Source of the DNA: a virus
Length of the DNA: 35,289 nucleotides
Strand: one strand, 5' to 3'
Virus record (IMG/VR): IMGVR_UViG_3300006917_000077
Coordinates: 1-35,289 of that record
Position 1 is the first letter of the stretch. Each line of letters begins with the position of its first letter. Below, one piece after another: positions 1-35,289 of this stretch. The notes below the pieces were generated by a model. It searched no databases and had not been told where the DNA came from. It saw only the letters and a list, made by a program, of their open reading frames with translations. The translations under genes and the position numbers were made by a program.

Positions 1-540
1 ATAACAGAAATCACCGAATGCATTACGAAATCGGGGGTTTTTGATAACCACCCCTTCACCACGGTCGCCAAAGGATGACTTGCCTACTAGCTCATTTATT
101 TGTTCAATCGTAGGACGTTCAAACATGCCGTGATAGGGGACCGTGTCGATACTATATTGCTCACCCACTGCAATAACCTTGTCCGCATCCATAAAATCAT
201 CACCCACTAAAATGTCGAATAGGTAAAATTTGCGATATGCCGTTTCATTGTACGCAATCGTATGCCGAACGAGCCACTCACCATATAAACGATGAGAGGG
301 GTTAGCCATGAGATAGGACACAATACCCTCATGGGTACGGACATAATCGCAAAAACCGTTAAATGAGCCTTCAGTCACGTCATTATTACGAGAACCCATA
401 CGGATCGATCCATCTTCTTCCATCCAAATAGATGTATTAGCACCGTCAACTTTTTCCTGTATATACACAATCCCATCAAGAATACCGTCTGTCTCTTCTT
501 TTCCTAAACGATGTATTTTCTCATATGTACGAAATGGCAT
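1..540 (-). CDS. RNA ligase, Rnl2-like (3' end cut by window edge)
   Basis: ATP-dependent RNA ligase of the T4 Rnl2 nucleotidyltransferase family, which seals 3'-OH/5'-phosphate RNA ends. The first 180 residues are present. Motif I is EKVDGAN with nucleotidyl lysine K30, GSR lies at 49-51, motif III-like LYGEWL at 85-90 and motif IV EGVVIK at 162-167. Motif V lies beyond the window edge. The ATG at 538-540 sits 3 nt after the stop of the previous gene and has no Shine-Dalgarno. In phages such ligases often act with a polynucleotide kinase/phosphatase, and the tail of one is at the other end of this window. The family call is firm; the exact substrate is inferred. Confidence 0.9.
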   Translation of the reverse strand, partial: MPFRTYEKIHRLGKEETDGILDGIVYIQEKVDGANTSIWMEEDGSIRMGSRNNDVTEGSFNGFCDYVRTHEGIVSYLMANPSHRLYGEWLVRHTIAYNETAYRKFYLFDILVGDDFMDADKVIAVGEQYSIDTVPYHGMFERPTIEQINELVGKSSFGDRGEGVVIKNPRFRNAFGDFCY

Positions 541-543
541 AGG

Positions 544-693
544 TCATTTTTTAGAAGTTAAATGCCAGGCACGGCATTGAGGACAGGGATAGATCCGACG
601 GGGAATATCCCGTGCACGTGTTTTTTTATGTAAAAAGTTCTTCATGTACAGCGCGTCAGCTTTGCTGTACTTCTTTTTTAAGCATGGGGACAT
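544..693 (-). CDS. Small zinc-ribbon-like protein, 49 aa
   Basis: A 49-residue basic protein. It has one late CPQC pair (about residues 36-39) followed by WHLTSKK, a pattern common in very small phage proteins. An earlier single Cys is at residue 4. The function is unknown; it may bind metal or nucleic acid. The ATG lies just after the stop of the upstream 48-aa gene (700-702), and the stop is 3 nt before the RNA ligase start, so it is tightly packed in the same unit. A competing ATG 4 nt upstream is in another frame and closes after 13 codons. Confidence 0.6.
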   Translation of the reverse strand: MSPCLKKKYSKADALYMKNFLHKKTRARDIPRRIYPCPQCRAWHLTSKK

Positions 694-699
694 ACATAC

Positions 700-846
700 C
701 TAAGGCGTGAGAAGGTTGTTACACACCGCAACCACTTGAGTGACATCAAGGTCATCTACTCTTTGTTCAAAAATAGTCTCCTTTTTGTCGTATGATTCCT
801 TCGTTGACTCTGCCAAAATCCTTTCAATAGTCACAATATAACGCAT
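700..846 (-). CDS. Hypothetical protein, 48 aa
   Basis: A small protein beginning MRYIVTIERI with a charged middle. It looks soluble, with no membrane segment or Cys pair. I do not recognise it. It fits the gap between its neighbours and ends 7 nt before the next start, and the lack of any other minus-strand frame here supports it. There is no Shine-Dalgarno; the leader is AT-rich. Confidence 0.5.
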   Translation of the reverse strand: MRYIVTIERILAESTKESYDKKETIFEQRVDDLDVTQVVAVCNNLLTP

Positions 847-860
847 AGTGGTAGCGATTA

Positions 861-1004
861 TTATTTATCCATCAACTCATCGAAATATAAATACAAACCT
901 AGCATGGTACCAACAAAGATACCCATACCGATCTGACCAATGATATTCAGGTAGGGGTTAGGAGAGGTCCAAAAGATCAAACCAAGAAACGCTGACAACA
1001 CCAC
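861..1004 (-). CDS. Small membrane protein, 47 aa (GTG start likely)
   Basis: This open frame encodes two hydrophobic stretches joined by a short polar turn (WTSPNPYLN) and ends YFDELMDK, like a small two-helix membrane protein. No ATG is available in frame because a stop closes the frame 12 nt before TGG CGA CAC. The start is therefore taken as one of two GTGs at 999-1004. Hydrophobicity and position in the gene row support it; start and function are uncertain. It follows a 58-bp stretch with no other visible gene. Confidence 0.45.
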   Translation of the reverse strand: MVLSAFLGLIFWTSPNPYLNIIGQIGMGIFVGTMLGLYLYFDELMDK

Positions 1005-1062
1005 AAAGTGTCGCCATTTGTGATGCGTTTACACTGACAATGAAAACATCGCATACATCATT

Positions 1063-1305
1063 TTAAAATGAATCAAGGGGTCTCCAGAACATATACACCA
1101 TTGAGTTGTAACTGACTGCCTTAAAATAACGGAGTTCACGATGAAATTCCTCAGCAGAAAGCTTCCCTTCATCATAGGCGAGTTTTAATGCGTCGAGTCG
1201 TTTCATGCGATAAACATACACCTCACTATTTCGAAAATGAATAATAATGCTGAGCCATAAGACAATCAGGACAACTATTAGTAATATCCCTAATAGTACA
1301 TTCAT
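1063..1305 (-). CDS. Membrane-anchored small protein, 80 aa
   Basis: It has an N-terminal hydrophobic helix (about residues 3-24), then a basic region and the amphipathic stretch ALKLAYDEGKLSAEEFHREL. That stretch resembles the short SHOCT-type helix seen in many small membrane proteins. The role is unknown. It follows the next small membrane gene by 4 nt, so the two are probably co-expressed. No Shine-Dalgarno; the leader is TTAATTCT. Confidence 0.6.
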   Translation of the reverse strand: MNVLLGILLIVVLIVLWLSIIIHFRNSEVYVYRMKRLDALKLAYDEGKLSAEEFHRELRYFKAVSYNSMVYMFWRPLDSF

Positions 1306-1309
1306 AGAA

Positions 1310-1513
1310 TTAACATATTACGTCTTTAAGAGTACATGGATCAATGATATTACCATCCCTACCGTCCTGCGGGAGCGCTGAGCGGTTTTGTACGCCGCTC
1401 TGTGTTGTGGGGCGCGCATGAGCACCAACGAGTAGGGACAGAAATATAACAGTGATAACGAGCAACCCTACAATAAATACGATCATTTCTATTTTGATGT
1501 TTATTTTATCCAT
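1310..1513 (-). CDS. Small single-pass membrane or exported protein, 67 aa
   Basis: Residues 1-8 are polar and basic, and residues 9-30 form one strong hydrophobic helix (MIVFIVGLLVITVIFLSLLV). The rest is a short hydrophilic tail with two Cys (C60 and C67, PCTLKDVIC). It could be a signal-anchored protein with a periplasmic tail. There is no lipobox Cys straight after the helix. Function is unknown. It sits between the 203-aa IPF-tail gene and another membrane protein with gaps of 4-5 nt. Confidence 0.6.
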   Translation of the reverse strand: MDKINIKIEMIVFIVGLLVITVIFLSLLVGAHARPTTQSGVQNRSALPQDGRDGNIIDPCTLKDVIC

Positions 1514-1518
1514 ACGAT

Positions 1519-2130
1519 TTAAAAAGGGATTGTTTCAAGACCCGTTGACTCCCGTTCTTCGACAGGGTCAGGGGTAGCACCGACGATACGACGTGACATG
1601 ACATACTCAACAATACCGTCAATGACGTGGTCAATCTGCGGGGTGATAGCAATAGGCTTCTTTTCAGCGATGAGACCCTTAAGAATCTCAATAGTAACCC
1701 CAAAGCGTACCTTACCGCGTGCTTCTTCCTCGAAGTTGCGTCCACCAGAGGGCGCTGGGGCCACAGGACGGGGTGCTGACGGCGTTTGAGGCGCTGCTTG
1801 CACCGTTTGAGCCTGTACAGGTGCAGTAGCACCACCAGAGGGCAAAGAGACCATATAACGGAGTTTCGTTTTACCATTAACGTAATCGGGGACCATGGTA
1901 ATGATAATAGTGGAGTGCCCTGCATTGATAAAGTGCTGTATTTCACCGTAATGCTCATCCCCATTTATCCAATATGTGTGCTCAACCGCGTTAAACAACA
2001 CATCAGCAGGCCAAGACGGTCCAAACTCGCCTTGTTTGACAGGACCCACCCGTTGGAACGTCACCGTGAGAGGGACATTAGCGTTTGCTTTTAATACGTT
2101 ATTAAACAGAGGTTTGACTTCGTATGCCAT
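1519..2130 (-). CDS. Hypothetical protein with SSB-like C-terminal tip
   Basis: 203 residues in three parts: a beta-rich N-terminal domain (about 1-95), a linker rich in Ala, Pro and Gln (about 97-130), and a helical region. It ends GLETIPF. Bacterial and phage single-stranded DNA-binding proteins typically have an OB-fold, a flexible linker and an acidic tip ending in IPF. The layout and final residues match, but I cannot confirm an OB-fold by eye, and the helical segment between linker and tip is not standard. SSB is therefore a hypothesis. The gene lies in a packed run of early-type genes, 3 nt after the upstream stop. Confidence 0.65.
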   Translation of the reverse strand: MAYEVKPLFNNVLKANANVPLTVTFQRVGPVKQGEFGPSWPADVLFNAVEHTYWINGDEHYGEIQHFINAGHSTIIITMVPDYVNGKTKLRYMVSLPSGGATAPVQAQTVQAAPQTPSAPRPVAPAPSGGRNFEEEARGKVRFGVTIEILKGLIAEKKPIAITPQIDHVIDGIVEYVMSRRIVGATPDPVEERESTGLETIPF

Positions 2131-2133
2131 AGA

Positions 2134-2364
2134 TTAGTGATTACATTTCTTACACTTGTCTTTTTTATCTTGTTCCGCTTTTTCGAGCGTTTGCTCGTAT
2201 GTTCTACATGCAGCCTTTACCACTCGTAACAGATCAGCCTGGGAACGGAACAACTGATACATCATGATCGCCACCTGCTTACCCGTTGCCTCTAACTCAA
2301 CTTTTCCTGTTGTACCCTCTTCGTCAATATCGATACGCATGTACGCACCTGCTTTTTTTTCCAT
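2134..2364 (-). CDS. Hypothetical protein, 76 aa, C-terminal CxxC
   Basis: Starts MEKKAGAYMRIDIDEEG and ends KDKCKKCNH. The middle is helical and charged (ACRTYEQTLEKAEQDK). A second possible start is M9 (MRIDIDEEG), which has a weak AGGTG ribosome site; the first ATG has none. The single CxxC plus His at the end could hold a metal if the protein dimerises. I do not recognise a family. It lies between the 203-aa and 94-aa genes. Confidence 0.55.
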   Translation of the reverse strand: MEKKAGAYMRIDIDEEGTTGKVELEATGKQVAIMMYQLFRSQADLLRVVKAACRTYEQTLEKAEQDKKDKCKKCNH

Positions 2365-2381
2365 AGGGGAGAGATAAATAA

Positions 2382-2666
2382 TTAGTCGTTGTTTTCTTTG
2401 TGTGCGTCATACGCACGCTCACCGTCACATTGACGCTTGTCACAGGCACCACAGCCATCCTCAGGAGTCTCATGACAATCATGATCCTCACCATGCACCG
2501 CTGCATACGTCTCTTCTGCGTCATCACACGCCTCGGTCTCCATACGTTCCTGGAACTCGTCGATCATTCCCATAAGGGAGTCAAGGTGGTCCTGGGCACG
2601 AGCAATGGTGCGCCCTGTGTTAGCGGCCTGGAGCCATAGCTCATCAAGACCCTTTTTCATATTCAT
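2382..2666 (-). CDS. Acidic Cys/His-rich hypothetical protein, 94 aa
   Basis: Starts MNMKKGLDELWL; a longer frame upstream would overlap the zinc-ribbon gene, so it is rejected. The first half looks helical. The second half is acidic and rich in Cys and His (CHETPEDGCGACDKRQCDG), suggesting metal binding. No known family is recognised. It follows the leaderless zinc-ribbon gene by 10 nt and probably shares its promoter. Confidence 0.55.
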   Translation of the reverse strand: MNMKKGLDELWLQAANTGRTIARAQDHLDSLMGMIDEFQERMETEACDDAEETYAAVHGEDHDCHETPEDGCGACDKRQCDGERAYDAHKENND

Positions 2667-2676
2667 ACTTCTATCG

Positions 2677-2814
2677 TTAATTATTAGCTTTTTTAGGGCG
2701 CGGCACGTTGAAGTACGGTGTTTTGCACTTAGGGCACAACCGTACATCAGATTGACGCGGAAACCATCTATGACCACATCGTAAACATTCAATTGTTGTT
2801 GTCTTAACTTTCAT
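2677..2814 (-). CDS. Zinc-ribbon protein, 45 aa, probably leaderless mRNA
   Basis: A 45-residue protein with two Cys pairs, CLRC (residues 10-13) and CPKC (27-30). They are joined by GHRWFPRQSDVRL and followed by YFNVPRPKK. This is the pattern of the small conserved zinc ribbons with a PR-rich tail found in phages, bacteria and archaea, thought to bind DNA or proteins. It is the first gene after a strong terminator and a near-consensus promoter. The -10 box ends only 6 nt before the ATG, so transcription should begin at the start codon itself. Confidence 0.8.
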   Translation of the reverse strand: MKVKTTTIECLRCGHRWFPRQSDVRLCPKCKTPYFNVPRPKKANN

Positions 2815-2820
2815 ACCTAC

Positions 2821-2848
2821 AGTATACCCTATAAGTAAGTTACGTCAA
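2821..2848 (-). promoter_or_regulatory. Sigma70-type promoter for a leaderless transcript
   Basis: On the minus strand TTGACG (2848-2843) and TATACT (2826-2821) are 16 nt apart, close to the sigma70 consensus. The promoter follows an intrinsic terminator and faces the small-gene run. The expected start is at or next to the A of the ATG at 2814. Confidence 0.75.
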
Positions 2849-2854
2849 GTAAGC

Positions 2855-2886
2855 AAAAAGCCCCTAAATCACGGGGAAATAGGGGC
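2855..2886 (-). terminator. Intrinsic terminator after the HNH/tRNA region
   Basis: A perfect 7-bp GC-rich stem (GCCCCTA with TAGGGGC, 2860-2866 and 2880-2886) encloses a 13-nt loop. On the minus strand it is followed at once by TTTTTG. It ends the transcript carrying tRNA-Pro and the HNH gene and insulates the promoter 7 nt downstream. Confidence 0.85.
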
Positions 2887-2907
2887 CTGCAAATAAGTTG
2901 TGCACTA

Positions 2908-2932
2908 TCAGGGTAAAAGGAATCGAACCTAC
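2908..2932 (-). pseudogene. Orphan tRNA 3' half (T-arm and acceptor 3' strand)
   Basis: On the minus strand the T-loop TTCGATT is followed by CCTTT and then TACCCTG plus A. Spacing is exactly that of a tRNA: loop, 5-nt T-stem strand, 7-nt acceptor strand, discriminator base. TACCCTG is a perfect 7/7 complement of the 5' acceptor strand CAGGGTA of the tRNA-Pro gene about 430 bp upstream. The local 5' T-stem strand (GTAGG) fits poorly (3 Watson-Crick pairs of 5), as expected if the original strand was replaced. The HNH gene stop codon lies inside it. Confidence 0.7.
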
Positions 2933-3285
2933 TGATAGCGAGAGTATTCACTTCCTTTATGTTCTTTCCTGTGGCAATTAGCACATAATAGTATGCACTT
3001 TGTTGCTTCTTCTTGAATCTTTTTTACGCTGTAACCATGATTGATGGCGGTGCCTAAACTAAATTCTTTCGTGCGTCCATCTACATGATGAAAATCTAAG
3101 CAAACAGGATCAGTCTCTGTGCATCTTTCACACTTTTTATTGTTTTTTAAGCTTTTTAAAAATTCGAGTGTTCTGATCTTTCTTTCTTTGATTCGTGCTT
3201 GTTTCTTTTCTCTGTTTGCTTCGTACCATTTTTTGTTATAAGCACGATTGTGTTCTAGTTGTTTTTGCTTATCTTTATACGGCAT
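2929..3285 (-). CDS. HNH endonuclease inserted in a tRNA-Pro gene
   Basis: A 118-residue HNH nuclease starting MPYKDKQKQ. It has a long basic N-terminal helix (about 5-45), then CERC, DFHHVDG and CANCHRKEH, giving the zinc-binding Cys pairs and the HNH active-site His residues. A longer frame to 3399 would run through the tRNA and is rejected. The start is 10 nt after the tRNA-Pro 3' end, and the stop codon falls within a second tRNA 3' half. Small HNH proteins of this kind often act as homing enzymes that spread their own gene, which fits the insertion context. Target specificity cannot be read from sequence. Confidence 0.85.
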   Translation of the reverse strand: MPYKDKQKQLEHNRAYNKKWYEANREKKQARIKERKIRTLEFLKSLKNNKKCERCTETDPVCLDFHHVDGRTKEFSLGTAINHGYSVKKIQEEATKCILLCANCHRKEHKGSEYSRYQ

Positions 3286-3295
3286 ATAGTTTTTA

Positions 3296-3366
3296 TCAAG
3301 GTAGGACGAATCGAACGTCCGACTAAAGTATCCAAGACTCCTGTGATGCCACTTCACCATACCCTG
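3296..3366 (-). tRNA. tRNA-Pro (anticodon UGG)
   Basis: Cloverleaf on the minus strand: acceptor CAGGGTA/TACCTTG, D-stem GTGA/TCAC, anticodon stem GGAGT/ACTTT with loop CTTGGAT (anticodon TGG), 4-nt variable loop, T-stem GGACG/CGTCC with loop TTCGATT, discriminator A. C1:G72 and A73 with G35 G36 are proline identity features in bacteria. The acceptor contains a G3:U70 wobble. CCA is not encoded. The gene is directly followed by an HNH gene, and a better-fitting 3' half lies beyond that gene. Confidence 0.88.
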
Positions 3367-3398
3367 TATTACAAAAAGACTCTCCCTTTGTTCCTCCA

Positions 3399-3651
3399 CC
3401 CCTTAAACCAGGGGAATCCGACTACCGCACCACAGACTTGCATACCTAAAAGGGAAATCAGATGCATTGCTGTAGTGCACGGTGAGAGGTGGCCACCCTC
3501 TAAGAGTATTGATCAATCTGTTGCACTGCTTTGATCACTCTGGTATTACGCGAGGCGATCCTTTCGGACCCGCATGCTTGTACGTAATCATTCTGCCCAT
3601 TAAGGCAACCGCATGAGGTTTTTCACAGGCACGTTTTACGTTCTTGCCTGT
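3399..3651 (-). ncRNA. Candidate ornate structured RNA between two tRNA genes
   Basis: No minus-strand gene is visible between the tRNAs. Instead there is a row of stems, listed 5' to 3' on the minus strand: 3651-3645/3631-3625 (7 bp), 3588-3583/3550-3545 (6 bp) enclosing a GNRA hairpin with loop GAAA at 3565-3562, 3541-3531 with 3516-3503 (GATCAA/TTGATC plus AGAGT/ACTCT), 3501-3497/3489-3485 (5 bp), 3478-3470/3435-3427 (9 bp, one GU) enclosing 3466-3462/3443-3439, and 3414-3410/3403-3399 (5 bp). It does not match RNase P, tmRNA or group I/II intron cores by eye. The 3367-3398 remainder is unstructured and ends in a TTTTT run. Function is unknown. Confidence 0.4.
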
Positions 3652-3673
3652 ACACAACGGGGTTTGATGATAA

Positions 3674-3701
3674 ACAAAAAACCCACTGAACTGAGAGGGT
3701 T
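3674..3701 (-). terminator. Intrinsic terminator overlapping a three-way-junction RNA
   Basis: On the minus strand AACCC (3701-3697) pairs with GGGTT (3684-3680), followed by a run of six T. The stem is short (5 bp, 12-nt loop), so it is a modest terminator. Its 5' arm overlaps the 3' strand of an alternative helix, so the two folds exclude each other. Confidence 0.5.
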
Positions 3702-3777
3702 GCAAAGGCCAAACTTATGCCTTGGTGATATGCTCACCTCCCACTCAATTCAAAGGGTTTGAAAGTTTGTTTATGCA
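3692..3777 (-). ncRNA. Candidate small RNA or riboswitch-like attenuator
   Basis: Helix P1 (3747-3740 with 3699-3692, TGAGTGGG/CCCTCTCA, 7 of 8 pairs) encloses P2 (GGTGA/TCACC, 3738-3734 and 3728-3724) and P3 (AAGGC/GCCTT, 3723-3719 and 3709-3705). Junction strands are 1, 0 and 5 nt, a compact three-way junction. A 6-bp hairpin (3763-3758/3754-3749) precedes it. The terminator just downstream competes with P1. An extended -10 promoter lies upstream. No ligand or family is recognised. Confidence 0.4.
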
Positions 3778-3783
3778 ATGGCA

Positions 3784-3792
3784 ACTATAACA
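3784..3792 (-). promoter_or_regulatory. Extended -10 promoter (TGtTATAGT)
   Basis: On the minus strand TG-T-TATAGT lies about 35-43 nt downstream of the tRNA-Met 3' end. No good -35 box is visible, as is common with extended -10 promoters. It would start transcription near 3777, just ahead of the three-way-junction RNA. Confidence 0.4.
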
Positions 3793-3826
3793 TACTTATT
3801 TTTCTTTTGTGTAGTGGATAACTTTA

Positions 3827-3900
3827 TTGCGGGGGTCGGATTCGAACCGACGACCTACTGGATATGAGCCAGCCGAGCTGCCAGACTGCTCTACCCCGCG
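3827..3900 (-). tRNA. Initiator-type tRNA-Met (anticodon CAU)
   Basis: The 74-nt cloverleaf has acceptor CGCGGGG/CCCCGCA, D-stem GAGC/GCTC, anticodon stem GCTGG/CCAGT with loop CTCATAT (anticodon CAT), T-stem GTCGG/CCGAC with loop TTCGAAT, and discriminator A. The unpaired C1-A72 end and A11:U24 pair are marks of bacterial initiator tRNA. The usual three G:C pairs of the anticodon stem are only partly kept (one is U29:A41). CCA is not encoded. The stop codon of the upstream membrane-protein gene lies within its first 10 nt. Confidence 0.92.
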
Positions 3901-4175
3901 TTAAATAACTCCCGTATAGAAAGGAATATAGCACATATTGTGCCTACTGACAAGAATAACCGCCAGATGATTCGTCGCAGGAACTTACCATCCTGCCAGT
4001 AGGTCAATACCTTATCAAACACAGTGATTATAGGGGAGATATCCACTCTTAGCCCCTCAATAGCGTTCGTATTGTTGGTTAAAGCCACCTGCATCGTGTC
4101 AATGCGTTCATGGATAAGTCGGTGGTCGTTGTGGGACTTTTCTATATGGTCCCGTAAAGACACGGTTTCAGGCAT
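3891..4175 (-). CDS. Tail-anchored membrane protein of the lysis region, 94 aa
   Basis: A soluble N-terminal region with coiled-coil character (about 1-60, His- and Asp-rich, e.g. HIEKSHNDHRLIHERID) is followed by one C-terminal hydrophobic helix (about 70-88, IIWRLFLSVGTICAIFL). It lies 1 nt after the two-helix holin-like gene and near the amidase, so a holin, antiholin or spanin-like role is plausible but not shown. Its last codons and TAG stop overlap the 5' end of tRNA-Met, which limits how the CDS end can change. Confidence 0.7.
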   Translation of the reverse strand: MPETVSLRDHIEKSHNDHRLIHERIDTMQVALTNNTNAIEGLRVDISPIITVFDKVLTYWQDGKFLRRIIWRLFLSVGTICAIFLSIRELFNAG

Positions 4176-4176
4176 A

Positions 4177-4386
4177 TCATTTGTTTTCAGGAGGGATATT
4201 TAAGCCCTTTTGGCCGAAATAAAATCCTACGATGAGCGTGGCAAGGCTTGAAAACAACGCAACAAAGGATGTAACGACGTTCGCGTCGTGGATGTTGGTG
4301 AGTACAATGGCCGTCGTAATGACCACCAGGTCCAGCACTATGATCGCAAGAACGAACTTTGTTGCCGAATTTAAAAAGTGTTTCAT
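4177..4386 (-). CDS. Putative holin, 69 aa, two membrane helices
   Basis: Two hydrophobic segments (about residues 10-30 and 38-57) are separated by a short polar turn (TNIHDANVVTS) and followed by a polar tail. Size and topology suit a class II holin, which would let the endolysin reach the cell wall. It lies just downstream of the amidase gene, supporting a lysis role. Holins are too diverse to assign by motif, so the call rests on topology and context. No Shine-Dalgarno; the leader is TTTTAATACT. Confidence 0.65.
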   Translation of the reverse strand: MKHFLNSATKFVLAIIVLDLVVITTAIVLTNIHDANVVTSFVALFSSLATLIVGFYFGQKGLNIPPENK

Positions 4387-4390
4387 AGTA

Positions 4391-4573
4391 TTAAAACTTA
4401 CCCTTTAAGCGTGATTCACGTTTTTTATGACGCCAGGTAAACCACTTACGCTTGATGTTATTACCGATAATGCGCCAGATAAGAGCAGTGTATTCGGTCG
4501 TATGGTTATTATATAAGAGTTTTCGTTGTCCCTGGAAGGGGAGTAACGCCCTCTTTGAGTACGATAGACCCAT
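4391..4573 (-). CDS. Doubtful basic protein between amidase and holin, up to 60 aa
   Basis: This frame overlaps the amidase end by 65 nt and fills the gap to the holin-like gene. The non-overlapping part is strongly basic with aromatic residues (NNIKRKWFTWRHKKRES). It could be a small membrane-active or nucleic-acid-binding peptide. The ATG at 4573 is inside the amidase frame, and no good alternative start or ribosome site is visible. It is listed because the 122-bp gap has no other content. Confidence 0.3.
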   Translation of the reverse strand: MGLSYSKRALLPFQGQRKLLYNNHTTEYTALIWRIIGNNIKRKWFTWRHKKRESRLKGKF

Positions 4574-5093
4574 CAGCTCGTTTGATTGTCTGATCGGGAC
4601 GGTATCGACTCAGGTGTCGGGGGTCCGTAATCTGGTACACAGTGCCGTTGAGCAAGTCAGCAGCCCAGGTATCAGAGAGGTGGTATCCATAACACGACTT
4701 ACGCGCAAACTTACGATGGGGATTGATATGTGCCTTGGTAATCCCGTATTCCTTGGATTTGGCATTTAAAAGCGATTTAAGAGCCTGTACCTGCGCATCC
4801 GTTGGTTTGGTGTCATGACCATCGTCGAACCATCCAGCGAGGCAAATTCCAAGACTGTAGGGGTTCTGTGCGGCAGCATGCCAGCGTATTTCAGAATCCT
4901 TTGCACATTGGATGACTCTGCCTGATGCTTCGATGAAATAATGATAGGTAATGTACCAGCCCAGAGATGACTTCGCAGCACGTGCTCCGCCTCCCCAATC
5001 TTTATCGCGGTGATACCGATCCACCGCTTTTGCGGTGGTGGTATCCCTATCACTGGCCGTGTGATGCACGATGATCTCAGTGATCTTTCGCAT
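4509..5093 (-). CDS. N-acetylmuramoyl-L-alanine amidase (endolysin)
   Basis: A 194-residue amidase of the Amidase_2/PGRP type, which cuts the bond between MurNAc and the stem peptide. Visible parts: IIVHHTASD with zinc ligand H10/H11, GWYITYHYFIEASGRV (45-60), WHAAAQNPYSLGICL (71-85), and INPHRKFARKSC with likely ligands H126 and C134. The remaining 50 residues could bind wall. There is no signal peptide, so release would need the adjacent holin. It lies directly after the virion genes. Confidence 0.92.
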   Translation of the reverse strand: MRKITEIIVHHTASDRDTTTAKAVDRYHRDKDWGGGARAAKSSLGWYITYHYFIEASGRVIQCAKDSEIRWHAAAQNPYSLGICLAGWFDDGHDTKPTDAQVQALKSLLNAKSKEYGITKAHINPHRKFARKSCYGYHLSDTWAADLLNGTVYQITDPRHLSRYRPDQTIKRADGSIVLKEGVTPLPGTTKTLI

Positions 5094-5094
5094 A

Positions 5095-5406
5095 CTATTG
5101 TGCAGCTTCTACCCCTTCCGTAGGCTCATCAGCAGATGCGGAATCGCCAGGTACTTCTGGGATAACATCATCTTCAACAGGCTGCTCGGCAGCAGGAGTG
5201 ATAGAACCGTCCTCATTAACGACAGCACCTGTTTCTGTTTCGTACTCTTCTTTTGAAGACTCCTCATACCCGTTTGCGAGGTAGTCAGCTTTCTTCGCGT
5301 CAAACTCTTCTTGTGTCTCCGCATCAATAGCAATGACGTTGAAAGGGTACTCACCTTCAGGGAGCTCTCCACTTTTACGCTGCTTCAAGAATCCGAATAC
5401 TGCCAT
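5095..5406 (-). CDS. Acidic hypothetical protein, 103 aa
   Basis: The N-terminal half is compact (MAVFGFLKQRKSGELPEGEY and onwards). The C-terminal half (about 58-103) is very acidic with Ala, Pro and Glu, so it is probably disordered. It lies between the second large internal virion protein and the amidase. It could be a minor virion or lysis-associated protein. No family is recognised. Confidence 0.7.
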   Translation of the reverse strand: MAVFGFLKQRKSGELPEGEYPFNVIAIDAETQEEFDAKKADYLANGYEESSKEEYETETGAVVNEDGSITPAAEQPVEDDVIPEVPGDSASADEPTEGVEAAQ

Positions 5407-5436
5407 AGATTTGTGCAGTTAATAATTAAGTACTTA

Positions 5437-7500
5437 CTATTTTAACAGAAGTTGACGCAAAGCCGCCATCTGTGTCTCCGCATTTACTCCCTTCACGGCA
5501 TTTATTCCTTTTACCAGAAGGTTCCCAAAGTTTCGATTACCGACGTCCTGTGCAACGCCAACCCCCTTAGTGATGGCACCTGAGACACCCTTTTCAACGC
5601 TACCCGCTAATGCACGCGTTTGATTGGTACCGAATAATCCTTCAAGTAAGTCAGAGAAATACACCTGGTCCACGAGAGATACGTTTTTGTTGTAGCCCGT
5701 TGCTTTTGCAGTATTTTCAACCTTTAAGGCAGTATTTAATACATTACCTGAGGCATTACCCAGCATACGGTTTCCTACCTCACCTGCCTTAAGATTAAGC
5801 ATATCACCTGACTCATCCGACCATTTCCGACCAATACTGGAATAGAAGTCATCCAAGGAATCAATGATCTGCGCGTATTTCGTAGCGTTAGCACCGTATC
5901 CTTTAGGGTCCAGATCCACTAATGTCTGACGTAAACCGCCGCGTACATCATTACCGATAGCAGCGGCACGCGTGGTAAATACGTTGCCTTTTTTACCCAG
6001 ATCAAGCTCATCAAATAATGATTTGACCATAAGGTCTATTTGTTTTGGTGTTTTGTTGACTACAAAGTCCTCAGGTAACACATCACCAAGAGCCTGTGGG
6101 CCAATCTGACTGGCACGACGCTGTAATACACTATTAGCAATCGTTTGGAGCTCATCTCCTGACGCGGATGGCTTAAGTTTGTCGAATAAGCCTTGCAATA
6201 ACGCCTGGTCTTTTGACCCTGATGCCGTATCAAAGATCGAATCAGCAAAGTCCAGCTTACCGTTGTAGTCCACCTTGACCCCCGAGTCATCCAACTTACT
6301 GACAAAATCAGAGAATACATGCGCCACATTTTGCGGCTTGTCAGGCATTGCCTTAATAGCATTACCCAACTCAGCGCCCACTTCCTTTTTGACATTCCAC
6401 AAATGCTTTACCTGATCTACCCATGTTTCACCTGTAACCACCTCAGGGCGTGCCATTACCGCATCTTTACCACGAGCTGTTAGGCCTGTCTTTTTGAGAT
6501 CGAGCATACGTAGTGCAGCAGCTTTATCCTCAGGACTCATCACCGCAACATAGGCAGCATCCTCAGGGGCGATATCCTTACTCACCGCCTGCTGAAATTG
6601 TTTACTTTGTTGCGATAACAGCTCACCGTTTTTCCATGCTTGTAGCTTTTCAGCAGCTTTACGGACGGTATAGCCGACTGCACCACCAACACCTCCCAAT
6701 ACACCACCTGCAACACCACCAACAACACCCCCAATACCACCTGCTATTGCGGTCTCTCCAACGGTAGGTGTCTTATCTTCAACTAACCGCGTACCAGCAC
6801 CACCGAGAGCCCCAGAGACAGCACCAGACCCAGCACCTTGGAGAAAGCCCTGCCAAATAGCACCACGGACAGTGTTGACCGCAACGTTTTTGAAGAGATC
6901 AGACGCTCCAATCATCGAGCCCAGCTGTGCAGCCCGACCCCATGCTTCAGGAATCGTATCAATCGTGTTTGTTTTACCACCTGTCCATTTACCGCCAGGA
7001 ATATCAAAACCCTCTGCAAACGCACCTGTCTCACGATTACGCGTGTCTTGCAATTCGGCTGCTTTCTTTTTGTCACCTTTAAGGTTTGCCATGCCAATCT
7101 CACCTGCACGTAAGCCTGTGTTGAGTGTTTCACCAGCAAGCGTACCTAATGCCCCAAATACTTGTGCGGCACCAGAGGTAACCCCCTGAGCAAGACTCTT
7201 GAAAAATCCTGGCTTTTTCTCGGCAGGTGCATTATTGGGAGATGCAGGGAACGGCGAGGAATACGGCGTACCTCCCATAGGACGCCCTGACGCATCAGCA
7301 GTGGGACCCGTTGTATTTTGTGCCTCACGATTAGCGCGAATCTCTGCCAAGGTCATACGCACACGTTCTGTTTTTTGTGGGTCTTTCAAACGATCAATAT
7401 ACGTCCCCCCGACATCATGCATGAGAGAATCGACAGATTGTCGATCAATAAGGGGGGCATATTTGTTATAAATGCTCCCTTTTTCTTGTGTAGTTGCCAT
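5437..7500 (-). CDS. Large internal virion protein with Gly-rich membrane segment
   Basis: 687 residues starting MATTQEKG; a longer start 3 codons upstream overlaps the previous gene. Residues about 205-280 are rich in Gly, Ala and Val with glycine-zipper spacing (GGIGGVVGGVAGGVLGGVG), typical of membrane-inserting ejection proteins. The rest is helical with no enzyme motif seen. It follows the 920-aa muralytic protein by 1 nt (TAAT-ATG). By analogy with T7 gp14-16 and P22 ejection proteins it may enter the host envelope to form a DNA channel; this is inference from composition and position. Confidence 0.72.
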   Translation of the reverse strand: MATTQEKGSIYNKYAPLIDRQSVDSLMHDVGGTYIDRLKDPQKTERVRMTLAEIRANREAQNTTGPTADASGRPMGGTPYSSPFPASPNNAPAEKKPGFFKSLAQGVTSGAAQVFGALGTLAGETLNTGLRAGEIGMANLKGDKKKAAELQDTRNRETGAFAEGFDIPGGKWTGGKTNTIDTIPEAWGRAAQLGSMIGASDLFKNVAVNTVRGAIWQGFLQGAGSGAVSGALGGAGTRLVEDKTPTVGETAIAGGIGGVVGGVAGGVLGGVGGAVGYTVRKAAEKLQAWKNGELLSQQSKQFQQAVSKDIAPEDAAYVAVMSPEDKAAALRMLDLKKTGLTARGKDAVMARPEVVTGETWVDQVKHLWNVKKEVGAELGNAIKAMPDKPQNVAHVFSDFVSKLDDSGVKVDYNGKLDFADSIFDTASGSKDQALLQGLFDKLKPSASGDELQTIANSVLQRRASQIGPQALGDVLPEDFVVNKTPKQIDLMVKSLFDELDLGKKGNVFTTRAAAIGNDVRGGLRQTLVDLDPKGYGANATKYAQIIDSLDDFYSSIGRKWSDESGDMLNLKAGEVGNRMLGNASGNVLNTALKVENTAKATGYNKNVSLVDQVYFSDLLEGLFGTNQTRALAGSVEKGVSGAITKGVGVAQDVGNRNFGNLLVKGINAVKGVNAETQMAALRQLLLK

Positions 7501-7501
7501 A

Positions 7502-10264
7502 TTAAGCAAGTTTAGTTAAAGCTTGGTGTAACTCACCATTTGCCCCGAAGAAGCGGTTATATACCGACTTCTGGACATCAGGAGTGCTACGCGCAAATTG
7601 CTGACCGCCCGACCAGCGATCACGATAGATTTGGGTGATAATCTTACTTTCAGGCGCGTCAGGTCCCAATCGTCTAAATACATTTGCCACGATATTTGTA
7701 TTAGGACCATGCTGGACGGCAGTTGACCAAATAACGTCTTTCATAACAGGCGATAACCTATTTACATCAATGCCAATCCCCTCCAATTTCTTTGCCTGAG
7801 GTTCATAGTGAGTCCGCTCAATATAATCATGTTGCAGTGCCTCGAATCCATCAGGGTCCATCTTTGCAATTTCCTTCCACTTCTTCTGAAATGTAGCGGA
7901 ATCAGGGGAAAGACCATCAAAGTATTTTGCATATGGTGTCTGATCAATAAACGTCTTAGCACTCCCATGTGCCAATTGATAGGTCCCAAACGAATACCCT
8001 CCTGTATTGTCGTAACCGATAGCACCAGGATCACCGCCTGACTCAAATTTCTGAGACAGCGAACCTATTCCGTCATTTTTTTTTTCTCGACCCATTGCTG
8101 TGTCGCCGAGTACTGCGGTTAAGTCTGCCCCATAACGATCAGCGAGGTATTGATACTCATCAGCCTTGTTTTGATAAAGCGTTTCAACATCCGCCCGCAA
8201 GCGATCAGCAACCGACACCATAGCTTTACGGTCTTCATCGGTTAATGATGCACCACCTTGTTCCAGTGTGCCAAGACGACCCTGAATCCAGTTCATTGCG
8301 TTTTGACCGTTCTCAGAACGAGCGTATTCCCCTTCACGTACGACGGAACCTGGGTCAAGCATTTTGTTAAACAACACAATCAATGCCTGGTCAGCAGGAC
8401 CCTTTGAGTTCGGGTTAGAGAGTGATTCTTGATACGCCGAGTTCATGTTGACGTATGACTTTTCAATATCACCGTATTGTTTGACAATAGGCTCGGCACC
8501 GAAGTCCTTACGCAACTGCATTTCCGTTTTCATAATCTCGGCAGGATCACCTTGCATTGCTTTCAACGTATCAATCTTTAACTTCTGAGCATCCAGCTCA
8601 AAGTTTTGTTGAGCATTACGTAACATCTCAACTTTGTATTGTTGATCAAAGGCTTGTGATGCTTGCTGTGCAGCTTGGTCTTTTGCTTGTAAGTTCTGAT
8701 CAAAAAGGATTTGATCCTTTACCACCTTCATACCTTCCGTCAGTACTTGAAATGGAATACCAACCTTAGCTGAAAGCGTGGCAAGTTGTGCCTGGCTGTC
8801 AGCGGACAAATCATCAATATCAAGACCTTTAAATTGAGTAAGAATAGCGGCAAGGTTTTGACGTGCATTGTCTTGTAATGATTGTGCTCTCGCAAATGCG
8901 CGATCTTCATTAGCTTGAATAGCGTCCTTCATTTTAAAAGCGACATCCAAATCTTGAGCGGCGTACTCCAACAATCCTTGTAATCCTGCAAGCTGCGTTT
9001 TGCGGTTGTCCTGTGCAATACCGAGACGTTCCGTAAGGTTTGCCTCCTGTCCTTGTAAGGTTTGTAGGATAAGATTTGCTTGTCGTTGTAATACAGCCCC
9101 TTGTCCGATAAGAGGTTCCATAGGGATAGCCTGTGCAGCGATCTTATTGATACCTGCTTGTGCAGAAAGGTCAGTGTCAGTGATTTGTTTATGGAGATCA
9201 GTAAGTGCACCTTGCAGCTGTTGTTCAGTGCTATTAGGAGAGAGCGCATTCATAAATTGCTCACGCAATGCAGCCTGTCTATCAAGAACATTTTGAATCT
9301 CAAGATCCATCCCCGCTGTAGAGTTCGCTGCATGGAGACCGAGCGTAGTACTGATGTCAGTAGCAGATGGTGTACTCCCATCAAACGCAGATGATACTGT
9401 TTTTGCACCAAATGTTGTGGGAATATCAGTTTTAAAATCTTGTGCTTGTCCTGCAACGTTACCCGCAAATGCCTGTCCTACAGGTAAAAAGGGGGAGCGT
9501 TCTCGTAGAACGATATTTGCAGCATCCTTTACGGACATTTGACCGAACTTGAGAAGTTCCGCAGCGGTAGCATCACGTCCAAATTGTTCTTTGAATAAAG
9601 CATTGACAAAGGCCGTGTTTGCAGGCTTATCAGGGGACGTAACTGCATCAGCAATCCCAGGGATCTTATAGTTCATCATTGTTTTAAGCTCGGCAGGTGT
9701 GTGGTATTGCACTGCCGCCGCTTGTTGTGCAGGAAGCGCTGCAATACTGACAGGCGCAGGGGTACCAGGTGCTTGGTAAGGATTAAGCTTAGCCAGCTCA
9801 GGGTTCGCTTTTGCAGATTCATTATAAATATCTTGCTGAGTCATTCCTGCAAGGCGGGTGTTATTTGCTTTAAATTGCTCAGGTGTCAAAAAGGAAGGAT
9901 CTTGCTCATTCTTTAACGTTTTCATGTCAGTAAATCGCCCCGTAGAATCAATCACCATTCCAGAGTCTCCCGCAGTAGTCGAAGAACCCGATAATCCCCC
10001 ATACTTTGTCACTGCATCGTTATAGGTAGCCAATGCCTTTGCTGCATCACTTTGAAAAACCGCGTTTTTTGTAGCCAATTGCTCGACACGTTTCGCTTCA
10101 TTCTGTAAGCCAGTAATGTATTGGTCTTTTGTAACAGGAACAAAGCCCTGCTGAATAAGGGACTGCTCATTTGCCGCATCTTTAGGCGCAGCAATCTGAT
10201 AACTGTCGATACCATTGACGGTCGTCTTGAAGAATTTATTTTGTACTGGGATTGGATCTGCCAT
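7502..10264 (-). CDS. Giant internal virion protein with C-terminal muralytic domain
   Basis: 920 residues. The long middle is helical and rich in Gln and Ala (about 300-600). The last 189 residues (about 732-920) form a lysozyme/transglycosylase-like domain, with FESGGDPGAIGY (probable catalytic Glu near 741), GGYSFGTYQLAHG and WSTAVQHGP. Domains with the SGGDPG...GGxSxGTYQ pattern occur in phage virion lysins. In short-tailed phages such proteins are packed in the head and ejected to open the wall during DNA entry. An extended -10 box lies 8 nt before the ATG. Confidence 0.82.
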   Translation of the reverse strand: MADPIPVQNKFFKTTVNGIDSYQIAAPKDAANEQSLIQQGFVPVTKDQYITGLQNEAKRVEQLATKNAVFQSDAAKALATYNDAVTKYGGLSGSSTTAGDSGMVIDSTGRFTDMKTLKNEQDPSFLTPEQFKANNTRLAGMTQQDIYNESAKANPELAKLNPYQAPGTPAPVSIAALPAQQAAAVQYHTPAELKTMMNYKIPGIADAVTSPDKPANTAFVNALFKEQFGRDATAAELLKFGQMSVKDAANIVLRERSPFLPVGQAFAGNVAGQAQDFKTDIPTTFGAKTVSSAFDGSTPSATDISTTLGLHAANSTAGMDLEIQNVLDRQAALREQFMNALSPNSTEQQLQGALTDLHKQITDTDLSAQAGINKIAAQAIPMEPLIGQGAVLQRQANLILQTLQGQEANLTERLGIAQDNRKTQLAGLQGLLEYAAQDLDVAFKMKDAIQANEDRAFARAQSLQDNARQNLAAILTQFKGLDIDDLSADSQAQLATLSAKVGIPFQVLTEGMKVVKDQILFDQNLQAKDQAAQQASQAFDQQYKVEMLRNAQQNFELDAQKLKIDTLKAMQGDPAEIMKTEMQLRKDFGAEPIVKQYGDIEKSYVNMNSAYQESLSNPNSKGPADQALIVLFNKMLDPGSVVREGEYARSENGQNAMNWIQGRLGTLEQGGASLTDEDRKAMVSVADRLRADVETLYQNKADEYQYLADRYGADLTAVLGDTAMGREKKNDGIGSLSQKFESGGDPGAIGYDNTGGYSFGTYQLAHGSAKTFIDQTPYAKYFDGLSPDSATFQKKWKEIAKMDPDGFEALQHDYIERTHYEPQAKKLEGIGIDVNRLSPVMKDVIWSTAVQHGPNTNIVANVFRRLGPDAPESKIITQIYRDRWSGGQQFARSTPDVQKSVYNRFFGANGELHQALTKLA

Positions 10265-10272
10265 ATAGAATG

Positions 10273-10281
10273 ATTATATCA
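10273..10281 (-). promoter_or_regulatory. Extended -10 promoter (TGaTATAAT) at the 920-aa gene start
   Basis: On the minus strand TG-A-TATAAT ends 8 nt before the ATG at 10264. Transcription from it would begin at or within about 2 nt of the start codon, making a leaderless mRNA. No -35 box is clear. Confidence 0.45.
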
Positions 10282-10291
10282 CGGTAGTGAA

Positions 10292-11314
10292 TTACCAGAT
10301 ATTAGTTATAAGAACTTTATCCGTTGCGATAGCAATACACACCTTACGAGACGTTGACCCTGCGGTGGTAGCAATAGCCCCTGGTGTATTGGACAAATAG
10401 TATTGGCTTCCTATCGATACTCCTGTGACATCAGCCGCACCTGCGATGGTTATCTCTCCTTCTTCGTTTACTGCAATCGCCTCCCGAGCAAAGCCTATAA
10501 AGTTTTTACAGAGATAATTGTTTGTCGTTGCATTCGTTTTATATATTTTTCCCGCAACGTTTACCACTTCATACACTTTGAAATACAGCTTACCGTTTGA
10601 TGCTGACCATGAACTGCCAGAATCTGCTGATGTATTGGTCCCTACTCCTCCACTATTGTCCCGTACCACACCTGTATTAGCGTCAGCTCCCGACGACGAT
10701 TCACGAATAACGATGTGATAATCCGTATTCGCAGACACCGTAATAGGTGTAGAAAAGGTGAACGTTACCTCTGTCGTACTGGCGTTAGAGATTGAAGCGG
10801 ATACATCAGCTGACCCTAGATCCGCCCCTGTAGGCGCTCCCGCAGAATTAGCACGAATTGAGCATCGAAGATTCTCAACACCCGTAGAAGTGGCATTAAC
10901 AAGCCCTATGACGACGGAGGCGATAGTAAGAGCACTCGCGCTCGTCGTAAACTTCTGCGATGTCCATCCTGTGGTGGTAATAATATTGCTGTTTGACCCA
11001 GTGGTATTGCTATCAAGCAAATAACTGGACCCATCGGCAAGCGCGACCGCATCATCCTCAGCGATGGCCTCTCCTGCAACAAATGAATAGATCAATGGCG
11101 CATTGATACGTGATAAACCCGATACCAACAATGACAAAAATTCAGCATTACCATCAGAATCCATTTGCCACCCTGATTTTTTATGTACAAATTTTGGTGA
11201 ACGAAATACACCGCTTTTAAGGACAGAGCCATCAGGCGTAGCCTCAATGTTGGATGGCAATGGAACCATTACAGGTAACGCCTCTTGTTTGAATATTGTC
11301 TCTTTGTCGGCCAT
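10292..11314 (-). CDS. Tail or decoration protein with choice-of-anchor R-like domain
   Basis: 340 residues starting MADKETIFKQ; a longer start runs back into the upstream gene. The middle (about 120-255) has the beta-sandwich pattern of choice-of-anchor R domains: WTSQKFTTSASALTIASVV, a GAPTGADLGSADVS stretch, then ANTDYHIVIRES. Such domains occur in phage tail and surface proteins. The C-terminal 80 residues look like another beta domain. It starts 1 nt after the nozzle-like gene. The exact virion place is unknown. Confidence 0.72.
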   Translation of the reverse strand: MADKETIFKQEALPVMVPLPSNIEATPDGSVLKSGVFRSPKFVHKKSGWQMDSDGNAEFLSLLVSGLSRINAPLIYSFVAGEAIAEDDAVALADGSSYLLDSNTTGSNSNIITTTGWTSQKFTTSASALTIASVVIGLVNATSTGVENLRCSIRANSAGAPTGADLGSADVSASISNASTTEVTFTFSTPITVSANTDYHIVIRESSSGADANTGVVRDNSGGVGTNTSADSGSSWSASNGKLYFKVYEVVNVAGKIYKTNATTNNYLCKNFIGFAREAIAVNEEGEITIAGAADVTGVSIGSQYYLSNTPGAIATTAGSTSRKVCIAIATDKVLITNIW

Positions 11315-11315
11315 A

Positions 11316-12881
11316 TTAGTTATTGACGTAATCAATCTCAAACGTAATCGGTAGTCCAGGTACTATCAACGCAGTACCGCTACCTTTCAATTCAAGATAA
11401 TAGTTATTGTATCCAATTTCTTGCGGGTAAAGCACAACTTGTCGTTCAGAACTGGCAAAGTTGGTGCTATTGATGACAGGTAGTACTCCTGATCCTCCTG
11501 TTTCGTTTTTAGAGGCATCATCATACAAAATCTTTGGGGTAATGGTCATATTTGATGCCATTGCTTGACCGAGAGGGATAGTGATCTTTTTAATTTGAAA
11601 CGGTCTGCCAATGCGATACATCGGGCTTTGGAATAACCAGGCACCATACGTGGTAGAGATTTTATCCAGTCCCTTACCAGAGTCATCCGACCAACCAATA
11701 ATAGGGCGTGTTTTTGCAGCACTCGCTTGCTCAAAGAGGCGTATCGCTGATACCCATCCATTAGTGCCCGATGATGATGCTTTAAAAGGCGTATGGATAC
11801 CCATAGGAATAGCAGAACGCTTTGATCCAATAGACTTAACTACTGCTACGGCATCAGGGTCAGTCATAGATCCTCCAAAGTAAATACGTGAAAGCTCAGC
11901 CTCCACAGCATCAGGGAAAGGGGGGAGTGAGTCTTCATAGTACGCAATCTCCTGAACACTATAGCCTCCAGCAAATACCGACACACGGCAACCCCCTGAT
12001 GTATTGCCAGAAAATACGTATAAATTACCGTTTACATTTTTCACCGCTGTGATAATTGGATCAGGAAACTCATGCTCAAATATCTTTGAAAAAGAATCAT
12101 CAGTCGTATTCCAAAATGACAATTTCGCACGTGACTGCTTAACCGTAGCATTAAGACCCTCCACTAATGCAACACACAAGTCAGTACCATACGTCTCAAT
12201 AGCGGTAGGCCACTCACCGTACGGAAAATCCAACGCATTAAACGTTGATGCATCGTTGGTATCCCCTTCAGCCGATGACTTGCTGGTACGGATGTAATGC
12301 AGTACCCCTTGATTTCCCACCACATCAGCAAAATACAACTTGTTATCGGTATGACGATGCATTACATGGTTAGGAAGCGTGATACCACGTAAAGATGGGT
12401 AGGTAGTATTGATAAGTGCCGCTTTGCCTAGTGTAGACGTCCAATAATCCTGTACCAGTGATGGTGAGCCATTTAACGGACCATAGCGGGCGACGTCAGT
12501 CTGTTTGGCGAGATAAAGATAGTTATCGTAGTATGCTGCCCCATTTCCGTTTGCACTTGATAATGCACTACCTGAGTTGAGAGCAGTACCCATAGCAAGA
12601 GAGCTATTAACAACGTGAACTTTCCCATCTGAACAGTACACATAAGCGTTGGTATCTTTAGGATTTACCACAATCCATAGCGGCACGCCTGTGATTTCTG
12701 ATGCCGAAAACTTCGCCATGGAAGTCGGACGAATCATGCCTGACATTTTGACACCGCTATCTGTCAATGGAAAATCAGGATCAATGGCATACGATGCACG
12801 GAATTGACCAGGTGAAGAAAAGTATTCAGTAGGTGACTCACCACCGAAAATCGACTCCATTTTTATAGTGATGTCTGCCAT
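11316..12881 (-). CDS. Tail nozzle-like protein, 521 aa
   Basis: A beta-rich protein with repeated blades (DNKLYFADVVGNQGV, NVNGNLYVFSG, DNYLYLAKQTD), suggesting a beta-propeller core. Size and place after the portal and adaptor genes suit the tubular tail/nozzle protein of podoviruses (T7 gp12 class), which forms the tail tip. I see no sequence motif that proves this. A receptor-binding or baseplate protein is the alternative. Confidence 0.55.
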   Translation of the reverse strand: MADITIKMESIFGGESPTEYFSSPGQFRASYAIDPDFPLTDSGVKMSGMIRPTSMAKFSASEITGVPLWIVVNPKDTNAYVYCSDGKVHVVNSSLAMGTALNSGSALSSANGNGAAYYDNYLYLAKQTDVARYGPLNGSPSLVQDYWTSTLGKAALINTTYPSLRGITLPNHVMHRHTDNKLYFADVVGNQGVLHYIRTSKSSAEGDTNDASTFNALDFPYGEWPTAIETYGTDLCVALVEGLNATVKQSRAKLSFWNTTDDSFSKIFEHEFPDPIITAVKNVNGNLYVFSGNTSGGCRVSVFAGGYSVQEIAYYEDSLPPFPDAVEAELSRIYFGGSMTDPDAVAVVKSIGSKRSAIPMGIHTPFKASSSGTNGWVSAIRLFEQASAAKTRPIIGWSDDSGKGLDKISTTYGAWLFQSPMYRIGRPFQIKKITIPLGQAMASNMTITPKILYDDASKNETGGSGVLPVINSTNFASSERQVVLYPQEIGYNNYYLELKGSGTALIVPGLPITFEIDYVNN

Positions 12882-12884
12882 ATA

Positions 12885-14393
12885 TTATGATTTATTTTGA
12901 TTAGTCCATGTACTGGTGTTTTTTGTTTTATTAGTCCATGAAGCGGTGTTTTTTGTTTGTCGAAACCATATAAGATCTTGCACGGTACCATTCAGACGCA
13001 AAATGATTTGACCGATGGGAGACAGTACAGAGATGGTGTCTAAGACTACTTTAGTAAAACCTTTTACAATCGCAGTAGTGACAGTAACCGTATTAGAGAT
13101 CGTACGCGTTAACGCTTTCGATAATGCGGTTGTATTGGTTGTAGTATTCAAAAATACTTTTGTAATAGAGCGCACGATAGGTGTCGTGGTCGTAATGCTA
13201 TCGAGTACCGTTTTGATAGCAGTACGCACAACGGTAGTACCCGCTGTTGTGATCGTTGTTGTGTTGGAAATGATTCGTGTGAGACTGCGTGCAATGAGTG
13301 TTGTTGATGTCAGTGTTTGTGATAACACCTTTGTTGTTGCACGAACAATCGCCGTTGTTGATGTGGTAGTATCAGTAACCGTCTTTTCCCATGCCGTCGA
13401 AATGTTGTAGGTAACGACCAGCTTCGGGTCACTGCTGGTACCCGATTGATCAGCGTAATAACAATAACGGTACGAAGCGGCACTACTCGACCATGTAACA
13501 GAGTTATCAATATCACCTGAGCACAGTATGGCGAACTTAGATACGCCTGTTTTTGATACGTTTGATAATCCTGTGGCATTAAATGCCAAATCATTGTAGG
13601 CCGACGTGCTATATCCCGTTAGAGATACATCACTAGAATTTTGACGCGTATATGAAACTTGATTGTAATCTGCCGCCGCTAATGCTGTATTTGATGCAGG
13701 AGTAGATGTCGTGACCCCAATTGATTGGCTCAATCCATTTGACCCCCCTGCTTCACCTTTGACAGAAAGCGTTGCAGCGGTAACGGTAGCTGCATCATCA
13801 ATAGAGGAAGTGTCAAACAAAAATATGGCACGATAATTGTCAGAGTATTGATCTGTTGTCGATGTAGCCTGTAAATACACTAATAAATCCATTGCTGATG
13901 TATCTTGCTGCCCTGCCGTACCTGCGCCCGCACGGATGTTAGTGAGTGTTTGATCGACTCCATCACGATGAACAAATCCATCAACCGTAGCAGACTCAGG
14001 GTTGGCATCAGGGTAGGCCGTTAATGTATCAAACCCATAGCTAAGCGCAGGGGCATAGCGATCAGCAAATACACTGTCCCAAGCATGAATAGCCCACCAT
14101 AACGGTCGGAATGCGAAATAAATGCGCTTGCCAAACTTTGCATGGGTGCGAAAATCAGCGATCACCTCATTATCACTATTTCCTCTTCGTAAAAAGCGAT
14201 TAGGTCCAATAGCAATGATACGTTCCGTCTTCAGACAATCAGACTCTAAAATGCGTAATACCCAGCGAAACCATGATTTTGTCAAGGTATTATTCAACAA
14301 AAACAGTAACAAGCGCTGGTTTTTTTCAAACCATTCCTCAGTAAAGGCCAGAAATGGCCCTCTATTTTTGTTCGTCGATTGCTTCATAACCAT
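12885..14393 (-). CDS. Tail fibre-like protein with DNRLRE-like domain and 18-residue repeats
   Basis: 502 residues. The first 90 are basic and aromatic, perhaps a virion anchor. Residues about 110-335 resemble a DNRLRE/disaggregatase-type beta domain (LFDTSSIDDAATVTAATLSV, then SDPKLVVTY). Residues about 338-465 hold about seven imperfect 18-residue repeats of the form TTxTTAIVRxxTKVxxxT. The end carries two copies of TKNT(A/S)(S/T)WTN. Long Thr-rich repeats suit a trimeric fibre shaft. It may start at M1 or M3 and overlaps the 89-aa gene by about 30 nt. Confidence 0.7.
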   Translation of the reverse strand: MVMKQSTNKNRGPFLAFTEEWFEKNQRLLLFLLNNTLTKSWFRWVLRILESDCLKTERIIAIGPNRFLRRGNSDNEVIADFRTHAKFGKRIYFAFRPLWWAIHAWDSVFADRYAPALSYGFDTLTAYPDANPESATVDGFVHRDGVDQTLTNIRAGAGTAGQQDTSAMDLLVYLQATSTTDQYSDNYRAIFLFDTSSIDDAATVTAATLSVKGEAGGSNGLSQSIGVTTSTPASNTALAAADYNQVSYTRQNSSDVSLTGYSTSAYNDLAFNATGLSNVSKTGVSKFAILCSGDIDNSVTWSSSAASYRYCYYADQSGTSSDPKLVVTYNISTAWEKTVTDTTTSTTAIVRATTKVLSQTLTSTTLIARSLTRIISNTTTITTAGTTVVRTAIKTVLDSITTTTPIVRSITKVFLNTTTNTTALSKALTRTISNTVTVTTAIVKGFTKVVLDTISVLSPIGQIILRLNGTVQDLIWFRQTKNTASWTNKTKNTSTWTNQNKS

Positions 14394-14631
14394 TTAGTGA
14401 ACAATAGGACGCTAGTTGATCTTGCAAGGTATTCTCAATAAAAGGGCGATCCGTACCAACAGAGAAGTAAAGCGTATCAATATCAATACTTCCCTGTCGT
14501 ACGTACGTGTTCTCCATTTCTTTGGTAATAGGGTTTTCAACCAACTCAAAATCTCCATAATAGAACATCGCCTTGACCTCGGTCTCTTGGCGACCTTCTT
14601 TGATATACGAAATTTTGTAGTCAGCACGCAT
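14362..14631 (-). CDS. Hypothetical virion-region protein, 89 aa
   Basis: Starts MRADYKISYIKEG and looks like a small alpha/beta protein (EVKAMFYYGDFELVENPITK). It lies 1 nt after the 183-aa gene and overlaps the fibre-like gene. It may be a minor tail part or chaperone. No family is recognised. Confidence 0.65.
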   Translation of the reverse strand: MRADYKISYIKEGRQETEVKAMFYYGDFELVENPITKEMENTYVRQGSIDIDTLYFSVGTDRPFIENTLQDQLASYCSLNGYEAIDEQK

Positions 14632-14632
14632 G

Positions 14633-15184
14633 TTAAGCGACTTTTACTTTGTAAGTAACGGCCAACGTATCACCTGATACGACGTTGACCGCGGAAAATA
14701 CATTGCGACCAACAAGGGTACCACTTGATGATGCATTTAATAGACCACATTCAGTGACTGCTTTTGTGCCAGAGACTGTAAAAGTCTTAGCAACTTGATG
14801 GGTGTCACCTGTAACGGTTGTCGTCACCTGTGAGATCGTACCCTGAGCACGCGTAAGCCCTGAGTCACTGATTTCTGTCTCAAGCGTAGTATCAGCAGCG
14901 TTTGCAGCAGTAGTGCCTGTGCCAACACCAATATAGTCAGCTACCGCAGAAGACGTACCTCCCATACGAAGTACAATTTGTGCAAACCCTGCGTTGGTAA
15001 CAAGGTTTTTAACACCCACCGTATCGGTCATATACCCTGTAATACCTAACAGATTCGGTAACGCAAACCCTTTAAGGCGTAATTTATGCGCCCACTTAAA
15101 TTCAGCAAACTGTTTACGAATCGAACCGTCTGCTTTACGCACTTGGAGTTCGAAGAATCCAGCTGCGTTCATTGTGTCGTCCAT
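14633..15184 (-). CDS. Tail/fibre-associated protein, 183 aa
   Basis: The beta-rich C-terminal part includes DYIGVGTGTTAANAADTTLE (about 85-104) and SSGTLVGRNVFSAVNVVSGD (152-171). This pair of motifs recurs in many phage tail and baseplate proteins of unknown detail: a GVG..T.A...T.L. strand followed by LxxRxxFxxxxVxxGD. It follows the adaptor-like gene by 21 nt of AT-rich leader without a ribosome site. Confidence 0.68.
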   Translation of the reverse strand: MDDTMNAAGFFELQVRKADGSIRKQFAEFKWAHKLRLKGFALPNLLGITGYMTDTVGVKNLVTNAGFAQIVLRMGGTSSAVADYIGVGTGTTAANAADTTLETEISDSGLTRAQGTISQVTTTVTGDTHQVAKTFTVSGTKAVTECGLLNASSSGTLVGRNVFSAVNVVSGDTLAVTYKVKVA

Positions 15185-15205
15185 ACTATTAAAATGATTA
15201 ATAAA

Positions 15206-15934
15206 TTATTCCATGTTTTCCATATGAATGCGGATACGCGGTGCGCGATCACGCAATCGTTTGGCCATGCGAGCTTTAATCAACGTGATCAAGCCATCAG
15301 GACCATACAACTCGCTCTGTAAATAACTTTTGATCTCTAACCCCTTACGCGCGGCAAATTCCAGTGCCACCATGTGAGCAATAGCACGGTCGCCTGGGTC
15401 ATCAAACCCAATCTCCGTGGTGGTGGTAGCGGCGGTCACCTCATTCGCTTCACGACTAAAGTACACCTTGAGACCTGCGGTAGTAGTAACTGATCCTGAT
15501 GCAGGGGCAGCGTCGAGGAAAATGGATCGTCCTTTCACCCAGTAACAGGTTGGTGTTCCTGTAGACTCGCCATAATCAGTCAATGCTGTAGGGCGCTCTG
15601 TCTCATCCATTGGATGAATGCGGTAGTAATTACCTGCACTGTCTAATACTTCCACACGTTCAATGGTAACAGCACTGGTAGGGAGTGAATAATCACGCTG
15701 ACCAACCACTAAGTCAGTGGTGGCAATAGGGAGATCAGTAAAGCTGTTGTCATCAATCTCCCACGCATCAGACGCCTGAAATAAAATCATGACAAGCTTG
15801 TGTTTTGCAGTATTGGTAGCACGTGCCTTAGCGGCAAGAGAATATTGAGTCGTATCACCTGATGGGAGACCTACCAGGTCGTTGACGTAGTGGACAAGGC
15901 TGTTGTAGGCATTGCCTGTATCGTAGAAGGTCAT
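15206..15934 (-). CDS. Head-tail adaptor-like protein, 242 aa
   Basis: It has a helical start (YNSLVHYVNDLVGLP), a central beta part (GQRDYSLPTSAVTIERVEVL, then KGRSIFLDAAPASGSVTTT and LKVYFSREA) and a helical end. This layout, with a YxLP strand followed by a short aromatic barrel, is seen in adaptor/tail-tubular A type proteins next to portals. It shares an ATGA overlap with the portal gene, supporting a role at the portal-tail junction. Confidence 0.7.
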   Translation of the reverse strand: MTFYDTGNAYNSLVHYVNDLVGLPSGDTTQYSLAAKARATNTAKHKLVMILFQASDAWEIDDNSFTDLPIATTDLVVGQRDYSLPTSAVTIERVEVLDSAGNYYRIHPMDETERPTALTDYGESTGTPTCYWVKGRSIFLDAAPASGSVTTTAGLKVYFSREANEVTAATTTTEIGFDDPGDRAIAHMVALEFAARKGLEIKSYLQSELYGPDGLITLIKARMAKRLRDRAPRIRIHMENME

Positions 15935-17742
15935 ACGGTTGATGTAGGTGAAGGATTAGCACCGCCAGCAGAGGCTTCCATCATCGGTGCAGCATTTGGC
16001 ATAGCCGCAGGCATACCAGGTACGCCAGCAGGAGCCGCAGGAGCAGGCGCACTGCCCGCACCAAAGAGCTTGATAGGGTTCTGACCAGAGCGATTCATAA
16101 TCATGTCAAGCAAGTTCTTCACAATAGGAATTTGCATTGCTTGAGGATTTGCAGAGAGAATCTGGAATACCGTCGTGAGTGACTCAACATCAGCTGATGC
16201 AACGCTTTCACCTGTAATATCAATTTCAATATGGTGTTTGAGATCTTTGTAGTACGCATCAGGAAGTTCACAATGCAAACCGTCCTTACCCATAACAGAT
16301 TCTTCAACACGAGCACGTTCCCGTGCATATGCTTCAGGGGACGGATACTTCCCTGTTTTTTTGTAAAACTTTTGTATTGCCTCCCACATGTGCGCATCAA
16401 TAAGAAAGCCTGATACTTTTTCTAGCTGCTCGGCTGTCCCATCAAACTGGAATGTATGGGATGCACGCTTCTTCTTCATAAACGCAGGCAATACAAAATC
16501 CCAAATGATCTCTTTAATGAAAAGCGCAAAGTTTTCACGCTTATAGGCATAATGAGAGTTTACGGCTTGAGAAAGCAACGCTCCCATACGGAACGGTGTT
16601 CCCGACGGTAATGCTTCACCTGTGTTGACCTCAAACGTAAATGATCGTTGATTAGAATTGTCATTGATACGATCAAATACGAGGTTGTACTGCGGTAAAT
16701 TGCGCTCTTCCATTGATACAGGCGTGAGCTCAGACTTAAGCGTCAGCACTTGGCCGTTAGCAACATCGGAAAACAAGTTTGCGGGAGCCGTATCATCCCG
16801 CGTTTGAAAAAGCTTCTTTGAAGACCAGTGCAATGACTTACGTTCAAGATGGGTAATATCATTGTGATATTCCTGGTTAACAAACAAATCTTCCACAATA
16901 CCCACGCCTAAACAACGTCCTTCCTCTTCCTCCCAGTGGTAAATCTTATAAGGCCACTCATCAACCTCAGCAGCGTCCAGCTCAATAGGGGTGATCGTAC
17001 GGTCCGATTGCTTAGGATCAGTGCTGTAGAACTCAAGTCCCGCTAGGATAACGCGTCCTCGTGCAAAGTCTTTTGACTCAGTGTCTTTTGCATCTTTAAC
17101 AAAATCAGACTTATTACCATATCCATACCACTCAATAACTTGTATAGCGGTGCATTTCTTTTGTTTGTATGTTTCTAATACATTCTCAACCGCCTCAGAA
17201 TCCCACGCACGTTCAAGTGCTTCCTCACGAAATTCATCAGGCGAGTAAATGTGTTTTTCAATAACAAAAGATGATTTTTTGATATTTGACTGCGTAACAT
17301 CCCATGCCATATTGCGGATATTGCACAACTCAGGTGTACCTTGGCAGTCTTTAACAATAGCTGACCCATACCGCGGGGCAACCTCAGCAATACGGTTAAA
17401 CAACCGTGCAAAACCTTCATCCTTCATGAATTGCTTCAGCTCGCGCTCAAAAAACCATGCGCGATAGTATGATTCACCATCCTCCGCAATAACGCGTATG
17501 TCTTTTGTATCAATATCAATTGCTTTGGTGGCTGCATTACAGCGAAACTTTGTGATGTTTGAAAATAACTTTTTAAAACCTTCGGAGTCTGTGTTTCCCT
17601 TAATAAATTGAGAGTTGTAATATCGATCAATCTTATTAAGCGTATTCGGCAAATTAAATGTAACACCAGCAGTGATCACCGTCTCTTCACGTTCCACCTC
17701 ATCCAGTTGTCGTTTTACTTTTGAGAGTATTGAAGTTTCCAT
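15931..17742 (-). CDS. Portal protein, 603 aa
   Basis: The dodecameric ring through which DNA enters and leaves the head. It is large with alternating helix and strand and many aromatic and acidic patches typical of portals (EWPYKIYHWEEEEGRCLGVG, then NQEYHNDITHLERKSLHWSS). The last 45 residues are rich in Ala, Pro and Met and probably disordered. The size is close to podoviral connectors. The order is unusual: the portal lies after the capsid genes and beyond the glycan cassette rather than next to terminase. A hairpin terminator abuts its start codon. Confidence 0.85.
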   Translation of the reverse strand: METSILSKVKRQLDEVEREETVITAGVTFNLPNTLNKIDRYYNSQFIKGNTDSEGFKKLFSNITKFRCNAATKAIDIDTKDIRVIAEDGESYYRAWFFERELKQFMKDEGFARLFNRIAEVAPRYGSAIVKDCQGTPELCNIRNMAWDVTQSNIKKSSFVIEKHIYSPDEFREEALERAWDSEAVENVLETYKQKKCTAIQVIEWYGYGNKSDFVKDAKDTESKDFARGRVILAGLEFYSTDPKQSDRTITPIELDAAEVDEWPYKIYHWEEEEGRCLGVGIVEDLFVNQEYHNDITHLERKSLHWSSKKLFQTRDDTAPANLFSDVANGQVLTLKSELTPVSMEERNLPQYNLVFDRINDNSNQRSFTFEVNTGEALPSGTPFRMGALLSQAVNSHYAYKRENFALFIKEIIWDFVLPAFMKKKRASHTFQFDGTAEQLEKVSGFLIDAHMWEAIQKFYKKTGKYPSPEAYARERARVEESVMGKDGLHCELPDAYYKDLKHHIEIDITGESVASADVESLTTVFQILSANPQAMQIPIVKNLLDMIMNRSGQNPIKLFGAGSAPAPAAPAGVPGMPAAMPNAAPMMEASAGGANPSPTSTV

Positions 17743-17744
17743 AG

Positions 17745-17778
17745 AAAAACCGAGACAGAAATATATTCATGCCTCGGT
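17745..17778 (-). terminator. Terminator-like hairpin abutting the portal start codon
   Basis: On the minus strand ACCGAG (17778-17773) and CTCGGT (17754-17749), extended by TG/CA, form a stem followed by TTTTT. Only 2 nt separate the T run from the portal ATG. It would end the cassette transcript or lower portal expression. Confidence 0.65.
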
Positions 17779-17808
17779 CTCCCCGCAAGCTTAGTTATTA
17801 ACAGTATA

Positions 17809-18054
17809 TTAAGCGCTCTCAAGTGTGTCAATGTGACCAATCAAAAATGTTGTCACACCACGCCATTCTTTAAGCTGTGCTTGCGTACGGCCGAGCATCA
17901 TCTCTGCTGACTTATCACCCATCACCATCTTACGCGTGTAATACGTTTCCATGAGTGCTGCACGTGCAATATCTTTCCTCATTGAAAGGAGTAAATCCTT
18001 TGCTACTTCCAGAGACAATGCATCATCTGAAATCGTTGATAACTTCACAGACAT
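17809..18054 (-). CDS. Hypothetical helical protein, 81 aa
   Basis: A predicted all-helical small protein (MSVKLSTISDDALSLEVAKD and onwards). It overlaps the aminotransferase end by 32 nt and is followed by the terminator hairpin before portal. It may be a head-completion factor or the last gene of the cassette. No family is recognised and no ribosome site is visible. Confidence 0.65.
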   Translation of the reverse strand: MSVKLSTISDDALSLEVAKDLLLSMRKDIARAALMETYYTRKMVMGDKSAEMMLGRTQAQLKEWRGVTTFLIGHIDTLESA

Positions 18055-19102
18055 AGGCTTGATCTTTATGAGTTAATGAATGAGACGATGGAAGGTACAG
18101 GCCATGTGTTTGGAGATACTCCGCATTAGGTTGGGGATGGTGGAGCTTGTACGGAGGATTGTTGTGATAGGCCGTAAAGAATGGCCGTGACTCGATACCA
18201 TACTGGTGCAGATGGTCCATCAGCTCACCACGACGGGCAGATAACACCCCAAACGCCCACCAGATAGGATTAGACTCCAAATCTCCGACTAATGGGATAA
18301 CATTATTGGTCTCCAAATTGCGGTAGTAGTACGCAGCCATAGCACGCTTGGCTTCCAATATAGACTCAATACGCGAAAGCTGAGAGATACCCAATGCAGC
18401 GGACATAGACGGCATACACAACGAGTAGCCCATTTCTTCATGGTAATACCGCACAGGTCCCGCATATTGGTCCTTCAGCAACCGTACGCGGTTTGCGTAC
18501 ACTTCATCATCGGTAACCACCATCCCTCCCTCACCAGTAGTGATCGTTTTATTGGCAAAGAATGAAAACACACCCATATGACCAAACGATCCCACCTTTT
18601 GCCCATCAATATCAGCACCATGCGCCTCCGCAGCGTCCTCGATCACTTTGATCTCGTAGTCCTCAGCCATCTTCATGATAGAGCGCATCTTTGCAGGGAA
18701 TCCATACGTGTGGATTACCACCATTCCACGAATATCGGACCATTTCGTAAGCACGCGGCGCAATTCAGCAAGGCTTAGATTCCCCGTTGTCTTTTCAACA
18801 TCCACAAAAATAGGGGTATATCCAGCCTGTATGACCGCATTAGGCACGGCGATATACCCAAAAGAGGGAACAATCACTTTCGCGCCCTGGCCGAGGTCAA
18901 GGGCTTTTAAGGCCAAAAATAAAGCAGATGACCCCGAATTGACTGCAATACCATAGTCAGTCCCACAATAGCCTGCAAAAGAGGCCTCAAAGAGGGATAC
19001 AACGTTGGTGCGGCCTGAGATCTGGCCTTCACGGAGGATATTGGTGACGTAGTCAACATCATCCTTGGTGATCTCAGGTTCAAATACAGGAATTTTTCTC
19101 AT
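18023..19102 (-). CDS. per: DegT-type aminotransferase, probable GDP-perosamine synthase
   Basis: A PLP enzyme of the DegT/DnrJ/EryC1 family, 359 aa from MRKIPVFEP. The PLP lysine is K185 in FFANKTITTGEGGM, with VIEDAAEAHG (D156) as the cofactor aspartate. The NSGSSALFLAL stretch and ESRPFF near the end match RfbE/Per enzymes, which turn GDP-4-keto-6-deoxymannose into GDP-perosamine. The partner enzyme GMD is directly upstream, overlapping by 23 nt, which makes this specificity likely. A longer start 6 codons upstream is less probable. Cytosolic nucleotide-sugar pathway. Confidence 0.88.
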   Translation of the reverse strand: MRKIPVFEPEITKDDVDYVTNILREGQISGRTNVVSLFEASFAGYCGTDYGIAVNSGSSALFLALKALDLGQGAKVIVPSFGYIAVPNAVIQAGYTPIFVDVEKTTGNLSLAELRRVLTKWSDIRGMVVIHTYGFPAKMRSIMKMAEDYEIKVIEDAAEAHGADIDGQKVGSFGHMGVFSFFANKTITTGEGGMVVTDDEVYANRVRLLKDQYAGPVRYYHEEMGYSLCMPSMSAALGISQLSRIESILEAKRAMAAYYYRNLETNNVIPLVGDLESNPIWWAFGVLSARRGELMDHLHQYGIESRPFFTAYHNNPPYKLHHPQPNAEYLQTHGLYLPSSHSLTHKDQAYVCEVINDFR

Positions 19103-20045
19103 AAAGCATTTTTTCAACAAGTTTTTTATCGGTTATAACAGGCTTCCACCCAAGGGCGAGCTTTGCCTTACTGGCATTGCCTCGTAACAACGCCACATCG
19201 CGAGGGCGCTTGTATGCAGGATCAATGATCACCTTGAGAGGTTTTTTTGTTACCTGCTCAACCCACGATACAAACTGCTTCACTGAGGCAGTCTTCCCCG
19301 TCGCAATCACAAAGTCATCTGCTTTTTTATACTGCAACATTTTCCATGCCATCATCATATACTCAGGGGCATAACCCCAATCACGTTTTGAATCAATATT
19401 CCCAAGATGCACCTCTCCATCAGGCACGGCATTGATAATCTTTTTAGTAACAAAGTTATCACCTCGCCGTGCACTTTCATGGTTAAACAAAATACCGTTG
19501 GAAATAAACATGCCATGCGCGTCACGATAATTCTTTGCAATTTGAAATCCGTAAAGCTTAGCAGTGCCATACGGAGACACAGGATCAAACGGTGTCTTTT
19601 CGTTTTGCGGGTTTTGTTTTGGGTCACCTGAATACAACTCCGATGTAGAAGCCTGGTAAATACGAGGCATAATACCCAATACACGAATAGCCTCTAACAG
19701 ATTAAGTACACCCACCCCCGTCGTTTGTGCGGTGTACCATGGCGTCTCCCAGGACACCTGTACATGAGACTGTGCCGCCAGGTTATACACCTCATCAGGC
19801 TGCGACTTTTTGAGCGCCCATAATAGTGAAAAAGGATCAGTCATATCCCCATAGTGGAGATGGAGCTGATCACGAATATGATCAATGCGTCCTGTATTAA
19901 AAGAGGATGCACGACGAACTAGGCCATGCACCTCGTACCCCTTCTCTAGCAAGATTTCCGCCAGATAAGAGCCATCTTGCCCAGTCAGGCCAGTCACAAA
20001 TGCCCGTTTCTTAGGCGAACCGTCCTTGTTTGTCTCGTGTTGCAT
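19080..20045 (-). CDS. gmd: GDP-mannose 4,6-dehydratase
   Basis: An extended short-chain dehydrogenase making GDP-4-keto-6-deoxymannose from GDP-mannose. It has the NADP-binding TGLTGQDGSYLAE (18-30), STSELY (133-138) and catalytic Y159xxxK163 (PYGTAK), then RRGDNFVTKKI and DWGYAPEYM, all family marks. At 321 aa it is slightly short (about 340-370 is usual) and the C-terminus ends abruptly. The start MQHETNKDG overlaps the end of the HNH gene by 35 nt, so the HNH gene probably moved in just upstream. Phage cassettes with gmd usually make deoxysugars for surface glycans. Confidence 0.93.
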   Translation of the reverse strand: MQHETNKDGSPKKRAFVTGLTGQDGSYLAEILLEKGYEVHGLVRRASSFNTGRIDHIRDQLHLHYGDMTDPFSLLWALKKSQPDEVYNLAAQSHVQVSWETPWYTAQTTGVGVLNLLEAIRVLGIMPRIYQASTSELYSGDPKQNPQNEKTPFDPVSPYGTAKLYGFQIAKNYRDAHGMFISNGILFNHESARRGDNFVTKKIINAVPDGEVHLGNIDSKRDWGYAPEYMMMAWKMLQYKKADDFVIATGKTASVKQFVSWVEQVTKKPLKVIIDPAYKRPRDVALLRGNASKAKLALGWKPVITDKKLVEKMLYEKNSCI

Positions 20046-20409
20046 AGTGTATTTCAATCTTACGATGCTCACTGTTTGATACTAGCTGTAAGTTAGATAT
20101 CTTGTTGTTTTTTTTATTTCCATCCTTATGGTGGACATGTTCAGTGTTCAGTAATCGACGTCCTAGTTTTTTCTCCATTACTAAACGATGTACATATCTA
20201 TCTGTTTTTGAATCGCGTACATACCCATCTGGTCTTGTTTTTGTACCGCCCTTCCATAGTGGGTGATTCTTTCCACTGTTACCTTTAAAAAAGCATCCAC
20301 GACTACAATACTTTTTCACTTTAAAGTCAGTGACGCTTTTACATGATGATCTATCAAAAGACGTTCTACACACTAAACAAAGTTTGGGGGGGAGTATGAG
20401 TTTTTTCAT
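20011..20409 (-). CDS. HNH endonuclease, homing-type, inside the glycan cassette
   Basis: 132 residues from MKKLILPPKL. Cys pairs CLVC and CSRGC form a metal knuckle, KNHPLWKGG is a typical spacer motif, then VHRLVMEKKLGR and EHVHHKDGNKKNN give the HNH core. It matches free-standing phage homing nucleases of the HNH_3 type. It splits the methyltransferase-gmd junction and has its own extended -10 box 7 nt before the ATG, unlike its neighbours, as expected for a mobile gene. ATG at 20418 is an alternative start. Confidence 0.88.
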   Translation of the reverse strand: MKKLILPPKLCLVCRTSFDRSSCKSVTDFKVKKYCSRGCFFKGNSGKNHPLWKGGTKTRPDGYVRDSKTDRYVHRLVMEKKLGRRLLNTEHVHHKDGNKKNNKISNLQLVSNSEHRKIEIHYATRDKQGRFA

Positions 20410-20416
20410 ATTCCCC

Positions 20417-20425
20417 ATTATACCA
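20417..20425 (-). promoter_or_regulatory. Extended -10 promoter (TGgTATAAT) for the HNH gene
   Basis: On the minus strand TG-G-TATAAT ends 7 nt before the ATG at 20409, so the HNH transcript would be leaderless. The box lies in the short gap after the methyltransferase stop codon, separate from the cassette operon. Confidence 0.5.
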
Positions 20426-21013
20426 TTAGTGCTCTTTTATTGTCCATACGATTAAGTATTTACGTCCAGGGAACCGTTCTGACTCGATAGTCTCCACGAC
20501 AGGAGTACCGTAGGCAGAAAAAAACAAACGTAGATCGTTCTCGTCAAACTCCCAAAGATGCTCAGGATCATCAAACTCCAAGTGAGGCGTTGATAGGATC
20601 ATAATACCCCCTACTTTACAGATGCGAGCCATCTCTGACACCAGTAATGCAGGGACCTCCATGTGCTCAAGTAACTCACCTGATACCACGGCATCAAACT
20701 GCTCCTTTGTGTAAATCGTGGTCGTTGCATCACCCACGTCATACACAATATGAGGATAGTCAATACGGAGACGTGCGATGGTGTCCTTTGCAAAGTCGAC
20801 CCCATGCACATACGGATAGATATCCGCAGCTTTGGGTAAAAACGCAGAGACCCCGCAGCCTAACTCAATAACACTCTCAATGCGAGGGTGTGTAGCAAGA
20901 AGCGCTAGATAGCGATCCTGCCGCAAGGTGTTCTCCATGTCCACCTGCTTTCCACTAAATTGTTCGTCGAAATACTGTGGGGTGTTGATGTTCCCCTGTC
21001 TTAACCGTTTCAT
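20426..21013 (-). CDS. Class I SAM-dependent methyltransferase, 195 aa
   Basis: It has SAM motif I VIELGCGVSAF (about 48-58), the acidic end of strand 2 (HGVDFAKD) and the later motif FDAVVSGELLEHMEVP, as in UbiE/Methyltransf_11 type enzymes. In a glycan cassette it probably methylates a sugar or amino-sugar. It overlaps the glycosyltransferase upstream by 4 nt (ATGA) and has one of the few clear ribosome sites (AAGGAG), though 11 nt away. Confidence 0.85.
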   Translation of the reverse strand: MKRLRQGNINTPQYFDEQFSGKQVDMENTLRQDRYLALLATHPRIESVIELGCGVSAFLPKAADIYPYVHGVDFAKDTIARLRIDYPHIVYDVGDATTTIYTKEQFDAVVSGELLEHMEVPALLVSEMARICKVGGIMILSTPHLEFDDPEHLWEFDENDLRLFFSAYGTPVVETIESERFPGRKYLIVWTIKEH

Positions 21014-21972
21014 AGCTGAATAAACTCCTTATACTTCCGTTTCAGAATACCCCATGAATTAGCAGCTGCCCATTGCTTTCCCTCCTTGGAGTAGGCGGAA
21101 ATGTCGGTGTCATACACCGCGTCAATGCACTGCGCTATATCACTTGCTTTAATAATAGCACTTTCAAAATCCATGCCTATACGCTTCCACTCATATCCAA
21201 AAACGGGAATCAATAAATCGCGGGGAAGCCATGCGTTAGTAGGGTAGCGGTCTGCTGCCATGACTGCTAATCCAGATGCCCACGCCTCCTGCATGGGGAG
21301 AAAGGAACCGCCAAACTTATCAGGCAATATAAATACATCACCCTCTTTCCAGAGATCCTCGTAAGGTACCGAGCCGTTTATGATGGTGATACGTGGGTCA
21401 GATGACTCATAACCACCGTTCTGGGCGCGTAGGATGAGCTGTGCGGGACTTTTGACCATCTCCCAGGCATGTAAGACCTCTAGGGTGCTATTACGGCCAA
21501 GTAATCCACCATGTCCTGCATTATGAACAAACACCTTCGCCTTTTTGCGTAGTTTCCACGATGCCTCTACAGGTATATTAAGACGAATGATAGGAAGCCC
21601 CACATCTTTGTACGTGTCGTAATCCAAATCAGAGGGTGCAATGAGCTTGTCAGGCCAGTAATACGGCGGATTGGGGGTGCACTCATAGTGGGTCACTAAG
21701 ATCGTTTGCTTACCCAGTGCCCGCGCTTTTTTAATAACCTGCCAGTCAAAAAACGTTTCAAATGCAATGATAGTATCACACTTGTCGAGTAGCTCATCTA
21801 TGCTTTTGCATGCATTGGGATACCAGTCTTGAGTAGGGTAATGAGAGTGTGGCACCACGTACATCTCGTCAATAAGACCATGATCAAAAAACGCCTTGCA
21901 CTCAATGCCAAGGCCCGACTGGGTGGCGTAACAAATAGCCCCTACACATCCATATTGCTCGGATTGAACCAT
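21010..21972 (-). CDS. Glycosyltransferase, GT-B type
   Basis: 320 residues. The N-terminal half has a Rossmann-like layout (CDTIIAFETFFDW, KQTILVTHYEC). The C-terminal half has the GT4-like donor domain (VFVHNAGHGGLLGRNSTLEV, ITIINGSVPYEDLWKEGDVF), then FGGSFLPMQEAWASGLAV, matching the nucleotide-sugar-binding E-rich loop of GT4 enzymes. It should move a nucleotide-activated sugar, plausibly perosamine, to a glycan or virion protein. It overlaps both neighbours, as in a tight operon. Confidence 0.82.
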   Translation of the reverse strand: MVQSEQYGCVGAICYATQSGLGIECKAFFDHGLIDEMYVVPHSHYPTQDWYPNACKSIDELLDKCDTIIAFETFFDWQVIKKARALGKQTILVTHYECTPNPPYYWPDKLIAPSDLDYDTYKDVGLPIIRLNIPVEASWKLRKKAKVFVHNAGHGGLLGRNSTLEVLHAWEMVKSPAQLILRAQNGGYESSDPRITIINGSVPYEDLWKEGDVFILPDKFGGSFLPMQEAWASGLAVMAADRYPTNAWLPRDLLIPVFGYEWKRIGMDFESAIIKASDIAQCIDAVYDTDISAYSKEGKQWAAANSWGILKRKYKEFIQL

Positions 21973-22391
21973 ATATCATTTTTATTACCTTGTAATGACA
22001 CAATAACTTGTGCATGATCTTTGTACTTTTCAATAAATGCCTCTGAAGAAATACCCATGGAGCCAAGTGAAATAACCTGAAATACCACCTCCCAATTACC
22101 GTGTACAGGATCGTTATAATCTCTCACTTCAAAGGTGTAATCGGGATGTAACTCATGTGCCAGTTCAATCATCTTCGGCGAGTAATCAAACCCCTTATAC
22201 TTCTCAGGCTTAAAGAGGTGCGCAAATCGTCCATAACCACACCCAACATCAAGCACTTCCTTATCACGAAAAAATGACAGAATATGATTTGCAAATTTCT
22301 GATGCTGCACCGTGATACCACTATGCCAAATCATGCCTCGCAAATCATGACGATTCTCTTCTACACGCTTGTCCCAGTATTCAATGCTCAT
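21942..22391 (-). CDS. Small SAM-dependent methyltransferase, 149 aa
   Basis: It has motif I VLDVGCGYGRFAHL (about 46-59), then GFDYSPKMIELA. At 149 aa it is shorter than most class I enzymes (about 180-250), so the last strands may be missing; a minimal or truncated form is possible. The end overlaps the GT4-like gene by 31 nt. It probably methylates a cassette sugar. Confidence 0.78.
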   Translation of the reverse strand: MSIEYWDKRVEENRHDLRGMIWHSGITVQHQKFANHILSFFRDKEVLDVGCGYGRFAHLFKPEKYKGFDYSPKMIELAHELHPDYTFEVRDYNDPVHGNWEVVFQVISLGSMGISSEAFIEKYKDHAQVIVSLQGNKNDIWFNPSNMDV

Positions 22392-23128
22392 ATATCTTTT
22401 AGATTATCTTCCCTCCATTTTTTATATACCTCAGGGTGCGCGTATAGCTCTCTTCTAAATGGACGCTGACCGCCAATGCCACAGAACCCATCCCATATCG
22501 AGCCAAGATCAAGGAAAAAGCTATCAGGGATCTTACCGTGTAACCTCTGAGCGAGAAGTGCCGCAGGAATGCCCGCAGCAATGATATAGACACCTGGTTT
22601 TGCATACGCCAGTGCTGACTCAACCGCCGCATCAAAGGTGCCATCCGTCCAGCAATTAGGATATCCAATCTCAATGAAATGGTCATAGTTAAGAAAGTCT
22701 AGTTGTCGAAGCGCCTTATTACTTATGATACACACGTTCATGGTGCGCAGTTGTTTGATAAGCGGCCCCAACGTCGCTGCCTTCATATGTTCATTCCACA
22801 CGTTCTTCTCAACAAACTCAATCTCGACAGCCAGTTTATTCAACACACGATCTACCGCAGAGTCATACTCGAAGTACTCGCGTACTTTCTTGAATGTATC
22901 AGGTGCTGCAAAAAAGAAGTTGTCTCGTTTGAAACCCAAAGACTCGTACAGCAGGTAACACAGGTCAGGTACATACTTTGTGCCCTCGCAATTCTCAGTA
23001 AAGCGATCACCAAACGCATGATTAAAAATAGCTTGCCACTCTCCATCGCCATACATACCAAGTGAAAAGTAGTCATTATTAGCCAGACGACTAATATACC
23101 AATCAAGAGGGTGATTGATTAATGTCAT
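22388..23128 (-). CDS. GT-D-type (DUF1792-like) glycosyltransferase
   Basis: 246 residues with GMYGDGEW near the N-terminus (24-31), resembling the RYGDGE motif of GT-D fold enzymes. A later region has VYIIAAGIPAALLAQRLHG and SFFLDLGSIWDGF, matching the AGP...L / D-G conserved end of that family. These enzymes add glucose-type sugars to protein-bound glycans in Gram-positive cells. Both ends share ATGA overlaps. The fold call is fairly good; the substrate is unknown. Confidence 0.7.
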   Translation of the reverse strand: MTLINHPLDWYISRLANNDYFSLGMYGDGEWQAIFNHAFGDRFTENCEGTKYVPDLCYLLYESLGFKRDNFFFAAPDTFKKVREYFEYDSAVDRVLNKLAVEIEFVEKNVWNEHMKAATLGPLIKQLRTMNVCIISNKALRQLDFLNYDHFIEIGYPNCWTDGTFDAAVESALAYAKPGVYIIAAGIPAALLAQRLHGKIPDSFFLDLGSIWDGFCGIGGQRPFRRELYAHPEVYKKWREDNLKDI

Positions 23129-24222
23129 AGATGAGCGGTAATAATAGGCTTAGCACCCCAATGCAGGATAGTTGTATCAACCTTCCAACCTGCCTTATTA
23201 AGCAAATCTATTGCCGACTCAACCGTACACCCGTAAAAGTGATCAACCTCATGGCTTTTGTTTTCATTGCACTGAACAACCAGGCGCTCCACCCTGTCTT
23301 TAAGCCAGATCAATAACGGTATCTGCTTTTCTCGTGGAATGTGATACAGCACACATAACAGTAATGCCACGTCGTATTTAGGGAGATGCTGCTGCACCGT
23401 GATATCCTGCTCCAAAAACGTAACAGGCAGTTTGCGCTGCTCGTAAAACTCCATAATCAGGCGGTGAAACTCAGCACCTTCAATAAACTCATGATCCACC
23501 CCGACAACATGGCGGGCAGTAAGCGCACAGTTGACCGTTATCCAGCCCTCATTACATCCAATGTCCAAGATATATTTGTCATCAGGTTGGATGATGTCTT
23601 TTAATACATCCCATTTCTTAGTGTTTTCAAAATACGTCGTAGGGAGATGAGCTTCAATGTTTCTAAATGAGCCATAATCCAGCGCGTAGTAGTTGGGACC
23701 AAATACCATCTCACGTGCGCGCGTCGTCCTTTTAAGGAAGTCCTCGTCAATTTCATTGTATGCAAATCGGTAAAGCTTTGCGGGGATAGTCTTATGACCC
23801 AGGTGTTTCATGATTGCGGCACGATGGGAGCCGTCCAGCTTTTGACCAGTTACCTCGACAGCCACGGGTGTCTTAAGACCGTCCTTTTTTATCCATTGGT
23901 ACAGGTCATAGAAGCCTGCAATACGGTTGATGGTAGCTTCTTCGCCCTTTAACGCAGCCCAGGAACGAAAGTATGGCGTACGCTCGGCCAAAAGTTTAGG
24001 CTCTGCCATCTCCAGATCAGAAACTACCGCATCAAAAAGCGTTAATGTGTCCAGCATCGGCTGGTAATTCACCCAATATAACTCCCCCGTATCCTCATTA
24101 ATAGCCACTGTATCAGCCAGGAAATCGTCAATGTTTATAGTGACATCCAGCGCAATGCGCCCTTCAGTCTCCAATAAGAGCTTACGCTGCTCCATGGTGG
24201 TCGTATGTAAAAGATACTTCAT
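23125..24222 (-). CDS. ParB-like domain fused to a SAM methyltransferase
   Basis: 365 residues. The N-terminal half contains KLDGSHRAAIMKHLGHK (128-144), the DG-HR-A signature of ParB/sulfiredoxin-like domains, where the GxxR motif binds nucleotide. Residues 217-227 (YILDIGCNEGW) are SAM motif I, followed by VVGVDHEF and the DVALLLCVLYH strand. In ParB CTPases this motif handles nucleotides, so the domain may bind a nucleotide-sugar or CTP here. It sits in mid-operon, overlapping both neighbours by 4 nt. Confidence 0.8.
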   Translation of the reverse strand: MKYLLHTTTMEQRKLLLETEGRIALDVTINIDDFLADTVAINEDTGELYWVNYQPMLDTLTLFDAVVSDLEMAEPKLLAERTPYFRSWAALKGEEATINRIAGFYDLYQWIKKDGLKTPVAVEVTGQKLDGSHRAAIMKHLGHKTIPAKLYRFAYNEIDEDFLKRTTRAREMVFGPNYYALDYGSFRNIEAHLPTTYFENTKKWDVLKDIIQPDDKYILDIGCNEGWITVNCALTARHVVGVDHEFIEGAEFHRLIMEFYEQRKLPVTFLEQDITVQQHLPKYDVALLLCVLYHIPREKQIPLLIWLKDRVERLVVQCNENKSHEVDHFYGCTVESAIDLLNKAGWKVDTTILHWGAKPIITAHL

Positions 24223-25151
24223 AAAAATGGGGTTATTTCTTTAATAAGCTGCTCGCATCGATGACGATAGGTGTGGTGAGCCTTCGCATGATCAAAGCCT
24301 GCTCTGCGAATAACATCACGTTCAGCATCATGGCGAACAAAATAATCAATTTTTTCTTTGATACCCTCAAAGTCACCATATTGATAGGGGATAAAGTGTT
24401 TGTAAGGGGTAAACTCCTGTGCAAAACCAGGTATTTCAGGAAATAACAGAAAACCACCTCGTCCTATGGTCTCATACACACGGTTGGACCAGTAGTAGGG
24501 TGAAAATACTGAGTCGCCAATAACCACCTTTGCCGAGGCATAGAGTGTATTCAGCTGAGCGTTACGTATTTCCTTACCCTTACCTCCATACCAGGCAAAA
24601 TTGCGATCATACGTCTTCGTAAGCCAATCAAGTAACTTTCGTCTATGATCCCATCCAAACCATTCATCATGACAAGAGGTACCGACAAATACCACATCAT
24701 GTGCATACGCAGGATCAACCTTTGCAATATAGGCCTCAGGCTCATAAATGCCCTGTCTCAGCGTTATATGACGTTTTACGCCCAATGCAGCATATTCCTT
24801 GTCGTGTCCTCCATCAGTGGTAAATACAATATCAGCCTGGAATAGGGGATGTGTGTGTATTTGCCACTCTCTGCGGGTATTGATCGAGAGATCCCAAAAC
24901 CACCCCACCTTTAGACGCTTGTCTCTTTTAAGCATTGCTCGTATCTCACGATCTTCGCCATCACGAAACCAACCCTTTGAGAATAAGATCACATCATAAT
25001 CAGCCTGCAATTGAACTCGGACCGCATCCTCAGTCGCATGAGCAGTATTTACCCGCTTTACCATGTGACCCATCGACTCCAGCGTATTAGCAATATAGAC
25101 CTCAGTGTCATAAGGCTTTTCAAATACGCCAAAATAAAGGATTTTAAGCAT
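24219..25151 (-). CDS. CgeB-like glycosyltransferase (GT-B)
   Basis: 310 residues. A Rossmann-like start (MLKILYFGVFEKPYDTEVYI) and the donor half with WSNRVYETIGRGGFLLFPEI (about 222-241) match CgeB/GT4-related proteins from spore-coat and phage glycan clusters. The SNRVYE-G-GGF motif is their most conserved block. It overlaps the GT2-type gene by 8 nt and the ParB-methyltransferase gene by 4 nt, so it is co-translated. Confidence 0.85.
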   Translation of the reverse strand: MLKILYFGVFEKPYDTEVYIANTLESMGHMVKRVNTAHATEDAVRVQLQADYDVILFSKGWFRDGEDREIRAMLKRDKRLKVGWFWDLSINTRREWQIHTHPLFQADIVFTTDGGHDKEYAALGVKRHITLRQGIYEPEAYIAKVDPAYAHDVVFVGTSCHDEWFGWDHRRKLLDWLTKTYDRNFAWYGGKGKEIRNAQLNTLYASAKVVIGDSVFSPYYWSNRVYETIGRGGFLLFPEIPGFAQEFTPYKHFIPYQYGDFEGIKEKIDYFVRHDAERDVIRRAGFDHAKAHHTYRHRCEQLIKEITPFL

Positions 25152-26157
25152 GCTGCTTTGTTTTATGGCCTTTTAATGCGATCTCTGTTTTACCTTCCCA
25201 ACCACAAAGAGGGCACGTTGGAAGTTTTGGCGCAACAGGTGTCTCAATTTTTACTCCCAAGTCAACCTCTCCGATATAGTCAAACATCTTGCTGACATGA
25301 CCATCAACAAGGCAGGTGCGCTTTAATGTACTCTCAAGATCCGTCTCAGGTACATCAATAACGCGTCCATCTTTTACTCTTTTGACATAGTGAAATTTCA
25401 TAGGCGTTCCGTTTTGTTTAGTAAAGTAGGGTGTTGCTCGAGGTTGGCAATCGACGGCCAATCGTAACTGAGCGAGGAGTCCTGGGCCATCAAAGGGGCG
25501 CATTTCACATTCACGGTCAAGGTCATCGTAATAGACTCGATCTTTGTATTCGGCCTTTGGGTCGTACTTTTTATAACGATCTGCTTTACGTTTTCGGTCG
25601 CTGGCAAGCATAAGGCCGAAATGACTGAGGTAGAAAGGAGCGTGCCACCCATATTCGTATGCAAAAGCTGGAGCCAGTCCACAATGCAGTGGGGTGTTTT
25701 GGAAGGCGAGAGAGAACTGTGGTGCGTATTTGAAGAATCGGACGTTCCAGAATCGCTGGATGCCTGCTCCATGGGCGAAATGTTGCTCATCATTGTAGTG
25801 GTTAACCACCAAGAAGTAATACGCGATTTCACCTGTACAAGCCAAAGCTTCAGCTTCTTGACGAGTAAACGCTGGAGCAAAGGCTTCGTCAGAATCAATG
25901 GCAATAATCCAATCAGGGCAAAGAACCGCGACACGCGAGAGCAGGTCTTGTTTGATGCGGGGTTGATACTTACCCCATTCTCGGTTGTCTTCATACTGCC
26001 AAAAGCCATACGAACGTATCAAATCTTTAGTTTTGTCGTCAGCGTTATTTGTAGCGATAACCGCATCATCACATAGTCGTGCAAACTCTTGTAAAGAATG
26101 GTGAAGGTAGCGGTCAGCTTCTCCAGGGCCACACACCATGAAGCCAATGATACGCAT
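25144..26157 (-). CDS. GT2-type glycosyltransferase with C-terminal C2H2 finger
   Basis: 337 residues. It has a GT-A fold start with DSD at 88-90 (IIAIDSDEAF), the usual metal/nucleotide-sugar-binding aspartates, then NVRFFKYAPQ and HFGLMLASDR. Unusually, the last 23 residues carry two Cys and two His (C315, C318, H331, H336), spaced as in a C2H2 finger. It is the first gene of the cassette, 3 nt after the 112-aa head-region gene. Confidence 0.82.
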   Translation of the reverse strand: MRIIGFMVCGPGEADRYLHHSLQEFARLCDDAVIATNNADDKTKDLIRSYGFWQYEDNREWGKYQPRIKQDLLSRVAVLCPDWIIAIDSDEAFAPAFTRQEAEALACTGEIAYYFLVVNHYNDEQHFAHGAGIQRFWNVRFFKYAPQFSLAFQNTPLHCGLAPAFAYEYGWHAPFYLSHFGLMLASDRKRKADRYKKYDPKAEYKDRVYYDDLDRECEMRPFDGPGLLAQLRLAVDCQPRATPYFTKQNGTPMKFHYVKRVKDGRVIDVPETDLESTLKRTCLVDGHVSKMFDYIGEVDLGVKIETPVAPKLPTCPLCGWEGKTEIALKGHKTKQHA

Positions 26158-26160
26158 AGC

Positions 26161-26499
26161 TTATCGATTCATTGCCTGTCCCATTTTCTTCAAGAACGGA
26201 TCATTAGGGTTAGCAGGCTTGATGGTGCCATCACGCATACCTTTACGCATATCAGAGTCCATACGATCAGATAACTCACGCTGTACTTTCTCATTGACCA
26301 CCTGGTCATACTTTTTGACGGTCCCATTTTCAATGGTGCGAGCAGCACGCTCACGCAACTCACGGGAGAGCTTGGGATCGTTAGCCATGCGCTCCGTCAT
26401 TTGATACACCTCGTTAGGTACATTTTGTACCACATTACGAGCAAGAGGATCATATTTCTTGCCCATTTTCTCTAAACGATATCGTGTCTCTTTATCCAT
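26161..26499 (-). CDS. Hypothetical head-region protein, 112 aa
   Basis: A highly charged helical protein starting MDKETRYRLEKMGKK. It follows the 146-aa gene by 1 nt and precedes the glycan cassette. A role in head assembly is possible from position only. No family is recognised. Confidence 0.7.
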   Translation of the reverse strand: MDKETRYRLEKMGKKYDPLARNVVQNVPNEVYQMTERMANDPKLSRELRERAARTIENGTVKKYDQVVNEKVQRELSDRMDSDMRKGMRDGTIKPANPNDPFLKKMGQAMNR

Positions 26500-26500
26500 A

Positions 26501-26941
26501 TTAAATAGCGATACGACTTAGCATACTCTCCACTGACGAATTACGTTGACCTGTCACCGTCAGGTGATCGTTAGGCGGTAATGTCAGGTCTTTCTTTGCT
26601 TCCTCCAACTCAGCGGCACGCGCCGCATTTTGTGCAGCCAACGTATCTTTGATGAGTTTTTTAATAACCCCTTTGCGGCGTGACACTGCTGTCTTTTCCA
26701 AGATGGCGTACTGACGTGCTTGCTCAGCCATCATCATGTTGTAATACGTTTGACCAGTTGAAGTACCAAGATAGGTGAAACCAAATGTCACTGCCTTTTT
26801 GTATGTTGCGTACGCCTCTGATGCTTCACACGAAAACACCATCCCATCACGGCGTTGGAAAAAATAAACCCGTTTAGGTAGTTCAATGTTACCCACGATT
26901 ATCTCATCGGTGAGAGGTGCGGGACCTGCTGGCATATTCAT
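26501..26941 (-). CDS. Hypothetical head-region protein, 146 aa
   Basis: Starts MNMPAGPAPL. A longer frame to 27001 would run through the capsid-end hairpins and is rejected. An AAAGGAAA ribosome site, weak but present, lies 8 nt before the ATG. The N-terminal half looks like a small beta domain (VYFFQRRDGMVFSCEAS); the rest is helical and basic. It may be a head-completion or decoration protein, but the family is unknown. Confidence 0.72.
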   Translation of the reverse strand: MNMPAGPAPLTDEIIVGNIELPKRVYFFQRRDGMVFSCEASEAYATYKKAVTFGFTYLGTSTGQTYYNMMMAEQARQYAILEKTAVSRRKGVIKKLIKDTLAAQNAARAAELEEAKKDLTLPPNDHLTVTGQRNSSVESMLSRIAI

Positions 26942-26959
26942 AAGATTGTTTCCTTTATG

Positions 26960-27023
26960 TTGCTCACCCCTCCCATAAAGGTAGGAAGGGCGAGCAAACA
27001 ATCCTTGCAGCGTAGAGCGCTGC
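26960..27023 (-). promoter_or_regulatory. Two tandem RNA hairpins after the capsid gene
   Basis: Minus-strand hairpin A (27023-27018/27012-27007) pairs GCAGCG with CGCTGC around a 5-nt loop. Hairpin B (26997-26984 with 26974-26960) has a 13-bp interrupted stem (TTGCTC/GAGCAA plus CCCTTCC/GGGAGGG). No T run follows, so they are not typical terminators. They may protect the capsid mRNA end or lower read-through. Confidence 0.6.
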
Positions 27024-27029
27024 TATCGA

Positions 27030-27968
27030 CTATGAGCCGATGAAGGATGACGAACCATTGACCACAACACCAGCAGCGTCACGGAGTTCTGCAACACCAT
27101 AGATGATGTCAGAAACCGTAAGCATACCGAGGTTTTGGATAAGGTTATCAGCCTGTACACGAACCTTTGATCCTCCAGGAGTCTGTACGGCAAAACCGAG
27201 ACATGACTTGTGGAGTAAGAGGTTACGGTAGGTCTGAAGACCTGACACAACGTTAGTGGTCTGGAAGATTGGAATACCGTAGAGGTGACCAATCAAACCA
27301 CGTGAGACATCCATAGGTCCGAAGTTACCCTCACGGATAAATGACTGACCGAATACAGACGTACCACCAACAGCCTGGCTCATATCGTAGTACTTTGCGA
27401 TTGCAGCGAGCTGCACCCAGAAAATATACGGATGGATGAACCATGCACACTCACGAATGTCGAAGTTGGCAGACATGAGCTTGTTGATAGCAACACGTAC
27501 TTCAGAGTCATTCAACACAGTTGCGGTATCACCCGAGCTGTTAGTTGAAAGACCTGACCACAATGCAGCGATGTCAGCTTCAAGAGCGCTGGCAAGGATG
27601 CCAGCAGTCTTGCGTGCATATACTGCGTTGAAGTCATAGCTGCGTGAAAGCTGAGCCTTGTCCTTATCACCGATAATGTGCGCAATATACTTGTGCGTAT
27701 TAACGGTAAGGGTGGTATCAACTTGTGCAGGACCAGCGGTCGTAACTTCTGCACCTTGTGTTGACTGCGTTTGAGCAGAGAACGTGTTGGTGTAGATGTC
27801 AGGAACGTGGAAGATATCACCACCATTCTGAGCAAATGGACTCAAGTCAGTGATGAAGTTTGCGAAGACTGTTTTTGCAAACAGTTCTTCATTGATGATC
27901 GGAGTCCAGACTTCTGGTACGAAGGCTGCAACGTCCGATGCAATGAAAGGATCTGATGTAACTGCCAT
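27030..27968 (-). CDS. Major capsid protein, 312 aa
   Basis: The main head shell subunit. Size, position after the scaffold gene and composition fit HK97-fold capsid proteins: WTPIINEELFAKTVFANFIT at the start, an E-loop-like middle, ARKTAGILASALEADIAALW as the long spine helix, and NNAV-like strands ending VYGVAEL-type (here IIYGVAELRDA). No maturation-cleavage site is visible and there is no separate protease gene, suggesting a scaffold-driven, uncleaved capsid. The leader has no ribosome site despite the need for high expression. Confidence 0.88.
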   Translation of the reverse strand: MAVTSDPFIASDVAAFVPEVWTPIINEELFAKTVFANFITDLSPFAQNGGDIFHVPDIYTNTFSAQTQSTQGAEVTTAGPAQVDTTLTVNTHKYIAHIIGDKDKAQLSRSYDFNAVYARKTAGILASALEADIAALWSGLSTNSSGDTATVLNDSEVRVAINKLMSANFDIRECAWFIHPYIFWVQLAAIAKYYDMSQAVGGTSVFGQSFIREGNFGPMDVSRGLIGHLYGIPIFQTTNVVSGLQTYRNLLLHKSCLGFAVQTPGGSKVRVQADNLIQNLGMLTVSDIIYGVAELRDAAGVVVNGSSSFIGS

Positions 27969-27988
27969 ACGAGGCTAGTGGCGGGAAG

Positions 27989-28525
27989 TTATTCACTATC
28001 ACCGCGTGTGTTACCCCTTGCAACGCGATCATTGAAGGCCTCTCGGCGTTCAGCGTCGGTTTTCAGTTCACTATATTGCTTTCCCTTGTAAGAGATAGCA
28101 GCAGAGCGTCCTGTAGGGGTTGGGACGGCACTTTCTGCTTTTGCTTTCCTACGCATTGCTTCAATACCCTCCTTAACGATGGGATTCTTCAAGAGCTGTG
28201 AGATGGGAACCTTAAAGGATGATGCCTGCTCGTGCAGGTCAAGAATCTCTTTGTCGGTATATCCCTGTGATCGCAACTCGACGACTTCCCTCGTGTTAAG
28301 GTCCGATAGTGGAGCTTTTGTTTCAGGTGCAGCAGCAAGCGCTGACTGTCCCTTAAGTGATTTAAGTTCAATCTCGGCTTTTTTGGCTCGTGCAAACAAG
28401 CGCTTGTTAGCCTCTGCCAATTCTTCTGGCGATTGAGATCCGTCATCTTTCGGTGCAAGTGTCTCAATATCACTCGCGTCGTCCTGTTGTGAAGAGGCAG
28501 GCAACTCTTTTTTTTCTTCTTCCAT
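27989..28525 (-). CDS. Scaffolding protein, 178 aa
   Basis: Acidic start (MEEEKKELPASSQQDD), a coiled-coil middle (ELAEANKRLFARAKKAEIEL) and a basic end, in the place just before the capsid gene. This composition and position are typical of phage head scaffolds, which guide capsid subunits and then leave. No protease motif is seen. The start is preceded by an unusual structured leader. Confidence 0.82.
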   Translation of the reverse strand: MEEEKKELPASSQQDDASDIETLAPKDDGSQSPEELAEANKRLFARAKKAEIELKSLKGQSALAAAPETKAPLSDLNTREVVELRSQGYTDKEILDLHEQASSFKVPISQLLKNPIVKEGIEAMRRKAKAESAVPTPTGRSAAISYKGKQYSELKTDAERREAFNDRVARGNTRGDSE

Positions 28526-28618
28526 AGGGTTAAGAGCCTAGGCTCAATGCTTTAAGGGTTAGCTCCCAATGCTTTGCAGCAGGTCAGCTCAGAGTTTTCA
28601 CTCGGGAGCCAACCTGCT
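28526..28618 (-). ncRNA. Structured leader RNA before the scaffold gene
   Basis: On the minus strand a long hairpin runs from 28618 to 28578. It has AGCAGGT/ACCTGCT, then GCTC/GAGC, then GAGT/ACTC capped by a GAAA tetraloop (28599-28596), with small internal loops. It is followed by two related units (28575-28555 and 28553-28526) sharing AAAGCATTG and TAACCCT; the second holds the 12-bp palindrome GAGCCTAGGCTC (28545-28534). It fills the whole 98-bp gap. It may regulate scaffold or capsid translation. Confidence 0.5.
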
Positions 28619-28623
28619 AGAAA

Positions 28624-28878
28624 TCATTCCATGTCAGCACCTGACATATTGATATGGGCGTCTTCTTTCGCCCATCCGCGTAATGGTGCAATGATGTCAC
28701 GCTCAATTAATGTTACTGCATCACGACGCACGTCATAACTCAAATCAGAACGGACATTACGTACATCTGCATGGAACTGCACGAACTCCTCAAGCCACTC
28801 AATCAATGCTTGCCCCGCTACCGAACGAGCAATAGTACGCAGCCGTTTTAACTTTAATTCTTTTGATGAGAGTGCCAT
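28624..28878 (-). CDS. Hypothetical protein, 84 aa
   Basis: Starts MALSSKELKLKRLR (another ATG two codons upstream is possible). Helical and charged, ending HINMSGADME. It lies between terminase and scaffold, a place often used by small head or packaging factors. No family is recognised. Confidence 0.65.
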   Translation of the reverse strand: MALSSKELKLKRLRTIARSVAGQALIEWLEEFVQFHADVRNVRSDLSYDVRRDAVTLIERDIIAPLRGWAKEDAHINMSGADME

Positions 28879-28896
28879 ATACAAAAAATGCTATCA

Positions 28897-29055
28897 CTAA
28901 ATGTCGTTGATTACAATCTTTTGTTCACGTACCACAATGAAATAATCAGGACGGCCATTCTGATCCTTCTTTATTTGAATATACTCAAACGGCCTCAACT
29001 CACGTAACAACTCAATGACACGCGCTTCGGCTTTTGAAATATCATTCAGAATCAT
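28897..29055 (-). CDS. Hypothetical protein, 52 aa
   Basis: A short complete frame starting MILNDISKAEARVIELLREL and ending in strand-like repeats (IQIKKDQNG, FIVVREQKIVIND), suggesting a small alpha/beta protein. It overlaps the large terminase end by 14 nt and precedes the 84-aa gene by 18 nt. Without it the gap has no explanation. Function unknown. Confidence 0.6.
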   Translation of the reverse strand: MILNDISKAEARVIELLRELRPFEYIQIKKDQNGRPDYFIVVREQKIVINDI

Positions 29056-30367
29056 ACCCTGTTTTTTTTATAAGAGTTTTAGTACTTAGCATTGCCGAAG
29101 CACGGGATGGGATAGCACCAAGCTTTGTGCCAACATCCCACCATGCAAGCGCGAGAGACATAACACAGTCATCATGATACCCCTCAGGCGCACCGTAACG
29201 AATAAGACCAGACTTCGTAACTTCATATCCAAAGAGGTTCAATTCCTCAATAAGTTCAGGTATCTCAGGTATCTGTAGCTTGCGTTGTTCTATGCCAATC
29301 GCCAAGTTGGTGACAAGGTTTGATTTTGTAGCAGACGTAAACATCACAGGTTCAATGAACATACCGCGTGCATCCAGATCATCAATGATCGGCTGGCCCA
29401 CTCCTGTAGCGTCAACCTTTGCTCTCCCTTTACCATGACGACGATACAAAGCTTCGATGCGTGCTTTCTGTAAATTGTAGTCAATCTGGTTATAACGATC
29501 AAATACTTCCAAGCGATGATTGTAGCGGTTGATACCCGATACCACTGTCCAGTCCACCAACTTTGCAAGGTCAATCCCCCATTCATACGTTGCTATCTTA
29601 TCTGATCCTCTATTCTCCTGCGGCTCAAGATAGGGACCAAAGATAATATCTTGTATACCCCTAAATACCACTCCTCCATCATCAGACTCGCGACACATAA
29701 ACTCCTGATCAAAGCCTGCCTGGGTCATGGTTGAGCGCGCTTGTGCAATCTGCTCCGTACCCAAGATACCTGACGACTCCACATCCAACGTCATGCAAAA
29801 GAAATTAGGATCACCCGCATTCATACGACGTTCAAAATCAGCATAGATATCACGCCAATACTTACCTGTAGGCTTAGGCGTTCCGATAATCCATACCCAC
29901 ATATCAGGATTAGCCATCGCAATAGGCAGGATAATCTCGTTCCATACCGCAGGCTTCATCATGTACGCTTCGTCTAAAATAACGCCCTTAGGGTTAGGAC
30001 CACGCAGAGAGTCAGGCTTGTCAGCACCTTTGACCACCATTGATGAACCATAGAGGAAATCCACCAGTAACTCGGAATCATTCTTTTTGACCACAATCTC
30101 ACCAGGTAGGTATTTGGAAAGCATTTCTGGATCACGCCAGACAATCTCCTTACCTTGGGAGTACGTAGGGGCAACATACCAGTACACGCCTGGCTTCTTT
30201 TGTGAGCCGCCATACACCGCCTGCTGGATAAGATGGTTGATAGACAACGCAGATTTACCCGCCTTGCGATGGATCTTCAAAAACTTGAACCTCGATGGGT
30301 TCTGGAGCACCTTCAACTGGTACGGCCTCACTTGGGGGTCGAAGTTGTACGGTATTTGGATCGCCAT
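29042..30367 (-). CDS. Terminase large subunit
   Basis: The packaging motor and DNA-cutting enzyme. Counted from the ATG at 30367: ATPase Walker A-like HRKAGKS (33-39), Walker B VILDE (129-133), motor motif IIGTPKP (about 165-171). The C-terminal RNase H-like nuclease starts at GIDLAKLVDW, followed by VDATGVGQ and the final HDDCVMSLALA aspartates. At 441 aa it is of normal size. The start overlaps the small terminase gene by about 113 nt, unusually long, but the N-terminal motif VRPYQLKVLQN requires it. Confidence 0.93.
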   Translation of the reverse strand: MAIQIPYNFDPQVRPYQLKVLQNPSRFKFLKIHRKAGKSALSINHLIQQAVYGGSQKKPGVYWYVAPTYSQGKEIVWRDPEMLSKYLPGEIVVKKNDSELLVDFLYGSSMVVKGADKPDSLRGPNPKGVILDEAYMMKPAVWNEIILPIAMANPDMWVWIIGTPKPTGKYWRDIYADFERRMNAGDPNFFCMTLDVESSGILGTEQIAQARSTMTQAGFDQEFMCRESDDGGVVFRGIQDIIFGPYLEPQENRGSDKIATYEWGIDLAKLVDWTVVSGINRYNHRLEVFDRYNQIDYNLQKARIEALYRRHGKGRAKVDATGVGQPIIDDLDARGMFIEPVMFTSATKSNLVTNLAIGIEQRKLQIPEIPELIEELNLFGYEVTKSGLIRYGAPEGYHDDCVMSLALAWWDVGTKLGAIPSRASAMLSTKTLIKKTGYDSE

Positions 30368-30701
30368 TGTGAAATAATAAGATATTAACAGTACCAGGCT
30401 CACCTAACAGGGGAGTAGCACCAAACTCATCCTTTCGTTTCTTTTCAAGATACCACTTAGCATGGTTAGGATCATCCAAAGACTTCACTACCGCCCTGCG
30501 AGCCTTTAAAATAGGCCTTTCTTTCAATAAACGCTTCCTCTCCAGGAATCCTGGATTTGCATTTTGATAGTTATAGAGCGTGGAAGTACCAATATCCGCG
30601 TAAACACACGCTTCTGTATCAGAGCAGCCTATCGCAAAAGCCTCCTCTAATTTGTGGAGTACCGCGTCGTCAATAAGGGGCGGTCTACCTACATCTGCCA
30701 T
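30255..30701 (-). CDS. Terminase small subunit
   Basis: 148 residues. The N-terminal helix-turn-helix (about 20-50) contains AFAIGCSDTEACVYADIGTS and TLYNYQ, the DNA-recognition part of small terminases that marks the packaging site. Basic helices (KARRAVVKSLDDPNHAKWYL) follow, then a Pro/Glu-rich end. It directly precedes the large subunit and overlaps it in another frame. Confidence 0.88.
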   Translation of the reverse strand: MADVGRPPLIDDAVLHKLEEAFAIGCSDTEACVYADIGTSTLYNYQNANPGFLERKRLLKERPILKARRAVVKSLDDPNHAKWYLEKKRKDEFGATPLLGEPGTVNILLFHNGDPNTVQLRPPSEAVPVEGAPEPIEVQVFEDPSQGG

Positions 30702-30702
30702 A

Positions 30703-31371
30703 TTAGCTTATTTTTACGGCCTTTTGACCTGTATAATCCTCCCAGCGTTTGATTATGACATCAACATATTTGGGGTCCAGCTCTACGCCATAGCATACAC
30801 GGCCTGTCTTCTCACACGCAATGAGTGTAGAACCAGAGCCAAGGAATGAATCCAGTACGATATTACCAGGAAGGGATGAGTTAGTGATAGCACGCGTCAT
30901 GAGCGCAACAGGCTTCATAGTGGGGTGCTCTTTATTTTTTGACGGTTTGTCAACTTCCCAGATGTCAGTTTCTATGCCGCCCTCTTCAATCTTGAGCCAG
31001 GACGTACCATCAACGTCTTCGCGCAGTGTTTCCTTTACCACATCACCCAGGTTACGCCTGCCAGACCAGTAATGAGAGGAACCTTCAAACCAGCCATAGA
31101 GAATAGGCTCATATTGACGCTGGTAGTTAGCACGACCAATGGTAAACGTGTTTTTGACCCAGATAATGAAGGTAGACCAGTGACCACCACATTCTGTGAA
31201 AGCTTTTTGCAAGGTATGCAGCTCAGAGGATGACATTGCAATGTATACATCACCACGCACAAAGGGCTGGTTGAAACCAAACTCTTTTATGGACGCCGCG
31301 ATCTGGGCGATCTGCTTCTTGGGATGCTTCTTAGCGTTGCGCGGATAAGGGGTGATGTCATTGATATGCAT
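30703..31371 (-). pseudogene. ParB/DNA-methylase remnant lacking the catalytic motif
   Basis: Starts MHINDITPYPRNAKKHPKKQ, the head of a ParB-like domain, but after FGFNQPFV it jumps to GDVYIAMSSSELH, deep in a DNA adenine/cytosine-N4 methylase. The rest of ParB and the catalytic (D/N)PPY motif are missing. The SAM-binding end is intact (LDSFLGSGSTLIACE, ELDPKYVDVIIKRW). Comparable phage genes are about 1.2-1.3 kb; this is 669 bp and in frame, so it looks like an internal deletion. Catalysis should be lost; DNA or SAM binding could remain. Confidence 0.8.
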
Positions 31372-31382
31372 AGGGTGTTTCC

Positions 31383-31568
31383 ATACCACTCCCCCACTCA
31401 AAGTGAGGTGTCTCTCATTTCCCGATAAAACCAAGAAAAAGGGACATCCACAAGAGGGGAGGGGAGTGCGTTTATTGTATATTTAAAAGGTTTCTATGTT
31501 TTGGCATCTACCACTCCCCCACTGGGTTTTTGAGCAGATAATGACCCGTCTTCGTTAAGAGGGGAGTG
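31383..31568. repeat. Paired CACTCCCC/GGGGAGTG repeats around the methylase leader
   Basis: TACCACTCCCCCACT occurs at 31385-31398 (first base varies in context) and at 31509-31523. Each copy is paired with GGGGAGTG (31461-31468 and 31561-31568), giving two possible 8-bp stems with loops of 66 and 41 nt. The left copy lies in the leader of the methylase remnant, the right copy in the end of the dehydrogenase-like gene. It looks like a local duplication or RNA element. Confidence 0.5.
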
Positions 31569-32237
31569 AGCTGCGAGCAGTGCCTTATTAGGCAAAACGC
31601 AATGACCACCAATAGGACCAGGAATAGGCTGCAACACAGGGCGCACGTACTCAGGATATCCCAACTGTGTATAGCCTTCGTTGTAGGTGGTGTTAAACAA
31701 CGTATAGACCTCATGATACGGCAAAGCGTATGCGTCGCACAATTCCTTTGCCTTATGGGCGAACTCTATACAGGCACGGTAGTATTCAGTATCAAGAAGT
31801 TTCCCTAGTTCGGTAGTCTCCGCCTTATCGACAACACATACCTTCATACCAGCACGACGGAAATAATCAGCCAACTCCCCTGCTTGTGGGCCTCCGAGGA
31901 ACTTCACAAATGTCTTGATCCCCTGATCAAGGTTAGGGTGCAGACCGCGGATAGGACTGTGGACAGCACCTAATTGAGTACTGGTACCCACAGGAACCGT
32001 TGAGTGTATCACGGTATAGGTCGGAGTAAACCTGATCTGGTATGCCTTCACTATTTCAATAAAGGAAGCCTGATCAAGACAAGGGATGCAAATATGAATA
32101 ATGTCATAGTGAGGTGCCCAATTTTCAGGGTGCTCACCATGTATGGCAGAATCGTACACATCAGGCTTATACTCCCCTCTCAGGTTCATAAGCAGACCCT
32201 TCCCTACCTCTCCAAAGCCAATAATGAGCGACGTCAT
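31494..32237 (-). CDS. Shortened UDP/GDP-sugar dehydrogenase-like protein
   Basis: 247 residues. The NAD-binding GFGEVG (7-12), HSTVPVGTS (78-86), a central helix TTELGKLLDTEYYRACIEFA (141-160) and GPIGGHCVLPN (207-217, with the catalytic-type Cys) match UDP-glucose/GDP-mannose 6-dehydrogenases. The C-terminal nucleotide-sugar-binding domain (about 130-150 residues) is absent; family members are about 400. It may act on another substrate or need a partner. Its last codons overlap a repeat. It lies about 5 kb from the glycan cassette. Confidence 0.72.
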   Translation of the reverse strand: MTSLIIGFGEVGKGLLMNLRGEYKPDVYDSAIHGEHPENWAPHYDIIHICIPCLDQASFIEIVKAYQIRFTPTYTVIHSTVPVGTSTQLGAVHSPIRGLHPNLDQGIKTFVKFLGGPQAGELADYFRRAGMKVCVVDKAETTELGKLLDTEYYRACIEFAHKAKELCDAYALPYHEVYTLFNTTYNEGYTQLGYPEYVRPVLQPIPGPIGGHCVLPNKALLAAHSPLNEDGSLSAQKPSGGVVDAKT

Positions 32238-32401
32238 ACAGTTTTTCGTTTATAACGATTATTAAAATGCGTGGGATTGGCGCGTTTGAAGCTATCAGAG
32301 CAGGGGACAGAACAGAATTTGCGCGCTTTGGCTTCCTTGGGGGTAAGCTCCATTACTTTGGGACACACAAGACACATAACGCGGACGCGGGATACGCTCA
32401 T
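32234..32401 (-). CDS. Zinc-finger-like protein, 55 aa
   Basis: A short frame with CLVC (residues 10-13) and CSVPC (30-34), a basic middle and end (KRANPTHFNNRYKRKTV). The spacing suits a treble-clef or zinc-knuckle fold that binds nucleic acid. It shares ATGA overlaps with the VRR-NUC gene before it and the dehydrogenase-like gene after it, so the three are co-translated. Confidence 0.75.
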   Translation of the reverse strand: MSVSRVRVMCLVCPKVMELTPKEAKARKFCSVPCSDSFKRANPTHFNNRYKRKTV

Positions 32402-32700
32402 ATAATATCGTCAACGCTCCTGATAATGCGGTACACAAAACCAAGAGACTCAATAAATGATTTAAACTCTAACTGATTAGGGTTAAGTTTCCCTTTTTCA
32501 TTTTTTATCTCCCAGAACTCAGTGCGGCCACCTGCATAAAACACCATAAGATCTGATGAGCCACGACGTCCAAAGCGAACAAACCGTCCTTGCTGATTCA
32601 CCATCGCTCCTGTGTTATTGCGAATATAATATAATTTTCCCATATTTTGCTGTAATTGCAAGTAATGCATTACGGCTGTTTGTATCAAAGATTCACGCAT
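32398..32700 (-). CDS. VRR-NUC domain nuclease
   Basis: 100 residues from MRESLIQTAV. A PD-(D/E)XK nuclease of the VRR-NUC group: GRRGSSDLMVF supplies the metal-binding Asp, EFWEIKNEKG the ExK, and LNPNQ the family glutamine. Members cut branched or flap DNA and are common in phage replication regions. Ten codons further upstream is another ATG, but it runs into the terminator. A TACAAT box 6 nt before the ATG suggests a leaderless mRNA. Confidence 0.9.
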   Translation of the reverse strand: MRESLIQTAVMHYLQLQQNMGKLYYIRNNTGAMVNQQGRFVRFGRRGSSDLMVFYAGGRTEFWEIKNEKGKLNPNQLEFKSFIESLGFVYRIIRSVDDII

Positions 32701-32706
32701 AGGGTC

Positions 32707-32712
32707 ATTGTA
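32707..32712 (-). promoter_or_regulatory. Candidate -10 box (TACAAT) before VRR-NUC
   Basis: On the minus strand TACAAT ends 6 nt before the ATG at 32700 and directly follows an intrinsic terminator. No -35 is clear at a normal distance. It fits the leaderless pattern at 2814, 10264 and 20409. Confidence 0.35.
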
Positions 32713-32742
32713 AAAAAGAAAAAGGGTCAATTAGAGACCCTT
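32713..32742 (-). terminator. Intrinsic terminator ending the small-gene block
   Basis: On the minus strand AAGGGTC (32742-32736) pairs perfectly with GACCCTT (32728-32722) around a 7-nt loop. A run of T with one C follows. It ends the block with strong ribosome sites and separates it from VRR-NUC. Confidence 0.82.
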
Positions 32743-32747
32743 AGGCA

Positions 32748-32927
32748 CTATAATTTTTCTCTTTCTGCTTCTTCATTGTTTTTCCTTACTTCATCAAAAA
32801 ACGCTTTGAGATGTACCTCATCAGCCTTGCGTAATACTTCGCCAGAACACTCTAAACAAATAGTGTTTCGACTTAACGTAATATACGCAAATTGTTTCAG
32901 TTGGCCGCAACTACAACATGTGATCAT
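32748..32927 (-). CDS. Cys-rich small protein, 59 aa
   Basis: Starts MITCCSCGQL with four Cys in the first half (CCSC, then CLEC), followed by a charged helix (KADEVHLKAFFDEVRKNNEE). A zinc-ribbon-plus-helix plan is likely. The ATGA overlap with the previous gene and a strong AGGAGG 7 nt upstream make it a well-supported start. Last gene before a terminator. Confidence 0.78.
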   Translation of the reverse strand: MITCCSCGQLKQFAYITLSRNTICLECSGEVLRKADEVHLKAFFDEVRKNNEEAEREKL

Positions 32928-33103
32928 ATATCTCCTCCTATACCATCAATATACCCCTTAGGACCCATCTGCTTTGCCATGGTTATAAGATCAGCGATTT
33001 GACCGTCGATCTTAATACAATCAAGACAAAAGTGAAACGGTGGCTCCCTATCAATACCGATATGGATCACCGCCTTTCCTTTTTTGCACAGTACGCATTT
33101 CAT
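32924..33103 (-). CDS. Zinc-ribbon-like small protein, 59 aa
   Basis: Starts MKCVLCKKGK with two Cys pairs (CVLC and CLDC, 24 residues apart), as in a small zinc ribbon. The second half is helical. A strong GGAGG lies just upstream, and the end overlaps the next start (ATGA). Function unknown; probably protein or nucleic-acid binding. Confidence 0.78.
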   Translation of the reverse strand: MKCVLCKKGKAVIHIGIDREPPFHFCLDCIKIDGQIADLITMAKQMGPKGYIDGIGGDI

Positions 33104-33104
33104 G

Positions 33105-33191
33105 TCACCCTCCTGTCAATATCAATATGTAACACACTCCTGCGATGAGAATCGCCCCAATGAGCCATTCCATCATTGTCTCCGTTTTCAT
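33105..33191 (-). CDS. Tiny membrane protein, 28 aa
   Basis: Almost the whole peptide is one hydrophobic helix (MEWLIGAILIAGVCYILILT). It overlaps the HNH stop codon by 3 nt and the next gene starts 1 nt after its end. An AGGAG lies upstream. Small hydrophobic phage peptides often modulate host membranes or lysis, but no specific role is shown. Confidence 0.55.
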   Translation of the reverse strand: MKTETMMEWLIGAILIAGVCYILILTGG

Positions 33192-33475
33192 TCTTCCCGA
33201 CTCCTGTTGACCGTGAGCTGAAACTCTATAAAATCCACACAGTTATGAGGAAAAATGACACCGCTGTCATACATTCGCTCAATAAAATCGTGGCACTTAC
33301 GACATAATGTAATCCCATTTTCAACCGTATCTGTCCCTGTCTTCCATGATATGGGGATGATGTGATGGTTGGTGAGTATATTGTCAAAGTCATGAAGACT
33401 ATCACACATACGGCATTTATACCCATCACGCGCCAATACGGCTAGCTTCACTGCCCTGCTCCTCCCCTTGCTCAT
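33188..33475 (-). CDS. HNH endonuclease, 95 aa
   Basis: Starts MSKGRSRAVKLAVLARDGYK. It has CRMC and CRKC zinc pairs, NHHIIPISWKTG and the NGITLCRKCHDFIE end of a classical small HNH nuclease. A strong GGAGG 6 nt before the ATG decides the start; the longer frame to 33688 is rejected. It overlaps the next HNH gene almost end to end, giving an unusual tandem HNH pair that may be a duplicated or coupled unit. Confidence 0.88.
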   Translation of the reverse strand: MSKGRSRAVKLAVLARDGYKCRMCDSLHDFDNILTNHHIIPISWKTGTDTVENGITLCRKCHDFIERMYDSGVIFPHNCVDFIEFQLTVNRSREE

Positions 33476-33476
33476 C

Positions 33477-34088
33477 TCATCCCTCCTTATTGCGTGCCAG
33501 AAACTGACTAAGGCTTTGTACAGGTACGGTAATAGAGGAAATATCTTTGTGGACTTTGGCAGGTTTAGTCTCTTCACTGGGCACCTCCTCATTCCTGGAG
33601 TCGTTATACTCACGAATAAACGACACAGGAACACCCGCACCTTTTTTATTCTCCATCCACACATCAACCGAGGCACCCTTTGCAACATACAAAAGCGTAT
33701 TACGCAAAGCGATCTCTAAGAACAATTCATCAAAAATAGGGTTCCAATAGATCTTTCCTTGCGCTACCAGTTCGTTTCTTTTTTCAAATGCCAGATCAAA
33801 ACTTTTCTGGTTTTGATGGTATCCCATCTGGGCACGATACATATCAGGGTGGACCGAGTTCGGATCGCCCCGATGGCATGTAACGCACAGAGTAATACCA
33901 TTAATAACTGTATTCACTTTTGACAGCGGCCATTTTAAGACCGATGTCGCATACCGAAAGGGCACTATGTGATGCACTTCCATTTTTTCATTGGAACCGC
34001 ATAACACACATTGCTCAAAATCCCTCGCTCTGATAAATGCACGCTGACCATCCGTATACCCATCATCACGCCTTCTTTTCTTTGCCAT
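33477..34088 (-). CDS. HNH endonuclease with extra C-terminal region, 203 aa
   Basis: Starts MAKKRRRDDGYTDG with AGGAGG 6 nt upstream. The HNH core is residues 15-75: CVLC, VHHIVPFRYA, then NGITLCVTCHRGD. The remaining 130 residues are not part of a standard HNH and contain a helical domain (FDELFLEIALRNTLLYVAKG) and a polar tail. That region may give DNA specificity. It overlaps the 47-aa gene by 23 nt. Confidence 0.87.
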   Translation of the reverse strand: MAKKRRRDDGYTDGQRAFIRARDFEQCVLCGSNEKMEVHHIVPFRYATSVLKWPLSKVNTVINGITLCVTCHRGDPNSVHPDMYRAQMGYHQNQKSFDLAFEKRNELVAQGKIYWNPIFDELFLEIALRNTLLYVAKGASVDVWMENKKGAGVPVSFIREYNDSRNEEVPSEETKPAKVHKDISSITVPVQSLSQFLARNKEG

Positions 34089-34209
34089 CTTTAACCTCCT
34101 TTGGTGCTTTTGCACACCCATCACATATCGCCAATGCCGTGGCAAAACCGTACTGACCGTCAAGTATTACAAAATAGCGGTAGCACAGTAAGCAACTATA
34201 TGTACTCAT
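34066..34209 (-). CDS. Cys-rich small protein, 47 aa
   Basis: Starts MSTYSCLLCYRYFV with CLLC and later CDGC (residues 6-9 and 33-36), a probable zinc ribbon, and ends in a basic stretch. A GGAGG 10 nt upstream supports the start. It overlaps the HNH gene by 23 nt. Function unknown. Confidence 0.7.
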   Translation of the reverse strand: MSTYSCLLCYRYFVILDGQYGFATALAICDGCAKAPKEVKDGKEKKA

Positions 34210-34211
34210 TG

Positions 34212-34424
34212 TCAATGTACCTCCTCAGTTCTCCAATCCTCATGTGAAGTATAGCAACTGTGAGAGTTGTGACTATGCGCAATCCTATAAATATGGAGCA
34301 GCCGTTGTGCCATCTCACGTTCCCGTTCTGACATTGAATCAGGACGCACCGCAAGGACATACGCTATATCTTCACAAAAGTCGTCGTCTACGAGATTCTC
34401 TATTGCTTGTAGTGGGTTTTGCAT
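34212..34424 (-). CDS. Hypothetical protein, 70 aa
   Basis: Starts MQNPLQAIENLVDDDFCEDI, helical, with a His/Ser-rich end (HSHNSHSCYTSHEDW). It overlaps the previous gene by 25 nt and has no ribosome site of its own. No family is recognised. Confidence 0.62.
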   Translation of the reverse strand: MQNPLQAIENLVDDDFCEDIAYVLAVRPDSMSEREREMAQRLLHIYRIAHSHNSHSCYTSHEDWRTEEVH

Positions 34425-34603
34425 GAGTCGTCAGATTTAATTTTTATCGCATAGTCATAGTCGGAATTGCCTGTCCACTGATATTCCCAGATACCACACG
34501 CACAGGTATAGGGAAAAGCGAGACTACCATTTCCTTCAAGCTCTTGCTCACAGGTAGGACAATGGGGGACCAGTTGTCTAACACGTTTATAGATTGGTTT
34601 CAT
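34400..34603 (-). CDS. Zinc-finger-like protein, 67 aa
   Basis: Contains CPTC (15-18) and CAC (34-36), as in a small zinc ribbon (LVPHCPTCEQELEGNGSLAF, then YTCACGIWEYQW). The pair of Cys sites about 16 residues apart suits a metal fold. It shares a 4-nt overlap with the 103-aa gene. Function unknown. Confidence 0.65.
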   Translation of the reverse strand: MKPIYKRVRQLVPHCPTCEQELEGNGSLAFPYTCACGIWEYQWTGNSDYDYAIKIKSDDSCKTHYKQ

Positions 34604-34911
34604 ATAACAATCTCAGGTAATGACTTACCCATCTCTTGTCGCCATCTTTCCTTTTGTGCATCACGACGACGACGTACATAATCCGAAGCGGGATAGAGCC
34701 CTTCTTCTTGGAATTTACGACGCACACGGGTAATAGACTCGGGAGAGGGGAGTAACACAATATCCTTAAGCTTTACATATTGCTCGTTATCAACGCGCGC
34801 AATATGTTCCACGTGGAACAATGACCACACCGCAGGTACGAGAATCTTATCGTCATTGCGCGTTTGTGGGTACGTTTTCAAACAGTGCTCAACTTGTGCT
34901 TTTAGGTTCAT
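34600..34911 (-). CDS. Hypothetical phage protein, 103 aa
   Basis: The stretch LLPSPESITRVRRKFQEEGL (about 53-72) resembles small early phage proteins that pair a recognition-like helix with a basic tail (ASDYVRRRRDAQKERWRQEM). It could bind DNA. The middle (VWSLFHVEHIARVDNEQYV) looks like a small beta unit. It overlaps both neighbours. No specific function is assigned. Confidence 0.65.
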   Translation of the reverse strand: MNLKAQVEHCLKTYPQTRNDDKILVPAVWSLFHVEHIARVDNEQYVKLKDIVLLPSPESITRVRRKFQEEGLYPASDYVRRRRDAQKERWRQEMGKSLPEIVI

Positions 34912-35185
34912 ATACTTGCTTTATGAGTTGATGAGTATCCTTCCCTGTTGCAGCACGAATAAGCTCGCGCACGGCCTCGCCTGTGTACTGCGCCATCTTA
35001 AGTTGCTCAGATTCAGGCAAATGTTTTATTTGTGCGAATGCAACGTCCATAAGGAAGTGAGAAAAAATATGTGTTGCATTAACAAGATCCCGATCAGAAT
35101 ACCCTTGTGGTGTTTCAGCATTGTTCAAGCATAAATCAGCAAGCCATTCTGCACTGTCAGAAATCATTTGTTTGCGTTCAATCAT
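34889..35185 (-). CDS. Hypothetical protein, 98 aa
   Basis: Starts MIERKQMISDSAEWLADLCL; a longer frame would overlap the Pnkp end. Helical and acidic. The ATG is 1 nt after the Pnkp stop (TAAT-ATG), so it is co-translated with it. Function unknown. Confidence 0.62.
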   Translation of the reverse strand: MIERKQMISDSAEWLADLCLNNAETPQGYSDRDLVNATHIFSHFLMDVAFAQIKHLPESEQLKMAQYTGEAVRELIRAATGKDTHQLIKQVYEPKSTS

Positions 35186-35186
35186 A

Positions 35187-35289
35187 TTAAAAGTCGATCC
35201 CGTCACCCACATCAATCACATCCAATCCATTGTCACGCCACATACGGATTACACGGGGACGGTCGTCAATGACTTTATAAATAACAGAC
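35187..35289 (-). CDS. Polynucleotide kinase/phosphatase C-terminus (cut by window edge)
   Basis: Only the last 33 codons are present: VIDDRPRVIRMWRDNGLDVI, then DVGDGIDF and a stop. The DDR-x-V-x-MWR pattern and the final GDF-like end match the HAD phosphatase domain of T4-type polynucleotide kinase/3'-phosphatase (Pnkp). That enzyme heals cleaved RNA ends before ligation, the partner reaction of the Rnl2-like ligase at the far left of the window. The N-terminal kinase half is outside. The short fragment limits certainty. Confidence 0.7.
   Translation of the reverse strand, partial: SVIYKVIDDRPRVIRMWRDNGLDVIDVGDGIDF

Follow-up and report, generated by a model that had tools for sequence, protein, structure and literature searches.

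The window, which is the whole 35,289-nucleotide stretch of viral DNA that was analysed, carries a complete tRNA-Pro gene, an HNH endonuclease gene and an additional, orphan tRNA 3′ half. This anatomy is confirmed, with every element on the minus strand, and the features are given below in the 5′ to 3′ order of that strand.

3827 to 3900, minus strand: tRNA-Met(CAT), upstream of tRNA-Pro on the same strand and given for context (ARAGORN; Rfam, 59.5 bits)
3366 to 3296, minus strand: complete tRNA-Pro(UGG), anticodon TGG (ARAGORN; Rfam, 54.4 bits)
3321 to 3366, minus strand: most likely the native part of tRNA-Pro, with 5′ acceptor strand, D-arm, anticodon arm and variable loop (ARAGORN, Rfam; first 24 nt compared with loci L338 and L339)
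3296 to 3320, minus strand: most likely a substitute T-arm and 3′ acceptor strand with discriminator A (GGACG, TTCGATT, CGTCC, TACCTTG, A), which completes the tRNA and has a T-stem differing from the native type
2929 to 3285, minus strand: HNH endonuclease gene, 118 aa (PHROG matches, invariant Cys/His motif, AlphaFold model)
2908 to 2932, minus strand: orphan T-arm and 3′ acceptor strand, most likely native and displaced (GTAGG, TTCGATT, CCTTT, TACCCTG, A; 7/7 acceptor pairing, match to uninterrupted tRNA-Pro genes)
2846 to 2894, minus strand: terminator-like hairpin, then a U run (RNA fold −18.2 kcal/mol, z −3.8)

The 5′ strand CAGGGTA of the tRNA-Pro gene pairs with the present 3′ strand TACCTTG through one G-U, and the T-stem of the present 3′ end (GGACG...CGTCCTACCTTG) is paired at five of five positions. 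The ATG of the HNH gene lies 11 nt past the discriminator base of this tRNA. Its stop codon, TAG at 2931 to 2929, falls inside the 5′ strand of the orphan T-stem. The orphan acceptor strand TACCCTG forms seven of seven Watson-Crick pairs with CAGGGTA; the orphan T-stem is slightly decayed, as one T.T mismatch leaves it paired at 4/5 positions. Both pairings, the exact tRNA spacing and discriminator A of the second half, and the stop codon within that half had been described in a first-pass annotation, and all were found again. The covariance-model scan proposed there recognises the present gene as a tRNA (54.4 bits).

The unit that carries the HNH gene is 388 bp long and contains no other gene. 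As the orphan half comprises the whole T-arm and the acceptor strand, the insertion point is the border between variable loop and T-arm and not the T-loop. Ahead of the orphan lies the sequence GAATACTCT, which by eye matches the tRNA at 8/11 positions and is only suggestive of residual anticodon-arm sequence. Just upstream of tRNA-Pro, hairpins resembling a D-arm and an anticodon arm are found on the minus strand at 3365-3440; neither ARAGORN nor Rfam calls a tRNA there, and the sequence is possibly a decayed tRNA.

The orphan half is well beyond chance. Between 2700 and 3700 the only direct-repeat family found is a repeat of 23 nt with 83% identity. Six T-loop motifs are present in the 35-kb window, and for just two, those of the substitute and the orphan, a 7/7 complement of CAGGGTA comes next at the right spacing; among 400 random 35-kb sequences, one of 705 T-loop motifs was followed by such a complement. 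When the native 5′ part is joined to the orphan by a script, ARAGORN accepts the product as tRNA-Pro, whereas shuffled orphans were accepted in 1 of 200 cases.

The HNH gene encodes a protein of 118 amino acids (MPYKDK...NCHRKEHKGSEYSRYQ) that matches PHROG HNH families with E values of 4.5e-24 and 9.6e-24. An HNH motif with zinc-type cysteines is present: C52, C55, H66, H67, C101, C104 and H105 are invariant over 37 homologues, and N103 and H109 are nearly so. The Pfam HNH score is 17.2 bits, under the cut-off of 21.4. An AlphaFold (AF2) model with a mean pLDDT of 91.9 displays a long N-terminal helix and a compact HNH domain, with the last C-terminal residues weakly predicted. A Foldseek search with this model found no solved structure at E < 0.001; an HNH nickase, 4h9d, ranked fourth with E 2.4. 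Elsewhere in the window, a second and different HNH-type gene is situated at 33477-34163 on the minus strand, with no tRNA called nearby. Genes that resemble sugar-nucleotide and glycosyltransferase enzymes, as judged from translations only, occupy 18023-26157 on the minus strand.

Which of the two 3′ ends is native was addressed with one pattern covering both versions, scanned over 2.9 million viral contigs. The scan gave three matches, all of them uninterrupted phage tRNA-Pro genes (L338-L340) and all of the orphan type; it found no uninterrupted tRNA-Pro with the present-type 3′ end. The first-pass annotation had proposed a search for uninterrupted genes with an end like CCTTT-TACCCTG, and these three have one. 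They share the 5′ start CAGGGT and a 3′ end made up of GAAGG, TTCGATT, CCTTC, TACCCTG and A. This end is identical to the orphan at 23/25 nt vs 20/25 to the present end, in comparisons that involve small numbers and unrelated phages. The first 24 nt of the window tRNA-Pro are identical to L338 at 21 positions and to L339 at 20. The three phages are not known as close relatives of the window phage and thus provide a match of gene type, not an isogenic empty site. As these genes match the orphan better, the native 3′ end is most likely the orphan; the T-arm and acceptor strand now in place were most likely imported. An insertion at the T-arm that brought in a substitute 3′ end, as earlier proposed, is therefore supported, and no HNH-free tRNA-Pro with the TACCTTG end and without an orphan half appeared among the scan matches.

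A near-isogenic empty site was not present in the collections searched. Close relatives of the window phage were sought via the endolysin, a 920-aa protein, the terminase and the tRNA 5′ pattern, which yielded just one 100%-identical fragment (2.3 kb compared, at 28045-30358, far from tRNA-Pro). A DNA search of the phage collection with the element and with the tRNA gave no match.

The two 3′ ends might also have arisen locally, if a break at HNH insertion duplicated the tRNA's own 3′ end and the copies then diverged, with nothing foreign imported. They do have GTTCGATTC, TACC and a following GATA in common and are identical at 19/25 nt overall. In the T-stem, however, both strands of the present end differ from the native type and still pair with each other, and the acceptor differs at one base, so that drift would require several compensated changes in one short stem. 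As the T-stem is altered on both strands and the rest little, import fits better than drift of a duplicate. The three uninterrupted relatives, closer to the orphan than to the present end, also argue against a duplication, which we regard as unlikely.

The terminator-like hairpin lies just after the orphan. Strong pairing followed by a U run is what is expected if the orphan was the original end of the transcription unit, and the hairpin is probably the original terminator of the tRNA unit. A simple terminator scan with a loop limit of 8 misses it.

HNH relatives are common at tRNA genes in phages, bacteria and archaea. Profile scans gave 174 viral (IMG/VR) and 80 cellular (GTDB) loci with a recognisable HNH frame; some of the viral loci overlap on a single contig, and the cellular ones include many related haloarchaeal loci and so are not independent. 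A tRNA overlaps the HNH gene or lies within 150 nt of it at 90/174 IMG/VR loci and 63/80 GTDB loci. In 36 loci (e.g. L001, L043, L057, L121 and L167) the HNH stop codon is exactly U8-A9-G10 of the tRNA. The HNH reading frame thus crosses the tRNA acceptor strand and ends in a conserved triplet, anchored on the 5′ end of the tRNA. In many Halobacteria (within L110-L182) the HNH gene is found ∼27-134 nt upstream of tRNA-Gln, an arrangement that is apparently a shared locus. At the archaeal loci L105, L116 and L149, a TTGGAAACC or GGTTCGAAACC motif is present shortly ahead of the HNH start and is perhaps an operator that mimics a T-loop.

Displaced tRNA parts were observed at several other loci. 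At L027, a tRNA-Met comes first, then an HNH gene that runs on the other strand and contains an in-frame stop close to its start, and last a displaced, CCA-bearing 3′ half. The mirror-image arrangement occurs at L070: a displaced 5′ half of tRNA-fMet stands ahead of the HNH gene, and a complete tRNA-Met comes after it. At a position where the displaced strand forms a normal pair, the new 5′ strand of this tRNA-Met forms a G-U. Displaced 5′ halves of a tRNA-Leu and of an archaeal tRNA-Gly are found at L261 and L149, respectively. Whole tRNAs can be involved as well. At L033 a native tRNA-Met is split between variable loop and T-arm, with an HNH gene and a complete tRNA-Met between halves that rejoin as a tRNA (shuffles 5/200), and at L082 a tRNA-Phe is split at the anticodon loop with an HNH gene and a tRNA-Pro inside. 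At L035 (2415-2475) and L324, the HNH gene is preceded by a degenerate but almost whole tRNA-Trp and followed by a complete one. In a Candidatus Pacearchaeota locus (L124, 2446-2878), the HNH gene lies within a tRNA intron, the two ends of which make up a 12-bp inverted repeat; if long introns are permitted, ARAGORN joins the exons into a single tRNA. The element had earlier been described as an unfamiliar tRNA-sited HNH mini-element. It is not unique, given HNH relatives widely at tRNA genes and displaced-tRNA layouts at other loci. No description of replaced tRNA halves was found in the part of the literature that was covered.

These layouts bear on two further readings. In the first, a small att-flanked element would have inserted at the tRNA 3′ end with a recombinase acting in trans, the tRNA being restored at attL and the orphan representing attR. 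When integrase-type elements insert into tRNA genes, the tRNA is made whole again and a remnant of its 3′ part stays at the opposite end of the element; an intact tRNA, an element and a displaced 3′ end have just this geometry. Unlike such elements, the window unit is only 0.4 kb long, and HNH is its sole gene, with no integrase or recombinase. The repeats are 83% identical and do not remain identical through the acceptor end, unlike normal att cores, and neither the 5′-half displacements nor the anticodon-loop insertion at the sister HNH loci is expected from an att core at a tRNA 3′ end. An integrase-type insertion is accordingly very improbable.

The other reading is that of an intron or split tRNA: the transcript would lose the segment that starts with the present 3′ end and runs up to the orphan, and the tRNA would use the orphan half. 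The perfect 7/7 Watson-Crick pairing of the orphan acceptor, better than that of the present end, and the intron location of the archaeal relative with its inverted repeat are consistent with it. Yet no Rfam intron family, ribozyme core or bulge-helix-bulge is found in the window and no inverted repeats in the tRNA-Pro/HNH region, and the adjacent 3′ end already completes the tRNA with a perfect T-stem while the orphan T-stem carries a mismatch. We consider removal of the segment from the transcript scarcely credible. Insertion of an HNH unit that supplies a new 3′ end thus remains the preferred reading.

Carriage of tRNA pieces is not universal among the HNH relatives. Most of those near tRNAs have no displaced fragment. 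In Felixounavirus, an HNH gene is precisely inserted between two tRNAs of FelixO1 and is absent from VpaE1, so that presence of the HNH element is polymorphic in close relatives, and this plain insertion involves no tRNA exchange. A T-loop SNP in tRNA-Thr that distinguishes FelixO1 from VpaE1 was considered as a resistance mark and rejected, as the HNH-positive EcoM2 is identical to VpaE1 at that position.

In a blind alignment control (score ≥16), tRNA-like fragments opposite the HNH gene were found at 7 loci in 297 tests vs 3 in 386 at HNH-free tRNAs. This is only a moderate enrichment, in part because some tRNAs in arrays escape ARAGORN. In an automated test of acceptor pairing the result was 3/23, with a control mean of 0.76 and a maximum of 4. 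With these two results, the generality of the phenomenon rests on individually inspected loci. Several candidates were set aside on inspection: a 12-nt 5′ repeat at L021 (S-RIM50) forms part of a hairpin that follows cpeT and could be due to chance, the apparent fragments at L028 and L293 are by eye unannotated complete tRNAs, and a fragment at L047 stems from a different tRNA and is ambiguous.

Mobile endonuclease open reading frames that bring replacement gene 3′ ends are found in fungal mitochondria, in atp6 of Allomyces macrogynus and in atp6, atp9, cox2 and nad3 of Glomus (PMC3630166). By analogy, this appears to be the closest known mechanism. In both cases the endonuclease gene carries a divergent replacement 3′ end and the hybrid host gene is complete, and the native 3′ end is displaced downstream and is closer to that of relatives than is the inserted end (PMC3630166). 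For the tRNA-Pro gene, we infer import of the present end, as in the mitochondrial type, from the comparison of 3′ ends. The mitochondrial proteins differ from the phage HNH in being LAGLIDADG or GIY-YIG enzymes, and their hosts are protein genes of a mitochondrial genome; the phage element would therefore work like these open reading frames without being a member of their group.

Among phages, T4 SegB is a free-standing GIY-YIG homing endonuclease that is located between tRNAs and spreads in co-infection (PMC2988022). It is a small intergenic endonuclease that targets a phage tRNA region, and no replacement tRNA part is described for it (PMC2988022). HNH genes inside phage and mycobacterial tRNA arrays have been suggested to spread or diversify tRNAs (PMC5966550; PMC6409571). 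Unlike the window element, these genes are reported by presence only, with no displaced or replaced tRNA halves in the available parts of the two sources.

The locus is probably a compact homing element that consists of an HNH gene and a replacement T-arm/3′ acceptor strand and is situated where the variable loop and T-arm of a phage tRNA-Pro meet. During mixed infection, an element-free phage would have its tRNA-Pro gene nicked or cut by the nuclease close to this border, and repair with the donor as template would copy in the HNH gene along with a T-arm and 3′ strand that work. The native 5′ part and the imported 3′ end would then form a chimeric tRNA that stays functional, so that insertion would cost little. 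The native 3′ end would be stranded as the right border of the element, beside the original terminator. With a changed T-arm in place and the native T-arm separated from the rest of the gene, the recognition site would be lost and the carrier protected. We infer cleavage, the exact target, mobility, immunity and tRNA maturation from the sequence.

A wider family behind the tRNA-Pro element is plausible. There is perhaps an even chance that an HNH family specialised on tRNA genes exists as integrase-free mobile units that carry a 3′ end, a 5′ half or a whole tRNA, and that in archaea reside in a spliced tRNA intron. Such a family would explain why many HNH genes occur in tRNA clusters and why tRNA fragments lie beside these genes. 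The tRNA-Pro element suggests that the fungal mitochondrial strategy of replacing the end of the gene that is broken also exists for a phage RNA gene. It offers a concrete and testable route to chimeric phage tRNA genes and diversified tRNA arrays; if this is true, HNH units that carry tRNA parts would continually generate chimeric tRNA genes in phages.

Follow-up and report, generated by a model that had tools for sequence, protein, structure and literature searches.

A candidate small non-coding RNA beside tRNA-Met in the tRNA locus of a tailed phage

What fills 460 nt without a protein gene between two tRNA genes of a tightly packed phage genome? The window analysed is the whole stretch of 35,289 bp, positions 1–35,289 of IMG/VR record IMGVR_UViG_3300006917_000077, and belongs to an uncultured tailed phage. 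The large and small terminase subunits and the major head protein were recognized using PHROGs, and the minus strand carries nearly all long frames of the record. ARAGORN placed tRNA-Met and tRNA-Pro on the minus strand (Table 1), in agreement with a first-pass annotation that had described dense stem-loops between them. Since both flanking tRNAs lie on this strand, RNA from the gap (3367–3826) is most likely minus-strand RNA. Elsewhere in the record, a 920-aa protein is encoded at 7502–10264 (minus strand). Its C-terminal part has a Pfam match, to the T6SS VgrG3-like C-terminal domain (E 3.3e-43), and the protein is probably a phage wall-degrading enzyme.

Table 1. Features of the tRNA locus, in the order of minus-strand transcription
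Feature	Position	Strand	Basis
Promoter-like site upstream of tRNA-Met, TTGTCA-17-TATATT, TG before −10	3925–3953	−	Consensus scan
tRNA-Met (CAT)	3827–3900	−	ARAGORN; Rfam tRNA, 59.5 bits
Promoter-like site TACACA-18-TATAGT, TG before −10	3784–3813	−	Consensus scan; predicted start ~3777
Core RNA domain: three-way junction bearing two 5-bp hairpins, closed by an interrupted stem	3668–3777	−	z −4.5 to −4.8
Hairpin UACAGGC/GCCUGUG, inner ACGU/ACGU	3624–3652	−	Pair probability 0.98 and 0.73
Helix AUUACGU/GCGUAAU holding GAAA tetraloop hairpin	3545–3588	−	Pair probability 0.60 outer, 0.95 inner
AGAGU/ACUCU plus hairpin GAUCAA/UUGAUC	3503–3541	−	Pair probability 0.84–0.92
Hairpin AGAGG-GUGGCCA-CCUCU, 7-nt loop	3485–3501	−	Fold, pair probability 0.51
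Stem GCACUACAG/CUGUGGUGC, inner UGCAU/AUGCA and CUGA/UUAG	3427–3478	−	Pair probability 0.81–0.99
tRNA-Pro (TGG)	3296–3366	−	ARAGORN; Rfam, 54.4 bits
HNH endonuclease, 118 aa	2929–3285	−	PHROGs phrog_3106, 1e-24
Leftover tRNA 3′ half GGTTCGATTCCTTTTACCCTGA	2908–2929	−	Directly at HNH stop codon
Intrinsic-terminator-like hairpin GGCCCCTA...TAGGGGCT, then T run, end of unit	2854–2887	−	Fold; read from sequence

Coding potential was scored against the genome's own codon usage. All frames of at least 25 codons in the gap scored −0.01 to −0.35 bits per codon; 26 of 28 reference genes scored 0.09 to 0.39, and the remaining two, which are short, scored slightly below zero. With negative scores in every frame, the gap is no gene in disguise. 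The earlier description of a stretch without genes is upheld, and no small conserved ORF emerged that could account for the region.

Folding energies were compared with those of dinucleotide shuffles (200 or 300 per interval, 150 for 3673–3777). The stem-loop stretch singled out in the first-pass annotation, 3399–3651, folds at −72.4 kcal/mol on the plus strand against a shuffled mean of −67.8 (z −1.0; 31 of 200 shuffles equally stable) and at −80.7 kcal/mol on the minus strand against −72.6 (z −1.6; 11 of 200). With 300 shuffles, z was −1.1 on the plus strand (44 as stable) and −1.9 on the minus strand (14 as stable), and 3399–3672 taken alone gave z −1.9 on the minus strand. The annotated helices are present in the predicted minus-strand fold, as is the GNRA tetraloop (GAAA in TCC-GAAA-GGA, 3559–3568), but structure beyond chance was not confirmed within this interval. 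Its z of −1.0 to −1.9 comes close to folding no better than shuffled sequence, whereas the adjoining 3668–3777 is far more stable than its shuffles (z −4.7 to −4.8).

The whole gap has a minus-strand z of −4.2, with 0 of 300 shuffles as stable, and a plus-strand z of −2.4. The minus-strand excess comes from 3655–3786 (z −4.5; 0/300 shuffles as stable), more exactly from 3673–3777 (z −4.8; 0/150). The stem of the core domain has 2+9+6+10+3 pairs, that is 28 pairs plus 2 weak outermost ones. From 3777, 5′ to 3′, its helices are ATAAACAAA/TTTGTTTAT, AAACCC/GGGTTT, TTGAATTGAG/CTCAGTTCAG and GGG/CCC; the inner hairpins are GGTGA-GCATA-TCACC and AAGGC-ATAAGTTTG-GCCTT, with the RNA loops GCAUA and AUAAGUUUG. 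Mean pair probability is 0.90–0.99 in all helices but the outer 2-bp one, which has 0.58.

As a genome control, minus-strand windows were folded along the entire record (294 of 120 nt and 118 of 400 nt). Among the 120-nt windows, 3660–3779, which contains the core, ranked second in stability relative to shuffles (z −4.7); first was a hairpin next to the capsid gene, at z −7.3. This very stable hairpin of ~15 bp (CTCGCCCTTCC...GGAGGGGTGAG) lies just 3′ of the major capsid gene, in the record's most stable 120-nt window (26940–27059, minus strand). At the 400-nt scale, the tRNA-gap region ranked about eighth (30 shuffles). The nine lowest 400-nt windows were re-measured with 120 shuffles, giving z −3.9 for the tRNA-gap region; two windows were clearly lower and one about equal, and these are coding. 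Because coding windows reach equal or lower values, long-range folding energy alone does not single out the tRNA gap. The core is exceptional in stability, and the long region is not unique in the record.

As a structure, 3668–3777 is well supported by the predicted fold, be it a small RNA gene or an RNA terminator element. Its 3′ arm continues into TTTTTT, which makes the core readable as a terminator too. The locus could hold ordinary punctuation, a reading that we consider possible but do not favor, with 3668–3777 an elaborate terminator of the tRNA-Met unit beside the promoter of the tRNA-Pro unit and 3399–3651 an unconstrained spacer, its helices being what any 250-nt sequence of ~49% G+C shows. 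Consistent with this are the U6 directly 3′ of the core stem (TGGGTTTTTTG), the A-rich 5′ arm, a z of merely −1.0 to −1.9 over 3399–3651, and the second strong hairpin adjoining the capsid gene. However, terminators rarely have a branched three-way junction; U6 does follow the stem, but the stem is branched and the pattern scan makes no terminator call at 3668–3777. A spacer of 300 nt is also large for so tightly packed a genome.

By consensus scan, promoter-like sites are no commoner than in shuffles, so it is by position that the site at 3784–3813 supports an RNA gene: its predicted start coincides with the base of the core stem at 3777. No promoter-like site was found by the same scan in 3367–3660, so tRNA-Pro is probably co-transcribed with the candidate RNA. 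The loop size of the terminator-like hairpin at 2854–2887 kept it from being called by the pattern scan.

Known RNA families were compared using Rfam covariance models. A cmscan with permissive filters, to E=5, returned the two known tRNAs and two weak, unrelated matches elsewhere. The stretch has no Rfam match at this threshold; the first-pass annotation had likewise seen no match to GOLLD or ROOL. The GOLLD model (RF02032) gave no match at E≤10, and the HEARO model (RF02033) gave none. The ROOL model (RF03087) gave none either; as it also found none in control genomes, the cmscan is the firmer test. ARAGORN and cmscan to E=5 detected no tRNA or tmRNA beyond the two known tRNAs; degenerate tRNAs, tmRNA, and a group I intron were ruled out by the ARAGORN and Rfam scans.

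In packaging RNA of the phi29 type, ~110–120 nt fold with paired ends around a three-way junction that bears two hairpins, and the 3668–3777 core resembles it in each of these respects. This candidate was rejected: there is no Rfam match, and the core loops are not mutually complementary. The omega RNA HEARO, which accompanies IscB, is likewise a structured RNA 5′ of an HNH gene. Here a tRNA intervenes, and the downstream protein is just 118 aa, an HNH protein of phrog_3106 that is not IscB-like; with no model match, HEARO was set aside too. GOLLD and ROOL, both of unknown function, occur close to tRNA islands, with GOLLD env-38 lying downstream of a Met-tRNA (PMC12286853). The candidate RNA shares with GOLLD the setting next to phage tRNAs, here downstream of tRNA-Met as for env-38 (PMC12286853), but differs in sequence; many GOLLD members exceed 800 nt and have a conserved 3′ region. 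ROOL, also a phage non-coding RNA near tRNA islands, has 574 model positions and many pseudoknots. The candidate has no match to either model. Comparison with these ornate RNAs is confined to single-sequence folding, with minus-strand z of −1.9 for 3399–3651 and −4.2 for the whole gap.

Downstream of the core, pair probabilities are high for the helices at 3624–3652, 3503–3541, and 3427–3478, and the other helices are uncertain. The interval 3399–3651 contains seven 6-nt palindromes, where windows average 2.4 and 0.7% of genome windows have as many, which is an unusual density for the spacer that ordinary punctuation would leave. One of them, the self-complementary UGGCCA, fills most of the 7-nt loop of the hairpin at 3485–3501 and could possibly form a kissing loop or dimer. 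Palindromes at this density, one filling a hairpin loop, would suit a new class of large structured RNA of ~410 nt (3367–3777), GOLLD- or ROOL-like, forming a kissing-loop oligomer and released from tRNA-Pro by RNase P. The whole-region minus-strand z of −4.2 and the position downstream of tRNA-Met, as in GOLLD env-38 (PMC12286853), also speak for such a class. It is nevertheless unlikely: the 3399–3651 half is not significantly structured, there is neither an Rfam match nor a second example, and a 6-nt palindrome in one of ~10 loops is not rare by chance (~30% by our own estimate). A further reading would make this 411-nt stretch (3777 to 3367) the first known example of a new class of phage tRNA-locus RNAs, its three-way-junction core and palindrome-rich multi-hairpin domain assembling into an RNA-only multimer; we consider it improbable. 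Judged by its predicted folds, 3399–3651 is best read as a loosely structured spacer leading into tRNA-Pro.

Homologues were sought in several ways. The large terminase subunit (TerL) as query returned 72 loci, one of them another record of the same phage (L126, 100%). A two-TerL alignment returned 32 viral loci, of which two had been seen before, plus 14 genome loci. Neither the 920-aa protein nor the endolysin led to any relatives when used as query. A 603-aa protein as query led to G051, the only close relative found, a 36.7-kb genome whose TerL is 50% and whose capsid protein is 46% identical and in which several structural genes are ordered as in the window phage. G051 has neither a tRNA nor a similar RNA. 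At 17108–17637 (L214) it has a 530-nt gap without long frames that contains a long, near-perfect hairpin. Read and folded as a possible counterpart, this gap was rejected; it lies at another genome position and shows no similarity. In L134, a distant TerL relative, a tRNA-Met (2303–2377) is followed by a simple terminator before the next gene, and no similar RNA is present. A search of ~100 more distant TerL relatives (whole record or locus) with the RNA sequence gave only chance matches of 11–40 nt. Covariance model R1, built from a single sequence and therefore of low reach, matched the window alone, larger TerL relatives being among those searched. Blastn of phages and plasmids (E up to 10) returned nothing beyond chance matches, and an exact 18-mer pattern scan gave no match. 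The exact pattern GGTGAGCATATCACC matched many unrelated contigs because it is palindromic and too short. The searches of IMG/VR, phages, plasmids, and the TerL relatives yielded no homologue of the RNA.

The other side of tRNA-Pro carries what look like traces of a mobile element. The HNH gene starts ten bases 3′ of tRNA-Pro, and the leftover tRNA 3′ half at its stop codon shares 17 of 21 bases with the 3′ end of tRNA-Pro, a score that 0 of 300 shuffles equalled. TACCCTG in the leftover half can form Watson–Crick pairs throughout with CAGGGTA, the 5′ acceptor strand of tRNA-Pro, whereas the tRNA's own TACCTTG has to form one G-U pair. These sequences are most simply read as showing that the HNH gene entered the tRNA gene with a replacement 3′ half, displacing the old one in the manner of a homing element. 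HNH relatives lie at tRNA genes in four of the five phages examined (L267, L268, L270, and L271): in cyanophage S-CAM3 a tRNA-Pro overlaps the end of the HNH gene, in cyanophage DSL-LC02 tRNA-Ser and tRNA-Pro are present, in Pseudomonas phage nickie tRNA-Met, and in halovirus HGTV-1 the gene lies between tRNA-Ala and tRNA-Phe. Inspection of the relatives' loci by eye found no leftover tRNA halves, so the replacement mechanism is drawn from the window itself. In S-CAM3, ARAGORN calls a tmRNA (L267:325–639) at a place annotated in the record as a small hypothetical protein. SegB of T4-like phages belongs to an endonuclease family other than HNH, and here an HNH gene is combined with a leftover tRNA 3′ half. 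The likeness is an endonuclease gene within a phage tRNA region, the setting also of homing endonucleases such as SegB (PMC13096335). As a side finding, the HNH gene flanked by the intact tRNA-Pro and the leftover half may be firmer than the RNA finding.

Alternatively, the gap could hold a decayed remnant (of old tRNAs, of a gene, or of a mobile insertion) in a tRNA locus that an HNH element has visited. The clear tRNA 3′ half on the far side of the HNH gene is compatible with this, as are 16 nt at 3414–3429 on the plus strand that resemble the tRNA-Met 3′ end (2 of 300 shuffles). Yet the stretch has no tRNA match even at E=5, codon scores are negative in all frames, and pairing in the core domain is too good for decay, which makes a remnant improbable.

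We read the gap, tentatively and at somewhat less than even confidence, as holding a small non-coding RNA gene on the minus strand of a tailed-phage tRNA locus, starting at ~3777. The candidate RNA has a stable fold with a strand bias, carries no coding signal, and matches no known family in Rfam. A small RNA gene is suggested by the stability of its core (second of 294 windows; 3673–3777 at z −4.8, 0/150), by the lower z of the minus strand over the whole gap (−4.2 vs −2.4), and by a non-coding unit with a promoter-like start at the stem base and a terminator-like hairpin at its end. Against it stand the absence of any homologue found, promoter-like sites no commoner than in shuffles, a stem followed by U6 that fits a terminator equally well, and coding 400-nt windows of similar z.

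In the proposed scheme, transcription would start near 3777 from the promoter-like site just 3′ of tRNA-Met, and the first ~105–110 nt of the transcript would fold into the long stem closing a three-way junction. The U6 tract at the end of the core could stop part of the transcripts. The resulting short RNA (~105–110 nt) would be the most likely functional product, probably either a stable RNA acting in trans during infection or a stable structure capping the transcript's 5′ end. Transcripts that read through would include the looser helices of 3399–3651, then tRNA-Pro and the HNH gene, and end at the terminator (~2854–2887), and an RNase P cut at the tRNA-Pro 5′ end would free an upstream RNA of ~411 nt.

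At present the candidate RNA is an orphan of one phage. If expressed, it would add one more kind of non-coding RNA to phage tRNA islands, beside ROOL and GOLLD, and as a shorter, simpler RNA with a ~110-nt core it would be easier to test.
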